Shown here piece after piece: positions 1 through 64,000 of a stretch of 64,000 nucleotides of DNA (position 1 is the first letter of the stretch; every line of letters starts with the position of its first letter). Both the position numbers and the translations under genes were made by a program. The stretch lies in the NCBI GenBank assembly GCA_903813345.2, contig CAIIXF020000008.1, positions 28,398,005 through 28,462,004 of the forward strand. Reading direction: 5' to 3'. The notes below the pieces were generated by a model that did no database searches, was not told the DNA's origin, and worked only from the letters and a program-made list of their open reading frames with translations. This DNA is from Owenia fusiformis (Eukaryota; Annelida; Polychaeta; Sabellida; Oweniidae).

Positions 1-39
1 TTAGAGCAGTATTGATTAATTTAAAATTTATAAGGAAAA

Positions 40-401
40 AACCAGCCCCGCTTGTAAGGTTAGACTTTCACCTGGCCGTCATCGCCTCCCTAGATATCCA
101 GCATGAAAAAGTGTATTTTAGCATCATACAGAGATGTTTGCTAATTGCTAATATAATTTATAATGAAAACAATGCAGCTCTGCTTTCAAGGTTAGACTTT
201 CACATGGCCTTATCGCCTCCCTAGTTGTAGATATCCATCATTGACCAGCCGATCGTGAGGGTCCGGAAACTTCCTGGAACGCGGGAAAAGGACTGCTGCG
301 TTTGTATTTGTAGTGATAGAGATGCAGGCAGGAGGACTAAATTCCGTAATCCATGCGCCAAGTGTCTTCACTTGGACTGTTGCAAACACTACGTGTGCTG
401 A
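40..401 (+). pseudogene. piggyBac-type transposase C-terminal remnant
   Basis: The open segment 231-401 reads DQPIVRVRKLPGTREKDCCV and continues CICSDRDAGRRTKFRNPCAK and CLHLDCCKHYVC before TGA at 399-401. The CxxC, CxxC and HxxCxxHY spacing is that of the cysteine-rich zinc-binding tail that ends piggyBac/PGBD transposases, where it helps bind transposon ends. Just upstream a segment coding RLDFHLAVIASL (about 55-105) is repeated in degraded form as RLDFHMAL (about 188-240) and is separated from the tail by stops, so the copy is broken and partly duplicated. The catalytic DDD core is not visible; it may lie off the left edge or be lost. Family call from motif recall only. Confidence 0.6.
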
Positions 402-1180
402 AAATACTAACAGACTAGCATATTGACATGATTCATTCATTATAATATAACGTAATATAACGTAATGGATAAGATGTGGCTTATACATTGTACATACTAT
501 TTTGTTGGTCACTTATTTCGCATGTTACTAGCTTCACGTTTACGATTTATACAAACAAGTACAAGTAGGCTTTCATAACTAAACCATGGTTTATTATACA
601 CATCACACATGTTCAGCCAATTAAAGTTAGCCTGAATTTGTATGAATTTGAATTATCCTGATATATTGTATATTTATTCATTGTTTAATTTGTACAAAGC
701 ATGTATATTGTTCGTTATATGTTGAATTTCTTTAAATTGAAACAAGGAATAATAAAAGAGGAGAGATATTTTTATTATATTTTAATTTGAATTATGGTCT
801 TAAAATATTTAATAAGCTACGCCAAATCGGTTGCGCAAGGACGGGCGCAAGAAACAATAATTGCCATTATTAAAAGTAATTACGTTTAGTTTTCAAAGTT
901 TTTTCTTTCAACTGTGCGATATTCCCAATGTAAATTTTAGCTATAAAACCCCTCTAAGAACTGAAATATGTATTGATTAAGTGACGTTCAACATGTTACC
1001 ATAGTAACTAAAAGTGAAAATAAAGCATTTTAACACTTGCAATGTCATCAAGATAGATACCAGTGGAAGAAATATCATGGAATGGAAAAAACATAAAAAT
1101 CGATTTTTTCATCAATGTTAGTCGTTTCCGTGGCATTTTGACGTCATAACAATTCCAAAACCCCGCGGCACTCAAAGAGT
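402..1180. other. No gene seen
   Basis: AT-rich sequence with stops in all frames. I see no exon, RNA or clear repeat structure. Confidence 0.5.
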
Positions 1181-1495
1181 TAATATCAGGTAACAGAGAA
1201 ATGGGTAATTTTTATTAATTATTAGATAAGAAAGGACGCACTTTAAGATTTAATTATGTACAAGTGATGCATGCAACATACACTGAATAACCTTTTATTA
1301 GATTTCATGACCCACATCATTGAATAAAACAAAGATGCACTCAATTAATATTAGGTGACAGAGAAATGGGAAATTTTTATTACTTATTAGATAAGACAGA
1401 GTTTAATTCGGTACAAGTGATGCAACATACACTGGATAACCCTTTATTAGATTTCATGACCTGCATAATTGCATAGAAGAAAGATGTGTTCAATT
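1181..1495. repeat. Two tandem copies of a 165-bp repeat
   Basis: The unit starts TAATATcAGGTaACAGAGAA at 1181 and recurs at 1346 (period 165). Both copies contain the GTACAAGTGATGC and AACATACACT blocks and end in a CATGACC(C/T)GCAT segment. A third copy begins near 1931 (GACAGAGAAATGGAGAATAT), is interrupted by the insertion starting at 1976, and resumes at about 3530-3650 (GAGTTTAATTTGGTATGAGT). No coding potential. Confidence 0.75.
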
Positions 1496-1930
1496 AAAAA
1501 TTGATATACATATAACATAATACATATTAATACCTGTAATATATCCTACTGGTGCCTCTATAAGGTATAACATTTAAATTAATAATTAGACAAAATAATT
1601 AGACACAGATAGAAACTGATATTATGTGCCAACTTTATATAATTCTCTTATTTCTAACTGGTAATTTATACACAGCCTTAGAAAGCATTAGAAAGCATCA
1701 TTATAAAGAGGTTCACAAAAAGCTTTGTAATGAAGAAATTTTCTAATTGATGGTCTGGGAACAAGAATTCCATGTATTACATGTAAGGTACCATTTTCAG
1801 ACATCTTGGAAAACATTTTTGACCTGGGTTTGTGTAAGTCTCAAATAATCATGTTCAATTTCTTAGATACAGGATGACCAACACAATATTCAATATTTTT
1901 CTCACACCTATTTAATAATTTGTCAACTAG
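1496..1930. other. No gene seen
   Basis: AT-rich spacer between the second and third copies of the 165-bp repeat. Nothing recognisable. Confidence 0.5.
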
Positions 1931-1975
1931 TAATTAAAAACAGATGACAGAGAAATGGAGAATATTTACTTACAA

Positions 1976-3140
1976 GGGTCGTTCGAAAAGTCTTGCACGA
2001 GAGATTTTATTATTTTTATGTGAAATTTCATACAGATATAGTATTACCCTTCTTACAAGCTTATTTGAAATTTCAGAACCATAAACAACATACTTCCTGA
2101 GATACATTGACTTAAAAATTTGAACCAATGGGCCCATGGTCCATACACTCCCCTCCATAAGTTTGGCAACCTTTTTTCCCCCATTGAACTACGTGTTAAA
2201 GCCTCTTTACCTTTGAATTTTTATTTACTTAACCTGCGATGAAAATACTTATACTATTAATGGAAACGTAATTTGACTTTAATTCCAATACCTCCAAATT
2301 TTCTCAATTTTTTTCCTCAATTACAGTAGGTCGAAAATTGATGATGAATTTGATGAATTTTTGAAAATCGACATTCCCATGTTAACCAATGGGAAATGGT
2401 AGGTTTGCCGCAAGTCATATGACAGAATATCCATCCATCCGAATCCTTGCAAAAAATACGAGTTAGGCAGGTAATTGAATTTGCTAACTTTATTTAACGA
2501 AAAATTGATATGTTTCTTCAGGTTCAACAAAGTTATAGGTCTTTAAAGTCAAAATTGTTTTTCAAAAAACCTCTCCCATTGAAATAATAACACAGGAGGC
2601 GAAAAATAATTTTCAAAAATGACTTTGAAGTGCTGTTACTTTAATATTCATCAAATAAACTAAACACTTAGTGTTCAAAAAAGTTAGACAATTCAATTTT
2701 CTATATAAAAATATTTTTTGCTGAATCTTTTACTGAAAAGATATCCTGATTTCTGATTTGCCCCGAACCCTCCATTTCCCATTGGATTACATGGGAATGA
2801 CGATTTTCAAAAATTCATCAAATTTATCATCAATTTTCGTCCTATTGTAATAGAGGAAAAAAATTGAGAAAATTTGGAGGTATTGGAAATAAAATAAAAT
2901 TACGTTTTCATCAATATTATAAGTTATTTCATCGTCGGTTAAGTAAATAAAAATTCAAACGTAAAGAGGCTTTAACACATAGTTCAATGGGGAAAAAAGG
3001 TTGCCAAACTTATGGAGGGGAGTGTATATGATGACATCATCAAATTGAATTGATTTTGTGAATGCCTTGATAGGCTGAAATGATTCTGCCAATCTTTGTT
3101 CTTTCAGCTGTTAATCAGGTTATGTTACTTAAAGAATATA
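1976..3140 (+). mobile_element. Mariner-like terminal segment, split by a nested element
   Basis: AGGGTCGTTCGAAAAGTC near 1976 resembles a mariner inverted-repeat end. The sequence up to 2143 and again from 3027 aligns with a second locus at 13831-14140: both contain a GATACATTGRCTTAAAAATT block, then GGTCC, then GACATCAT and GATTTTGT/AATTTTGT. At 13831 these blocks are continuous; here they are separated by the 2146-3024 element. It also interrupts the third copy of the 165-bp repeat. No transposase is left and the right terminus is not clear. Confidence 0.6.
2146..3024. mobile_element. Foldback Tc1/mariner-like non-autonomous element, TA-flanked
   Basis: The left end CACTCCCCTCCATAAGTTTG is matched by its inverse at 3000-3024 (CAAACTTATGGAGGGGAGTG). 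TA lies at 2144-2145 and 3025-3026, the target duplication typical of Tc1/mariner insertion. The arms extend about 260 bp inward (2146-2400 against 2770-3024), including an inverted CCCATTGGTTAACATGGGAA-type block. No transposase ORF. Smaller relatives share the terminus at 57363-57557. Confidence 0.8.
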
Positions 3141-4038
3141 TATGGAAATACAATGTATACATATTCTATATAGTTTGTTCTGTAATGTGTGTTGTATTTT
3201 CCACTCATTGGTAAAAATGCCATATCCATGCATGCAAATGGTGTGTATTGAATGGTTAACTGGCTTGAACTGATTCTCAATGATTTTGTGACTGGCAAAG
3301 GGCATCAGTTTTGGCATTTGTAACAAATTATGACACACTTTTGCAATCATAACCAGGCTTGACATTTCACATAAAATGCCTCAGTGAATGCTTTTCTTCA
3401 TTCTTTCAAGTTAGAAACGATTCAGATGTCTGCATCAAGAAATCTAACTGAAAATTTAACAACTTGAGATATTTGAAAAAAATTGATGGAGGTTCAACTA
3501 ACATAACAAAGGAAATATATATTTTCACAATTAGATTTAGGAAAGGATGCCAGTATAAGAGTTTAATTTGGTATGAGTGATGCAACTCATGTACTTAATA
3601 ACCCTTATTCATTTAGATGACCCGCATCATTGCATAAAGGAAAAATGTCACAAAATTGTACCAAGACACGGAATAATTCTGTGAGAGATGAAGTAGTCAT
3701 ACTTGAAATTTAGTCATCTGACAGACAATACGATTACATTTGAAAGTTTCACTATGTAACTCTACAGTAATTAAGCTGTATATCTGAACACCTCTCAATG
3801 TGAACACTTTTTCTTGGTCCAAAATTTATTTTTTCTCATTAATTTACATGCTTATAAAACCTTGTAATATGAACACTTTTGGCTGGTCCCAGAGGCATTA
3901 GGAATCAACAGTTTTCAAGTACTGAGTTTTTGAGTAAAACTTGTTTTAGTACACCCACCCATATTTATCAATGTTGTAGGAAGACAAAATTGGAATAACT
4001 CTGTGAGTGATGAGGGAATATTTTTGATATTGAAAAAC
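3027..4038. other. No gene seen; remainder of interrupted repeat copy
   Basis: The continuation of the mariner-like segment runs to about 3140 and the resumed 165-bp repeat copy lies at 3530-3650. The rest is AT-rich sequence without recognisable exons. Confidence 0.45.
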
Positions 4039-4598
4039 CAGACAGACAATGCAATCATTCTTTATTTACTTTTAGAGCGAAGCTAATTTTAGTACTAATC
4101 AGTGGCAATCACCCATTTTCCATGGAAAATACCAAACAGACAATGCCATAATCCTTTATTAACATATAGAGAGAAGCTAATTTTAGTACTTATCAGTGGC
4201 AATTACCCATTTTCCATGTAAAATACCAAACAGACAATGCAATCATTCTTTATTTACTTTTAGAGACAAACTAATTTTAGTACTAATCAGTGGCAATCAC
4301 CCATTTTCCATGTAAAATACCAGACAGACAATGCCATAATCCTTTATTAACATATAGAGAGAAGCTAATTTTAGTACTAATCAGTGGCAATCACCCATTT
4401 TCCATGTAAAAATACCAGACAGACAATGCCATAATCCTTTATTAACATATAGAGAGAAGCTAATTTTAGTACTAATCAGTGGCAATCACCCATTTTCCAT
4501 GTAAAGTACCAGACAGACAGTGCAATCATCCTTTATTTACTTTTAGAGAGAAGCTAATTTTAGTACTAATCAGTGGCAATCACCCATTTTCCATGTTT
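4039..4598. repeat. Six-copy 94-bp tandem repeat (minisatellite)
   Basis: Copies begin at about 4039, 4132, 4226, 4320, 4415 and 4509 with CCARACAGACARTGC (period 93-95). Each contains GCTAATTTTAGTACT, CAGTGGCAATCACCCATTTT and CCATGTAAAATACC. Two subtypes exist: A has GCAATCATTCTTTATTTACT, B has GCCATAATCCTTTATTAACA. The order is A-B-A-B-B-A, suggesting amplification of an A-B dimer. No open frame spans it. Confidence 0.9.
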
Positions 4599-5274
4599 GG
4601 AATTGCATTTAGTGTTGCATCGATCATGATGGTTGTCATTTTTAGCATGTCATCTTAAATGTCAACTCAGAAAGTAATTTCTTTGAATTTTTTTTTAAAA
4701 AAATAATTTTTTATCACATGAAAAATAAATTTGATAAAGGAACAATGAGTTATTCCCATCCTCTTTGGTGACAGTTTTTAAAGACACCCAGTACATATAA
4801 ATATCTATAATATACCCCAAGGAGTGGGTAATGTTTAAACTGATACTTGTACAAAGCAATGACAAAGATAAAAAAAACATAATATGCCCAATTAAGTACC
4901 TCTCTTATATCTCACTGGCATTAATACAAAGTCTTATTAGTAAGTTTCATTACAAAGGGGTTTTCAAAAAGCTTTTGCCTGTTTGCTAGGCCTTGAAGAT
5001 TTATGAATGACTGATGGTAGGGTTACAATAATTACCTGTATTACATGTAAGGTATACTATTGAGTAGGAGTCATCAATATTATACCATTTTCTGAACTTA
5101 CATGTATGAACTAAAATTTAAGCACTGAACTCGATGCTTTGTAAGTAAAATATAGAGTATACTGTACATAGGGGTATTGTCGGACATGGACAATCTTTGA
5201 TAATTTTTGTTTTAAATGATTTTTTTAAAATGAACTTCCAAATTAACACATTGTTTTATCTATAGGGTGAGATA
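4599..5274. other. No gene seen
   Basis: AT-rich; only short ORFs and no recognisable exon or RNA. Confidence 0.45.
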
Positions 5275-5276
5275 TA

Positions 5277-6375
5277 CGAGGGGTGATCCAAAAGTCTTGG
5301 ACGCACTGCTCTAATTTTGTTGGTTTTTGATTAAATTACTTTAAACTTTCCAATAATAAAGACCAGCAACCTAACTACTTTGTGTATTAATTTCATGGAG
5401 AAATGATATATTTTTTACAGTTTTCTAGATAGTTTTTAATACAGGGACCCTGCCACCCGGAACGGTATTCGCACATGGCAACTTTCAGCCTTGAATGTTA
5501 CCGCCATTTCACTTTTTTCGCAAGTCTTGACCACTATATTTCTTTGAATTTTGAATGTTAAACCATGTTAGTTTACTTCCTTTGTTACTAGGAAACCATT
5601 TAATTGTGTTTTAATTATAATGTCACATATGACAAAGGCCGCACATGTCAAATTCTAAGAAAATGCCATCAGACTTGAGCAACCCTCATTCTGGTATCAT
5701 TTTTGCTGCAAGATGGCTGCTGAAATGCAGAACACGAAAGAAATCAAAGTGGAACAAAGAATACTTCAAGATATTTTCACTATTATTGACCTTGAGCAGC
5801 TACCATACGCACGATACAGTCTACCTATGGCTCCATGTGATTTTCTTCCTTTTCTCCAAGTTGAAAAGATGGTTGAAAGAAAATGTTTTTCATTGAATGA
5901 GGTTTAGAGTAGAACTCCAGCAGCATTTGTATCACATAAGCAATGACGGTTTCATAAATGTCTTCCATTCATTGGTAAAGTGGTATGAAAAATGTGTTCA
6001 AATTCGTGGAAAATATGTTGAAAAGTAGGTCTTAATATGTGAAGATGATGATGGCAGATGACACTCAGATTGAAAATCGAAAATTCTCTCATATCATGGC
6101 TGGTGTTAGGTTGTGCACTTACACCTAAAGTATTTGCCATATTATAAGAGTTGTGAAGTGATTTGCTATATTCAAATACCGTTCCGGGTGGCAGGGACCC
6201 AGTATTAAAAGATATGTAGAAAAGTAGCAAAAATATATTATTTTCTGTTGAAACTTATACATAAAGTTGTTAATATGTTGATATTTATTATCTGAAAGTT
6301 TCATGTAATTATATCAAAAAATAGCAAAGTTAGAGCGGGGCACTCAAAGCGTCCAAGACTTTTGGATCACCCCTC
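5277..6375 (+). mobile_element. Internally deleted mariner element with ~200-bp inverted repeats
   Basis: The left end CGAGGGGTGATCCAAAAGTC is matched at the right by GACTTTTGGATCACCCCTCG, and TA precedes the left end. The inverted arms continue inward to the block CCTGCCACCCGGAACGGTAT (about 5448), which pairs with ATACCGTTCCGGGTGGCAGG (about 6176). At about 1.1 kb it is shorter than a complete mariner (about 1.3 kb); most of the transposase is missing and what remains is frameshifted (5713-6028). Confidence 0.85.
5713..6028 (+). pseudogene. Mariner transposase remnant
   Basis: Two pieces in different frames survive. 5713-5907 ends with MAPCDFLPFLQVEKMVERKC, matching the mariner LAPCDFFLFPKLK-type block that holds the last catalytic aspartate. 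5951-6028 reads FINVFHSLVKWYEKCVQIRG then KYVEK and a stop, matching the family's C-terminal W..KC....G.YVEK. The N-terminal DNA-binding part and first catalytic Asp are not recognisable, so the copy is dead. It lies inside its own inverted repeats. Confidence 0.75.
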
Positions 6376-7374
6376 GTTTTGTAAAGGGTCTAACAATTTT
6401 TGAATCATTTCTTCCTTAAACTACTAGACTACAGGCAGGCCAATTTTGACCATCCTTCATTCAAAGGGCTTTATTTATTCCTCACTTCAGAAAAAATGAA
6501 ATACCCTAGGACCAATGATGATTTTTACATCCATCCAGTTTCTAGATGGCTGTTTTATATGTACTATACTGTCTCTTATTGTATCCGCTATAAGTCTAAT
6601 GTAAGAGTTCCCCAGAAAGCTGACCTTGAGGATTAGTTCCTCCTCCCAGATAATTATCAACAGCAATTATTCATTGGAATTGTGCTAAGAAGACTGTCTA
6701 ATCTTTATCAAAAGTAATTTATATTCAGCTCCATGAAGAGCATTGAAGAGACCTATTACAATGCTGATACAAAATAATAAAGGGTGCATTTTCAAACTAA
6801 ACAGATACGAAGGCGACCGGCAGGAGACGAGTGAACAAAGATGACAATTACAGTACATCTGCCGTAGAGCAATTGTGATTAGGGCTTATAAGATTTCATT
6901 TCAACCATGTTATTTTTAATAATAATGTTGTTGTTTTAATGAAATTATGATTCTAGAATAGTTCTAGAATAGAAGATATTGACATTTTATTGATGCATAT
7001 AAATGAAAATGATGGGTGTCAAAAGGTAGCCTATTGTCCTGAAAGGTATTTAAAGTCACATTTACTATCAATGTCAAAATATAGTGCAAGGACAAAAATA
7101 TTGGCATTTTAAAAATATTGTTTTGTTACAAAAGAAAACTTTGAAGAAAATTGATGGCAGAAATCTAGTTGAAACATTGTGAGAGATAAGCATTTTATGC
7201 AGTCATTTTCAAAACAAGAACAGTACTTTTACAGGATTTTTCACATTGGAGATGATGACTTGCCAACTTGACCCTTGCAAAAAAAATTTCATTGAAAATG
7301 TGTTCTTTTAGTGATTTCATTCCTTTTAGATGATATAACAGAAAAAAATTTGCAATGTGTGAAAAGAAATTTAA
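6376..7374. other. No gene seen
   Basis: AT-rich stretch with only short, unremarkable ORFs. Confidence 0.45.
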
Positions 7375-7523
7375 GCCCAAGACTCAATGTATTATAGCTG
7401 CTTCATTCCACTCAGGCGTTGTTTCCTAAATTTTGCATTCCTGCTGCACAGTCATGCAAAGGTTTGGAAACAACACCTTCATGGTATGATTTAGCAAACA
7501 ATGCATTGAGTCTTGGGTTTAAA
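7375..7523. mobile_element. Small foldback (MITE-like)
   Basis: TAAGCCCAAGACTCAATG near 7372-7389 is inverted as CATTGAGTCTTGGGTTTA at about 7505-7522, with CGTTGTTTCC/GGAAACAACACC also inverted inside. Length about 150 bp; no ORF. Confidence 0.65.
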
Positions 7524-7654
7524 TCCTTTATTAATATAATTTTGTGTCATGTGCACATAGTCAATTTGATGGTCTTCTTTTGAATGGTAACAATGTAATT
7601 TGAAAAAAATATGTATACTTTTCTCTATATTGTTTTAGAAAACACATCAGACAC

Positions 7655-8010
7655 TTCTTTTGTTCTTGGTATAATATGTTCGGAATAAAATGAAATCTAT
7701 CCGAACCTCATTGGAACAAAACGACATAAACATAACATGTTTAGGTCTCTCAATATTGTAATTGTACAAAGGAAATTTTGGTTGATTTTAAAAAGGTATC
7801 TTGTTAATGAAATAAAAGGTTTATCTTAATTTTTATCTACTATGGGGGGTTTTGTTTTAATTTTTTGAATACTTTTTGCCAAAGTTTCCTTTATATAACT
7901 TTAACATTGAGAGCTCTAAGAAAATGCTGTATGTGCTATTTTGTTCCAACAAGGTTTGGAAAGATATTCTATTTCATTCTTAAGAATTGGTAAAAAGGAA
8001 CAAAAAACAA
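7655..8010. mobile_element. Foldback element, arms ~95 bp
   Basis: The left arm (about 7690-7785: CCGAACCTCATTGGAACAAAA, then TCTCTCAATATT, then AAAGGAAATTTTGG) is inverted in the right arm (about 7876-7970: CCAAAGTTTCCTTT, AACATTGAGAG, TTTTGTTCCAACAAGGTTTGG). The arms differ by small indels, so it is an old copy. No coding content. Confidence 0.6.
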
Positions 8011-8880
8011 TTGCACTAAAAAAAAAAAAAATGTTAACAAAAACAGTTATATAAAATATATATCAACAATTTTCGCATTAAATTGTTGCCAATCAGTCAA
8101 CAGAACATAAAAGACCATGTTTTTTTACAGAATGTTTTCACCATATCGATACCTATCCTTTACTGATTACCCTATGTAACATAATGCATATCCTATAGAT
8201 CTGTGTTTATTTCAGATGTTACACTTTCTGTTCTAGAAACTCCAATATGAAGAAAAAATATGTGAAAGTAATTATAACCACACAACAAAAGCATTTATTG
8301 AGGGCTATTGAAGAATTTATTATAACTATTGACAAAACCATTAATTGATGAGGGACAGGACTAAAAAAAGTACTATTTATTATTTTCTAGGGATAAATAG
8401 ATACCAATTATTGTCTTAGTGTCTTTTTACTAAAGTTACTGATATGTGTATTGATTCTGGTCTGATTATAGAATGCTACTGTAATCCATAGTTGTCAGGT
8501 TTTGAGTGCTTTAATTGATTCTATGGAAGATTGCTTAAACAAAATAATTGACACACAATCACTTGACCAAGATTTTTTAAGATTAATTAATTCCAGATTA
8601 ACAGTGATTGAAAATTGACACAACTTGATAAGGTCTACGTGCCAATGTTGACGTTTTTATGAGATTGTGTTGAAATCTTGTCTCTGAAAACATTTCTGCT
8701 CGGAGCAAATATAACTATGAACGTGATATCCATAGAAACCAGAATACACAAAAAGACAATAATGATTGAACCATAATATCTCTATTTCTGCAAAAATGTG
8801 TAAACAGCTGTTGTATTAAAGAATAAAAAATAAATTTCTAGTTAGTTTACAAAGTTTCTTATATTCTGGATGACTGGGTC
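8011..8880. other. No gene seen
   Basis: AT-rich; nothing recognised on either strand. Confidence 0.4.
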
Positions 8881-9540
8881 TGGCATCCTCTGATCACAGG
8901 GCTCCAAAATCCAGAATATGTTGTTTCTTTTTACCCCCTGCTATCACGCGGTACTAACTTGACCATTAATTTTTGACCTACCAGATGTTTGAAAATCAAG
9001 GATTGCGAGTCTCATACCGCACCGTTTTTTTTCTTCAAACTTGTTCCATTCAAAGCATAACAAAAATGCCTTTCTGTTGGTATATTATTCTGCTATACAG
9101 AGTCCCTACTTTCAGCGGCATTTGGGTCCCCAGCTGTGAGAAGGGCTCTCACAACTGGGGACCAAAACGCTGCTAAAACGAGGGACTCTTTACAATAAAG
9201 CAATGTACCAACAGAAAGGCAATTTTGTTTTGCTTTGAATGGAACTAGTTTGAAGGAAAATGGTGCAGTATGAGACTCGCAGTCCTTGATTTTCAAACAC
9301 CTGGTAGGTCAAAAATTCAAATTAACGGTCGAAGTTACTGCGTGGCTATAAGCAGTTAGCATTTCCTCGACTAAGAACTCACAATTTGATTTGCTGTCAC
9401 AACACTGCGACGGCAATCAAGTATATGTCATCGGTGCATAATTAGATCACATGACTCAGTTTAATCAAGCCCTTCCAAATTGGTTATAGCAGGGGGAAGA
9501 AGTAGGTACGGATTCTGGACACCTGCTTAGGAGGATGGGG
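8881..9540. mobile_element. Large imperfect palindrome (foldback transposon)
   Basis: The core arms 8975-9145 and 9150-9315 are near-perfect inverses: GACCTACCAGATGTTTGAAA against TTTCAAACACCTGGTAGGTC, and TTTGGGTCCCCAGCTGTGAG against CTCACAACTGGGGACCAAAA at the centre. Outer blocks also pair (CCCCCTGCTAT near 8936 with ATAGCAGGGGG near 9487), but about 130 bp at 9350-9480 has no partner, so the right arm carries an insertion or the left a deletion. The opposing ORFs of 67 codons are by-products of the palindrome, not genes. Confidence 0.8.
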
Positions 9541-11066
9541 TCTTGATGTAATTCAAGAACTTAATATAATATAAATTATATAGTAATTTAGATTAGACGT
9601 GGACCATGCTTATGACGCATCTCATAAATAAGAATTCTACATGTACTTTACAAAATGGCCAGTGGCATTCTACGTTACCATGTGTGCATTTATTAAGAGT
9701 GACTAAGTCATTAAGTAAAAAATGGTTGCCTGAATGTATATCAACATGCAATTGGCACTTCTTTAAATTACGATGTCACAAATAATTTCATTTTTAGCAT
9801 TGGTTAAAGAGCTCTTCTCACTATATTACATGAATATCTTAAAAATAAAAAATACTAGATTTCGTCAGTGTGAGATTTTCATGTTTTTCATGTTCAGTTT
9901 CGCCGCCAGGTGGCCCATTAGGGCCAGATAGCATGGCGGGTACAGTAGGAAGTTCTCTTTAACTTAAATATTCATCAGTTTTTGTGGTTTAATTTTTTTT
10001 ATCACCTTTATGTATCTTATACAAATTAAAATATGTCCAGTAAAAGAAAATATTATCTGTCCAATACAAGAAAAGATATTTCAATTTTTGTGATTATAAA
10101 CATGGGGTCTACGGGGAATCTCCCTGAACTAGAAGTCACATTTTCAAAACAAATTGAGTTGATAAACAATTTTCGAAAACCATATTTCAAGATATAAATA
10201 TTTAGTATATATTTCATGTAATTTTACATGTAGATTTCAAATATGACTTCACTTTGACTGAATTTTGAATATTTAATGACATAAATCAAGATTATTTCTA
10301 CTCACATCTAGTCTATTGATGTAATAATCTGTACATAGGAAACCATAGTCTTGCTTCAAGACCCTTGAACCTCTCCCTTTCCACTGTAGAGTAGTTGTTA
10401 AAGTAGATAAGGGGGGTCTAGGGTTTTGAAACAAGAAAATCTTTGAAAATTTCATTTATTTAGGGATAAAAATGACAACAGAAATGGCAGGCTCATATGA
10501 ATGACAAAACGTAATTCCAACATCGGTCAACTTGTTCGTGAAACTATACATATCTTGTGTGTCTGGTGCGAGAAAAAGTCTTGATTCATTAGGTTTTTAT
10601 GGATGACTTATTCTGAATAAAATCTTCTTCATTTCCCTTTTTTGAATTAAATCTATTTAAAAATCTACTCATGCTCTGAATATTTACAAGATAATTCTTT
10701 GACATTTAGTCTCTACGAATCAAAATGACCATGTTATCTCATCAGAATTGCAATTATGTCTTCATAAGCTACAGTACAATTAACTCTATTTGTTCTTTCC
10801 AGGGGTGCTTATTACTACTAAATATAGCTTCGGGGAACTTCCATGTCATGTATCAGAACTGTGCAAAAAACTCTTGATGGACTTTTGCTGTCAGGGATAA
10901 TCAATTGTAATTTGACTAATGTGATTCGCATAAACTTGAGAAAACAAAACCAATTAAGTTAATGTGAAGATATGTGCTGACTCCTCCATAAATTTATATT
11001 CATATTAGATAAATTGTCAAAAGACATTCAGCTGAGGTCAAGATAAACAAGGCATTAACTTCAAAA
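9541..11066. other. No gene supported
   Basis: AT-rich. A slightly GC-richer patch at 9895-9960 (GCCGCCAGGTGGCCC) is open on the minus strand for some 30 codons with GPNGPPGG, but I find no convincing splice sites and do not call it. Confidence 0.4.
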
Positions 11067-11278
11067 TGTCATCACTTGTCACTTGTTCGAGATGTCGAAC
11101 ACCAACCACCAAACACCATCCACAAACAAAAAACTTGAAGACTATAACAATGTGTCACCCCTTGCCACTTGTTACAGATGTCAAATGTCGAACACCAACC
11201 ATTGAACACCAACCACCAAACACCATCCACAAGAAAGTTGAAGACTATAACAATGTGTCACCACTTGTGGTTGTGACA
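11067..11278. mobile_element. MITE family 'TGTCACCAC', copy 1 (internally duplicated)
   Basis: Starts TGTCATCACTTGTCACTTGT and ends CACCACTTGTGGTTGTGACA. The internal block (AACACCAACCACCAAACACC, ATCCACAA, GAAGACTATAACAATGTGTC) occurs twice in tandem. Other copies are at 22541-22650 and 45148-45271. Confidence 0.65.
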
Positions 11279-12228
11279 ACAAAACTAAGAAGACCTGGAG
11301 GCTCCTATGGTCACAAAGTGAGTTCTGTTTTCTGAAATATTAACACCAACATGTGACGTTTTAATATCAAAATCACAAATTCCTCAAAATTTAGAGGAAA
11401 TTAGGAAACGGTGGTGACAGCTGATCAAATATATACTAAGGATTAGCCAAAAAATGAGTATGCATACAACCTAATACATATAGCTCTTCTAATTTGTATC
11501 ACCAACATAAAAAGGATGGATAGACAGATGGACGGACAGACTAAAGAACAAAACATTAAGACAGCCTCCTTACACCAATTAACTCCCTGTATGGACAGTA
11601 GTTCACTCATGACAACAATTTTAAGCATACTGTTATCTAAACAATTCAAACACGCACTCTCTTGATTGCATTTCTAGGGTAAATTTCATTTCCTGATTCT
11701 CTATAGACAAGAAAATTCTTGCCACGCATTTCTCTGATTTATGGTGGAACTATCTATATTTATCTGTACTTTAGTAGGAATACTGTTTGTCTTCAGGCAG
11801 TTAAAGTAATGAGAGATTTAATCTTTGTAAGATGATAAATAACATAAAGTACTTTTATTGTTCTCATTTACTGGTTATTGAGGGCAAATGCTTTTGAGTC
11901 AATGCATATAAAAAACATTGAATGTTTATTAATCTGACCATACAAACTAGAAAAACAGCAACTTAACGGAGTAGCAAATCCCACCGAACAAAACATGTTT
12001 TGATAAATAGCGGCCATATAAAATTTGAGCCAAATCCATCCACTGGTATTTGAATTATCAAAGATTATGTTTTATGAAACATGGCTGCCATTTTGAAATT
12101 CAGCTGAATGGACAGACAAACGTCTGGACGGAGGGCTTTTCTATATCCCCCACAAACTTCGTTCGGTGTGATAATAATAGTAACTGCTGTTATAGCTGTT
12201 GAAGCCGTTCACTTTTTATAATATACAG
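11279..12228. other. No gene; low-copy repeat fragment
   Basis: Near 12110-12175 is a segment with GACAGACAAACGTCTGGACG and CTATATCCCCCACAAACTTCG, also present in diverged form near 28790-28860. Otherwise nothing recognised. Confidence 0.4.
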
Positions 12229-13050
12229 GGTGGCACAAAAACGCCACCCTCTAATTTTGGAATAAGTTTCTCAATAATTATAAGGAATCTGCATGATTTT
12301 TATGTGTGGATAAAATGTTCAATGCATGAAAGATAGGGATACTTGCATTGCATCAACATTTTTGAAACTTAGTGATATCTTGTTTTCTATGGAAGCATGT
12401 TCTGACACAAAACCACTCAAAAATGTAATTTTAGAAATTTGTTTTTCTTAAAATTTAACTTACGGTTCATAAAATTTGACAAATTACTTAAAGGGGCAAT
12501 AAGGCTTGTAAATAGGAAAATTTAAACTTTTTCTGAGCTATCAAGGCAACAGTTGGCATAACATCTTCTTCAACATTCCTATTTTCTTAAAATGTATGGA
12601 TAAACTATCAATTTCAGCATTAAAAGGTGTAAATTCAGTTCAAAGCTTCAAAAAGGGGACGTCCACTTTTATATTTTAAGATCCACCATGTTTCAAGAGG
12701 AATATAAGCTGAAATAATGATTATCTAGGGGGTTTCTTTGTAGAAAATAAAAATAGATGTTAGTCGTGATGAAATATCCAAACTTAAATATATTTTGACA
12801 CTGGTCCATGATCATTGAATGGCCCCTCTGCACTACTTGTTGCACCTTTAACAAACTCAAATAATGGCTAAGCCAAAAATCCCAATTTAAGAAAATTGTG
12901 TTTTTGATGATTCCACCAAGAGCCTGGATGGAAAATATGAAATCTCTAAATGTCAAAGCTGTTGATGCAGTACAAGTACACTTAATCTTTCATGCATTGA
13001 GCACTCTATATACAGGGTGTCCAATAAATAAGGTGAAAGATATTGTAACT
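12229..13050. mobile_element. Probable decayed foldback element with ACAGGGTG ends
   Basis: TACAGGGTGGCACAAAAACG at about 12226 and TACAGGGTGTCCAATAAATA at about 13013 both resemble mariner-type termini but are in the same orientation. Between them AATGCATGAAAGATagGGAT...GCATCAAC (about 12317-12360) is inverted at 12960-13005 (GTTGATGCA...ATCTTTCATGCATT). The pieces may come from more than one insertion; boundaries are uncertain. Confidence 0.45.
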
Positions 13051-13830
13051 TTCTTAATATTGCACCAATCTTGATGAAATTTTCAGAGTTTGTAGCTCAA
13101 ACCTCAAACATTAGAAAATTATGAAGAATCCTTTATTATTGAAAAATTCCAAAATTAGTAACATTTTTTTTTGAGTTACCTTGTATGATGTTTAAATGTG
13201 ACAAACTTCAATCAGAAATACAGCATACAATGAGAGTCTGACATATACAGAAAGACTCTCATATTTTCTTCATACTCCAATCACTCACCTACCCTACCCT
13301 ATACCAGGTGTTTGACTAGAATTTCTCACAACTGGCTAAATAAATGAAAACAACAGGCAAAATTAATGGAAATCATAAATTTAACATGGAAAAGTTGAAA
13401 TCCCTAAAAACAACAGGCGATTTTGTAAAAACAACCAGTGAAAATCGCCTGTTGCCTGCTGCTATTAAAACCCCCGCTATACTGATACTAATTCTTATTC
13501 AGGCACAGACTATAAGGCTCAAGAATAATGTCAATAAATTGACCTCACCTTTTTATCCTGATTACTTGACAGGATACAGGTAATATTCATACTATGGATG
13601 ACATGCATGGTTGATTGCATTAGAGATATCGTCTGATGAATATGAGACAAGGCTATGTGAAAAATATATTAGAAAACGAAACAATTCAAAAGTAATATTG
13701 CAGAGAGTAAATTCAAGAAAGGTAATTTCCTTTATATGTAATTATTTTGTTTTACTCCTTCAAATTAACATGCAATCAATAGACCTTTTAACAATCCTCT
13801 CTTTTGCCACAATGAAAAACCCAAAATATA
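13051..13830. other. No gene seen
   Basis: Contains an inverted short block near 13400-13460 (AACAGGCGATTTT / AAAATCGCCTGTT) suggestive of a small repeat. ORFs of 79-90 codons here show no recognisable domain. Confidence 0.35.
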
Positions 13831-14140
13831 AGGGTTGTTCAAAAACTTGTCACGCCACATGGAAACTCTTCTTAAAGAAATGATTTTTTATTTGACGTGT
13901 TAAGTACAGATACAGTTTCATCCTTCCTTTTTGCATATATAACATATCTGGCCCATACACATATTGCTTCCTGCGATACATTGGCTTAAAAATTTGAACA
14001 AATAGGATCCTGGTCCAATCTTTGACATCATTAAGTTGGATTAATTTTGTAAATGTATCTTTAGACTGAAAATGTTCAGTCTAATGGGTTTCCCTTCAAC
14101 TCTTTATTAAATGTTTCACAAAAATAGCATTCAATTGCTC
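13831..14140 (+). mobile_element. Mariner-like terminal segment, uninterrupted paralogue of 1976-3140
   Basis: TA then AGGGTTGTTCAAAAACTTGT, followed by GATACATTGGCTTAAAAATT, GGTCC and GACATCATTAAGTTGGATTA. This is the 'empty' version of the sequence split by the 2146-3024 element. No transposase. Confidence 0.55.
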
Positions 14141-14305
14141 TTGACATTCTGTCTAGCTCTTAGAGACATGTTTGAACCAACATAATTATAATGATAGGAT
14201 CTCAAGGTTTCTCGTAACTACAACCTTTACCATCAGTTAATCCCCTCTTCTCTAATTTCATCTTGTAGTGATAATCACTCAAAGTGAAGTCATCTTATGC
14301 CCCAC

Positions 14306-14590
14306 ACTGGTAGATCCAGAAGCTAACAAAGGGGGGGGCACAATTCAAGTCAGGAAAAGTGCGGAAAACATTTTTGGGCCCCTAACATAAAAAATTTGGC
14401 CTAAATTTTTTTTTAATTATGGCCCATCTTTTGATAATTTGGCTTGAAAAAGTCCAAAAAGTTATGTCCAAAAAGCAAAGTTATGCCCAAAAAGATTCAT
14501 GTTTTGAGACCCTTCAGAGGATTTGGGGCCCTAAAAGTTTGTTCTGGGGACAACCTAGGCTCCATGCCCCCCTGGTTTCGCCAGTGCCCC
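14306..14590. repeat. Dispersed repeat with G-run and GCCAGTGCCCC end
   Basis: Begins CTGGTAGATCCAGAAGC, has AGGGGGGGGCAC at about 14331, and ends TGCCCCCCTGGTTTCGCCAG then TGCCCC. The 76-codon ORF inside is repeat-derived. A related G/C-run, GGGCCC-rich repeat lies at 20730-20870. Confidence 0.5.
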
Positions 14591-15143
14591 ATCTCTAAAT
14601 GTACTGATATACCTAATCAGTACCGAATTGTTCATTTCGGCCAATATATCCTAGCTTCTTTCATGCAGCTGTAAATAATGGAAGGGTTTCTAAGAAAAAC
14701 TTATTGGGTAATCAAAGTAAACGAGTATTAGCTGCAGCAAAATAATTTGATAATCAGCTTCAAGAAACATTGGTTGGTTTTACGAGAACATCAGACAACA
14801 TGAATAAAAAATCAGTTTAATGAAGTGGAACATTTTGAATAATCTATTTTAAATGTCAGTGTCACTTTTCTAGCACAAGATTTATTTTTTTATTAATGAT
14901 TTGCCACGCTTCACTGGTTAATATCAGAAGGTAACAGTCATTACTCTGCCTTTCAAAATTGACGTTTGTAAACATCGATTTTGACATTTCTAGTTTTCAT
15001 TGAATTAAACTACTTTGCAGAGACATTCAGCTTTGAAATTGCGACCATGTTAGGCTTGATTCATTGAGGTATTACATCACGAAAGGTATGTTAACATGAA
15101 CTAAATAATTGGATAACATGAACTAGCCTGTATTTAATTATAC
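14591..15143. other. No gene seen
   Basis: AT-rich; nothing recognised. Confidence 0.4.
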
Positions 15144-15237
15144 CTAGTTGTACAGTAACTTGTTGAAGAGTTGCGTCATTGATGCTTTGTGGGTCTCCAA
15201 TAATCATGTCGACTCCGGTGTCCATAATCACAACTCG
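15144..15237 (-). CDS. Weak exon candidate, unknown function
   Basis: On the minus strand an AG acceptor (tttag) at 15239-15238 is followed by 31 open codons, RVVIMDTGVDMIIGDPQSIN and DATLQQVTVQL, and then a donor G|gtataa. The stretch is GC-richer than its surroundings and the opposite strand is not open. It would lie downstream of the MAM gene in the same orientation, but the polypyrimidine tract is poor and I recognise no family. It could belong to the MAM gene, to another gene, or be chance. Confidence 0.2.
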
Positions 15238-15423
15238 CTAAAGTTTTTTGAGTTGCTATATAGCAAATATTATTACAACTAATTTGAGATGTTTGCATAG
15301 GAATATTAGGTGCACAGGCGACTTTTATGTTGAAAATGGTAAAAAAACGGGAACTTTAATGCATGCACTAGTTTCGATTAATTACTCAATTAATTACTTG
15401 ATTCATGATTATATTTAATGTTG

Positions 15424-15708
15424 CTGCCCTGTCAACCCTCACGCATTAGGCGTGATTGTCACGCATTTGCTGGAAAAATAGAAATCACGCATCAATTTAG
15501 CGTGTATGATCAAATATCACGCAAATCACGCATTTTGATGATATTTTTAGAAATCGTTTTTTGTGAAATGCCGATACGGTTAAATACCGAACGGCGAAAA
15601 AAAGCGAACGCATTCTGTACAGTCTTTGCACGCGATTGCCGTTTATGTCACGCATTTTGTACAAAATATGTATATATCACGCATGTATCGAAAATATTTA
15701 CAGCCCTG
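15424..15708. mobile_element. hAT-like MITE rich in TCACGCAT motifs
   Basis: Ends are CTGCCCTGTCAA at the left and the inverse-like TTTACAGCCCTG at the right, flanked by ATGTTG on both sides (15418-15423, 15709-15714). TCACGCAT or its inverse recurs about eight times in 285 bp. The 112-codon ORF starting at 15418 is a by-product. The terminus and the direct repeat (6 of the usual 8 bp) suggest hAT; the family call is inference. Confidence 0.6.
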
Positions 15709-15834
15709 ATGTTGAGAAAGAAATACAAGAAATACAAAGAAATACAAGAGCTGTAGAGTAATGCAAACCTTAGTTATAAAAACTAACAAGGCACAGACGT
15801 GAACAATATCGTACCTAAAACACAGCAGTGTGAC

Positions 15835-16458
15835 AGTGAAGAATTTAGGACGGAAAATCCAAAATGGCCACCTTAAAATTTACTCAGAATGCCCAAAAAC
15901 TAATCAGTTCTTAACTTTGATACGTAGAAACATCCCTGAAAATTTCAGATGAATCCATCAAATGGTTTGGCTGGAAACCTGTAGACAAGTCTTGAAAGTG
16001 AAGATTTTAGGACGGAAAATCCCAAAAAACTAATCAGTTCTTAACTTTGATACGTAGAAACATCCCTGAAAATTTCAGATGATTCCGTCAAATGGTTTGG
16101 CTGGAAACCTGTAGACAAGTCTTGAAAGTGAAGATTTTAGGACGGAAAATCCAAAATGGCCACCTTAAAATTTACCCAGAATGCCCAAAAACTAATCAGT
16201 TCTTAACTTTGATACGTTGAAACATTCCTGAAAATTTCAGATGAATCCGTCAAATGGTTTGGCTGGAAACCTGTAGACAAGTCTTGAAAGTGAAGATTTT
16301 AGGACGGAAAATCCAAAATGGCCACCTTAAAATTTACCCAGAATGCCCAAAAACTAATCAGTTCTTAACTTTGATACGTAGAAACATTCCTGAAAATTTC
16401 AGATGAATCTGTCAAATGGTTTGGCTGGAAACCTGTAGACAAGCTGAAAAGTGAGACG
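15835..16458. repeat. Four tandem copies of a 162-bp repeat, one with a 32-bp deletion
   Basis: Copies start AGTGAAGA(A/T)TTTAGGACGG at 15835, 15997, 16127 and 16289 (spacings 162, 130, 162). Each holds ACTAATCAGTTCTTAACTTT, GATACGTAGAAACAT and GGTTTGGCTGGAAACCTGTA. Copy 2 lacks the AATGGCCACCTTAAAATTTA segment. The array ends in a C-rich tract (CGCCCCCCGCCCGCC). A diverged single copy is at about 28170-28340. Confidence 0.9.
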
Positions 16459-16991
16459 CCCCCCGCCCGCCGCCCACCCGTCAAGCTGACGACAATATCG
16501 TACCTTTATTAGTTACGATAAAAAGATTACTAGCGATTTTTTTCTAAATTGTTTGTATGTGCGCTTTTCTGAGTCTCAATATTTTACCCTTTTAAATTTC
16601 AATTTTGAAACCGCACCATGCACTCATTAGAGAGAATATGGTAAGTCAGTAATACTAACGAAAGAGAAATTGTGCTGTTTATTTAAAGAATATAGCAACA
16701 ATGTGATCTTAACTAGATCTTTATGGTCAATAAATCATTAATAAACTGCCTATTTGGAAGTTAATTCCTGTTATTTTCTTCATTGCTTCTTTGTATAAAT
16801 CAGAGACATATATGTCTCTGTATAAATAGATATCAAAAGAAGCATTTTTTCCTTTGACTCCTAGTAGCTCAATTTTTCATAATCGAGTCAAATCTTGTTT
16901 TTTCCACGACTCGCTCCATTGATTATAACACTCTTTTATACTCCCATGACATCATCGTATCACTTCCCGAAGAATGAAAAATCCACGTTAC
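16459..16991. other. No gene seen
   Basis: AT-rich. A 20-bp palindrome, CAGAGACATATATGTCTCTG, lies near 16800-16820; no other structure. Confidence 0.4.
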
Positions 16992-17107
16992 GCTGCCCTG
17001 AGCCGGAAGAGATATCATTGGATCGTGGCATCCAAATGTCTGATTCATTATATTGCAGAGTTTCTATGTCATACAAGCTTAGTGTGGTTGAAATGTCAAA
17101 GATGAAT
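16992..17107 (-). CDS. Candidate exon 11 of the MAM gene (partial MAM domain 3?)
   Basis: Minus strand: acceptor ccctatag, one base completing the codon left by exon 10, then 38 open codons FIFDISTTLSLYDIETLQYN and ESDIWMPRSNDISSGSGQ, and a possible donor C|gtaacg (phase 1). Phase fits exon 10. If joined, the cysteine pair at the end of exon 10 is followed by a segment whose W.PRS.D...GSG.Q resembles the W.R...G...GQY region where exons 1 and 5 end, also in phase 1. The donor is weak and the frame also runs on to a stop at 16960, so it could instead be a last exon or not an exon. Confidence 0.3.
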
Positions 17108-17339
17108 CTATAGGGAATTGATTTGATGAAAACTAAAGATATCGAAATCAACACTTATAATCCACCAGGAGAAGGTAGAGACTACAGTATTACCCTCTCT
17201 TGATACTGAGGCATGGCAAATCATAATTAAAAAATCAATCTTATACTACACTATACTTTACTATATTTTTGCTCTTTTCATTTCATGTTGAGCCTATTTT
17301 CTAAAAGGTCTAACAGTTCTGGCTTAATTTCCAAATAAT

Positions 17340-18560
17340 TTCCTCAACTTCCCTTATTTAAAAAAAAACATAAAGTTAGTTAAGTATTGTAATCATTAGG
17401 GAAATAATTGACTTGCTCTTCAAAATATTTCTTTTATCGTTTAACACTCTATCCCCTTTCCATCATGAATTTTTATTCAATATTAAATAATGTCCATCAC
17501 TACCCTATATGTCATTATATCAGTAACTATATGCACACATCCTAGTTTTCTGCATGAGAAAAATGCAAATTCTGCTTCTGCATGAAAAAGCCAAATTCTG
17601 CACCAAATTCTGCATGAAATCTAAAATTCTGCACCAAATTCTGCACGGGAAAAGTGAAATTTTGTGGTTCAAGTATGTGCAAAAAGTTAAATTCTTGCTA
17701 AAATCTGAGACTAACATGAAGCTAAAATCAATAATTTTCTCCAAAAAATGAATAATTTAAAATTCTTGAACTCCACTTATGCTGCTTTATTCAGCGATAA
17801 TGGACAACTGCAGTAATAACATCAGATGCAATTTTAATCAATTAGCGACAAAACTTACCAAATGCTCACTTGTGAACTATCACGAAATTCAAAGTATCAC
17901 GAAATTCCAGATCAATATGCAGGGAATTCAGATGTCGTTTATTTATATATGATGAAGTAAAACGCAAGAAGAAGCATGATTTATTGCGTTAGAATACAAA
18001 ATAATACAATATTAAACATATTATTGCAAAACAATTACGAGGGACAGTCATCGGTTTCAAATTTCGTGATTATGTTAGACGCAGTCTTACCTCTAAGTGC
18101 AAAGGCGGAAGTTCGAGAATTTAAAACAGATTTCAGATTTCCTCTTGAAAATCTGACAAAACACAAGTATCTGACAACAAACGAGCGGGTGTTTAGGTGA
18201 GTGACAAATATGAGATGAGATGGTTGACTGGAAAAATCATGTTTTCCGCGAAATTCCGTGCCAAAACAAAAATTCTGCAAAAAAAATGAAAATGCAAATT
18301 TCTGCGGTTTTTCTGCGGCGACGCGGAATCACGGAATACTAGGATGAGTGTATATGCTGTCACTTAGTCTAATTGCCTTATTTTAAAGACATAAAGTTAG
18401 TTAAGTATTGTAATCATTAGGAAAATAATTGACTTGCTCTTGAAAATATTTATTTTATCATTTAACACTCTCTATCCCTTTTCCATCAAAAAATTTAATT
18501 CAACATTAAATAATGTCTATCACTACCCTATATGTCATTATATCAGTAACTTTATGCTGT
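17340..18560. repeat. Tandem duplication (~180 bp) split by an inserted element
   Basis: 17370-17534 and 18390-18558 are about 90% identical, sharing AACATAAAGTTAGTTAAGTA, GACTTGCTCTTCAAAATATT and CCCTATATGTCATTATATCA. Copy 1 is interrupted after TATATGC by the 17535-18350 element and continues after it (TGTCACTTAGTC). No coding content in the unit. Confidence 0.85.
17535..18350. mobile_element. Non-autonomous DNA transposon, ACACATCCTAG...CTAGGATGAGTG
   Basis: The left end ACACATCCTAG and right end CTAGGATGAGTG are inverted, flanked by TATATGC at 17528-17534 and 18351-18357 (7-8 bp direct repeat, hAT-like). Subterminal regions are full of TTCTGCATG / TTCTGCACCAAATTCTGC blocks on the left and their inverse-like forms (GCAAATTTCTGCGG) on the right. 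The interior (17976-18230) has a GC-richer, mutually overlapping open region on both strands (74 and 81 codons) with no recognised domain. Confidence 0.7.
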
Positions 18561-20480
18561 CACTGCAGTAAATCTCTAAACTTGATATAATGGAAATAAT
18601 AATGGATACAATTTCCTAATCAGCTCTAATAGTTGATATTAATCTCCAATTCTTAGATCTAAAGTAAGAAAAAAAAAATCTTTCTGTAATTCTAATAATT
18701 CTCTATGGTATAATTTGTCCAAGAAAGTTAATGTGACCTCAGCTAAATCAATTATGCCTTTCAAGCTCAATGTCACGTACGGTAGTTGTAAACTTGATTT
18801 ATCTAAAAACAAGATAACACATGATAATTGAAAGGTACTCATATGTTTTTATCTTTAGTCAATAATAATGTTAGAGATTTCAAGCATTATACCTTTCTTT
18901 TCAGATAAGGACAGGTGCCAAAAAGAGCTGATCCATAAATAATTATGGCCAGGGCAGAGGAAATTGGGGTCATATCACAGATTTTTTCCATATTTGGATT
19001 TTTGTTTGAAAGCACAAAGAGAACTTTCACATGGGACATTGTTCATGTCTTAACAATTTTTCATTGCAAATATAAACCAAAAAGACGGATTTTAGCACAT
19101 TTTCCTCTTAATCTTGGGCACATTTTTTGATCTGTAGCACAATTTTATTTTTTGTGATTAGACTGGTTTTCCTATACTGAGGCTCATATATCATTTTCAA
19201 TCGAAAATCAGAGCTGGACCATGCATTTTTAACACAACTTTGATATTTTTCTGAAAATGGTATATGGTTAAACTGGCAATTGAAAAGGAGTAAATAACAT
19301 TACATTCAGTCAGGTAATCATTTAAGAGCAATTGTCTCATTTCTCATCACGCAAACATGGGTCATGCTTCGCTTCAGTGTGTACAGGGACATGTTAAAAG
19401 GCATGTTGTTGAAATTCAAAGTAGATCCTACATTGCATCAGGGGTGAAATTACTCCTGGGAAAGCTTTCAAATACCCATTGGAGCACATGCTTTTTCGAC
19501 CAGAACCCCCATGTTCGATTTTCGATCATTTTTTAAATTTTTATTTTTGAGCAAAATTCATTTTGCGCGTTTATGTCAACCTATACTTAGATATCGTTTT
19601 TAATTGAAATTTTGATCCTGATGTCTTTTAATGAATTTTTATTGTGTTATATAGATTTTTATGATTGGAATTTGTCACACTTAAGGAGTTTAAAATACCC
19701 TCACCCCCACCCAAAAATATAGATGAACTTAAAATATCCTTTTATTTGATTTTCTTTGTACAACTACGAAACTGAGAGAACTTATTAAGAACATAGATGC
19801 TACTGGTTTGAGAGAAAAAATGTTGAATTTAATTCACCAAATCATAATACTGTAGGTCCTTTACTTAAAGGTGACTGTTTCTCTTTCCATTTGATCATTT
19901 TTCTAGAAATATGGGATTTGTTTCCTCAGACCAGTTGTCCTATTTTTTAGCTTTTAACCTTTTCAAATTTTTGCACTGCTTAAACACCTGTAATATCTGG
20001 AAAAGATAATGATTATTTCATGTGTTTGTTGATTCTTTTTGTGTTTGAAGTAAGCTTGTAAATCGTAAGTAATGACCAATATGTTTATACAGGCTTACAT
20101 AAATTTACTGTTGACTTGTGCAACTATAAAACCTACTATATACATAGCATCATGTTGATTTACAAGGTCCAAGTTACCCTCAAACTTCACCTTGATGATT
20201 TAAGAATTTGGGCATTTTTTGATTGGTTCCGGGAAGATCTTCCTGCATGACACACCAAACAGTAACAGGGCAGAACATATGCATCTGAGGTTAAAACAAC
20301 CTTAGAAGTCAAATATGCTATAGCATTTATTTTTAAGGTTTAACGGTTTTTATTATCATAATAATCTGTACATCTTTACAAACTTAGCTAGGGCCGAGGC
20401 AATGCATTATTAGCCCAGTTAATTAATTGTAAATATAAGTAAAAGATAAAAGTTGCAACTTAGACAGGAGTACTACTCAC
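18561..20480. other. No gene seen (intron of the MAM gene or downstream)
   Basis: AT-rich, with short ORFs only. I found no further MAM-like exon on the minus strand. Confidence 0.4.
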
Positions 20481-20646
20481 TCAAAGTCAAAACAATCAAT
20501 TGGAGAAAACGCACAGTCTTCAATAATTCTCTGATTTGTCAGACATGATAAAGAAGAGTCACCATACAACATTAAATTCACCTTGTCTTGCTGTCTGAGT
20601 TGCCCAAATAAAGTTAAGTCAAAGGATGGCGTTTCCCAAAGTTTCT
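20481..20646 (-). CDS. MAM gene exon 10 (linker and possible start of MAM domain 3)
   Basis: Acceptor gtttttag and a strong donor gtgagt; phase 1 in, phase 2 out. Joined to exon 9 it codes residues 412-466, starting EKLWETPSFDLTLFGQLRQQ and ending RIIEDCAFSPIDCFDF. C456-A-F-x4-C463 has exactly the C-x-F-x4-C spacing of MAM domain 2's first cysteine pair, so a third MAM domain may begin here. The preceding part (412-455, with an odd C446) is not recognised. The exon is supported by clean splice sites, matching phase and an open frame of 54 codons in AT-rich DNA. Confidence 0.65.
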
Positions 20647-23600
20647 CTAAAAACAAATTACGTTGATCATTGAAAATTGGTCAAATTTGGCGAAATATTA
20701 CTGAAACTGACAGGACATATCAAAGCAGCTAGGCCCAAAAAAGGTCTCAAAATTTGGGCCCACTTGTGGGTTTTAGGGGCCCAAAATTTTTCTTACGCTT
20801 TGCACTTGAAATTTGGGCCCTCCCTTTTTGGTTCCCTACTCTGCCCCTGGGCCTAGGCCCTGGGACTAAAACTATGCACCTTAAGAACTTACTTTAAGTA
20901 CAGGGTGTTTCATATGTATGTACCCCCCCCCCCATAAACTCATACATGTAGCATCGCTACCCTATCATGTTATATACAACTTGTATAATGTATATCATTT
21001 TGTTCTTCATGAAAAGTTACAAAAGATTGCAAAGTTTCAGAATCAAGGGGTGTCCTTGAAAAAAGATACAATACAATACAATACAATACAAAAGGTATAG
21101 TTAAGGCATATACCAAATCCAAACCCCATTTACCTAATTCAATACCTGATAAGTTTTCACAATTTTAGCATACACATGTACCTCATTAACAAGTGCATAC
21201 TATGCTCTGACTAAAAGCACACACCAAACACTCTGATAAATAAATCTACAGGCATATTTGACCAAAAGTACACCCATAAACAATTTGCAAGTAAAATATT
21301 TCTTAGAAACACATCCAACTTTTCTTGTACTATTTGTGAAGGTTCATGAGATGAATCGACCATAAACATTCCCAGCATTGCGAGATGATATAGAGGAGCA
21401 GTGCCATTATCTAAAGGAGATTTGGAATCGCCTATACTAAATAGAGGAGTTTCTATAGTTTTAAAATCCAGAAAATTCTTGTTTTTTTGTGGGATTTTAA
21501 TAGATTAATTGCATATTTAACCTCTAATAAAATACTTTTCCTACTTTTTAATAGCATATTTCAATTTTGGTGAAAAGTTTTCTACAATAATAACACAACC
21601 CTGGATAGCAAGTTGCTTAAGCCTTTATAGCTCAGTTGATAGAGCATGAGTCTTTGGATCCAAGGGTCCTAAGTTCCCACGTGGGGCATTGAATTTGGCA
21701 CAATTTCTTTCAATTGTGTATCTGGCTTGTTACACTAAGCTTAGGCTAGTTAGTCATTCCCATGGGGTGCCCCCAGGTCATTACACAGAAATGTTATTTA
21801 AGAAATTGATTTGCCATTGAGGACATTGTATCCTAATCAGTATGGCACAACATGTTCCAAACAAAACAAGTGGATCTCTGGAAGAAATCCTCACTGTGGT
21901 GATATAACTGTCGGGGCACGAATGGCTGTCTATTACAAAGCAATTACAAAGTCATAAAAAATCGATTGCAGGGTCCAAGGAGATATTACTGACTTTCTGA
22001 TAAAGTGCCTCGATTCTATTATCTTATAAAGACTTTTTACATTTCTTATCAAAACATTATAGGAAAATTGAAAAATCAATATATTTTCTAAAAATCAGAT
22101 CTAAATTTTGATAAAATATATTTTTATCAACTTTTATGAAAGGAAATAGAAGGTTTTATGATGAATATTGTAGTCATGGTCAGAAAGTTTTCATAGTCAA
22201 AATAAAATATGACTGTCTAAAAGCACTTGCCTCATACCATACCATATATGGTTCTTTGCAAAACAGATCAATAATCCTATATATTTTAATTGTAAAAGCA
22301 ATTGACCATAGATTAATTAGAATAAAACATTCCGCGGGAGCATCTGTCAAGGTGGTTTCAAAGTAATTAAATAAAAATAACACGTTTGTTGAAGCAAGCT
22401 ATTTTTCTAAGTGTGACCACTTTCAAACCATGCTTGACCATTCGTGGGTGATAATACCTTGAAAAAATCATGTACGTTTTTTTCCATTTTTCTGAGGTGT
22501 CCCAGTGATGCAGGTATAATTCGACATTTACATGCAAAAATGTCACCACCATTTGTTACAGACACCAACCACCTATTGCTGATCGCCAACTACTGACCGC
22601 CGTCAAAAACCGCCGCCATAACAATCTGTCACCACTTTTTAGTGGTGACATAATAAAAAAGTTCATCACTCACCTGCCGTTCTGTTCTCGTCGTCTTTGT
22701 AGTGAATTGCAGGTCCCGCTGTGACCATACTGGGTACTGTAAGAACACATAACACATACAGTCTTAAAGGGGTCCATTCTGAGATAACTCGTTGTTCTCC
22801 AAAACCCAGCATTCTTAGAATCATTGAAAAGCTCAGTTTTCATAGAATGAATATATTCCTTCTTTATTCCTACTTATACAGTCTCTCTCCAAACTAGAGT
22901 GATGTCTTTTGCTCGTAATCGCTCCGTTGATTAATGTAAGTTTGTATCACATAACAACCACATATTTATCTTGCTTTGATAATGTTCATTACTACAGAGT
23001 CTTGTCATAAAGTCAATTCACGATATTATTGATATAATATCTTGTTATTTTTGAGTTGTTTTTTTCTGCTGCATGTATTTATATATGTTACAATTTGAAT
23101 CAATGAACAAAAATAATATTATTGTTTTTTCTAAGTCTTTCTATTGTCCATTTGCAAATCGACAATTGTATTTTAAATGTCGGTCATTTATCCTTTTTTC
23201 TATTGTCCATTTGCAAGTCGAAAATTGTATCTTAAATGTCAGTCAATTATACTTATCAAATCAATTGAGCGGACTTAATTATATGTGATCCCAATCTCTT
23301 AATTACTTAATTAGTTTCTTAATTACTATATAAAAAACTATATATATAAATCAGTTTTATTGATATATTTATCTTCCATCCTGAGATCTCCTAAGATAAA
23401 AGTGAATGTATTTAGTGTATAGTATATTGAGTATCAAATTGCAGCATCGCTTTCTTCAAGCTAAGATCCTACTGTGACAGATTTATGTTCAAGCAAATGC
23501 ATATCAACAAGTGCAGGCCCCTTACAACAACCTCAACAGTCTCCAACTATCAGATACTTATTAAGTGCCGCATCATTCAATATTGAGTCGTTACATGCTA

Positions 23601-26600
23601 TTGCATAATCAATTACCAAGCTAGTATAATCTTGAAAAAATCAATCAAACAAACAATCGATCAATGTGTCGTTTATCCTTTAAATTATATTGGATGGACT
23701 CGATGCTGTATTTATTTCTAATTATATGTTATTTTCGTGTACATGTACACGCTATATCCTAAGGGATGAGGAATGATTCTGAAGATTTATTGCAGAAATC
23801 TGGTGTGCTATTAAAAAGTATTTTCGCTGCACTATTTGTTTACTACAACATCTTCTGTATGGTTTTTTTTATATTCTTTTTCAGTCCCCTCCTGTTAGAT
23901 AGGCCACAAAATTAAATTTGAAAATCGTAGAATCGAGGGAGATGTTAAGATTCTAGTTAAATTCTGTAAACCCTCTTAACAGTCATTTGGAAGGATCAAG
24001 ACAAAGGGGCAAGATTTGTAAACCAGCCAATTGCAAACTCCCTTCTGATTGAACCTCTATAATCTTCAAAGTTCAATTTTTCAAAATCTCAGTTTGAGTT
24101 CAGCATGGTTTCTATTTGAAGGTCAAAGATCAAGGTCAACATCTAGATAATGCTGAGTCTTGAATCTTACACCTTAAAACCTTTGCTCATCATCATTCCA
24201 TATTTGATAATTAGTTAATCTTATGAGGTATTGCAAAATCAAACTGCAATGTCAAACTATCAAACTGCAATATCAAACTGCTTGTTAGATGGACAATTGA
24301 TGAATCATTTTTGTATAATTTTATTTATTAAAATTGCACCTGCCATTTTCTAATTATGAATGTGGTTTTACTTTAAAGGGCCCACCTACCAATTTTCTTT
24401 ACCACAATGTAAGCCAGTATGGGTCATTATTATCAGTTTGAATGCTAAATTTGCCCTTTGTTTCAGTGTTTAAGGAAGTCCATCCAATATAAATAAACGA
24501 TCATATAGGCCTTTTAATAAATGTTGCCACATTTTGTAACACTTAAGACACCAAGATATATTGGCCAGATTGAGGTGTTTGTATCAATAATAGAAACTTT
24601 TCAAAATAAGTAATAATTAAGTTAATCCTATACATCTACATGCATTTCGTTTAGAAACAGTGCTGACTACTGCCTATGGCATCAATATATTATAATTATT
24701 TTGTATTTTGAGCATGACTTAATATATCTTATATGCAGGAATCCATAGACCTTTGATATAAAGACATATGAAACATATTATATGTTTCTATTTCAGTAAA
24801 TCAAAGTATTCATTTATTTTTTGAGCATACACTGACACTTTAAACATTTTATGCCCAAATAAGCAGCATGCTTTTGTGTATCTTATAAGCTGGTCAATAT
24901 ATCCTGGTTTCTCTTATGGACAAAATATAGCAGGGCTTATGCCTTTGTCACATTTGCTCCGATTTTCACTACAGCGTCCGGCCGATTGAGTATTTTGTTC
25001 AAAATTGAATACAATATTGAACAAAACACTCAATCGGCCGGGCGCCAGCCAATGGATCGGAGCATATGTGACCAAGGCATTAGCAGGGTGTTTTTGGTGT
25101 GTTTGGGTTTTATTCAGATGTAAAACTCTGAATATTATTAATGTTATACCATATTGACACTTTAGCTGTTACTTTGAAGAATTGAAAAAAAGTCCATACA
25201 TACCAGGCCCATGGGTTCGAGCGAACCCCCCCCCCCCCCCCTGGCCAAAAAATCTTTCAAAATCATGCAGTTTTTCACCATTCTGAGCACTTGTAAATGA
25301 TTTTGGACATTTTTGGACCAAAATTGTCACAAGAGAACCCCCTTGGAATTTTTCAAAAAGTGAACCCCCCTTGGCAAATCCTGGCTATGGGCCTGCATCC
25401 CCAAGCTTTATTATGCTGGCCACAGGAAGGAATGAAAATGAATTCTTAATTATGGGTCAATTCAATTTCACTAATGTGCCGGTTGTTCACATATGCAGAT
25501 GGTTTGAAATATATGTTTTTGTCAGATATTTATTAAGAATAATCATTTCAAGGATATTTTTGTGCATCTTTATTTTTTGTGTTTTTTGGTGTGATTGGGT
25601 TTTATTCAGATGTAAAACTCTGAATATTATTAATGTTATACCATATTGACACTTTAATTGTTCCTTAAATTGAAAATTGAAAAAAGAACATACATCCCAG
25701 GCCCATAGCTAGGGGGTTCGATGGGTTTGAACCCCCCCCCCACCCCTGGACAAAAAATCTTTCATAATCATGCAGTTTTCACCATTCTGAGCAGTTTTAA
25801 GTGATTTTGGCCATTTTTTGACCAAAATTGTCACAAGAGAACCCCCCTGGAATTTTTCAAAAAGTGAACCCCCTTGGCAAATCCTGGCTATGGGCCTGCA
25901 TCCCCAAGCTTTATTATGCTGGCCACAGGAAGGAATGAAAATGAATGCTTAATTTGAGGTCAATTCAATTACACAAATGTGCAGGTTGTTCACATATGCA
26001 GATGGTTTGAAAGATATGTTTTTGTCAGATATTTATTAAGAATAATCCTTAATTCAAGGATATTTCTGTGCATCTTTATTTTGCCCGAAAATGTTGGTCA
26101 ATTGAATATATTTACAGCATAATAAAGAGGAGGTACCTGATAAAACACTAGAACAAATGCAGACAGCTTTGGAGAACAGTTTTCAATTGATGTTCATTTG
26201 GCTGCATTAGTACATCTCAATTGTTAGATTAAGGATTTGAATATGAGTTCTGTTTTCCAGTGATTTTTTATTTTAATCAAAATTTAAGCATAATCAGATG
26301 CATATCGATTTAGAGTCATTATCATTATCTAATTCATGAATACGTTTTAAATAATGGGTATGTGGACTTTTGATGTCAAGACCTCGTTTTTACTCGCTTG
26401 TTGCTACATACATATATAAATAGATGGCAGTGGTTGTGTTCGTAGGGCTATATACCAGCTTTTGCAATGGAAACTAGGCGATTGTGTTGACACAAAGGTT
26501 GTTATATAATTATGATCCTTAAAAGAATAGATGGCAGTAAATGTGTTCGTAGGGCTAAATACCAGCTTTTGCAATGGAAACTAGGTGATTGTGTTGACAC

Positions 26601-29600
26601 AAAGGTTGTTATATAATTATGATCCTTAAAAGAATACATCAACATTTAAAGATTTTTTAACATTGCATCAATTGGGATATAGCCCTAATTTTTTCGGAAA
26701 AGATAAAAATCTTGGCAAACTGAAAAATATAACTGTACCTCATTAGTAGTTCATGTCATGGAAAAATATGGACAAAATTAAAATATGTCATCAGATAAAT
26801 GAAAATGTCTTTGGTTGATGAATATGCAAATCTTTTAAAACCTCGAAACATAAGAATTCAGGAAAATTTCAAATTAAATAGCAAAACTCTACTTGGAAAC
26901 AGTACAATTGGAATATCATCTGTTATATGTTAAGCCCTATCGTGAGTTCCAATTCTGTTATAATATAATATTATGCTCAGCTAGATTTCCAGGTGAAAAT
27001 GATAGATAGACCAGAGTATAAGATTTTACTATGTATCATATGTTTTGGATGCATTACCCTTATGATGTAACAATAATAACATTCTACCTGCCATATGCAT
27101 GATAAATGAGTGGATGTATGTTCAAGTAAATTAATGTAAACACAGCAATAGTACACCTGTATGACACCTGTGTAGAATGAGATATAGCTAATGGCCTAGT
27201 CACATAGCCTGGCCGATGAGGTTACGATGAGCCAGCGATGCAATTTTCACCGAACTCGGCCGAACACCGGCTGGACACCGGCTGGACATCAGTGGCGTTT
27301 GTGCTTAAAACCGCATCGGTGGTAGCTCGGTGAAATTTTAACTTCGGAGTTAAATTTCACCGGGCTCTCACCGAGCTCCCTCATCATGTCATCGCAGCCC
27401 CATCGTAACCACATCGGGAAACACGTCGGCCGGTGCACGGCCGAGTATCGGCCGGTGTCCCGTGCATCTGAGACAACCAGAGGACGAGGTTTTTTAACGG
27501 ACAGCGGCCGAGCTCCGACCGAGCTCCGGCCGATGTGGGACAGAGCATCGGCCGGTCACTGTTCAAAGCCCGTTAACAACCCGGCTGGCGATCGCACGGT
27601 GTCCTGTTACCTGCTCGGGTACCGGCCGTATTCCTTCCGATGTCCGGCCGACCTCCGGCCAGTAGTTGCTGCCACATCGGCAGAAAAAAACTACCATTTT
27701 GAGACTGACTCCGTACGGTCACCGGCCGGTGTTCGGTCGGTCGCCTGAAGATGTCCGTACGGAGTCCGTTCACGTCACCGAGCTCTGCTTCCGATGAGGA
27801 GAGCTCGGTGGCACCAAAAAAATCCACCAAGCTCTACCGATGCCAGACATCGGCCGGGCTATGTGACTAGGCCATAAACAAACACACACAGTGACAAACA
27901 TTGCACTTTAAAGAGCAAAAATGGCCAACAAATATAATCCATTAACCCAGCAATGCCCAAAACCTAAACAGATCTTTGTGCTATAGTCTGCTTTTGTATC
28001 CATAAAAAGTTGAAGCTGAATGCTGGAGAAGCTATTTTCCTGGAATTCTGATGACAAGATTTAAGTGGCGCCAGCCGAACCATACAAACGCACTCAGCTC
28101 AGGATGACGACAATATAGCAGTTTAACAAAGTGAGATAAAAATCAAAAAGAAAACAGTTCTAAATGATTGCAGACGATATTTTAGGATTGATAATCCAAA
28201 ACAGCTGCCTTGAAATTAACCCAGCAAGTCTAAAATATAACAAGTTCTTAATTTTTATAGATAGAAACACCATGGAAATTTCAAACAATCCGGGATTCCT
28301 CAAATCGGGTGCCTGGAAATTAACATAGACAAGATTCTTCTATTCATTTAAATGGTGTTTGTTTGCGAACCAGAGACAGATCAAGTATCACAGCATGGAA
28401 TTAATAACAATAATCATATATTCAATACTTTTATATATGAAATATTGTTCGCGATTACGAATTTTTGATATATTTATATATTTTCTTCAGGTTAACTGAA
28501 TCAAAATTTTATTTACAATTATGACATCACAATCCATGTAATCTTTAACACTTTTTAAACATAATATATCTTAAAATAGAAATAAAATTTAAATATATAT
28601 AATAAACAAATAATAGTTAAATCACCTACCACGAAGAAAACATTCTGGGGTTAGAGAGAAATCATCAACAGCAATATCTCCAAGGTAACGATAACCTTTT
28701 GTGGCTATAAATCTCAGGGAATACCTATAACAAGAGAAACAAAATAATAAATAGAAAACAGGAGTTATTGCCTGGCCACACAAACAAACTAACAGACAAT
28801 GGATGGATGAACAAACAAACAGACAGCTTCTCTATATCCCTACGAACTTTGTTCAGTGATAATAATTAGCTGATTTTGTAAAATCTCCATAGCATTAAAT
28901 AATATTTTTTGTGAGAGAATGTTTAATAGCTCATTTTGAGTGTAATTGTAAATGATGTTAAAATAGGTTGTGAAAATGATCTTTTTCAGTGTTTAAAATC
29001 TTTGGCAAATATTGACATTACTATGTTGCAGTTTCTAGCAGTTGCAGGCAAAACTGGCAATTTTCAAGCCATTAAATATTCACTCAAACTAAAATGGACA
29101 CAAAATACTGAAGCACCGAAGACTTCGACACAATTTTGTTGTATCAGTTTTTTCTACATATAGCATAACTGCCATCTTTCTTGACAAAAGAAGCAACTGA
29201 TTGGTTCAAAGTAAGTGTGATGCATCTTTGAGAATGCTCATTCAAATAGATGGCATTGTGAGATGCTACTCGACATACAGATTGGACTTAAAATATTGGA
29301 ACATATTTGATAAAGTTGCAAAGATCAAGCCAGAATGCATGTAAACAATGTAATAGTTTTTATTTTAGATTGATGCTAATAATGCATGCTCATAAGATCA
29401 TTTATTCTAAAAATCTATAAGTTTCTAAAGTCAAACAGTACACATTTTTAATTTCTTTACCTTTCTGTAAGTTTTGGAAGTGGTATGGACTCACGGCGCC
29501 ACCTATCCTCATTTTTGTGACTTTTCTCCATTATCACCTTGGGTATGTTAAATTGCTTTGAATTTACAACAAGCTCAAGTGTCTGTGTATGAGGCCCAAA

Positions 29601-32600
29601 CATGTGGTAGTAGAACTGCACCTGAAATTCAAAGTTTTCCTTATGGTTCTGTCGTTGTACCAAGGGGAGTAAGTCAAACCCCCCCACCCTCCCCCAGATA
29701 TAGTATATGGAATATAAGAGTGAGGGTTGACTTACTCCCCATGTCTTGTACCAAAGTAGAATATATTAAGGAAAGAAAGTAGATGATATTTATATGTATA
29801 GTCCGTATACTAATTGATAGATGTCACCTAAAGATATTTTCTCGAACTAAAAATGTGATTTTTGCTCTCGTATCAAAGGTCTTATTGACCTGTTTCGTTA
29901 TATGGAGTAACACCAAGTAATTCTCAAGTAATTAATCTGAGGTGGATTTCGCCATTATATACCTGAATTGAACAGTACAAGTATTCAAAGTCCACTCAAA
30001 GTGCATTGCAGTCTTTCTGTTTTACAATTGCACTCAGGAGAAGGGAATTTCCCAGAATTCTTATTTGATCAAGAAGTTCATCTTTAGATGGAGATGGTCC
30101 ATCTCTGAATTCTGGGCTATTCCCAACTCTTATTCTGCTCTTTGCCTCATTTAAAGGAATATTCCTTGCCAAACCATCTCTCTCCTCATATGGTAGCTAT
30201 AACCATATATATGCTTGCCATGTTTAGCAAAACACGCAAAAATGTTTTGATATGGTCAAATTTGATCACTTAGAAATGTGATGCTCAATTCCAGTAAGCT
30301 GCCATCTTTTAAAATTTCACACAGGAAGTGATGTCATCGACTCTCAACTTTGCATATAGCATTAGGTGAGGAGCTATTAAGAATTACAAAACCAGCTAAA
30401 TATTCTTTTTCAACTTTGTATCTTATTTAATCCTTCTGAAAATCTCTTCTTTTATTCTAAGTTGACAAGCCCTGAAAATATTTTTGCACAGAAAGTAATG
30501 ATCACTTGTCTAGAAGTGATTTTGTGCTACTTTTCTATACTGTTATGGGCAAGGTTATAGAAGTTGAGAGTTGATGACATCACTTCTTGCAAGAAATCTT
30601 AAAAGATGGCAGCTCACTGGAAATAAGCACTAGATTTTTATTGATCAATATTGACCATATTAAAACTTTTTCCCATGTTTTGCTAAATATGGAAACTATA
30701 TATATGATTATAGCTACCATATCAAGAGAGAAAGGGTCTGGCAAGGAATATTCCTTTAAGTGCATTAGTGTCTTGCTATTTTACCATTGCACTCAGGAGG
30801 AGGGGATTTCCAAGAATTCATAGATGAACATACAGTATCTCCATGTAAAGAACCTGAGGAAGTTCATCTTTAAATGGAGATAGTCCAACACTGAATTCTG
30901 GGTATTCTACTCCTTGCTTACCCTACATGTGTTGTAGTATGGGGAATTCTGGTCATATACAATCTGAGGTGGAGGGTCAAATGTTTCACTTTCAACAACC
31001 TTTCCCTCGAGCATTTGCTGTTCAGTGGAGGCATCAAAGTGCAGAAAATATCCTGGAACAGACAAAACAAATAAACCAAAATAACCAAAAACAACACTGT
31101 AAGTGGCTTAAGCTAGTCAATCAATTTGTCTGTCGAGCATTTAGACTAATTTTGAAGGTAAATTTTGAAATACACAGTCCTTTAAGTTTTTTGATAAAAT
31201 GGAAAATCACATAATTACATTTCAAAACATTCATCTTATGATTTAGTTTTTAAATATATTATTCTCTTTTTTGTCAAAATGAATTCAATGCTAGAAAAAT
31301 GGATTGAAATGCTTCTCTTGATGAATAATGTTTTGAGCAATATAACAATATAAAAAAATGTCACTTGATAAAAATAATAATGGACTACCCAACTTGCTAA
31401 TTGATATTATTATGTAATATTAAATAAATCAATTACATGTACACCGACACAAATTGTATTTGTTTTGTCCAATTAGCAACTGAGCAGATCAAGGGAAGAG
31501 ACACAAATATTTTTTATGCATCATAAAAGTCTTTGTGGGACGACTGTATCGTTGCTTTCTTACATTCATAAATATTAAGTAGGTTGAAATGATGGTCACG
31601 TGGTTGTCTGCTGTCAAAGACCCAGGCACTGGTCAACGTGGGGCAGTTGTGTATGTATGTATAATTTATTTACCTCTTAAATAAAAGAGAGTTACATTCA
31701 TATTAACATGTAGAGAAAATTAAATAAAATTATAAAACATATTTGTGTTACTTAATGTAAGGTAAAGAGGATAACTAACTTTTATCCACAAGAAATTGCC
31801 TATGCCTGTGTAACTCGTACACATGCATAGCTATGAGTAACAGAGTCTCCTTATCATCATTGTATACAGTTCCTAGAATCACTTTAAGAATATAATCGTC
31901 GTTCATTACATTCAGATTACCTCTCGCTAAATTGAGTAAGGGTTTTCTAACATCAGTAAAAGCTGGACAAGTAATCAAGAAATGCTTAACACTTTCTCTT
32001 TCGTTAAGATCACAAAATATACAGATTTCTGATAAAGTTGTGTCACTCTCACGGCGTCTACTGTTAAAATATGTCGAGGTTAATAATTTGACCATCATTT
32101 TACAGAGGTATAATACATGTGGGTTTTCTTTTGCGATCACCCACCATACATTCGGTTTTAGGATAGACAACGATCCTGTCACCACGTTGAGATTTTTATA
32201 CATTAATGATGATAAAACAGTACTATAATTGTGAAAACTCTTGACACGTCCGTAGACTACAGTTCTAAATTCTTGTTTTGAAGGGATTTCTGCATTAAAA
32301 ATCATGTTCTTAACATAGTCTATGAGGTTGTACTGCACAACAGTATCCCACATTTGAGATAATGGAGATTTCAGACCTTGAGATGGTGATTTTAAATACA
32401 TCATCCGTATTAACCTTTCTAAACATATGACCTTATAAATACAGCTTACAGGTAGCCTTAACAACATATACAGAAACATCAATCTATCACAGTCAATTTT
32501 TGCTTTAACAGACATCCATCCAAGCAGACTAGTGGCGACAGGGTCTGGCGTATTCTTTGGTAATGTCTGAATGCGTTTTCCGACCTCTTTGTGCAGACCT

Positions 32601-35600
32601 TCCATTAGATTAATGTCATTGTTAGTGTAAGGTATTACTGCACAACCATAAGTCAGAGTTGGATAGGAGAATGACCAGTACAGCTTTGATCCAAGCAAGG
32701 GATGTATACCACCGCACCCATTGCCTAGACCTAAGAGTGAACAAAATTTTCTTCTTGCACAAGATATTGCAGTTTTAACATGTACATTTGTACTACCCAG
32801 TGGTATTCCAACATGCTGAGCAGAGTTAACAATTTTAAGCGAATTGTTACCAAGTTTAAAATCTTGAGCAGCCCTTTTCCCTGGGCCAAAATACATGATG
32901 ACACATTTGTCTGGGTGGAATTCAAATCTCCAGCGAAGACTGTAATCATAAGCTAATTGAAGTAAAATATTCATTTGGTGATGACCAGTAGTAATAAGAG
33001 CAAGATCATCTGCGTAAGCCGGGCAACCTACAGGGTGATCCCCAATTTTAGCAACTGCCTGACTGTTAACCAGCTCGTGTAATAAATCAGCCAAGTAAAA
33101 CTGATACAAGACCATACTACAAACCCCACCTTGGTGGACTCCCCGGTGGACATTGAAAGATTCTTGGTTTAAAATTCCACTTACAAAAACTTTACATTTG
33201 TATTTACAATAAGACTGGTACAAAATTCGCCACGCTAGACCATTTACACCGTTGTGATATAGCTTCCAGAACAGACCGTCAATCCAAGTACCGTCAAAGG
33301 CCTTCTTAATGTCCATTAACGCCAAAATGACGCCATCCTTAATATTATGGGCTATGGTTTCCTGTAGTAACAATGATGTTTGAAGAGATGAGCAATTTTC
33401 AATAGAGGCTCCCTGGAGCTGGGGAATTTTACTCCTAAGCCGAGGCAGCATTCTTAACAGAATAATATTGTCAAACAATTTTCTTAAAATACTCATGAGT
33501 GTTATTCCCCGATGATGATCCTTGTTGTGACAGTCTTTATTCCCAGATTTAAGTAATGGAATGAGAATGCCAGTGCAAAAATTTTCTGGGATGTACTCGC
33601 TGACCCGAATAACATTAAAAAGTGAGGTTAATAACAATGTCATACAGTCACCACCATATTTGATATGCTCAGCATTCAATCCATCATGCCCTGCAGCCTT
33701 ATTATTATTAAGTTTCATTACACAATCATTCACTTCTTTAACTGTAATCTCTGAGTCAAGAATACCATCATTATTTAATAGAGATTCCACTTTCATGTTT
33801 TTCACATCAGATTTAACAGTTTGTTCAAAATTTTGGTCAAAAATGTCCCTGTGATCATATGATGCTAGTTTGCTGAAATATGATTGCCAATCATTATTAA
33901 TATCAGTGGGATTAGTTAAAATATCACCAGAATCTGATCTGATAGACCCCGTTGACTTACTTGTACAATTTCTACTTTTATTCAAGAGGTACCAAAAAGT
34001 TCTTTGATCCATATCATTAGCATCGTAAATATCATTAAGCTGCTTCTGTTCATAGTTAACACGTGACTGATTAAATGCAGCTCGGAAGTTTTTCTTCGCT
34101 TCCTTGTAAGCTTTCCTGATAGGATCAGAAGAATCCCTTGGTCTCCCCGCTTTAGTCCATTTATGCCAGGCTGCTTTTTGTTTTTTACTAAGAACAGACA
34201 GATCATTGTTCCAAAAAGGCTTCTGATGCTTCATAAATTTTTTCAAAGGAATGGCATCATCAGCTCTACATTTTACAATTTCAATCAAACGTTCGATAAA
34301 ACTATCGATATCCTTACAATCAAGTTTGCTATTGTCTGACATACTCCTGATTAAAGGCTCCAAATCCGACTGCAAAGGGATTGTATACTTAACATTTACC
34401 TCATTGCGAGACACCCTGTACCATGAATACACCTTCTTGACACAGAGCGTAGAGCTTTTAACATGATTAATAGATGGCAGGTCTAACTTACTTTTAATCG
34501 CCAAATGGCCATGCATTGACGTATATGCGCTACACAAAACATTACAGCTTATTACACTCTCCAGCATAGATTCAGAAATCACAATATGGTCAATATACGA
34601 TTTATACCCAGTGGCTGATTCGTATGTATAATTAGGCCCTTGTGTTATGTTTTGCATATCGAGGGCAACTAACCCGTTACGCTGCATCATTTGAAACAGC
34701 AGTTGACCGTTATAACTATAATTAGTGGTACAACGCCGTGTACTACATAAATTGCCTAAATTGGCATTAAAATCACCAGTAATTACTATTTGAGCATCTA
34801 CATGACAACTTATCACATATTCTTCAAGTGTATTCAACACGTCTTCAAAATTGTCATTTTTACACCCAATCTGTGGCAAATATACAGAGAATATAAAAAT
34901 TGGCACATTTGCCTCAACCTTAATGCATGCAATCCTATCATTACAAAATTTATGTATCGGTGATATGGCATGTTTAATTGATCTACGCCACATAAGAGCA
35001 ACCCCACCATGGCCCCAAGTCAGACCGCATTGCATAGAATCAAGGTTTTTGCAGCTAATCGCAATGGAATCATATTCAGCATCAATAGCTTTTAATTTGT
35101 GCAAATTTGCTTCAAAAAGTCGGTGTTCCGAAACAGCGACAATATCACTTGAACTTAGAAGTTCTCTTAGATATAACTCAGATGAATTGAGGCCATTTAT
35201 ATTCCACTGTGAAATAACTACCATTACGACTAATACAAGTTGTGAAAGTGAAGAAAAGGTCATGATCAGGATTAGAAATTACGCGAGTTATACCTCGGTC
35301 TTAAGTCAGTGTCATTATATGAGTCACTCCTGACGACATCGCGTCGTGATCGTCGTACCCACTCTCTACATTTGATTGGGATTGGCCATAAGTCGATGCT
35401 TAAGGCCTTATCGACATGGTGTAAGGGCACAGTTATTTTACAACCCACTCTGTCACATGATATACGATTATGCACTACATGTATTTGTTTCACCCTTATT
35501 CCGTTGTCCAACGCATACCGTTTTACAGTTTCAATAGTATCATCGTCTTCTTCATCATTTGATTGATATATATTTTCCAAATATAAAGTCCTTACTTCCT

Positions 35601-38600
35601 CGTACTCGATGCCTCTTAACCGTTTCTTGGGAATTTCGTCACGCATAATTTTCTGTCTTGTGGGGACCGTGTTGACGTAATCCTTTTGTTTCGCTACTAA
35701 TTTCTGTCGCCGTAGTTGACTATTGCCAATCCAGGTCTGCCATTCCTTTCCAGGTTGATCGGAACCATTCCAAATTCCACTCTTAGGGGGAGGTCCGCGC
35801 CATACGCCAGTTGCCGTTGTGCCGTAATTAACCTGATATGACCCATCGTCCGAAAGCGTATTCAGACCAAGATTCGTTCTTGGGGGTCTCGGGGGCGTCG
35901 TCCTCTTTGGTATGGGAGGTGTCAGTATCTGGGGGTTATCAGGAATCAACGCGTCATGGCGTTCCGCAGGGGTTAACGTCCGTTTCGTGGACTCTAACTG
36001 GGTGTTCGCATCAGCATTAGCGGTGTCTGCGTTTGGGTTAGGTGCTGGATCATCTTTATCTAACTTCGGGTACCCATCACTGCCTGGGGCCAGATTTGGA
36101 GTTTGGGGGCGGTCAATAGGTATTCCAATGTTACTGTTTCTATTATTATTGTTTACATTATTTGACCGGTCAATAACTGGGACATTAGGGTCATTGGGTA
36201 TACTCAGATTACTGCAACTCACTCCCGACAAAACCGCAAGGCTGGATTTTGCGAAATTAGCCATAGCCTTCTGATTTTGCTTGATGGTCGAATTAGGATG
36301 TATTCTATCAGTCTATGCTAGCACATAGCTGGTCTCAGATATTTTAACTTGTGATCAGTAATATTATTTTCATTATAAGTAACTATTATCATTTTATTAT
36401 TATCAGTATATATTATTATATGGACTGTGTTATACTTATTATTGGAATTGTGGACTATTATATACATTTATTGTTGCCACCCATTCCCCTCCACCTCCCT
36501 TCAGATATGGACTACCCAACTTGCTAATTGATATTATTATGTAATATTAAATAAATCAATTACATGTACACCAACACAAATTGTATTTGTTTTGTCCAAT
36601 TAGCAACTGAGCAGACCAAGGGAAGAGACACAAATACTTATTATAACTGGAATTAGGAAAGAAGAGACAAGATATATACTATATACTATAACTTGGTGTG
36701 TAATATGTTTTGTGATTTTTGATATCCCACTACTCAATTCCTGGGGGGGTGTAAATTACTTAGCTTATTCCCTTTTGTGTTAATATTTTCATTTCTGATA
36801 TTGAGGGCTCCCTTTCCCCATGACTGGTTGAGGTCTTGTATTGCATTTTTGCTTTCATTACTTATTGATCACCCCTCATATATACATATGAATCATGAAA
36901 ACTTCACCAAAGTCTCTTATGGAACTGTACCTGTTTTATTTTTCATTGTGTGATCATTAGCTGGGCCAGTTAACCTGTCTTTTGGGTCATTGAGAAAGTG
37001 ATCTCCGTTACTTCTTGACCAGTTTGTTCCTTTTCGTCCAATGTTATGCCATCCACACCAATCTTTGTCAAATGTACATCGGGAATGGACTGGTAAATAA
37101 TCTTAAAATATACAAAGACAGTATTTACTATGAGGACTAGCTTTCATGATAACAATACAACTTTTAATTTTTCTGATATATGCCATGCTTTCCACATAAA
37201 ATAATGGCAATCTTATATAATATGACATGATACAATGGCGTAGTGTCATATACACATAAGATGCCAAAATTTAGAGAAAAGTTGATTTTTTTATAGATTT
37301 TTTTTAGATTATTAGTTACTAAAATCAATGTATTATATATACATGTATACGAGGGTTGTCCCATAAGTCCTGAACTAATTGTTATAAGAAGAAGAGTTTT
37401 TATTAATAAAGGCTGAATTGTAGCAAAAAAGTTATACATGTCAGAACTTGCATGGTGCAGGGTACCTTGGGCACATTTTTTTCTCCTAAAAAACGTCACA
37501 ATTAATATTAAGACAATATTTTCAAAGCAGTGACTCATCTTCAAAATTGTTGTATTATTGCAAGTGATACTGTGAAAATGAGTATTAAGACATCACACAA
37601 TAATATATCAAGATATCACCGCAACTGTAAATAAACTAAAATATTGTCTTAATTTTTAAGACGTTTTTAGGAGAAAAGAATGTGCCCCGGGTACCCTGCA
37701 CCATGCAAATTCAGACACCCATAGCTTATTTGTTACATAATATTTTAATTTGAAATTATTTACATTGATTACAAAATTCCTAAAGATAATACTGCTGAAA
37801 TATCAGCCTTTAATAATAAAACTCTTGGTCTTATAACAATGAGCGAATATGATACACCAGCATGCTAGCATGATCTCTTATTTTAAGAGTTGGAAAAATA
37901 AAAATATGTATACTTCCTAATTTCTTACCACAATTAGCCTCATCTTCTCCATATACACAGTCCATATTGATGTCACATACTCTGGAATGGTGTATACAAC
38001 CTGTTGTGTTACAATAAAACTCTTCTAGGCTACACATTTCATCTCTTGTGAGATCTGAAAACATAATAAGTTAAATTTAAAACTCACATGAAAATTTTTA
38101 CCTCATATATAGTGTTTTTACTCCTTCAAACTTACAAAAGTGAACAACAAATGTTCAAAGCTCATCCATGTGAAATATGAGGCCAAAAGAATAAAAATTG
38201 ATAATATGAGAGTAAAAATTTAAAGACTTTTTGAACAACCCTTGTATGTCTATGTTTGACATGTTTGACACTGTTCTTTTTATATTAGATTGTAGTTTGG
38301 AGCGCAGGCACTGGAACTGATAGTAAAACTGACCGAAACAAAAATCCCCTCCCCACTTTATGTGTACGATCTCTTTTTCTTTGGTGCTCAGAGATTGGGG
38401 TAGATTTTCATTTCAATCAATTCTACTATTTGTTTCAGAGCCTGTGGTTTGGAGCCTGTGTTTATGTTCCTCTCCCTAACTTTGTTTTTAATACTGTTGC
38501 TATTTTCCCTTTTGCAACTTGTGTTTCCATATTTCTGTGCTTCTGATATAATATTGTTTTTGAATGATGTGGTTTTGGTGGTTTTGGACCACATTATTTT

Positions 38601-41600
38601 TCTAGTATTGCCCCTTGTGTTTTTTCAACTCAGAATAGAATTTCAGAATTTATTCAATTTTCTGAAAATACACTTGTATCTCCCATTGAAAGGAATGTTA
38701 AATTTCTCTTAATGTCACTACCCCGATTCATTCTACAAACAACTCCCCCTCTTTTCTTTTAATGTCACTTTCTAAACATATATTAATAGAGAAAATTGAG
38801 AATAACAAGATAAACAGAAACAGGAATTGGCCAATATAGAATTGTTTTTACCATGGCAAAAAAAGGCAAAAAGAGCTCCAGATACTTTCAACCTGAAAGC
38901 CAAATTCAAAGGTAGCTCCAAACTATTCAAAACACAGTTATGAAATCAAACTAGTAAAAACAATCGCCTCCAATCTCAAAAATTGTTTTCTTATTTCCAA
39001 AGAACGTGCAAATAAGAGCATCCGCATTCAGCATAATATTTATTGAACGACCCTCTTACTAATTAATAAACATAGGAAAATTAGTACATCTTGACAAACT
39101 GAATTTTAAAGTACATGTCATTCAAACCTGCCATTTACAACATCAGAACAACCTCTACAGCCGGGAAAATTTCCTAAGTCAACATCAAATGACATCTCAA
39201 CGAGCACCCAATATCCTTTGACATCAATAATGCACAGGGTTATTATATTTGATTACAAGTTTTTAATGATTTTAATGTGATTTCCTACCAACGGCGAAGT
39301 GAGCAGTTGTATGTTTCACACTTTCTCAACAGCGCTTTAATTGAGGTAATGATTTATAATACTATAAATTTAGATTTGTTTCTGTTTGAAATGTAGATCT
39401 CTATAACGAGGCATATAATGCCCCTCACTGAAGCTCTAGACTTGCTGAAACATTTGTATCAGGTTTTAATGAATTCAATTAAATTAGACATATTATGTAC
39501 AGAGATGTTTGAGAAATGAATATAAATGCAGCATTTGAAAAACAAAAAACAACAGGCAACAATTGATATTTCTATGGTTACCGTTTTAAGAGCATATAAA
39601 CATGTACTTTAATTTTATGATGGTCTAAGCTCCATGTAAGAACAACAATTGAACAACAATGAAAACAATATTGGTAAATAAGGAACAATTACATGACTAA
39701 ATGCCACCACCAGGATTGCAAAATTGTCACTTCATTTCCTACTTCCAGTTTAGTACTGAACAAAACACTTTGTACAGACCAGGTATTATATCGACGAATA
39801 AATACCAGGTGAAATATTGACTCTGTTCACAGTTTATAGAAGGTGTGAATACAGTCATTTGTGAATAATAAATTTTTAATTATCTTCTACATACCTGGGT
39901 CACAGTCCACCATTTTGATTTGGTCAATGGCCACATATCCTTTCTTTCTATCTCTTGATGCTTCTATAATCAGTCTAAATGGTTCTGTCATTTGACCAAT
40001 TGTAATATTGTACTCCCGCCATCTACAAAATAGATAAAGACAAATAAAATCCAATTTTAATTTCCAACAATACCAATATTTGATACTTTGTGTGATTCCT
40101 CAATATGTTTTTCAATATGATGCAAGTCATATATTATAGGTGATATGTTTCATCATGAAAACTTTGTTTCATTAATGGCAGAAGTTCAACCATTTTTTTA
40201 ATTTTTTTTTTTCAATTCAGCAATTAGTAGTTTCCGTGAAACACTATTGATAGATGTTGTTAATTAAAACATCAATGCTTGGATCACCCTACTTACTCTA
40301 TGTGTATATAAACAAAGGCATGTGACACCTTGGTTCTGTAGCATATTTTTCAATTAAGAGTATAAACTAAAGAAGATTTAATATTAGTTTTTCTCAGAGT
40401 TATATTTCCAAAGAAATATCTATTAAACACTTCTTTTACATAATCACAGACTTGCAGAAATTCAAGTTTGCATGAAAATCTAGTTCCGAAATAAAGAAAA
40501 TATAAATCTACACTTATATCAATCGATTATACAAGTATCCTTAATTATACGTTTATGATGTCAGGCCGAACTCCCACCCCGGACAAAAGTCCATTTAAAT
40601 AATGCAGTTTTTACCATTCTGAGCACTTTCCAAATAATTTTAACCATTTTTGGGCCAAAATTGTCAAATGTGAACCCCCTGGAAATCTTTAGAAAGTGAA
40701 ACCCAACCCCCTTGGCGAAAGCTGACTATGTGCCTGTGTTTTTCTAGGACATTGTGATATTTCATATAGAATAAATGCCTCCACGTGCTCATAATTACAT
40801 ATTATGATCAGGGCATTCTTGTAAACAAGTGAAGAATTGCATTATTATTCTGGAATAACATAAACAAAATCAAATAAACAATTTTTCAAACTTAAAAGCC
40901 TATAATAGTCCGTGTGTCATCTGATAATAAGAAATTTTGATGAGTAGCCTATTTTATTCCGTATTAAGCATTTGATGTAAAATACACTTTGAAAAGATGA
41001 TGCGGCATGGCACCTATATAAGTGTAATTACAGTGTATTAAAAATATTTCTTTTGTTAGTTCACTTACAATGTTAAGATGAATCACGTTCAAAATTGCCA
41101 GTTAGATGTTTAACACAAAAAGTCTGGTTTCCAACCTAAACATTAATTTGTAAACATATACTTATAAACGTGTAAACACAGTTTTTATGGCATAGGAGAA
41201 TGGATATATTTTACTTTTAAGATGCCATTGAACATCAAATTATTGTAAATAAAACATTATTTGAACATACGGTAAATTGAAAGAGTCTACACACTGCCAG
41301 GTGGAGACATCAACAAGAAAATGTTTAAAACTTATTCTTGACTTTACAATTATATAGTGTGAGGAATTTTTTGAATGAAATGTTTATATGTTATACCTCA
41401 TACAGCTTTGGTTCATTTGGTGATATATTTCATTTTTTAATATTTTGAACTTGATATGACATAGAATGAGAACCTGCAAACATATTTAAAAAGAATTATA
41501 ATGGAATATCTGATAAATATGATCCAAATTGAAAACAACGAACCTAAGGAAAACATGATACTTGATGTTTCATTTTCAACACAAATAAATTATAAACTAT

Positions 41601-44600
41601 TATCAGGGGCTTTCAAGAGACAGACTAGCTTTCATACTCTTTTGTTCGATTTGTGAAAATCCCTAAATTGATATTAGATTGTTGAAGAATTTCTGTTTGA
41701 AACACCCATGGTGACACTAATCAATGTAGCATCAATGCACGGTTATATTAACCAAAAATGCAAATAAACATGTTAAGTAAATGCCTATCTTAACCAATCT
41801 AAAACCAATGAAGGCCAATGATGTTAAATGCCAAATTCTGATCTAAATTGAACTTCTAAAAACTACATTTGAAGATTTAGATATTCTCATGTCACTTTTT
41901 ACCAGGTTTTTGTTTTATGATTTGGACGAGAGCCAGAACATAGTAAAACCCATTAGTAAGTTAGAGTGTAACATATGTAAATTAATAACCTGGTAGCCAT
42001 GGGCTATGAACTCAAAAAATGATGCCAAAACAAATATGAAAAATAACTTGAAATAGTTTACAAATGATTTCTTATTTTATCCAAGTAGTATCTACAACAT
42101 GACCAATAATTGACCTTTAAGAATAATTTATAAAATATGTGCATAAGTACATTTACTGATGTTGTATGTCTTTAACTCATTTCCCATCCCTATGTAAAAT
42201 ACTATCATGTTGACTCCAGGTATTTACTATTATTTGACTCAATGGGACCTACTCTCTGGATTAATGGCTATTAATGTTATACATGTTAATGATTTGAAAA
42301 AAGTGAATATTATACATAGTGATCACAAATTTTACAGCTCAGCCAATACTTCAATTATAATTGAGGTCAAATTTATTTCAGGTAAATTTTGGACATTGAT
42401 TCTGCTGACCTATTTTTCTTAGTCTGTTACTCCTTGTGCTTTGATTTAACAAATAAATGCAAAAGTTGTTTATTTTTGAACTTGTCTTAAATTGCACTCT
42501 AGGCATAGTCTCAATCAAATAACATGATTGTGGAGCCAAGCTTTTAGAAAAACATTGAAAAAGTATTATCTTTGGAGTCATCTTATCTTCCTTGTGAAAA
42601 CAATTGTAGAGGCTAAAATCATCCATTTGAAATACAACTGGAACATAAAAGGCAACATTTCAAAAACAAAATAAAACAACTCCCATCAGGATCAACTATA
42701 AAGTTGTAAACATAACATGAACAAGATTTGACCAATATTGCAAATCTGGAGGCCTAGATTAGAAATGAGAAAAATCAGTCTGTGCAAAAAAAGTATAGCA
42801 CCATTGCATCAAACAATAAGAATACCTATATGCCATTTATATTAAATCAATCAATTAATTAATCAAAACACCTAATATGTTATTATTTAGTTGCAAACGA
42901 TTTCCAGGAATATCTGAAACCTAATTTGATTTAAATTTCGAAAATTTTGCATTTTAAGATTGATCCAAATAAACAAAAAAGGCAGATGTCAGTAATTATC
43001 CTGCAGATGGCTTTGTAATGCAATTATGGCATCTTAAATGCATTTATGGCATCTGAAATGCATTTATAGCATCAGAAATGCATTTATGGCATGTTGTATT
43101 TATGGTCTTGTGACATTATCATAGTGTTAGATGCAAAAAGCTGTATTCTGTCCTCCCAAATCTACATTTTGTTGTCTCTTTTTCAACAAGAATTCCAGTA
43201 AATACACAATAATGATTCCCTAGAAGGGTTCATCCTAACCAAATGTTCTTCAAAAATGAATGTCCCCCAAAGACAAAAGATGTTCCGTAAAACCTCACAA
43301 AATAGAATAATCATAATTCTTTTAAAAAAAACATGAAACTAAAAACAACGAGCAAAAACTAAAGGCAGGATGTTAAGCTGTTATGAAAAATGCAATAATT
43401 TGAGTAACATCAGATATTTGTCAATAAAAATGTATGAATATGTGAATAATATTTTTGTAAGGACATAGGTTCACAGGTGGTTTACATGGGAATCAAAGAT
43501 CCAGGGTCGAGGTGGTCATAATTACTACAATTATCATAAAATAAATGTACAATATAATAGATGTTCCATGTTATGATTGATAAACCTTCTTGCAACAAGG
43601 TTTTCGGGTCAATTCCGAATGTACTGGCTTTCAAATTAGTTTTGAGATTAGGTTTTCAGGTCAATTTTGAGAGTGTGTAGTTTCAGGTTTTTGAGATTTG
43701 GTTTCAGGTCAATTTTGAGAGTGTATAGGTTTTCAAGTCACTTTTGAGGGTGTAATTCCCAGATACCCTTACTATAGGCTAACATGAATGGTGGTGAACC
43801 TAATTTAGTTTTGTCTCTGGTGAAAATGAGTCCTAAATTCGAGAACTCTGAGATGTTGAATGAAAGAGAACAAAGGGAAATATCCTCACATCATTATAAT
43901 TAATGATGCATTTAAAGAATCTGAAGTCATTTATAAAGCTAGCAATGATGTGTAAATCTCAACCTATAACCACAATATACAGTCAAAAAGGAAAAGTATC
44001 AAACACTAGGAAAACTAAAGAGCACAACAAGGCAATATACTACAAACCTCCCAATGATCCAGCATATAAAGAAACACTGTCAGAACACAACCCATTCCCA
44101 AGCATTCAAGAAATACTACAAAACTCCCTGCCAGCCCCATAGCCAGCTAGGGGCCTGACCTGCTAATATTCCAAAATGCTCAATTTTCAATTTGATTATA
44201 AATTTAAATAGCCGTGTGATTAGATCTCAACTTATGAGAAAAAATGATTTGAGAAATAAATCAAAAATGTAATTAATAGCAATATGTTGATACTTAAGAT
44301 TTCTTGAAAATTTTTGGGAAAAAAAGAATGATCAAAGAAATGATAGTGTGAAACTAACAGAAATGATAAAAAGGAGGGCCTATTCAGGTTTTGAGTTAGG
44401 AATGGCTATCCATTGAACAGGATACCAAAGGATGAAAATATAGGTACGAGGGGTGATAATCAAAATTTCTTGATTCACACAAACTAAATATATTTGAATC
44501 AAGAAATGGTTTCTGTTATTTAAGGAAGGCACACCTCTCCTGCAGAACACCTAAATTACGTCACTGGAAAAATAACAATTTTTCACTTTTTACGAGAAGG

Positions 44601-47600
44601 CACCAAGTACAAGATATTGAGGACATAATCAGATATTTAAGGCATCTGCTCATGCCTCAAAGCAATTGAAATAATAATATATCTAAATATCCCATTAGTT
44701 TATGTCTAGTTTCACATTCTATACTCCAGGCACGTTCTAACATCACTTTCAAGTATGTTTGAACAAAACTGATTTCCCGGACTACCTCAAATATATCATC
44801 AAGACGTTTATGTTATTTGTTTTATCACACGGAACTAGATTTATACATTTTTAATCAAAAGATATTGTGTTTTATATCTAAATCTACTTATATTTGCTAT
44901 AGTTGCCTCAATTAAGAGCATGTTAAATATAATGACCTATTAGGAGTTGTACATTTTTATTACTTTTGCTAATCTTGGTATGTTTGAACACAATGTAACA
45001 TCATATAAAAAAGCTCACCTTGGGGCTAAAAAGGATTAATAAATGTCATGCCAGTTAAGAAAATAGGTGATCATGAGAGGAATCAAGAATGAATTGTAAA
45101 AGTCATGCAGATAACACACTGTATAGACAAGGCACTTTTATGGAAAATGTCACCACCTGCCATTTGTTACAGAAAGTGACCAAACACCAACATCAACTGC
45201 CTAATGCCAAACACCATCCACAAAAAGTTGGAGACTATATTAACAACACGTTATCGCTTTTGGTGGTGACATAAAAAAAATTAGGCATATCATTCAAATT
45301 TTTGAGAAGAGAATTTGGAAAAAAACAAGAAACAGACAAGATCAAAATGACATTTTTTGTAAATTGCTAAATCATATCTTACCTTGCAGTGTTGAATTTA
45401 GGCTTTAATGTCCAAAGTGTTTCACCATCATCTTTTCGAACACTGATAGAATTATTGCCAGGGGTTATATGTGCGTAGAATTGTAGCTTACACTTTGGTA
45501 TTGTGTCACCAAACCATGGACTCTGCATTGAGGCCCTTCTCTTTTTTGATGTCACAATGGCATACTGCCCTGCAATTAAGCATCAATAAAAACCATTAAC
45601 ATTTTTCAAAATTCCTTCATTTCTTGGGAAGAAGAAAAATGTGTTGGTATTTTTTCAATTAAAGAAAATTTGGATTAAAAAAGGTGATTTAGAAACTTTG
45701 AGATTAGAGTTGTTTTTCTAAAAATGTGCTATGTGGGAAAATCATATTTACTGTACAAAACATATTTTGAAAAAGGAATTATCATTGTTTTGTTTAATGG
45801 CATAATAACACAACATGTATGAGGCATAATAACAATGACCTGTACTGTAACATTTAACAACGGCATAATATACCTGTAATTAAGATGACACATGTGTCAA
45901 CAGCCTCTGAGACAGGTAAATAACAACTTTTTCTCTAAGACTTCATCTTAAGTAATCTCAGTCAGAATCAGAGAGAAAAGCAGGCCTTTATATTGCGAAA
46001 AACCCAAAATGATATCAATTTGTACATGGTTTATATCATAATATCAATGATTCTTTATAAGGCATAAATTTAAAAAAATAAAATAAAACAAACGGGTAAT
46101 AGAATATAAGATAAGCAAGCTTTTTATTTTAAAAAAATCTTAATGAGATCATTGCTTCTTGGGTTTTTATAATGATGATATTTTTGAACTAGTTTTATAG
46201 TATGTACAGGTAATACAATTCTTGAATAAGTTATCGAACATCATACTATGATAATATATTTTTCTATAATTGTCACTAGTTTTAAAGATTTTTCAAATTC
46301 TGAAACAAAAATTCACTTCTCAACATGCCTTTTATGTAATCTCAAAGAGTATGTGTCAGTACAATGACATGAATAAAGAGCTTTTAATCCATCTTAATAT
46401 GTCAAATACGAAACAAACTAAACCTATGTATTATTCCCTTTGAACCATCAATTCCAATTAAACATTCATTTAGCAAATTCTTGAAGTATTTAGCCTAGGA
46501 GAGTCTAAATTCTTGTTCCCTAACATATGGATCATTGTATCTTATAGACATATGGCTAGATTCTGTTAAGATAAATGAACAGCCTTGGCAAGTTTGTTTT
46601 TATTTAGAAAACAAACCCCAGTTTCCAGCTGAAGTGTGATACAGACACATATTGATATTTATAATGAATTTGATGAATTAAAGAAAAAAGTCCCTGCTCT
46701 CATTAATGAAATTAAAATACGTCAGTTGAAATATGGTTATGAGCTCAATAAGGCCTGGATTTAGTTTGTTTGGTGTAAAGCAATGCAATTCTACTAAGGG
46801 AACTATTTAGAAAACAATGGTCGCTCATTAATAGAATAAGTTGTTCTTTATTTGACAACTGGGTTGATTTAGCTTATATTTGATGATGTCAATTCTGAAC
46901 TAGATAGAATTAATGTACTTTTATAAAAACATTTGAGAAAATGTATTGCCTCCATTAAGATTTACAAATCTTCAGTAGTATAAATAAAATCAGTCTTTAA
47001 CCTCAAGGCTCTAAAATGAGTTTGATGCTTAGTTAATTTACAAAAGATTAGCAACCATAATCCTGTTGCCCATTTTAAAGCATGTATTGTTTAAACTAGA
47101 TAAATTTTGTTAAAGAGAGTAATGTTTGAATGATACATGAATATGTATGTGACCATGCATATATAGGCATGTTGCAACCCCCCCCCCTCTTCCAAGCAAA
47201 AAAATCTTTCAAAATCATGCTGCTTTTCACCATTCTGAGCACTTTAAATGATTTTGGTCATTTTGGGCCAAAGTTGTCACAGGTGAAGCCCCCTGGAATT
47301 TTCAAAAAAGTGAACCCCTTGGCAAATCCTGGCTACGGGCCTGATTTAATCATCACTTTGGGCGTAAAAGAGATATCAATTTTGACATAAATATCATATA
47401 TTCTGAACATTAAAGAGATTAAAGCATTTTTGTTATCATTTTTCATTAACAGAGCTATGTGAATACAATTGCAAAAGGGGATAAGACCAGAGTATGATAA
47501 AGCACAGCAAGAAAAAGAGAGAAATCTAGGCAAAGGTGTAATACATACTGCTCAGAATGTTTGTAAACATAACACACATGGACCATTTCAAATGGATGAA

Positions 47601-50600
47601 TCATTAGTAAGTATGGTATCTCTCTGGATCTTCATTTGCGATTTGTACCTGCATTTGTTACCCCCCCCCCCCTCCTTGGCAAAAGCTCCCCTTGTAAAAG
47701 CTGGCTATGGGCAAGGGATCTGATGTCTTTGTACTTATGAAGCCTGCATACAATTATAAATTTTATATATTTCAAGAACAAGATAATAAAAAAACATGGA
47801 AATATATTGTATAGAGATATGATAGTACAGTACAAGCCATCAGCTCATTAATAGAAATGGACATTTATGGACATGGTTAGTTTATTTTAAAATTAAGAAT
47901 AAGAAAAATTACTGCTAAAAAGTTACGCATCATAAAGTCTAATCAGATACAACCAACTCAAAATACATTCAACAAGTAAGAGTTTACAATTACCAAATGG
48001 AACGGTAATGAACTTAAACTTAACTTAAAAAAGACTTCCAATTAGCAAGGTTAGTGCACACTGCCTCATCTAGAAACATCCACCATCAAAATATGTGACT
48101 GTTTATGTACATAATTGATGAGACAACTGGTATCAGACATATACTTGATATTCATTAACAGATAGACCCTGGCTTACAACAATGTTTACAAATCACTTAT
48201 TATATGACAAAAAAATAAATCGAAGAGATTCCTTGTATTTATGTAATGTGCAAATAAAACATTTATTCCAAGAAATTGAAAACCATTTAAACCACTAATG
48301 GTAACCCCCTATCACACCAAACTAGTTCTTACCCATTCTTGCCAGTCCTACTAAAATGTCGTAAAACGGGCTCAATCTGGCTGCGTTCGGGATATATGTC
48401 TAAAATAATTAGCTACTTCGTTCATAAACAGTCTTCAATACGTCCATCCCATTCGCAGTTCGTTCAGGTCGCACCACGTCGGTGTGCAAAGTAGTATAAG
48501 TTTCTATACTATTCTGACACAAATGTTAAGGGTTCCCAAACTATTAAGATATAAAATGGTTGTGGTTCACACACTATTCAGACACAAATGGTAGAGCATT
48601 GCAACACAAATAGGCATTTCAGACCATTTAGACACAAATGGTAGGGTCCACACATGATTCAACCATATATGCATAAATGGTAGGGATGCCCACACTAATC
48701 AAACATGTTGTACCTATGCTCTAACAACAAAACCATGAGAAAGTATCATACAACGTTAAAAAATACCTGAAAGAGATAAATAATCTCAGTTTGGAGTGAG
48801 TTTAGTGCAATTACATAATTCTAACTTGCGAAGGTAATCAGTTTTGTAACTTCAAAGAGGGCAATATGTCACAAAAGATGCTTCAAATGCAATTTATTAC
48901 TTTTAAGTTTCAAACCGTCTCACCCAACAAGTTGAATTGTATACTGTATATTTGTATTTTGGCAATAGATAATGAATAAATAAATCATTTTATCTTGGAT
49001 TGAAGCCCCTAAAACTGATAAAGAATGATGATAAAAAATGAGTCTATAGTGCATGAAAGAGAAAACTAACAAGCTCAAGGTTTTCATACCAAGACACATC
49101 ATTGAAAATCTTCATTTAAATCTATTTATCCGGAAATTCATAGAGATCAAAAGTGAGGTGCTGACTAGGAAATCTTGTTTAAAACCAGACAAAATATTAA
49201 AGTATCAAAAGATTTACTAAAATCCTCATCTATTTGTGTAAATCTTCCAGTTAAATGTAAATTTTGTAATCTGAACGAAGTGCTATACCCCTGTTGCTTC
49301 ATTACTTGGGAGGTACCTGGATTATATAAACAAAGTAATATCAAACAATGAAGTGTTGTTTTGAGATGTTCCCTTATTGCAATGAAATTTTGATTAATGA
49401 CTCAAAATTGACTTTAACAAACTTTTTGTTACCGAAACTAGTGTTGAAAGTTTACTCAATGGCAGGAAACAGAGTGAAGTGCCACCAACTGATAAAATCT
49501 ACAACATCCACTGTTGTTCTTTTGAGAGATACCATCAGGGAGGAGCATACGTATATGGTTGGTTGCCTTGGGAAATCATCCTCTGAATGCAGGGTTTCTG
49601 ACATCATATCAAGACATTTCAAAAGGATGAGCATTTTTAATAATTTTAATTAAAATCACTGTTGGCTTATGTAAGATTATACGTTCTATAACACTCAATG
49701 ATAAAAATGGCAATTCAAGGTTTTTTATGGAATTTACACTATTCCCTGTGATGGTATCCTGATGATTTTGAGATGTTCTACAGCATTTTTGTCATACTCA
49801 TTTCTGTCATACTCAGCAACAAATATGTCTATTAAGTAGACATCAAATTCAAATATTACTTACATTTCACCTTATATAAATTATGTCAAGGAAAATGCCT
49901 ATGAGCCACACACACTGTAATAACACCATAGAGGATATTTGTGGTCATTTCAATTTATACCTACTGTTTTCTCAATGTGATTTCAATAATAATGGCAACA
50001 AATCAAAAAATAAATAAAATTGATTTTTTGTTTTTCATTTACATGTACATCAAACCAAATAATGTAAAGCAAACAATAAACAGATATATCCAGCTCCTTC
50101 CCATCTAGTATAATTTGATATTAATAAGCTTGCATCATGTAAAGAGGTGTTAGCTTCTACAGAAGAGTTTGTAACCAGTGCCCACAGAGAGGTATTTAAT
50201 AGAGATTTTTCCCTTAAGAAAAGTATTCACAAAGATCTATCTATATACATTAAAGAGGCCTTAATTAGAGTAGTGTTCAGAACATATAAGTGTTCAAAAC
50301 AGAGACGTGCTTACTTCAAAGAGTGGTTCATTACAGATTTTCTTCAAATCTTATGCATGAGATACAACATCAATGGCTGATACTGCATATTTGATAAATG
50401 CAAACATTGTATTGAATAAGTCAATCTTTAAAATTCAAAAAAAGAAAAAATACTTAACACCTAAAGACAACATTAACTGTTTACGTACCATCCCTATTGC
50501 CCCTGGAAAAGTCCTGTTTAGGTCCATCTCTTGAGAATCTAGCTTTCCTGATATTAAATCCAACTCCTCCATTTAAATCCCATAAACATTTCTTCTCAAA

Positions 50601-50672
50601 TGTACACTTCATTGCGAGTAAAAGTCCCAAATTTGACACGATACAAACAGTTATTAGACTCCTAAATGTCAT
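20481..50672 (-). CDS. MAM-LDLa-MAM extracellular protein gene (ten exons, 3' end not found)
   Basis: Ten exons join in frame into residues 1-466. Order: signal peptide (about 1-20), MAM 1 (23-164), LDLa (174-208), MAM 2 (213-387), linker (391-455), possible start of MAM 3 (456-). MAM domains are about 160-residue adhesive/oligomerising jelly-roll modules outside the cell; LDLa modules are calcium-stabilised and ligand-binding. The protein is therefore secreted or surface-anchored; no membrane segment or kinase is seen. The same module order occurs in ALK/LTK receptors, but a hint of a third MAM and the lack of a glycine-rich region favour a multi-MAM/LDLa protein. Coding exons end somewhere left of 20481, perhaps via 16992-17107. 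Nine of nine junctions keep phase, which makes chance assembly very unlikely. Confidence 0.88.
20647..21620. repeat. Intron with GGGCCC-rich repeat and short microsatellite
   Basis: 20730-20870 is a dispersed-repeat fragment rich in TTTGGGCCC and its inverse. 20926-20935 is a C run and about 21068-21092 an (ATACA)n tract. Nothing coding. Confidence 0.5.
21621..21692 (+). repeat. tRNA-derived SINE head / tRNA-like sequence
   Basis: GCCTTTATAGCTCAGTTGAT, AGAGC and AGTTCCCACGTGGGGC give an A-box (TAGCTCAGTTG, 21627-21637), a D-arm (GCTC/GAGC) and a B-box-like segment about 35 nt further on (21672-21682). The acceptor and anticodon stems do not pair well and no CCA-proximal partner is evident, so this is a tRNA-derived SINE head or decayed tRNA, not a functional gene. 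The SINE body probably continues to about 21780. Confidence 0.55.
21693..22540. other. No gene seen (intron)
   Basis: AT-rich; overlapping short ORFs without recognised content. Confidence 0.4.
22541..22650. mobile_element. MITE family 'TGTCACCAC', copy 2
   Basis: TGTCACCACCATTTGTTACA at the left and CACTTTTTAGTGGTGACA at the right form inverted ends around ACACCAACCACC and ACCGCCGTC. It lies 24 bp into the intron after exon 9 (donor at 22673). Confidence 0.7.
22674..22736 (-). CDS. MAM gene exon 9 (linker after MAM domain 2)
   Basis: Acceptor gttcttacag, donor gtgagt, phase 1 to phase 1, 63 nt. It codes V391 and PSMVTAGPAIHYKDDENRTA (392-411). The phase matches exon 8 upstream and exon 10 downstream. 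Short hydrophilic segment, no domain recognised. Confidence 0.65.
22737..24938. other. No gene seen (intron between exons 8 and 9)
   Basis: AT-rich. A near-duplicate of about 70 bp (TTTTCTATTGTCCATTTGCA/ TCTATTGTCCATTTGCAA) occurs at about 23130-23250. Otherwise nothing recognised. Confidence 0.4.
24939..25080. mobile_element. 142-bp foldback MITE
   Basis: ATGCCTTTGTCACATTTGCT at the left pairs with AGCATATGTGACCAAGGCAT at the right; CGGCCGATTGAGT and TTTTGTTCAA also pair inside. Almost entirely palindromic with a short loop. The terminus resembles that of the 27191-27875 element only in being GC-rich; they are separate families. Confidence 0.8.
25099..26090. repeat. Two tandem copies of a 492-bp segment holding a poly-C repeat
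   Basis: GTTTTATTCAGATGTAAAAC at 25107 recurs at 25599. Each copy contains CAGGCCCAT(A/G)G, a C run (9-16 nt), the ATCATGCAGTTTTTCACCAT block, GTGAACCCCCCTTGGCAAAT, CCTGGCTATGGGCCTGCATC and CCACAGGAAGGAATGAAAAT. The poly-C part (25212-25396, 25702-25902) is a dispersed family also found at 40561-40738, 47174-47343 and, in fragments, near 47660-47715 and 59325-59370. Confidence 0.9.
26420..26636. repeat. Two tandem copies of a 107-bp repeat
   Basis: TAGATGGCAGT at 26421 and 26528; both copies share GTGTTCGTAGGGCTA, CAGCTTTTGCAATGGAAACT and ACACAAAGGTTGTTATATAA and are about 95% identical, so the duplication is recent. Confidence 0.9.
27191..27875. mobile_element. GC-rich transposon with 18-bp perfect ends
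   Basis: ATGGCCTAGTCACATAGC at 27191 is exactly inverted at 27858-27875 (GCTATGTGACTAGGCCAT), and the inverted match continues through GGCCGATG/CATCGGCC with small changes. The 685-bp interior is much more GC-rich than anything around it and is packed with CGGCCGGTG / CACCGAGCTC-type blocks in both orientations. The 120- and 85-codon ORFs are products of this composition. No transposase. Confidence 0.8.
27876..28629. repeat. Intron with diverged copy of the 162-bp repeat
   Basis: About 28170-28340 aligns with the 15835-16458 unit (ATTTTAGGATTGATAATCCA, AAGTTCTTAATTTTTATAGA, GAAACACCATGGAAATTTCA). The rest is AT-rich. Confidence 0.55.
28630..28724 (-). CDS. MAM gene exon 8 (end of MAM domain 2)
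   Basis: Acceptor ctcttgttatag, donor gtaggt; phase 2 in, phase 1 out. Codes residues 359-390, YSLRFIATKGYRYLGDIAVD then DFSLTPECFLR. The GDIAVDDFSL..C run is the hallmark C-terminus of MAM domains and C387 is the fourth domain cysteine. Confidence 0.9.
28725..29460. other. Intron between exons 7 and 8; no gene seen
   Basis: Holds the repeat fragment ending CTCTATATCCCTACGAACTT (about 28830) related to 12110-12175, and AT-rich sequence. Confidence 0.45.
29461..29621 (-). CDS. MAM gene exon 7 (middle of MAM domain 2)
   Basis: Acceptor tgaatttcag, donor gtaaag; phase 0 in, phase 2 out. Codes residues 306-358, beginning VQFYYHMFGPHTQTLELVV and ending DRWRRESIPLPKLTE. FYYHMFG directly after the exon 6 cysteine, and W-R before the next strand, are typical MAM features. 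Confidence 0.9.
29664..29745. mobile_element. Tiny hairpin MITE next to a splice acceptor
   Basis: GGGGAGTAAGTCAAACCCCC (29664-) pairs with GGGTTGACTTACTCCCC (29724-29740). TTGTACCAA flanks it at 29655-29663 and 29746-29754, a 9-bp direct repeat that looks like a target duplication. It ends 42 bp upstream (in transcription) of the exon 7 acceptor. Confidence 0.7.
29997..30915. repeat. Duplicated segment enclosing a foldback element
   Basis: The flanks 29997-30150 and 30756-30915 are direct repeats (AAGTGCATT, ATTGCACTCAGGAG, GAAGTTCATCTTTAGATGGA, CTGAATTCTGGG). Between them 30152-30760 is a foldback: TTTAAAGGAATATTCCTTGC at the left pairs with GGCAAGGAATATTCCTTTAA at the right, and TGCCATCTTTTAAAAT, GAAGTGATGTCATCGACTCT also have inverted partners. 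The paired 61/78-codon ORFs come from the foldback. All of it lies in the intron between exons 6 and 7. Confidence 0.75.
30922..31052 (-). CDS. MAM gene exon 6 (MAM domain 2)
   Basis: Acceptor tgtctgttccag, donor gtaagc; phase 1 in, phase 0 out. Codes residues 262-305, GYFLHFDASTEQQMLEGKVV ... YDQNSPYYNTCR. G-x-Y/F-L..DAS and the C-R (C304) before VQFYYH are diagnostic of MAM. Confidence 0.9.
31053..31379. other. Intron; no gene seen
   Basis: AT-rich sequence between exon 6 and the target duplication of the LINE. Confidence 0.4.
31380..31509. repeat. 130-bp direct repeat flanking the LINE (3' side)
   Basis: Matches 36507-36636 over 130 bp with two substitutions (CACCGACAC/CACCAACAC and GCAGATCAAG/GCAGACCAAG). 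It lies exactly at the 3' boundary of the LINE, so it is read as a target-site duplication. Confidence 0.85.
31775..35263 (-). CDS. LINE ORF2: APE endonuclease-reverse transcriptase
   Basis: 1162 residues. It nicks target DNA and copies the element's RNA there (target-primed reverse transcription). Endonuclease, about 17-255: QWNINGL (19-25), SEHRLF with catalytic Glu (45-50), ITGDFNANLG (161-170), YIDHIVIS (223-230) and SMHGHL with catalytic His (249-254). RT, about 500-800: NNKAAGHDGLN, LMDIKKAFDGTWIDGL (catalytic Asp), GVHQGGVCS and PAYADDLALI (about 749, the catalytic YADD). C-terminal cluster CIFCDLNERESVKHFLITCP, a CxxC...H...C knuckle common in this group. All key motifs are present and the ORF is unbroken, so the protein could be active. 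The ATG lies 8 nt after the ORF1 stop, suggesting reinitiation or a similar coupling. Confidence 0.95.
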   Translation of the reverse strand: MTFSSLSQLVLVVMVVISQWNINGLNSSELYLRELLSSSDIVAVSEHRLFEANLHKLKAIDAEYDSIAISCKNLDSMQCGLTWGHGGVALMWRRSIKHAISPIHKFCNDRIACIKVEANVPIFIFSVYLPQIGCKNDNFEDVLNTLEEYVISCHVDAQIVITGDFNANLGNLCSTRRCTTNYSYNGQLLFQMMQRNGLVALDMQNITQGPNYTYESATGYKSYIDHIVISESMLESVISCNVLCSAYTSMHGHLAIKSKLDLPSINHVKSSTLCVKKVYSWYRVSRNEVNVKYTIPLQSDLEPLIRSMSDNSKLDCKDIDSFIERLIEIVKCRADDAIPLKKFMKHQKPFWNNDLSVLSKKQKAAWHKWTKAGRPRDSSDPIRKAYKEAKKNFRAAFNQSRVNYEQKQLNDIYDANDMDQRTFWYLLNKSRNCTSKSTGSIRSDSGDILTNPTDINNDWQSYFSKLASYDHRDIFDQNFEQTVKSDVKNMKVESLLNNDGILDSEITVKEVNDCVMKLNNNKAAGHDGLNAEHIKYGGDCMTLLLTSLFNVIRVSEYIPENFCTGILIPLLKSGNKDCHNKDHHRGITLMSILRKLFDNIILLRMLPRLRSKIPQLQGASIENCSSLQTSLLLQETIAHNIKDGVILALMDIKKAFDGTWIDGLFWKLYHNGVNGLAWRILYQSYCKYKCKVFVSGILNQESFNVHRGVHQGGVCSMVLYQFYLADLLHELVNSQAVAKIGDHPVGCPAYADDLALITTGHHQMNILLQLAYDYSLRWRFEFHPDKCVIMYFGPGKRAAQDFKLGNNSLKIVNSAQHVGIPLGSTNVHVKTAISCARRKFCSLLGLGNGCGGIHPLLGSKLYWSFSYPTLTYGCAVIPYTNNDINLMEGLHKEVGKRIQTLPKNTPDPVATSLLGWMSVKAKIDCDRLMFLYMLLRLPVSCIYKVICLERLIRMMYLKSPSQGLKSPLSQMWDTVVQYNLIDYVKNMIFNAEIPSKQEFRTVVYGRVKSFHNYSTVLSSLMYKNLNVVTGSLSILKPNVWWVIAKENPHVLYLCKMMVKLLTSTYFNSRRRESDTTLSEICIFCDLNERESVKHFLITCPAFTDVRKPLLNLARGNLNVMNDDYILKVILGTVYNDDKETLLLIAMHVYELHRHRQFLVDKS
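35272..36264 (-). CDS. LINE ORF1 protein
   Basis: 330 residues from ATG. The N-terminal half is low-complexity and hydrophilic (SNNVNNNNRNSNIG, PAPNPNADTANADANT) and proline-rich (ILTPPIPKRTTPPRPPRTN), predicted disordered. A basic stretch follows (LRRQKLVAKQKDYVNTVPTR), then an acidic run (NDEEDDDTIE) and a folded-looking C-terminus (about 245-310) with VKRYALDNGIRVKQIHVVHN and WPIPIKCREWVRRSRR. No CCHC knuckle. Position and composition fit an RNA-binding ORF1 that coats the element RNA; the C-terminal block resembles ORF1 proteins of other aquatic-animal LINEs as far as I recall, but I cannot name the fold. Confidence 0.85.
   Translation of the reverse strand: MANFAKSSLAVLSGVSCSNLSIPNDPNVPVIDRSNNVNNNNRNSNIGIPIDRPQTPNLAPGSDGYPKLDKDDPAPNPNADTANADANTQLESTKRTLTPAERHDALIPDNPQILTPPIPKRTTPPRPPRTNLGLNTLSDDGSYQVNYGTTATGVWRGPPPKSGIWNGSDQPGKEWQTWIGNSQLRRQKLVAKQKDYVNTVPTRQKIMRDEIPKKRLRGIEYEEVRTLYLENIYQSNDEEDDDTIETVKRYALDNGIRVKQIHVVHNRISCDRVGCKITVPLHHVDKALSIDLWPIPIKCREWVRRSRRDVVRSDSYNDTDLRPRYNSRNF
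36507..36636. repeat. 130-bp direct repeat flanking the LINE (5' side)
   Basis: Partner of 31380-31509, abutting the 5' end of the LINE. Beyond it the sequences diverge immediately (CTTATTATAA against TTTTTTATGC). Confidence 0.85.
36931..37089 (-). CDS. MAM gene exon 5 (start of MAM domain 2)
   Basis: Acceptor gattatttaccag, donor gtacag; phase 1 to phase 1. Codes residues 209-261: VHSRCTFDKDWCGWHNIGRK then GTNWSRSNGDHF ... RLTGPANDHTMKNKT. C-T-F-D-x3-C-G-W, N-W, the TGP..DHT block and the following G-Y are the classical MAM N-terminal half. Confidence 0.92.
37090..37349. other. Intron; no gene seen
   Basis: AT-rich sequence up to the mariner-like element. Confidence 0.4.
37350..37850. mobile_element. 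Mariner-type foldback MITE in intron 4
   Basis: TA then CGAGGGTTGTCCCATAAGTC at 37350 is a mariner-like terminus. Inverted arms: ATTGTTATAAGAAGAAGAGT (about 37378) pairs with CTCTTGGTCTTATAACAAT (about 37822), and CTTGCATGGTGCAGGGTACC (about 37447) pairs with GGTACCCTGCACCATGCAAA (about 37690); TTTTCTCCTAAAAAACGTC also pairs. The right arm carries about 55 extra bases and the extreme right terminus is degraded. The element ends about 80 bp from exon 4's donor side. Confidence 0.75.
37929..38054 (-). CDS. MAM gene exon 4 (LDLa module)
   Basis: Acceptor tattatgttttcag, donor gtaaga; phase 1 to phase 1, 126 nt. Codes residues 167-208: DLTRDEMCSLEEFYCNTTGC then IHHSRVCDINMDCVYGEDEA and NC. Six cysteines (174, 181, 186, 193, 199, 208) and the Ca-binding acidic run D..MDC.YGEDE..C define an LDL-receptor class A repeat. 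It is a symmetric 1-1 exon holding the whole module, the textbook unit of exon shuffling. Confidence 0.93.
38055..39894. other. Intron; no gene seen
   Basis: Near 38220 GACTTTTTGAACAACCCTTG resembles a mariner right terminus without a partner. Otherwise AT-rich and empty. Confidence 0.4.
39895..40022 (-). CDS. MAM gene exon 3 (end of MAM domain 1)
   Basis: Acceptor ctattttgtag, donor gtatgt; phase 2 in, phase 1 out. Codes residues 124-166: WREYNITIGQMTEPFRLIIE then ASRDRKKGYVAIDQIKMVDC and DP. F.LI.EA....GYVAID.I....C is the MAM C-terminal signature; C164 is the last domain cysteine. Confidence 0.92.
43019..43094. repeat. 22-bp minisatellite
   Basis: About three and a half copies of an AATGCATTTATGGCATCTGA-like unit. 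Confidence 0.8.
45148..45271. mobile_element. MITE family 'TGTCACCAC', copy 3
   Basis: TGTCACCACCTGCCATTTGT at the left, TTTTGGTGGTGACA at the right, with the shared interior AAACACCATCCACAAAAAGT and TGGAGACTATA. Confidence 0.7.
45383..45569 (-). CDS. MAM gene exon 2 (MAM domain 1)
   Basis: Acceptor cttaattgcag, donor gtaaga; phase 1 in, phase 2 out. Codes residues 62-123: GQYAIVTSKKRRASMQSPWF then GDTIPKCKLQFYAHITPGNN ... GETLWTLKPKFNTA. G-Q-Y-A, P.C.L.FY.H and the later W are canonical MAM positions; C88 is the third domain cysteine. Confidence 0.92.
45570..50488. other. First large intron (4.9 kb); no gene supported
   Basis: Contains poly-C repeat copies (47174-47343; fragment 47660-47715), a slightly GC-richer patch at 48330-48520, and a degenerate ACACAAATGGTAGG repeat at 48540-48720. 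An ATG ORF of 101 codons (49348-49653, plus strand) and one of 77 codons (50147-50380) show no family I recognise. Confidence 0.45.
48540..48720. repeat. Degenerate ~60-bp tandem repeat
   Basis: GACACAAATGGTAG recurs at about 48580 and 48640, with weaker copies at 48520 and 48690 separated by CACAC(A/T)ATTCA-like spacers. Confidence 0.55.
50489..50672 (-). CDS. MAM gene exon 1 (signal peptide and start of MAM domain 1)
   Basis: ATG at 50672 begins MTFRSLITVCIVSNLGLLLA, a short basic n-region and hydrophobic core typical of a signal peptide, followed by MKCTFEKKCLWDLNGGVGFN and the rest of the MAM N-terminus (C23, C29). Donor gtacgt at 50488, phase 1. The frame is open upstream of this ATG to a likely acceptor (ttttcaaaagcag, exon start about 50740) without another ATG, so 50672 is the best start; a further upstream coding exon cannot be excluded. 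Confidence 0.85.
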
Positions 50673-50740
50673 TTTGAGTTTTGCTTTCTGAGCAGTTACT
50701 GGTATATGTGTCACTTGAATGGATGTCCTTATGACGTTTC
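50673..50740 (-). other. Probable 5' UTR part of exon 1
   Basis: A good AG acceptor (tattttcaaaagcag) at 50742-50741 would start the exon at 50740, giving 68 nt of leader before the ATG. Inferred from splice signal only. Confidence 0.4.
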
Positions 50741-50899
50741 CTGCTTTTGAAAATATAATCCCTTTTTATTTGAAGATCCTACATGTATGATCAATCATGT
50801 AAGGATTATGAATACTTTATGACAACAAAATTCAATTCTGTTGATTTAAATATATCATTGCGTTGTAAACCTGGAAACTATTTACTAGTATCCAGATTC

Positions 50900-51780
50900 A
50901 GGTGTCTTTATTTATGATAAACCATTTGTGCCGATCATGCGTCAAAGCTTCTTGCTGTGATCTTCTTAGTAACTTAATTACTTTATGATGTTCTGTCTTG
51001 ATCTGGGGTTGTGTCACATTGCCATTGACATCACAACTAATGAAACCCATATATCAGCTTAATTTATATTAAGCATTATACCATACACCAGTTGATAAGT
51101 CACTGGCTGAAACTGTCAACAATTTCACTCTGGTATAACGTTTGCTACACAACAAAACCTATTTCATGTTTCAGCTTTTATATCACCTATGATACCATTG
51201 ATTTTAAACTGAAAAAGTTCACTAGTTTGCTTTGGAGTTACCTCACCATCTAGATTAACTCTGAAGCTAATCTCAATGTTAAATGAATTTATATCATCTA
51301 TGATATCAATAGATTGGCAACCAATGGCTGAATGTGATCTTTGATTTGCTCTGGTGTTTTCTCAATTCACTTTATGCAGAAAATCCAAATGTCATCTCAA
51401 TCTTTATCATCTATGATACCATTGAGCAATAAATATCCATCCACTGCTTGAATTTGGTCAACCGTTTGCTCCAGATCATTCACTGTACCAGAGTTGTGAT
51501 TTTCTACTGATCTGCAACAATCTGAAATAAATTAACAAAGACATATATTTATGTACTATTTAAGTTACACTGATATGCCATAATCCTAAATGATTTCACT
51601 AAAATATTTACTTCGGTTGTATTGGACTTCTGTGCTTATCACCAACCTTTCCAATATCAGCTTTTAGTCATCATTCAGCATTAAATAGTTAGCTTCATAA
51701 TAACATCAATTGTCACCCACTTACTGAAATCACTAGCCAATTACTCAAGTGTTTTACGTTGTGCTTCACAGAAACTGGGT
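50900..51780 (-). repeat. Decayed tandem repeat upstream of the gene
   Basis: On the minus strand three or four ~115-bp units share a TATCATAGATGATA block preceded by ...CCAGAGCAAA... or ...CTGGAGCAAACGG...; blocks TATCATCTATGATA (plus strand) lie at about 51292 and 51405, with a related TATCACCTATGATA at 51183, and a weaker repeat (CACTGGCTGAAACTG / CACTTACTGAAATCACTAG) at 51100 and 51720. Short stretches are open but stops intervene. Confidence 0.55.
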
Positions 51781-54100
51781 TGCATTTTATTGTGTAACTT
51801 AATATATGGGAACATGTAATAATGAAATATACATGTTAATGTCAACTTAGATAAGAAAATTGTAAAGGTCATCATTATTTTTACCTCCAAAATTTCAAAC
51901 TATTTTGATGTGAACTGCAAGGATGTGGTTGTCATGCATAAATAGAAACTGCATAGTTATCTTTCTGGGGAATTGAAATCTGTGATGATATAAGATATTT
52001 TAAAATCATGACACATACTACAGTCTATATAAACTAACTGCTGGTTAAAATATTGATAAAGGCTATTAAGAAAATAGAGAAAAATATCAATGTGTGCGTA
52101 ATATGGGAGAGGCCTGTCCACTTCTTAATAGTTTTGACCAATCCAACTTAAATATTAAAGAAATGAGTCATGAAGATTTGCTACAGAGATCTATATGGCT
52201 TTGGTTATGTGAGGGGTTCATTATTCTTACCCTAAAATCATTCTTAAGTTCTATAATTCATAATATCACGTTATTTGCACCATCAGCATACTTTTCTGTA
52301 ATTTCAAAGCTTGAAAAATCACTCACGCAGAATGACTTCATTGCATTTGAAAATTAAGAAAGGTTAAAGAAGTAAAATTCAATTAAGAACTTGACATACT
52401 TTTGCAAGTCACAGACCATTCTGAATAAAATGTTATGCAGTTATTTAATATATTAGAATTACAGATCCTGCCCTTCTAATCTGCTACTATATGTCTTTTA
52501 TTGACCCTCTGGTGTCATAACAGTGACATGTTGGTCTACTTGACTTTATGCAGTGCAGTTAATCTGATATAGTGGGCAATTTACAAAGCATACATAAGAT
52601 GTGATTTGAATCACTTTAATATAGTTCAATCACTTCAAATGCAACGCTAAATTAGGTAATCTGATTTGTGTAAAAATCATTCAATTACCAATATTTAAGT
52701 CGAATTCAGCTAGAATAAATTTCAATTAGATAATTTGATAAAAATGCAGTTATACTTAAAAAGTCTTTGTAATATCACATGCAATTCAAATTAGGTTGTT
52801 CAAAAGTCATCTATAATGCAATAGGCACAAGTACCATGTTGTGGCTCTTAAAGAAGTCAATACACTGTCATTTTTCTAAGTTTACTTATATTTTCCAAGA
52901 CAATACACACTTCAGCAGACTACATTTTAGCAAATAATGCATAAATCTTTAATTACAAAACAATTCTCAAAAGAATAAAGAAGACATATCTTGATAGTGA
53001 TGTCAATATTAATTGTCAAGTGATTAATGCATATTAAAAGTAATGCGTTTCCTGAACTGTGTCTTTCTTTAAATGCCAACTTTTGTTAACAATGGAAGTA
53101 TTGACAATATCTTGTTTCTCTAATTGCATGCTTTTACAATGATAAATGTATGGCATTTGGCTACTTTGTTAGTCAATATGACAATATAGCTTAATAATAA
53201 ACAAATTTTCAGGCAACTTGTTTTGATTTTCAGCTTAGTCTCTGACTGTAGTATGGGAAAATATTGAAGGATAGATACCTTAACAAACAAAATTATTGAA
53301 AATCAGGTAAATCATTTTTTCAAATAAAAAGAAAACTAAACAGAAAAAAAGAAATTGAAGAAGATGTCAAATAAGTAAAAAATATCTAAATGCATAGTGA
53401 AATTTTGAGAGTCAAACAATTTGTCTATCTGAATCTAATATAAATATTTAAGCATATGTACCTTGGTATCATAATCCATCCCTTTCTCCAAATGATACAT
53501 TTTCAGGAAATCTTTTTTTCTAAATGAGAATTCTAAATAAAAACCCGTTTCTATCCTTCAGATATTTGAATTCTTATGATTTGAGTAAATACAGTTAAAT
53601 GCATTTTTTACAAAATTTCATTGGTTATTTGCTTTTATATAATTTATTATAAGAAAATACTATTTATGTAATGCTATCTAACTTACGAATTAAAGTAAAT
53701 AAAGATATTACCTGGTTTAGACAACTGATGCTAATTTATTCCTGAATGGCGATCAGCATGTATAGTTAATATTTCATTTGTATCCTTTTAATATCCTTTC
53801 ACCCATCATTGACACTGACATGTTGTGTTGTCTCATTGACATTGTAGCCAACAATAACAATTAGTGATCCCTAACAGGGGGCCTTGTATATGATGTAGTC
53901 TACCATCTCAAATTACACTCAGGAAAGTGTTTGTATTTTCTCCTTTCTTCCAACTCCAACTACCTGTAAAATATCATTCAGTCAGTCAAGATGAACTACA
54001 CTACTCCTTTAATTTCTATTTTGAGATATTATATCCTTTTTATATGATTGATTCAATTTTTCGTCATTAGAAATCATACATATCCTTTGCTTGATTCAGT
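51781..54100. other. No gene seen
   Basis: AT-rich; an 87-codon ORF at 52094-52357 has no recognised domain. Confidence 0.4.
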
Positions 54101-54460
54101 TTAAAAGTATTCAAAATATTACCTTTCTTATGTGTAGAACGAGATAGGTCTGTCGGCGAATCAGCTTTTTCTCCAAATTCCAAAAATCGTATTTTCGATG
54201 TCTATAGCGACATTTGTTTTATCTCCTGAAACTGATAATATCAGACCAAGTTTTCCGAGAGTAACAAATCTAAAAAGGTAACTTTTACCAACGCATATAA
54301 ACATCTTTCGAAGACAGATGTTTTATGTGGACTGTTTAGAGAGGTCAACACGGTGCAATAAAAGATGAACTCTCTAGGATTGAACTGAGCAATCCCTTTC
54401 GATGCATTCTAACACTTTATGGAAAATGTACCGATTGTATTCTAAAAACCTAAAATTTCT
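54101..54460 (-). promoter_or_regulatory. Candidate promoter / untranslated first exon of the MAM gene
   Basis: This patch is less AT-rich than its neighbourhood and on the minus strand ends in ACACATAAGAAAG|gtaata (about 54127), a usable donor. It could be a 5' non-coding exon spliced to 50740. No TATA box or initiator that I would defend; purely positional inference. Confidence 0.2.
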
Positions 54461-54891
54461 CTGCATTTTTCTGTATTATTTATGGTAGCTGTTTCAAATC
54501 TGCTTCATATATATATATAAGTTTTTTTAAGATTTATAACTATTGTAAATCTAAATAAACTGTGAGAAATGGTTTTTGTTGCAGGGATGGATTTTTACCT
54601 GAGGTCTTTGTACAACTCATACTTCTTTTTTTGTACAAAAACCTTGTTTCTCACACACTAAAAAACATATAATATTCAATTAATAAGCAGAATTTATTTA
54701 TTTTATTTTTTGTTTCCTAATTATCATTTTAAATGTTATTATACTACATGTGGTTAAAGGTGTTTAAAAGATTAACACTTTTTAAATGATCTTACTGAAT
54801 TTGTAGAGAATGAAACAGTTGATAATTTGGGAGATTTTGTGATATCACCAAAAAGGGAATATGCAACATCATTGTTAACATATATAAAGGT

Positions 54892-55022
54892 TATGTACTG
54901 GGAGGTTTTGGATATGGGGTTTATCCAGAGGGAGATATGCATATCTACCTGAGGGACCGAAGGTAGATGTGCATATCTCACAAGGGATGAACCCTATATC
55001 CAAACCAACCGTACATAACTGC
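54892..55022. mobile_element. 131-bp hairpin MITE
   Basis: GTTATGTACTGGGAGGTTTT at the left pairs with AACCAACCGTACATAAC at the right, and GATATGGGGTTTATCC, GATATGCATATCTACCT pair with AGGTAGATGTGCATATCTC, GGGATGAACCCTATATCC. Nearly the whole length is one stem. Confidence 0.8.
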
Positions 55023-55291
55023 TTTATCCTACACCAAGTAGAGTTTTCAGGGGCATATGGCCATTTCAATAGTGCAAGGTATAAAAATAAACAAATCATT
55101 CATATGCAAAGTCATTTTATTTCCACTTTTATTGGAAAGCGGGAAGATATGCACCAAAGCGGGAAGATATGCACCGAAGCGGGAGATATGGCGGGAGATA
55201 TGGAGGTTCTGGATATGGAAACCTCAAAATCCGGATACGGGATATATCTTACCAACTTATCTCCCTAAAACTCTACTTGGCATAGGATAAA
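55023..55291. mobile_element. Second foldback with short GCGGGAGATATG repeats
   Basis: TTTATCCTACACCAAGTAGA pairs with TCTACTTGGCATAGGATAAA at the right end. Inside, 55137-55205 holds GCGGGAAGATATGCACC twice then GCGGGAGATATG twice. It abuts the preceding hairpin, so both may be parts of one element. Opposed ORFs here are structural by-products. Confidence 0.65.
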
Positions 55292-57360
55292 TCCCATTAT
55301 CTCCTTAAGGAGAAGAATCTAAATATATCTCCTTTTACCCCTTTTTGTAGACATTCCCAACAATTTCAACTACTACACATATTTCCAACAAATACTTCAA
55401 TTAAGGAACCTAATACTAATTACTTTGAAAATCTATATTTCTTAAGTAAAAATAAATATTTATGGAAGAGAAAAGTGCAGGCTAATTTCTATGTAACTTG
55501 CCTAGGCTGGGGAGGAAAATTTCTAGGTACTGTTTTGCTGTCAGTATAATTGGCAACAAGATACACCAGAGTATAATAATTAACAGGTATCCCAGGTGAG
55601 TTTATTTTCAAGAGAAAAACAAACAAGACAGACCAATATTAATATGTCAGTTTATGACATCAACTGACATCAATACAAAATAAACATTGATGAACTGTCG
55701 ACTGAATTGGATGCAAAAGTAAGAATTTGTAAAATGATAATTTTGCACAAAAAGATGGTTAACATTTTAAAAGATTTACGTGATAATTTGTGAGGGAGCA
55801 GTGATTTTGTTACCAATTTGCAACTTTAGCTATTGTAGCATCCTCTTATCTCCAATAGATTCACAATAGTTAGATACAAATGTTTATTTTCTCACTAAAT
55901 CAACATTTATATGTCAAATTGTATTTTTGAAAATGTTCATGTAAGAATTAGTTTGTTTTTATATTTATTTTAAATTGTTTCACATGATTTATAGCTTTTT
56001 TGGATGATGTTTTTTGTTACTATTCCTACTATTTCGTATTAGCTCCAAGTATTCTGCAATATTTTTTCTGTATTATTGAATTATTCCTCCCGAGTGGCTG
56101 AAAATGGTCTATTCACCTCTTGGTAAGTAATTGCAAATGGTTACAAAAATGTAACAATTTGTTACAGTTGCGGACTGCCATTCTGACACTAAATATCAGT
56201 CACCAAAAAATGATGGCTATTTCAAAATATGTCACCAATTTCTAAGAAGTGATTTTCTCAAATAAGTTTCCTTCACTAAACCAGAGAGAGAGAGAGAAAC
56301 AATTCGCATGGTTCTCGCTAAACCTTTTAGAACCTGGCGCAGAACCATTTTCTAGCCTGTCTCATGAATTTTACATCTTTCTTCTCTCTCAATTGAGTTA
56401 TCAAGCTACAACCCCGCAAAGGTGAGTTTTCCTCCTGGTTCTAAATTTTCTGGTGAGAACCCTGGTTAGTATGATTCACGTCACAAGGATATACCTGTAA
56501 TTAGACTTGCTGGGATTGATTCATTAGGCCTATAAGCCTGTCACCTTATACCCATCATGAGAAATCATGGCTTTCTATTAGCTTCACACTAGTATGCCAT
56601 GGGACAGTTGGAGCCTCCCTTCGATCTAGGCCCGTACAGTTTTCTTGAAAATGCTAAGGGCCAATCATATCAATTAGAGATCAACTGACCAACGAGATCA
56701 TTTTAGAGACTATGGACATCACTTGTAATGTGTCAACATTAAAGGGCCATAAATACTTGATAACCATCACACTTAAAATAAAAAAATTTGCCACTCCCAT
56801 ATGTTGATATCAGATCGCAAATTGTAACCAACGAAATCAGAGCATGTTTCTGGTACGCTGAAGACAGAAAGATGTGATGAGTATCCGAATGCCTTATACC
56901 CCTAAAACATCAATGCCTACATTGCACTAGAAACAAGACACTTTACATGACAAAACATCACTACATGGTTTCCATTACAAAAGTGTGACAATTTGTTACA
57001 GAAACCTCTGTATATCAAATTTGTAGATGAAACACCTCAGTATATAAAACACCCAATTTTGTCAAACACCTCTAAATCCTAAGGTCAAACAAATCTAGAA
57101 GCCAAATACTTGGTGAGTCAAATATTGCACCACACTTTATGTAATTTTTGATCGAGTCAAACACCTCTGTAATCTACAATCAAACTGCTCTGTAAGTCAA
57201 TCACTTGTGTAAGTTAAACACCTACTAGCACTCTCCAATGACCTTATAAACGTATCAGCACCAAAACTGTAAAAGTCTTAAAAAGTTAAGAGTGTAGGGG
57301 GTACACTGAGTCTTAGGGTACCTTGTTCTTTACCTAAAATGTCAACTTGTCATGTTGACA
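55292..57360. other. No gene seen; degenerate short repeats
   Basis: 56280-56298 is an (AG)n tract. 57000-57240 has many degenerate CAAACACCTCTGTAAGT units of about 20-50 bp. No exon recognised. Confidence 0.45.
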
Positions 57361-57362
57361 TA

Positions 57363-57557
57363 CACTCCCCAACAAAAAATTGGAAACACAGACTCCAAAT
57401 TGAATAGCATCGTTAACACCTGTTTATGTTTGAATTTGAATGTTTTCCCTATTCAATTACATTGAGATAGAAATGTGATTAATTTTTGAAAGCACTGATT
57501 TTTAACAAAATTTTACATATGGAATATGTAGGTTTGCCAAACATTTTATGGGGAGTG
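57363..57557. mobile_element. 195-bp Tc1-like MITE, TA-flanked
   Basis: CACTCCCCAACAAAAAATTG at the left and GCCAAACATTTTATGGGGAG then TG at the right are imperfect inverses; TA lies at 57361-57362 and 57558-57559. The terminus CACTCCCC...TTGGC/AAAC is shared with the 2146-3024 element. Confidence 0.75.
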
Positions 57558-59798
57558 TAGGCTTCAATTTCCATGTAACTATTCAGTGCAAAATATGAAA
57601 AATTGGACTGGACTGATTTGAACTGAGCCTTTATGTTAACACTTTGTTTGGAATTTGAGAAATCTTTCCATATGTCATTGCTATGCATGAAAGAAGGTAA
57701 TATTTTAAACACAAACATATAATTATCAATCAACTGTATCCATTGGTAATTAGACTGGCATTTAAGTCAGACAAACTGTTGAGTTGCCCAATATTCTCAT
57801 TTTCAAATTAGTATATATAGAGATTATCCTATATGAGGGTCAGGATATTGGTATTATCCCAAGGCACATTCAAACTCTACATAAAATGCCATGAAAACTG
57901 AAAAATCATTTGTGGTCAATCTCTTACAGCGCATTAAAAATGATAAAACAAAAAAACAGAAATAAAACAGAAACAAAAGAGCAAGCCAAGAATTTTAAGT
58001 AATTTCAGTAAAAATCAAATCACTGCTCAATTTGTTTTTGGCTACATTTTATTATATAAATGACAAATCAACCATAATTAATAATTGCATTTTGTATCAT
58101 GTGAAACTGAACAGCAGAAATCATATAAATTAATCATAGTCCTTCATAGACAAATCATATGACAAAACCACATGAAAATCACTTTTAATCACTTAAAATA
58201 TGACAGATGAACCCTCATCCAAGATTTGTTATTCAATCATATTGCAAAACAAATCTGATTAATAAACATTATATCAAACCTAAGAATAAAAATTCACTCA
58301 CGTCAATTTATATTTTATTTTCTAAATAAGTAATTATTAAAAGTTTTATTTTTTAGTATCATTAATTAATTGGGGTGCTTTGGTGCCTGGTTGTTCCCAA
58401 TCATCTATTTCATTATCGTTTTATGGAATTTTATTGAGAAAATATATTGGATTTTGGATTGGACTTTATTTCTGGGGCTGTAATCTTAACTTTGAGAGTG
58501 GTCCAATAAAACTGATTATGCTCTCATGAATTATTTCATGGTCATTTTTTCGATCATGTCATACAATAAAACTATGGGAATCTGGTATACTTTCATTTTT
58601 CTGTAAGATGAATACTAAAAATTTACTAAGGTTGGATATTTTTTTTATAAATATCTAACTTAACTTTTTTCATGGATTATTTGATGAATCAGTTTATAAA
58701 ACTACAATAAGGGATTTAACAATTTGTTTTTGTAAATTGCAGCTTTTTCTAGGGTATTACAAGTGATGTAAAGATAACATAATAAGATTTAAATACCTTG
58801 GGTCATTTCACATTGTCTCATGCCAAATCAAATATCATTTCAAATCATAACGCAAAGAAAATAGTCCAGGATTAAAATTTAAAAACAAATCATCAAAACA
58901 GTATTTCATTTTCAATTGTTGTTTTTATATTTTGTTTTCATACATACTTAATCATTTCAACTCTCTTTTTTCCCTTTATTGCTTTGGCAGTTTTCTCAAT
59001 TAATATTTTTATTGGCTGTGATAAGACGAGTTATTCTTTTGAAATCACTGATTAATTTTTATCTGAGCAATGGAGAAAATTGTGAATCCATTCTAATTGC
59101 AATACTGAATAAATCCCCTCATCAGGCCTAAAACAAATAATGTTTAATTTTGGAATGTTCATTATTTTTATTTTTCATTACTTTCTTTACATACTTTGGT
59201 TTAATCATTTCATATATCCTATGTGCCTTGAAGTCTCCTGCAGAAACTTTCTGAGCTATTTTCTTAAACTGGAGATTGAGACCAAATGAGAGTGGGTCAA
59301 ATGAAAATGACCAAAATCACTTAAAAAGGCAGGGGGGGTTTGGTTCATCAACCCCACTGGCTATGGGCCTTTTTACATGCTTTCAAAGCAGATCAGTGTA
59401 TCAAACCATTCCAAGTTATACATATAAGGTTGCTATGATAAGGGATATATTTTCTGGCTAAGTACCTACTCCAAATTGCCAAGAAATATTTTATTTGAAC
59501 AGGTAATAGGATTTGATTAACCTTTCTATTTGTAAATACAAACTGACTAATGAAACTGTCATTGAGGGCATAAATTCAATCAAGCAAGAAATGTATCATT
59601 GTGGGCATGTTTTAAAACTGGAAATTGAGTAAAAAAGAGTGGAATCAGCAAGGAATAGAGTAAACAGACATGTAGTCAACACTCTAAATTGTATAGAAAT
59701 GCAAGAAAATCATGCAGTTTATTAAGATTTCATAGGGAAAGAGTGGAATGGGCATGACAAGAATTACATGTACATGTACTTTCATATTGTATTAGATC
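57558..59798. other. No gene seen
   Basis: AT-rich; fragment of the poly-C dispersed family near 59325-59370 (CTGGCTATGGGCCT). No exon recognised. Confidence 0.45.
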
Positions 59799-62576
59799 CA
59801 CTGGGGGGTATCGTGATGCAACAACACCGTGTTGTTGCATCAAGATGGCCAGACTTCCGGTGATAGATTTTCGTACGATATTTTGTTTTCCCAATTTAAA
59901 CCCGTTTCTAGGACGAGTTGCTCAATAATCATACACGTGCAGTTAGCTCATGATCTATATTTTAAAAAACTCTCATTAGTATGCATGTAGCATCATCAAG
60001 AAGCGAGAAATTCGCGGTTTTAATTCCTCACTATTGATGCAACAACACCACTCTGTTTATTATCGATGATGCAACAACACCAATGCGCTGATGCAAAAAC
60101 GCCAATATAATTTATCATTGAATATCAAGAGAAACTGTTTTATGTTCTGTTTATAGGTGTTGGTCGGGACATGAATAAAACGCGTGAGTGCGTGGTTCAT
60201 GAATGAAACGTATTTTGTTTGGTTCCTTAATGTATTTGTCTTTATCAAAGTTAAAAGGATATACAAGTTAAACTAAATACATAGGCTAATTATTGAATCC
60301 CCGGGAGCCAACCTCATTGATATTGTATCTGAAAAATAAAGATTATTCATTTTCTAAATTAAATCCCCTTGATTTACCGTATCGTATGGAAATTGTTTAC
60401 AAAGAACTAAATATAACTAGACTTTGGAAATTGAACAAGTTCAATTTCAGACTCCAGATCTGGACTTTTTTAAGCCGAATCATCCAGAAAAAGATGGATG
60501 GATGGATGGATGGATGGATGGATGAAATAGGAAGGAGGGATAGGACAGAATAGGATGGAACGATAGGAGAGAATAGAGAAGAAAGATAGGATAGAATAGC
60601 AAGGAAGGATAAGATAGGAAGGAAAGGATATGAAGGATAGGATCGGAAGGATAGATAGATAGGAAGGAATGGATATGAAGGATAGATAGGAAGGAAGGGA
60701 TAGGGATAAAAGGGATAGGAAGGATAGAATAGAATAAGAAGGAACGATAGGATAGAATAGTAGGATAGGATGGATGGATGGAAGGATGGATGGATTTTTC
60801 AACATTTTCTTCGCTGCTCTTGACTTTCTATCAGGATACCATCAGATCGATTTTTCTCGAAATTTCAAAACGTCATAACTTCCGAACCGGAAGTCGGATT
60901 AAATTTGGAGAATTTTTATCACACCATCGGAGGGATATAGTCGTCATACTGGTCGTGGTCGTGATCGTGATCGTCCCGCTTTTTGTCATCGCCGTTTAAG
61001 GAAAACTGCTCATCAGATTTTCTCCAAATTCGCAGAGATGATAGAGCATATAAAGTACTAGAGCTGATTAACTTTTGGGTGGCTATCTTGTTTTCTGGCG
61101 GCCATTTTGAAGGTTTTTCGAAAAATCTTGTCATCGCCATTTTAGGAAAACCGCTCATCGGATTTCCTTCAAATTTACACAAATGATAGAGGATATCAAG
61201 TACTAGAGCTGATTAACTTTTGGGCGGCCATCTTGTTTTCTTGTTCTTGAAATTTATAAACATAATAGGAGAACAGTTTTCCTGGTTCATAGTGTCTGCC
61301 TATTTGATGGTGTGATCTCGTTCACGTCCTGTGCCTTGTTTATTTTGACCTACTTTTTGGACACCATATCTCAAAAGTGGGTTAAATTACTTTCTGACGG
61401 CAAAAGGCTAACACTTTTAGTACACTCTTGGCTACATGAATACACAATTTCGAAGAATATAATTGAAGTGTAGTGTCAGAATCACAAAAATAAGGAAAAC
61501 TTTTTTTGTGTCCAAATTTTGAAGCTAGATTGCTTTTGAGGTACCTTTCATTTAAAGGGTTTCATTAAATTAAGCTGTACTCGGTCGTATATATGTCGTA
61601 TTTTACACAAAAAAAATCTTCCCATTGACTTAACATTGGGCACCAAATTTAGCGATTATCGCCATAACTTCCGATGAGTGTTGGTTTAATGATATTGCAG
61701 TTATACAATGCTATTATATAGAGGTTATTTACTGAGAGAGGTTCAATATTGGTTTTATTCCGGGATATTTCCCGAGGGCCCAGGGGGAATCTGGGATTAC
61801 TGTACCTCTATCAATTTACCTTTTCGGGACCTAAATCCTATTACCTACCTTTTTACTCAATCGGGGAGAACGAATCCAAAGAGAACAATACTTCTACATG
61901 TGCGCCGTGCAAGATGTCCAATAGCTCGTCGTTTTTACCGAGAACGAAAGATGTTTGTCCACCATTTTGAATGATACTTACTGGTATCAGGGCCATCAAG
62001 CTATGGAACAGGGGTTTATGATAATAGATTGGGTTACAATAGCTTGCAATGTTAAAGGCGATTGAACTATGTTATAAAACAACTTCCAGTACATTATGAT
62101 ATTTAAAAGTATAAAGTTTTGAAAATACATATAAAGAATCTTCGCCCGCAGGACGCGTATTTTGAATGCCTGAGAAGAACGCAAATGGGTACTGGCCCGG
62201 TGTTGCAATAGTAGGATTTAAAAATCTGTTCCTCTCGAGATTTATGGTCTTCTGAAATTATACTATTAATTGGTGTTGTTGCATCATTGCTCAAATCTAG
62301 AGGAGTGTTGTTGCATCTTCGGGTTGGTGTTGTTGCATCAATAGTGAGGAACTAAAACCGTGAACTTCTTGCTTCTTGATGATGCTACATGTATACTAAT
62401 GACAGTTTCTTTAAATATAGATCGTGCGCTAACTTCACGTGTATGGTTATTGAGAAACTTGTCCTAGAAATGGGTTTAAATTGGGGAAACAACATATCGT
62501 AAGAAAATCTATCACCGGAAGTCTGGCCATCTTGATGCAACAACACGGTGTTGTTGCATCACGATACTCCCCAGTG
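59799..62576. mobile_element. 2.8-kb DNA transposon with long inverted repeats and a repeated 14-bp motif
   Basis: Ends CACTGGGG...CCCCAGTG, flanked by AGATC at 59794-59798 and 62577-62581. Inverted arms of about 305 bp (59799-60103 and 62272-62576) carry GATGCAACAACACC-type motifs: in each arm a 27-bp palindrome made of two of them (59815-59841; 62534-62560) plus three spaced copies (60036, 60068, 60090; 62272, 62304, 62326). The interior has a GGAT/GGAA microsatellite (60490-60790), repeated CGCCATTTTAGGAAAACCGC-like segments and short ORFs, none recognisable as transposase. Non-autonomous or strongly decayed inside. Confidence 0.85.
60490..60790. repeat. (GATG)n and purine-rich GGAAGGATA microsatellite
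   Basis: A perfect GATG run near 60494-60523 is followed by about 260 bp of degenerate GGAAGGATAGGATAGAA, almost purely purine on the plus strand. The 111-codon minus-strand ORF is a translation of this repeat. Confidence 0.9.
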
Positions 62577-62868
62577 AGATCATAGATGACATCAATCTAA
62601 TCTAATGTAAAATGCAAAATATACTATAAGAGTGGGACCAAAGAAGTAATGTAAAAAATAATCATGCATGAAAACAAAAAAGTATGTAGTTAGCAGGCAA
62701 ATTTTATTGAAATGTAAGAAAATCACAATGTACATCCAAATTTTATAGAGAAAGAGTGAAATAGTCATGAATATAATCTATTTTTTGATAATAACAAAAG
62801 CCAACATTAATCTACTATCAAAAGCCAAAGTGATCATGTCATAAAACACAAAAAGAGAGAAAAATAAT
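62577..62868. other. No gene seen
   Basis: AT-rich spacer between two elements. Confidence 0.5.
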
Positions 62869-63902
62869 GGTTATACCCACGCCCGGTGATTGTGAAAATG
62901 GGACGGAGGTGGGAGCAGGCAATTTCCGCTAGAAAATTCAACAAATCTGGTAAAATTATTTTTTCAAGACCGAGTTTACGATTGAATTGCAAATTGAATA
63001 AGCGCACAGTATGATAAAATATGTTAGGTATTCTAGGATTATTTTTCAACCGATACTCTTTTAAGATATAAGATCTATTAAAAAAGGCGCAACGCAACCA
63101 ACGTGCAAAAGTCAAAGTTTTTGCTATAAATCAAGCAACAATGGACTACACGACCTGTAATAAATACTTGTAAGTGATGTTATCATAACTAAATTAATGT
63201 CATTGCTGAATTTATAAAATAAGTTTCCATACGTAAAATAAAAAATAATCGAAAATAATTAAAATGGGACGGAGGGGGGGAGGGGACGGAGGGGGGGGAG
63301 TAATAATTCTATAAAGTGAAACAACTTCACACGAATTCTTGTATTTGAAAAATGAACTCATTAACTTAGTAAGAAACTGGATGATATACCCCTGGAGACT
63401 GAAAAATGGGGAAATTGGAGTAAAAGGACTTAAAGTCGCGAAACATCTCTAATCATGTCTTATATACATATTGCTCCCCCCCTCCGTCCCCTCCCCCCCT
63501 CCGTCCCGAATTCATTATTTTCGATTATTTTTTATTTCACATATGGAAACTTATTTTATAAATTCAGCAATGACATTAATTTAGTTATGATAACATCACT
63601 TACAAGTATTTATTACAGGTCGTCCAGACCATTGTTGCTTGATTTATAGCAAAAACATTGATTTGTGCCTGTTGATGGCCTTGCGCCTTTTTTAATAGAT
63701 CTCATACCTTAGATGCGTATCGTTTCAGAAAAAATCCCAGAAAACCTAACATATTCTACCATACCGTGCGCCTATCCATTAAGCAATTCAATAGTAAACT
63801 TTTTCTTGAAAAAATAAATCTTCCAGATTTGTTGAATTTCCTAGCAGAAATTGCCTGCTCCCCCCTCTGTCCCATATTCACGATCACCGGGCGTGATACC
63901 AA
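62869..63902. mobile_element. 1-kb foldback element with G-runs
   Basis: The left arm (62869-63275) and right arm (63500-63902) are long inverse copies: CACGCCCGGTGATTGTGAA pairs with TTCACGATCACCGGGCGTG, AAATTCAACAAATCTGGTA with AGATTTGTTGAATTTC, and ATAAAATAAGTTTCCATACG with a CATATGGAAACTTATTTTAT. GGGACGGAGG(T/G)GGG occurs near each outer end and twice next to the central loop (63264-63299; inverse 63476-63507). Loop about 175 bp (63300-63475). ORFs are by-products. Confidence 0.85.
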
Positions 63903-64000
63903 GGAATGAAATGTTTTCAATATCATTTGGTCAAATAGGTATTTAGGTAAACCAAAACCTAATTTGGAAAGGTCAACTCATTTCATCTAAACAGTCGAGG
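63903..64000. other. Right edge, nothing seen
   Basis: Too short to judge. Confidence 0.4.

Follow-up and report, generated by a model that had tools for sequence, protein, structure and literature searches.

LINEs with an APE-type endonuclease typically duplicate some 10–20 bp of their target on insertion (PMC6895275, PMC13295347), and among RTE elements short duplications are recorded for SR3 (10–12 bp) and HzRTE-1 (10 and 7 bp). Much longer ones are also on record, and those of L1 are reported to reach several hundred nucleotides (PMC1291365). In one account, 10% was the upper limit for L1 duplications of more than 100 bp among HeLa events, whereas they made up most events in NER-deficient cells (4 of 7 with XPA, 21 of 23 with XPC and 22 of 28 with XPD deficiency) and three of nine in complemented XPD cells; a distal, unrelated nick was proposed there as the source of the long duplications (PMC5223499). 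Full-length L1 insertions in HeLa cells are described with duplications of 10–17 bp, the very long ones accompanying 5′ truncation (PMC2912911). Among 25 insertions of the zebrafish L2 element ZfL2-2 into wild-type DT40 cells, one had a duplication of 1,228 bp (PMC2666801), and a 126-bp target duplication is cited for R9 of bdelloid rotifers (in PMC6895275). The completion of LINE integration, including second-strand cleavage, is described as poorly understood (PMC6895275).

The locus considered here is a LINE of the annelid Owenia fusiformis with a 130-bp direct repeat at each of its ends. It lies within a 64-kb stretch of DNA that was analysed as a whole (the window; 67% AT), and the coordinates of its features are collected in the table below.

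The element, its flanking repeats and the window

Features of the LINE and its flanking repeats (window coordinates; 5′ and 3′ refer to the sense of the element)
Feature	Coordinates	Strand	Observation
3′ copy of the 130-bp direct repeat	31380..31509	-	128/130 identical to 36507-36636, gap-free
A6 tail	31510..31515	-	adjoins the 3′ repeat copy directly; hexamer at 0.2% of window positions
3′ UTR, 265 nt	31510..31774	-	end reads TTTTATG-ATG-CATAAAAAA
LINE body, 4,997 bp	31510..36506	-	flanked by both repeats; two complete ORFs
ORF2, 1,162 aa	31775..35263	-	stop included; APE-type endonuclease, reverse transcriptase (RT) and C-terminal CxxC...HxxxxC segment, from Pfam and PDB sequence matches
YADD catalytic motif of the RT	33005..33016	-	sequence motif in ORF2
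SMHGH in place of the endonuclease S-D-H motif	34505..34519	-	Asp missing, in alignment with L002, L003, L005 and human L1
ORF1, 330 aa	35272..36264	-	stop included; without a family match above cut-off
5′ UTR, 242 nt	36265..36506	-	upstream of the ORF1 ATG; G-rich start
5′ copy of the 130-bp direct repeat	36507..36636	-	128/130 identical to 31380-31509

The two repeat copies align without gaps and differ at only two positions, both of them transitions (31446/36573, G/A; 31489/36616, T/C), and the similarity ends abruptly, with a mismatch at 31379/36506 on one side and at 31510/36637 on the other. A repeat finder reported 138 bp at 97% identity, a length in which a T-rich extension is included. 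The gap-free alignment bears out the earlier note, which had described direct repeats of 130 bp with two mismatches at both ends of the LINE; its view that the low divergence suggests a young insertion is also consistent with the data, two differences in 130 (95% Poisson range 0.2–5.6%) fitting a fairly young one. A blastn search of all 64 kb with the repeat found no third copy, the next-best matches being 19–26 bp long (E 0.007), and the same comparison returned a self-palindrome within the repeat. When the window was compared with itself (E up to 1e-5), the remaining pairs of more than 93% identity were tandem arrays, and the dispersed or inverted pairs did not exceed 92%. A chance origin of the pair is excluded.

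The window contains a variety of other repeats. Self-palindromic or inverted repeats of a fold-back or MITE-like kind, 70–92% alike, are present at 2143-3027, 8968-9317 and 37419-37737, and as inverted pairs at 30148-30350/30762-30561, 59795-60050/62581-62325 and 62878-63314/63895-63460. Tandem duplications lie at 4033-4596 (94-bp unit), 15895-16454 (130/162 bp), 25091-26082 (about 490 bp) and 26419-26636 (107 bp). Of the 94 other ORFs of the window (at least 70 aa), 10 were searched against Pfam, and the sole outcome was two weak matches that did not reach the cut-off.

Assignment of the element to the APE-type LINEs follows from the architecture of ORF2, in which an APE-like endonuclease lies N-terminal of the RT in a single frame, with the YADD motif and other conserved blocks; there is an A6 run beside the repeat, and no integrase was detected with Pfam (E up to 1). 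The Pfam matches above cut-off are Exo_endo_phos (residues 19–237, E 1.9e-11), Exo_endo_phos_2 and RVT_1 (residues 581–798, E 3e-18), and the PDB sequence matches are to human L1 ORF2p and R2. ORF1 has no significant match in either Pfam or PDB, and the structures predicted for ORF1 and for the endonuclease are of low confidence (mean pLDDT 35 and 29.5, respectively). Read in sense, the 5′ UTR opens with ATCTGAAGGGAGGTGGAGGGG and the 3′ UTR terminates with TTTTATGATGCATAAAAAA, its last bases forming a short inverted repeat that runs into A6; the structure of the 3′ UTR is otherwise ordinary (z -0.9; folding equally good in 38 of 200 shuffles). The element is apparently full-length or near full-length, the two complete ORFs and the 242-nt 5′ UTR being the basis of that description, which the earlier note had given without qualification.

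Departures from conserved residues and relatives of the element

The catalytic set of APE endonucleases consists of N, E, D-N, D and S-D-H, and in the last of these the element departs from it. Its endonuclease reads TSMHGH, the His being kept and the Asp gone, whereas human L1 and the distant relatives L002, L003 and L005 have SDH, as does L001 when inspected by eye; the catalytic set of ORF2 is thus incomplete. A second departure is in the RT, where the block at 33113-33133 (- strand) reads QGGVCSM in place of the SP seen in L1, in L002 and in two R2 proteins. The residues concerned take part in catalysis or hardly vary among APE endonucleases and RTs. Domain content and architecture still place the element in the APE-type class despite the missing Asp, the loss of which could be either a fault or decay of this single copy or a trait of its family. 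Both ORFs had been called intact, with endonuclease and YADD motifs: the frames are indeed open and the domains and YADD are present, but because the endonuclease is without the Asp of S-D-H, intactness is unproven.

Searches of viral contigs yielded no close relatives among the candidate stretches retrieved with ORF2 (3), the RT core (5) or the RT alignment (81), and exact probes of 32 and 35 bases from the repeat and from the 3′ end of the LINE had no match. In genome contigs none of 25 candidate stretches retrieved with the RT core was a relative, and the RT alignment gave 16 relatives among 164 stretches, all of them distant (22–34% identity) and all filed under prokaryote records. Follow-up genome searches covered 12 of these 16 loci (L007, L009, L010 and L012 were left out); 11 of the 12 genomes gave matches, which again were distant. 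Comparison of the window ORF1 with L001–L016 by tblastn (E up to 0.01) found nothing.

L002 is a LINE on the 3,808-bp contig JABXGY010000269.1, which is filed as an archaeal MAG, is presumably a eukaryotic contaminant and begins inside ORF1. It resembles the window element in having an ORF2 with APE and RT domains, 216 of 931 aligned positions being identical, and a pairwise alignment shows a shared LYL...LWP pattern at the end of ORF1, a weak likeness that tblastn at E up to 0.01 missed; it is, however, a distant relative. We note that L005 (590-4234) and L002 (461-3505) are LINEs with a long open ORF2 on contigs held under prokaryote records, one such record being a Sulfurimonas endosymbiont of Alviniconcha boucheti, and that within the reference collection these contigs resemble contaminating DNA of eukaryotic hosts.

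Origin of the 130-bp repeats

We favor, with a probability of roughly 0.84, the explanation that target-primed reverse transcription inserted an APE-type LINE here, at full or nearly full length, and that the target was thereby duplicated to give the 130-bp repeats. Both repeats end exactly at the ends of the LINE, and the repeat unit is not continued inward or outward (3, 4, 6 and 2 matches per 20 at the inner and outer sides), and a target-site duplication is therefore the best reading. Provided that an A-tail is what one expects of such an element, the A6 at its sense 3′ end, adjoining the 3′ repeat copy, supports this reading strongly; a T6 starts at 0.20% and an A6 ends at 0.23% of window positions. 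At the outer junctions of the whole block there is no perfect match of 1–15 bases, the best being 5 of 6 with an offset and one mismatch, and hence no short outer duplication was found that would make the 130 bp part of the element. The lack of a third copy in the window and the endonuclease and RT domains in open frames also favor this reading. The proposal that the target was duplicated over 130 bp on insertion, already made in the earlier note, consequently stands as the best explanation. The arguments are inferences from one locus, which itself counts against this explanation, as does the sequence at the first nick, CAAATA/CTTATT, which is unlike the L1 consensus TTTT/A. A recent copy made by its own endonuclease would not be expected to lack the S-D-H Asp, unless decay followed insertion or the family departs from the motif. 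In HeLa cells, moreover, the very long L1 duplications went with 5′ truncation, which makes their combination with full length the less expected one.

Of the other explanations, the one that survives best supposes that the 130 bp is the LINE's own 3′ end, the upstream copy being all that is left of another, severely 5′-truncated LINE that adjoins the full-length element in tandem. Tandem LINE copies exist and the 3′ ends of some LINEs form hairpins, as the 130 bp can, but the whole block is without the short duplication that such an arrangement calls for, its outer end has no A-rich tail, and the A6 would have to lie at the inner boundary by chance (0.2% of positions); we therefore consider this origin improbable. 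Less probable still is that a tandem 130-bp duplication existed first and that the LINE was inserted exactly at its junction. The window does contain several short tandem arrays, one of which has a 130-bp period (15895-16156) although its sequence is unrelated; however, insertion precisely at the junction and with no duplication of its own would be needed, since an ordinary short duplication there would leave extra unit sequence beside the LINE, where on the inner sides just 3 and 4 of 20 positions agree with the unit, and the outer sides hold no further copies. That the assembly retained two haplotype versions of the 130 bp on either side of the insertion is hardly credible, as a break would be needed precisely at both LINE ends, even though the 1.5% difference is of the order of the heterozygosity in many marine invertebrates.

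Under the preferred explanation of a target-site duplication, the anatomy of the locus can be read in the order of steps of the established target-primed reverse transcription model. The first nick would have been made on the + strand of the window after ...GACACAAATA, at 36636/36637, and the A6-ending RNA would have been reverse transcribed from the 3′ end thereby freed. Opening of the second strand would have followed at 31379/31380, at a distance of about 130 nt, and gap filling would then have copied the 130 nt on both sides, yielding two copies that have presumably since diverged at two of 130 bases.

As to why the two nicks would be so far apart, the likeliest answer is that second-strand opening, through a host nick or repair event some distance away, occasionally has this outcome, in line with the distal-nick proposal for long L1 duplications (PMC5223499); a trait peculiar to the family is less likely. 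It is unlikely that the family routinely leaves some 100 nt or more between the first nick and the opening of the second strand, as an APE-type counterpart of R9, whether through its S-M-H endonuclease or through a hairpin. One may speculate that an S-M-H endonuclease is poor at the second cut and leaves it to host enzymes, which would give long duplications if the trait were family-wide; the boldest mechanism would be a hairpin in the target that folds the two nicks close together.

The 130-bp repeat does contain a 10-bp perfect inverted repeat, TTGCTAATTG...CAATTAGCAA, and by minimum-free-energy prediction it folds as a long stem spanning 86–114 of the 130 nt, depending on strand and copy. 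An inverted repeat at least as long occurred in 2 of 300 shuffles and in 9 of 300 random windows, and 1 of 200 shuffles attained the hairpin energy of the repeat. Among 710 windows compared with the left copy, the only one used in these controls, 3 and 7 (one count per strand) equalled it in energy, span and stem together, but 59 and 87 did so when energy was considered alone; among 760 AT-matched windows, compared on the + strand, 28 reached its energy, which puts the share matching on energy at 4–12%. The hairpin is thus mildly unusual; it was chosen after the fact, and so we do not count it as evidence. Because the window holds many fold-back repeats, the duplicated target may be an old fold-back element. 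A complex junction, suggested by the likeness of the 5′ UTR to the target flank (ATACTTATTAT...TGGAATT), was rejected: 11 of 300 shuffles reached it, which is too weak for seven tests, and the three strongest of the seven UTR/flank comparisons were reached by 5, 9 and 11 of 300.

Comparison with known LINEs

In bivalves the reported mean lengths of LINEs include 4,937 bp for RTE-X, 5,204 bp for CR1-Zenon and 5,675 bp for Proto2 (PMC10294476), and the 5.0-kb element is nearest to the first two of these means, although length does not decide its clade. Membership of L1 proper was rejected, as ORF1 has no Transposase_22-type Pfam match (E up to 1) and the first nick does not follow the L1 consensus. 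If the family reliably made long duplications it would provide a natural test case for second-strand cleavage, and the locus names a candidate; as a single event, it adds a case in which a long duplication has well-defined bounds and the APE LINE between its copies is apparently full-length.

The element is like human L1 in combining an APE endonuclease with an RT, in its A-tail, in the use of target-primed reverse transcription that we propose for it, and in that a minority of L1 duplications in HeLa cells exceed 100 bp. It differs in that the sequences are distant (phmmer E 5.8e-22 over residues 122–759), and in that here the element between the long duplicates is a genomic copy, apparently full-length, whose tail is just A6. 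ZfL2-2 likewise shows a very long duplication, but as a single experimental event. The duplication of R9 is of nearly the same length (126 bp against 130 bp); R9, however, is an rDNA-specific element of the R2 group. R2-group elements carry a restriction-like endonuclease, and membership of that group is ruled out for the window element by its APE endonuclease, and Rfam gave no match in the window at the gathering threshold. The earlier note was thus right that APE-type LINEs usually make target duplications of less than about 20 bp, and its implication that 130 bp lies outside their range is not supported, given the L1 duplications of more than 100 bp and that of ZfL2-2. A duplication of 130 bp is unusual for an APE-type LINE, but it is precedented and falls within the range recorded for these elements.
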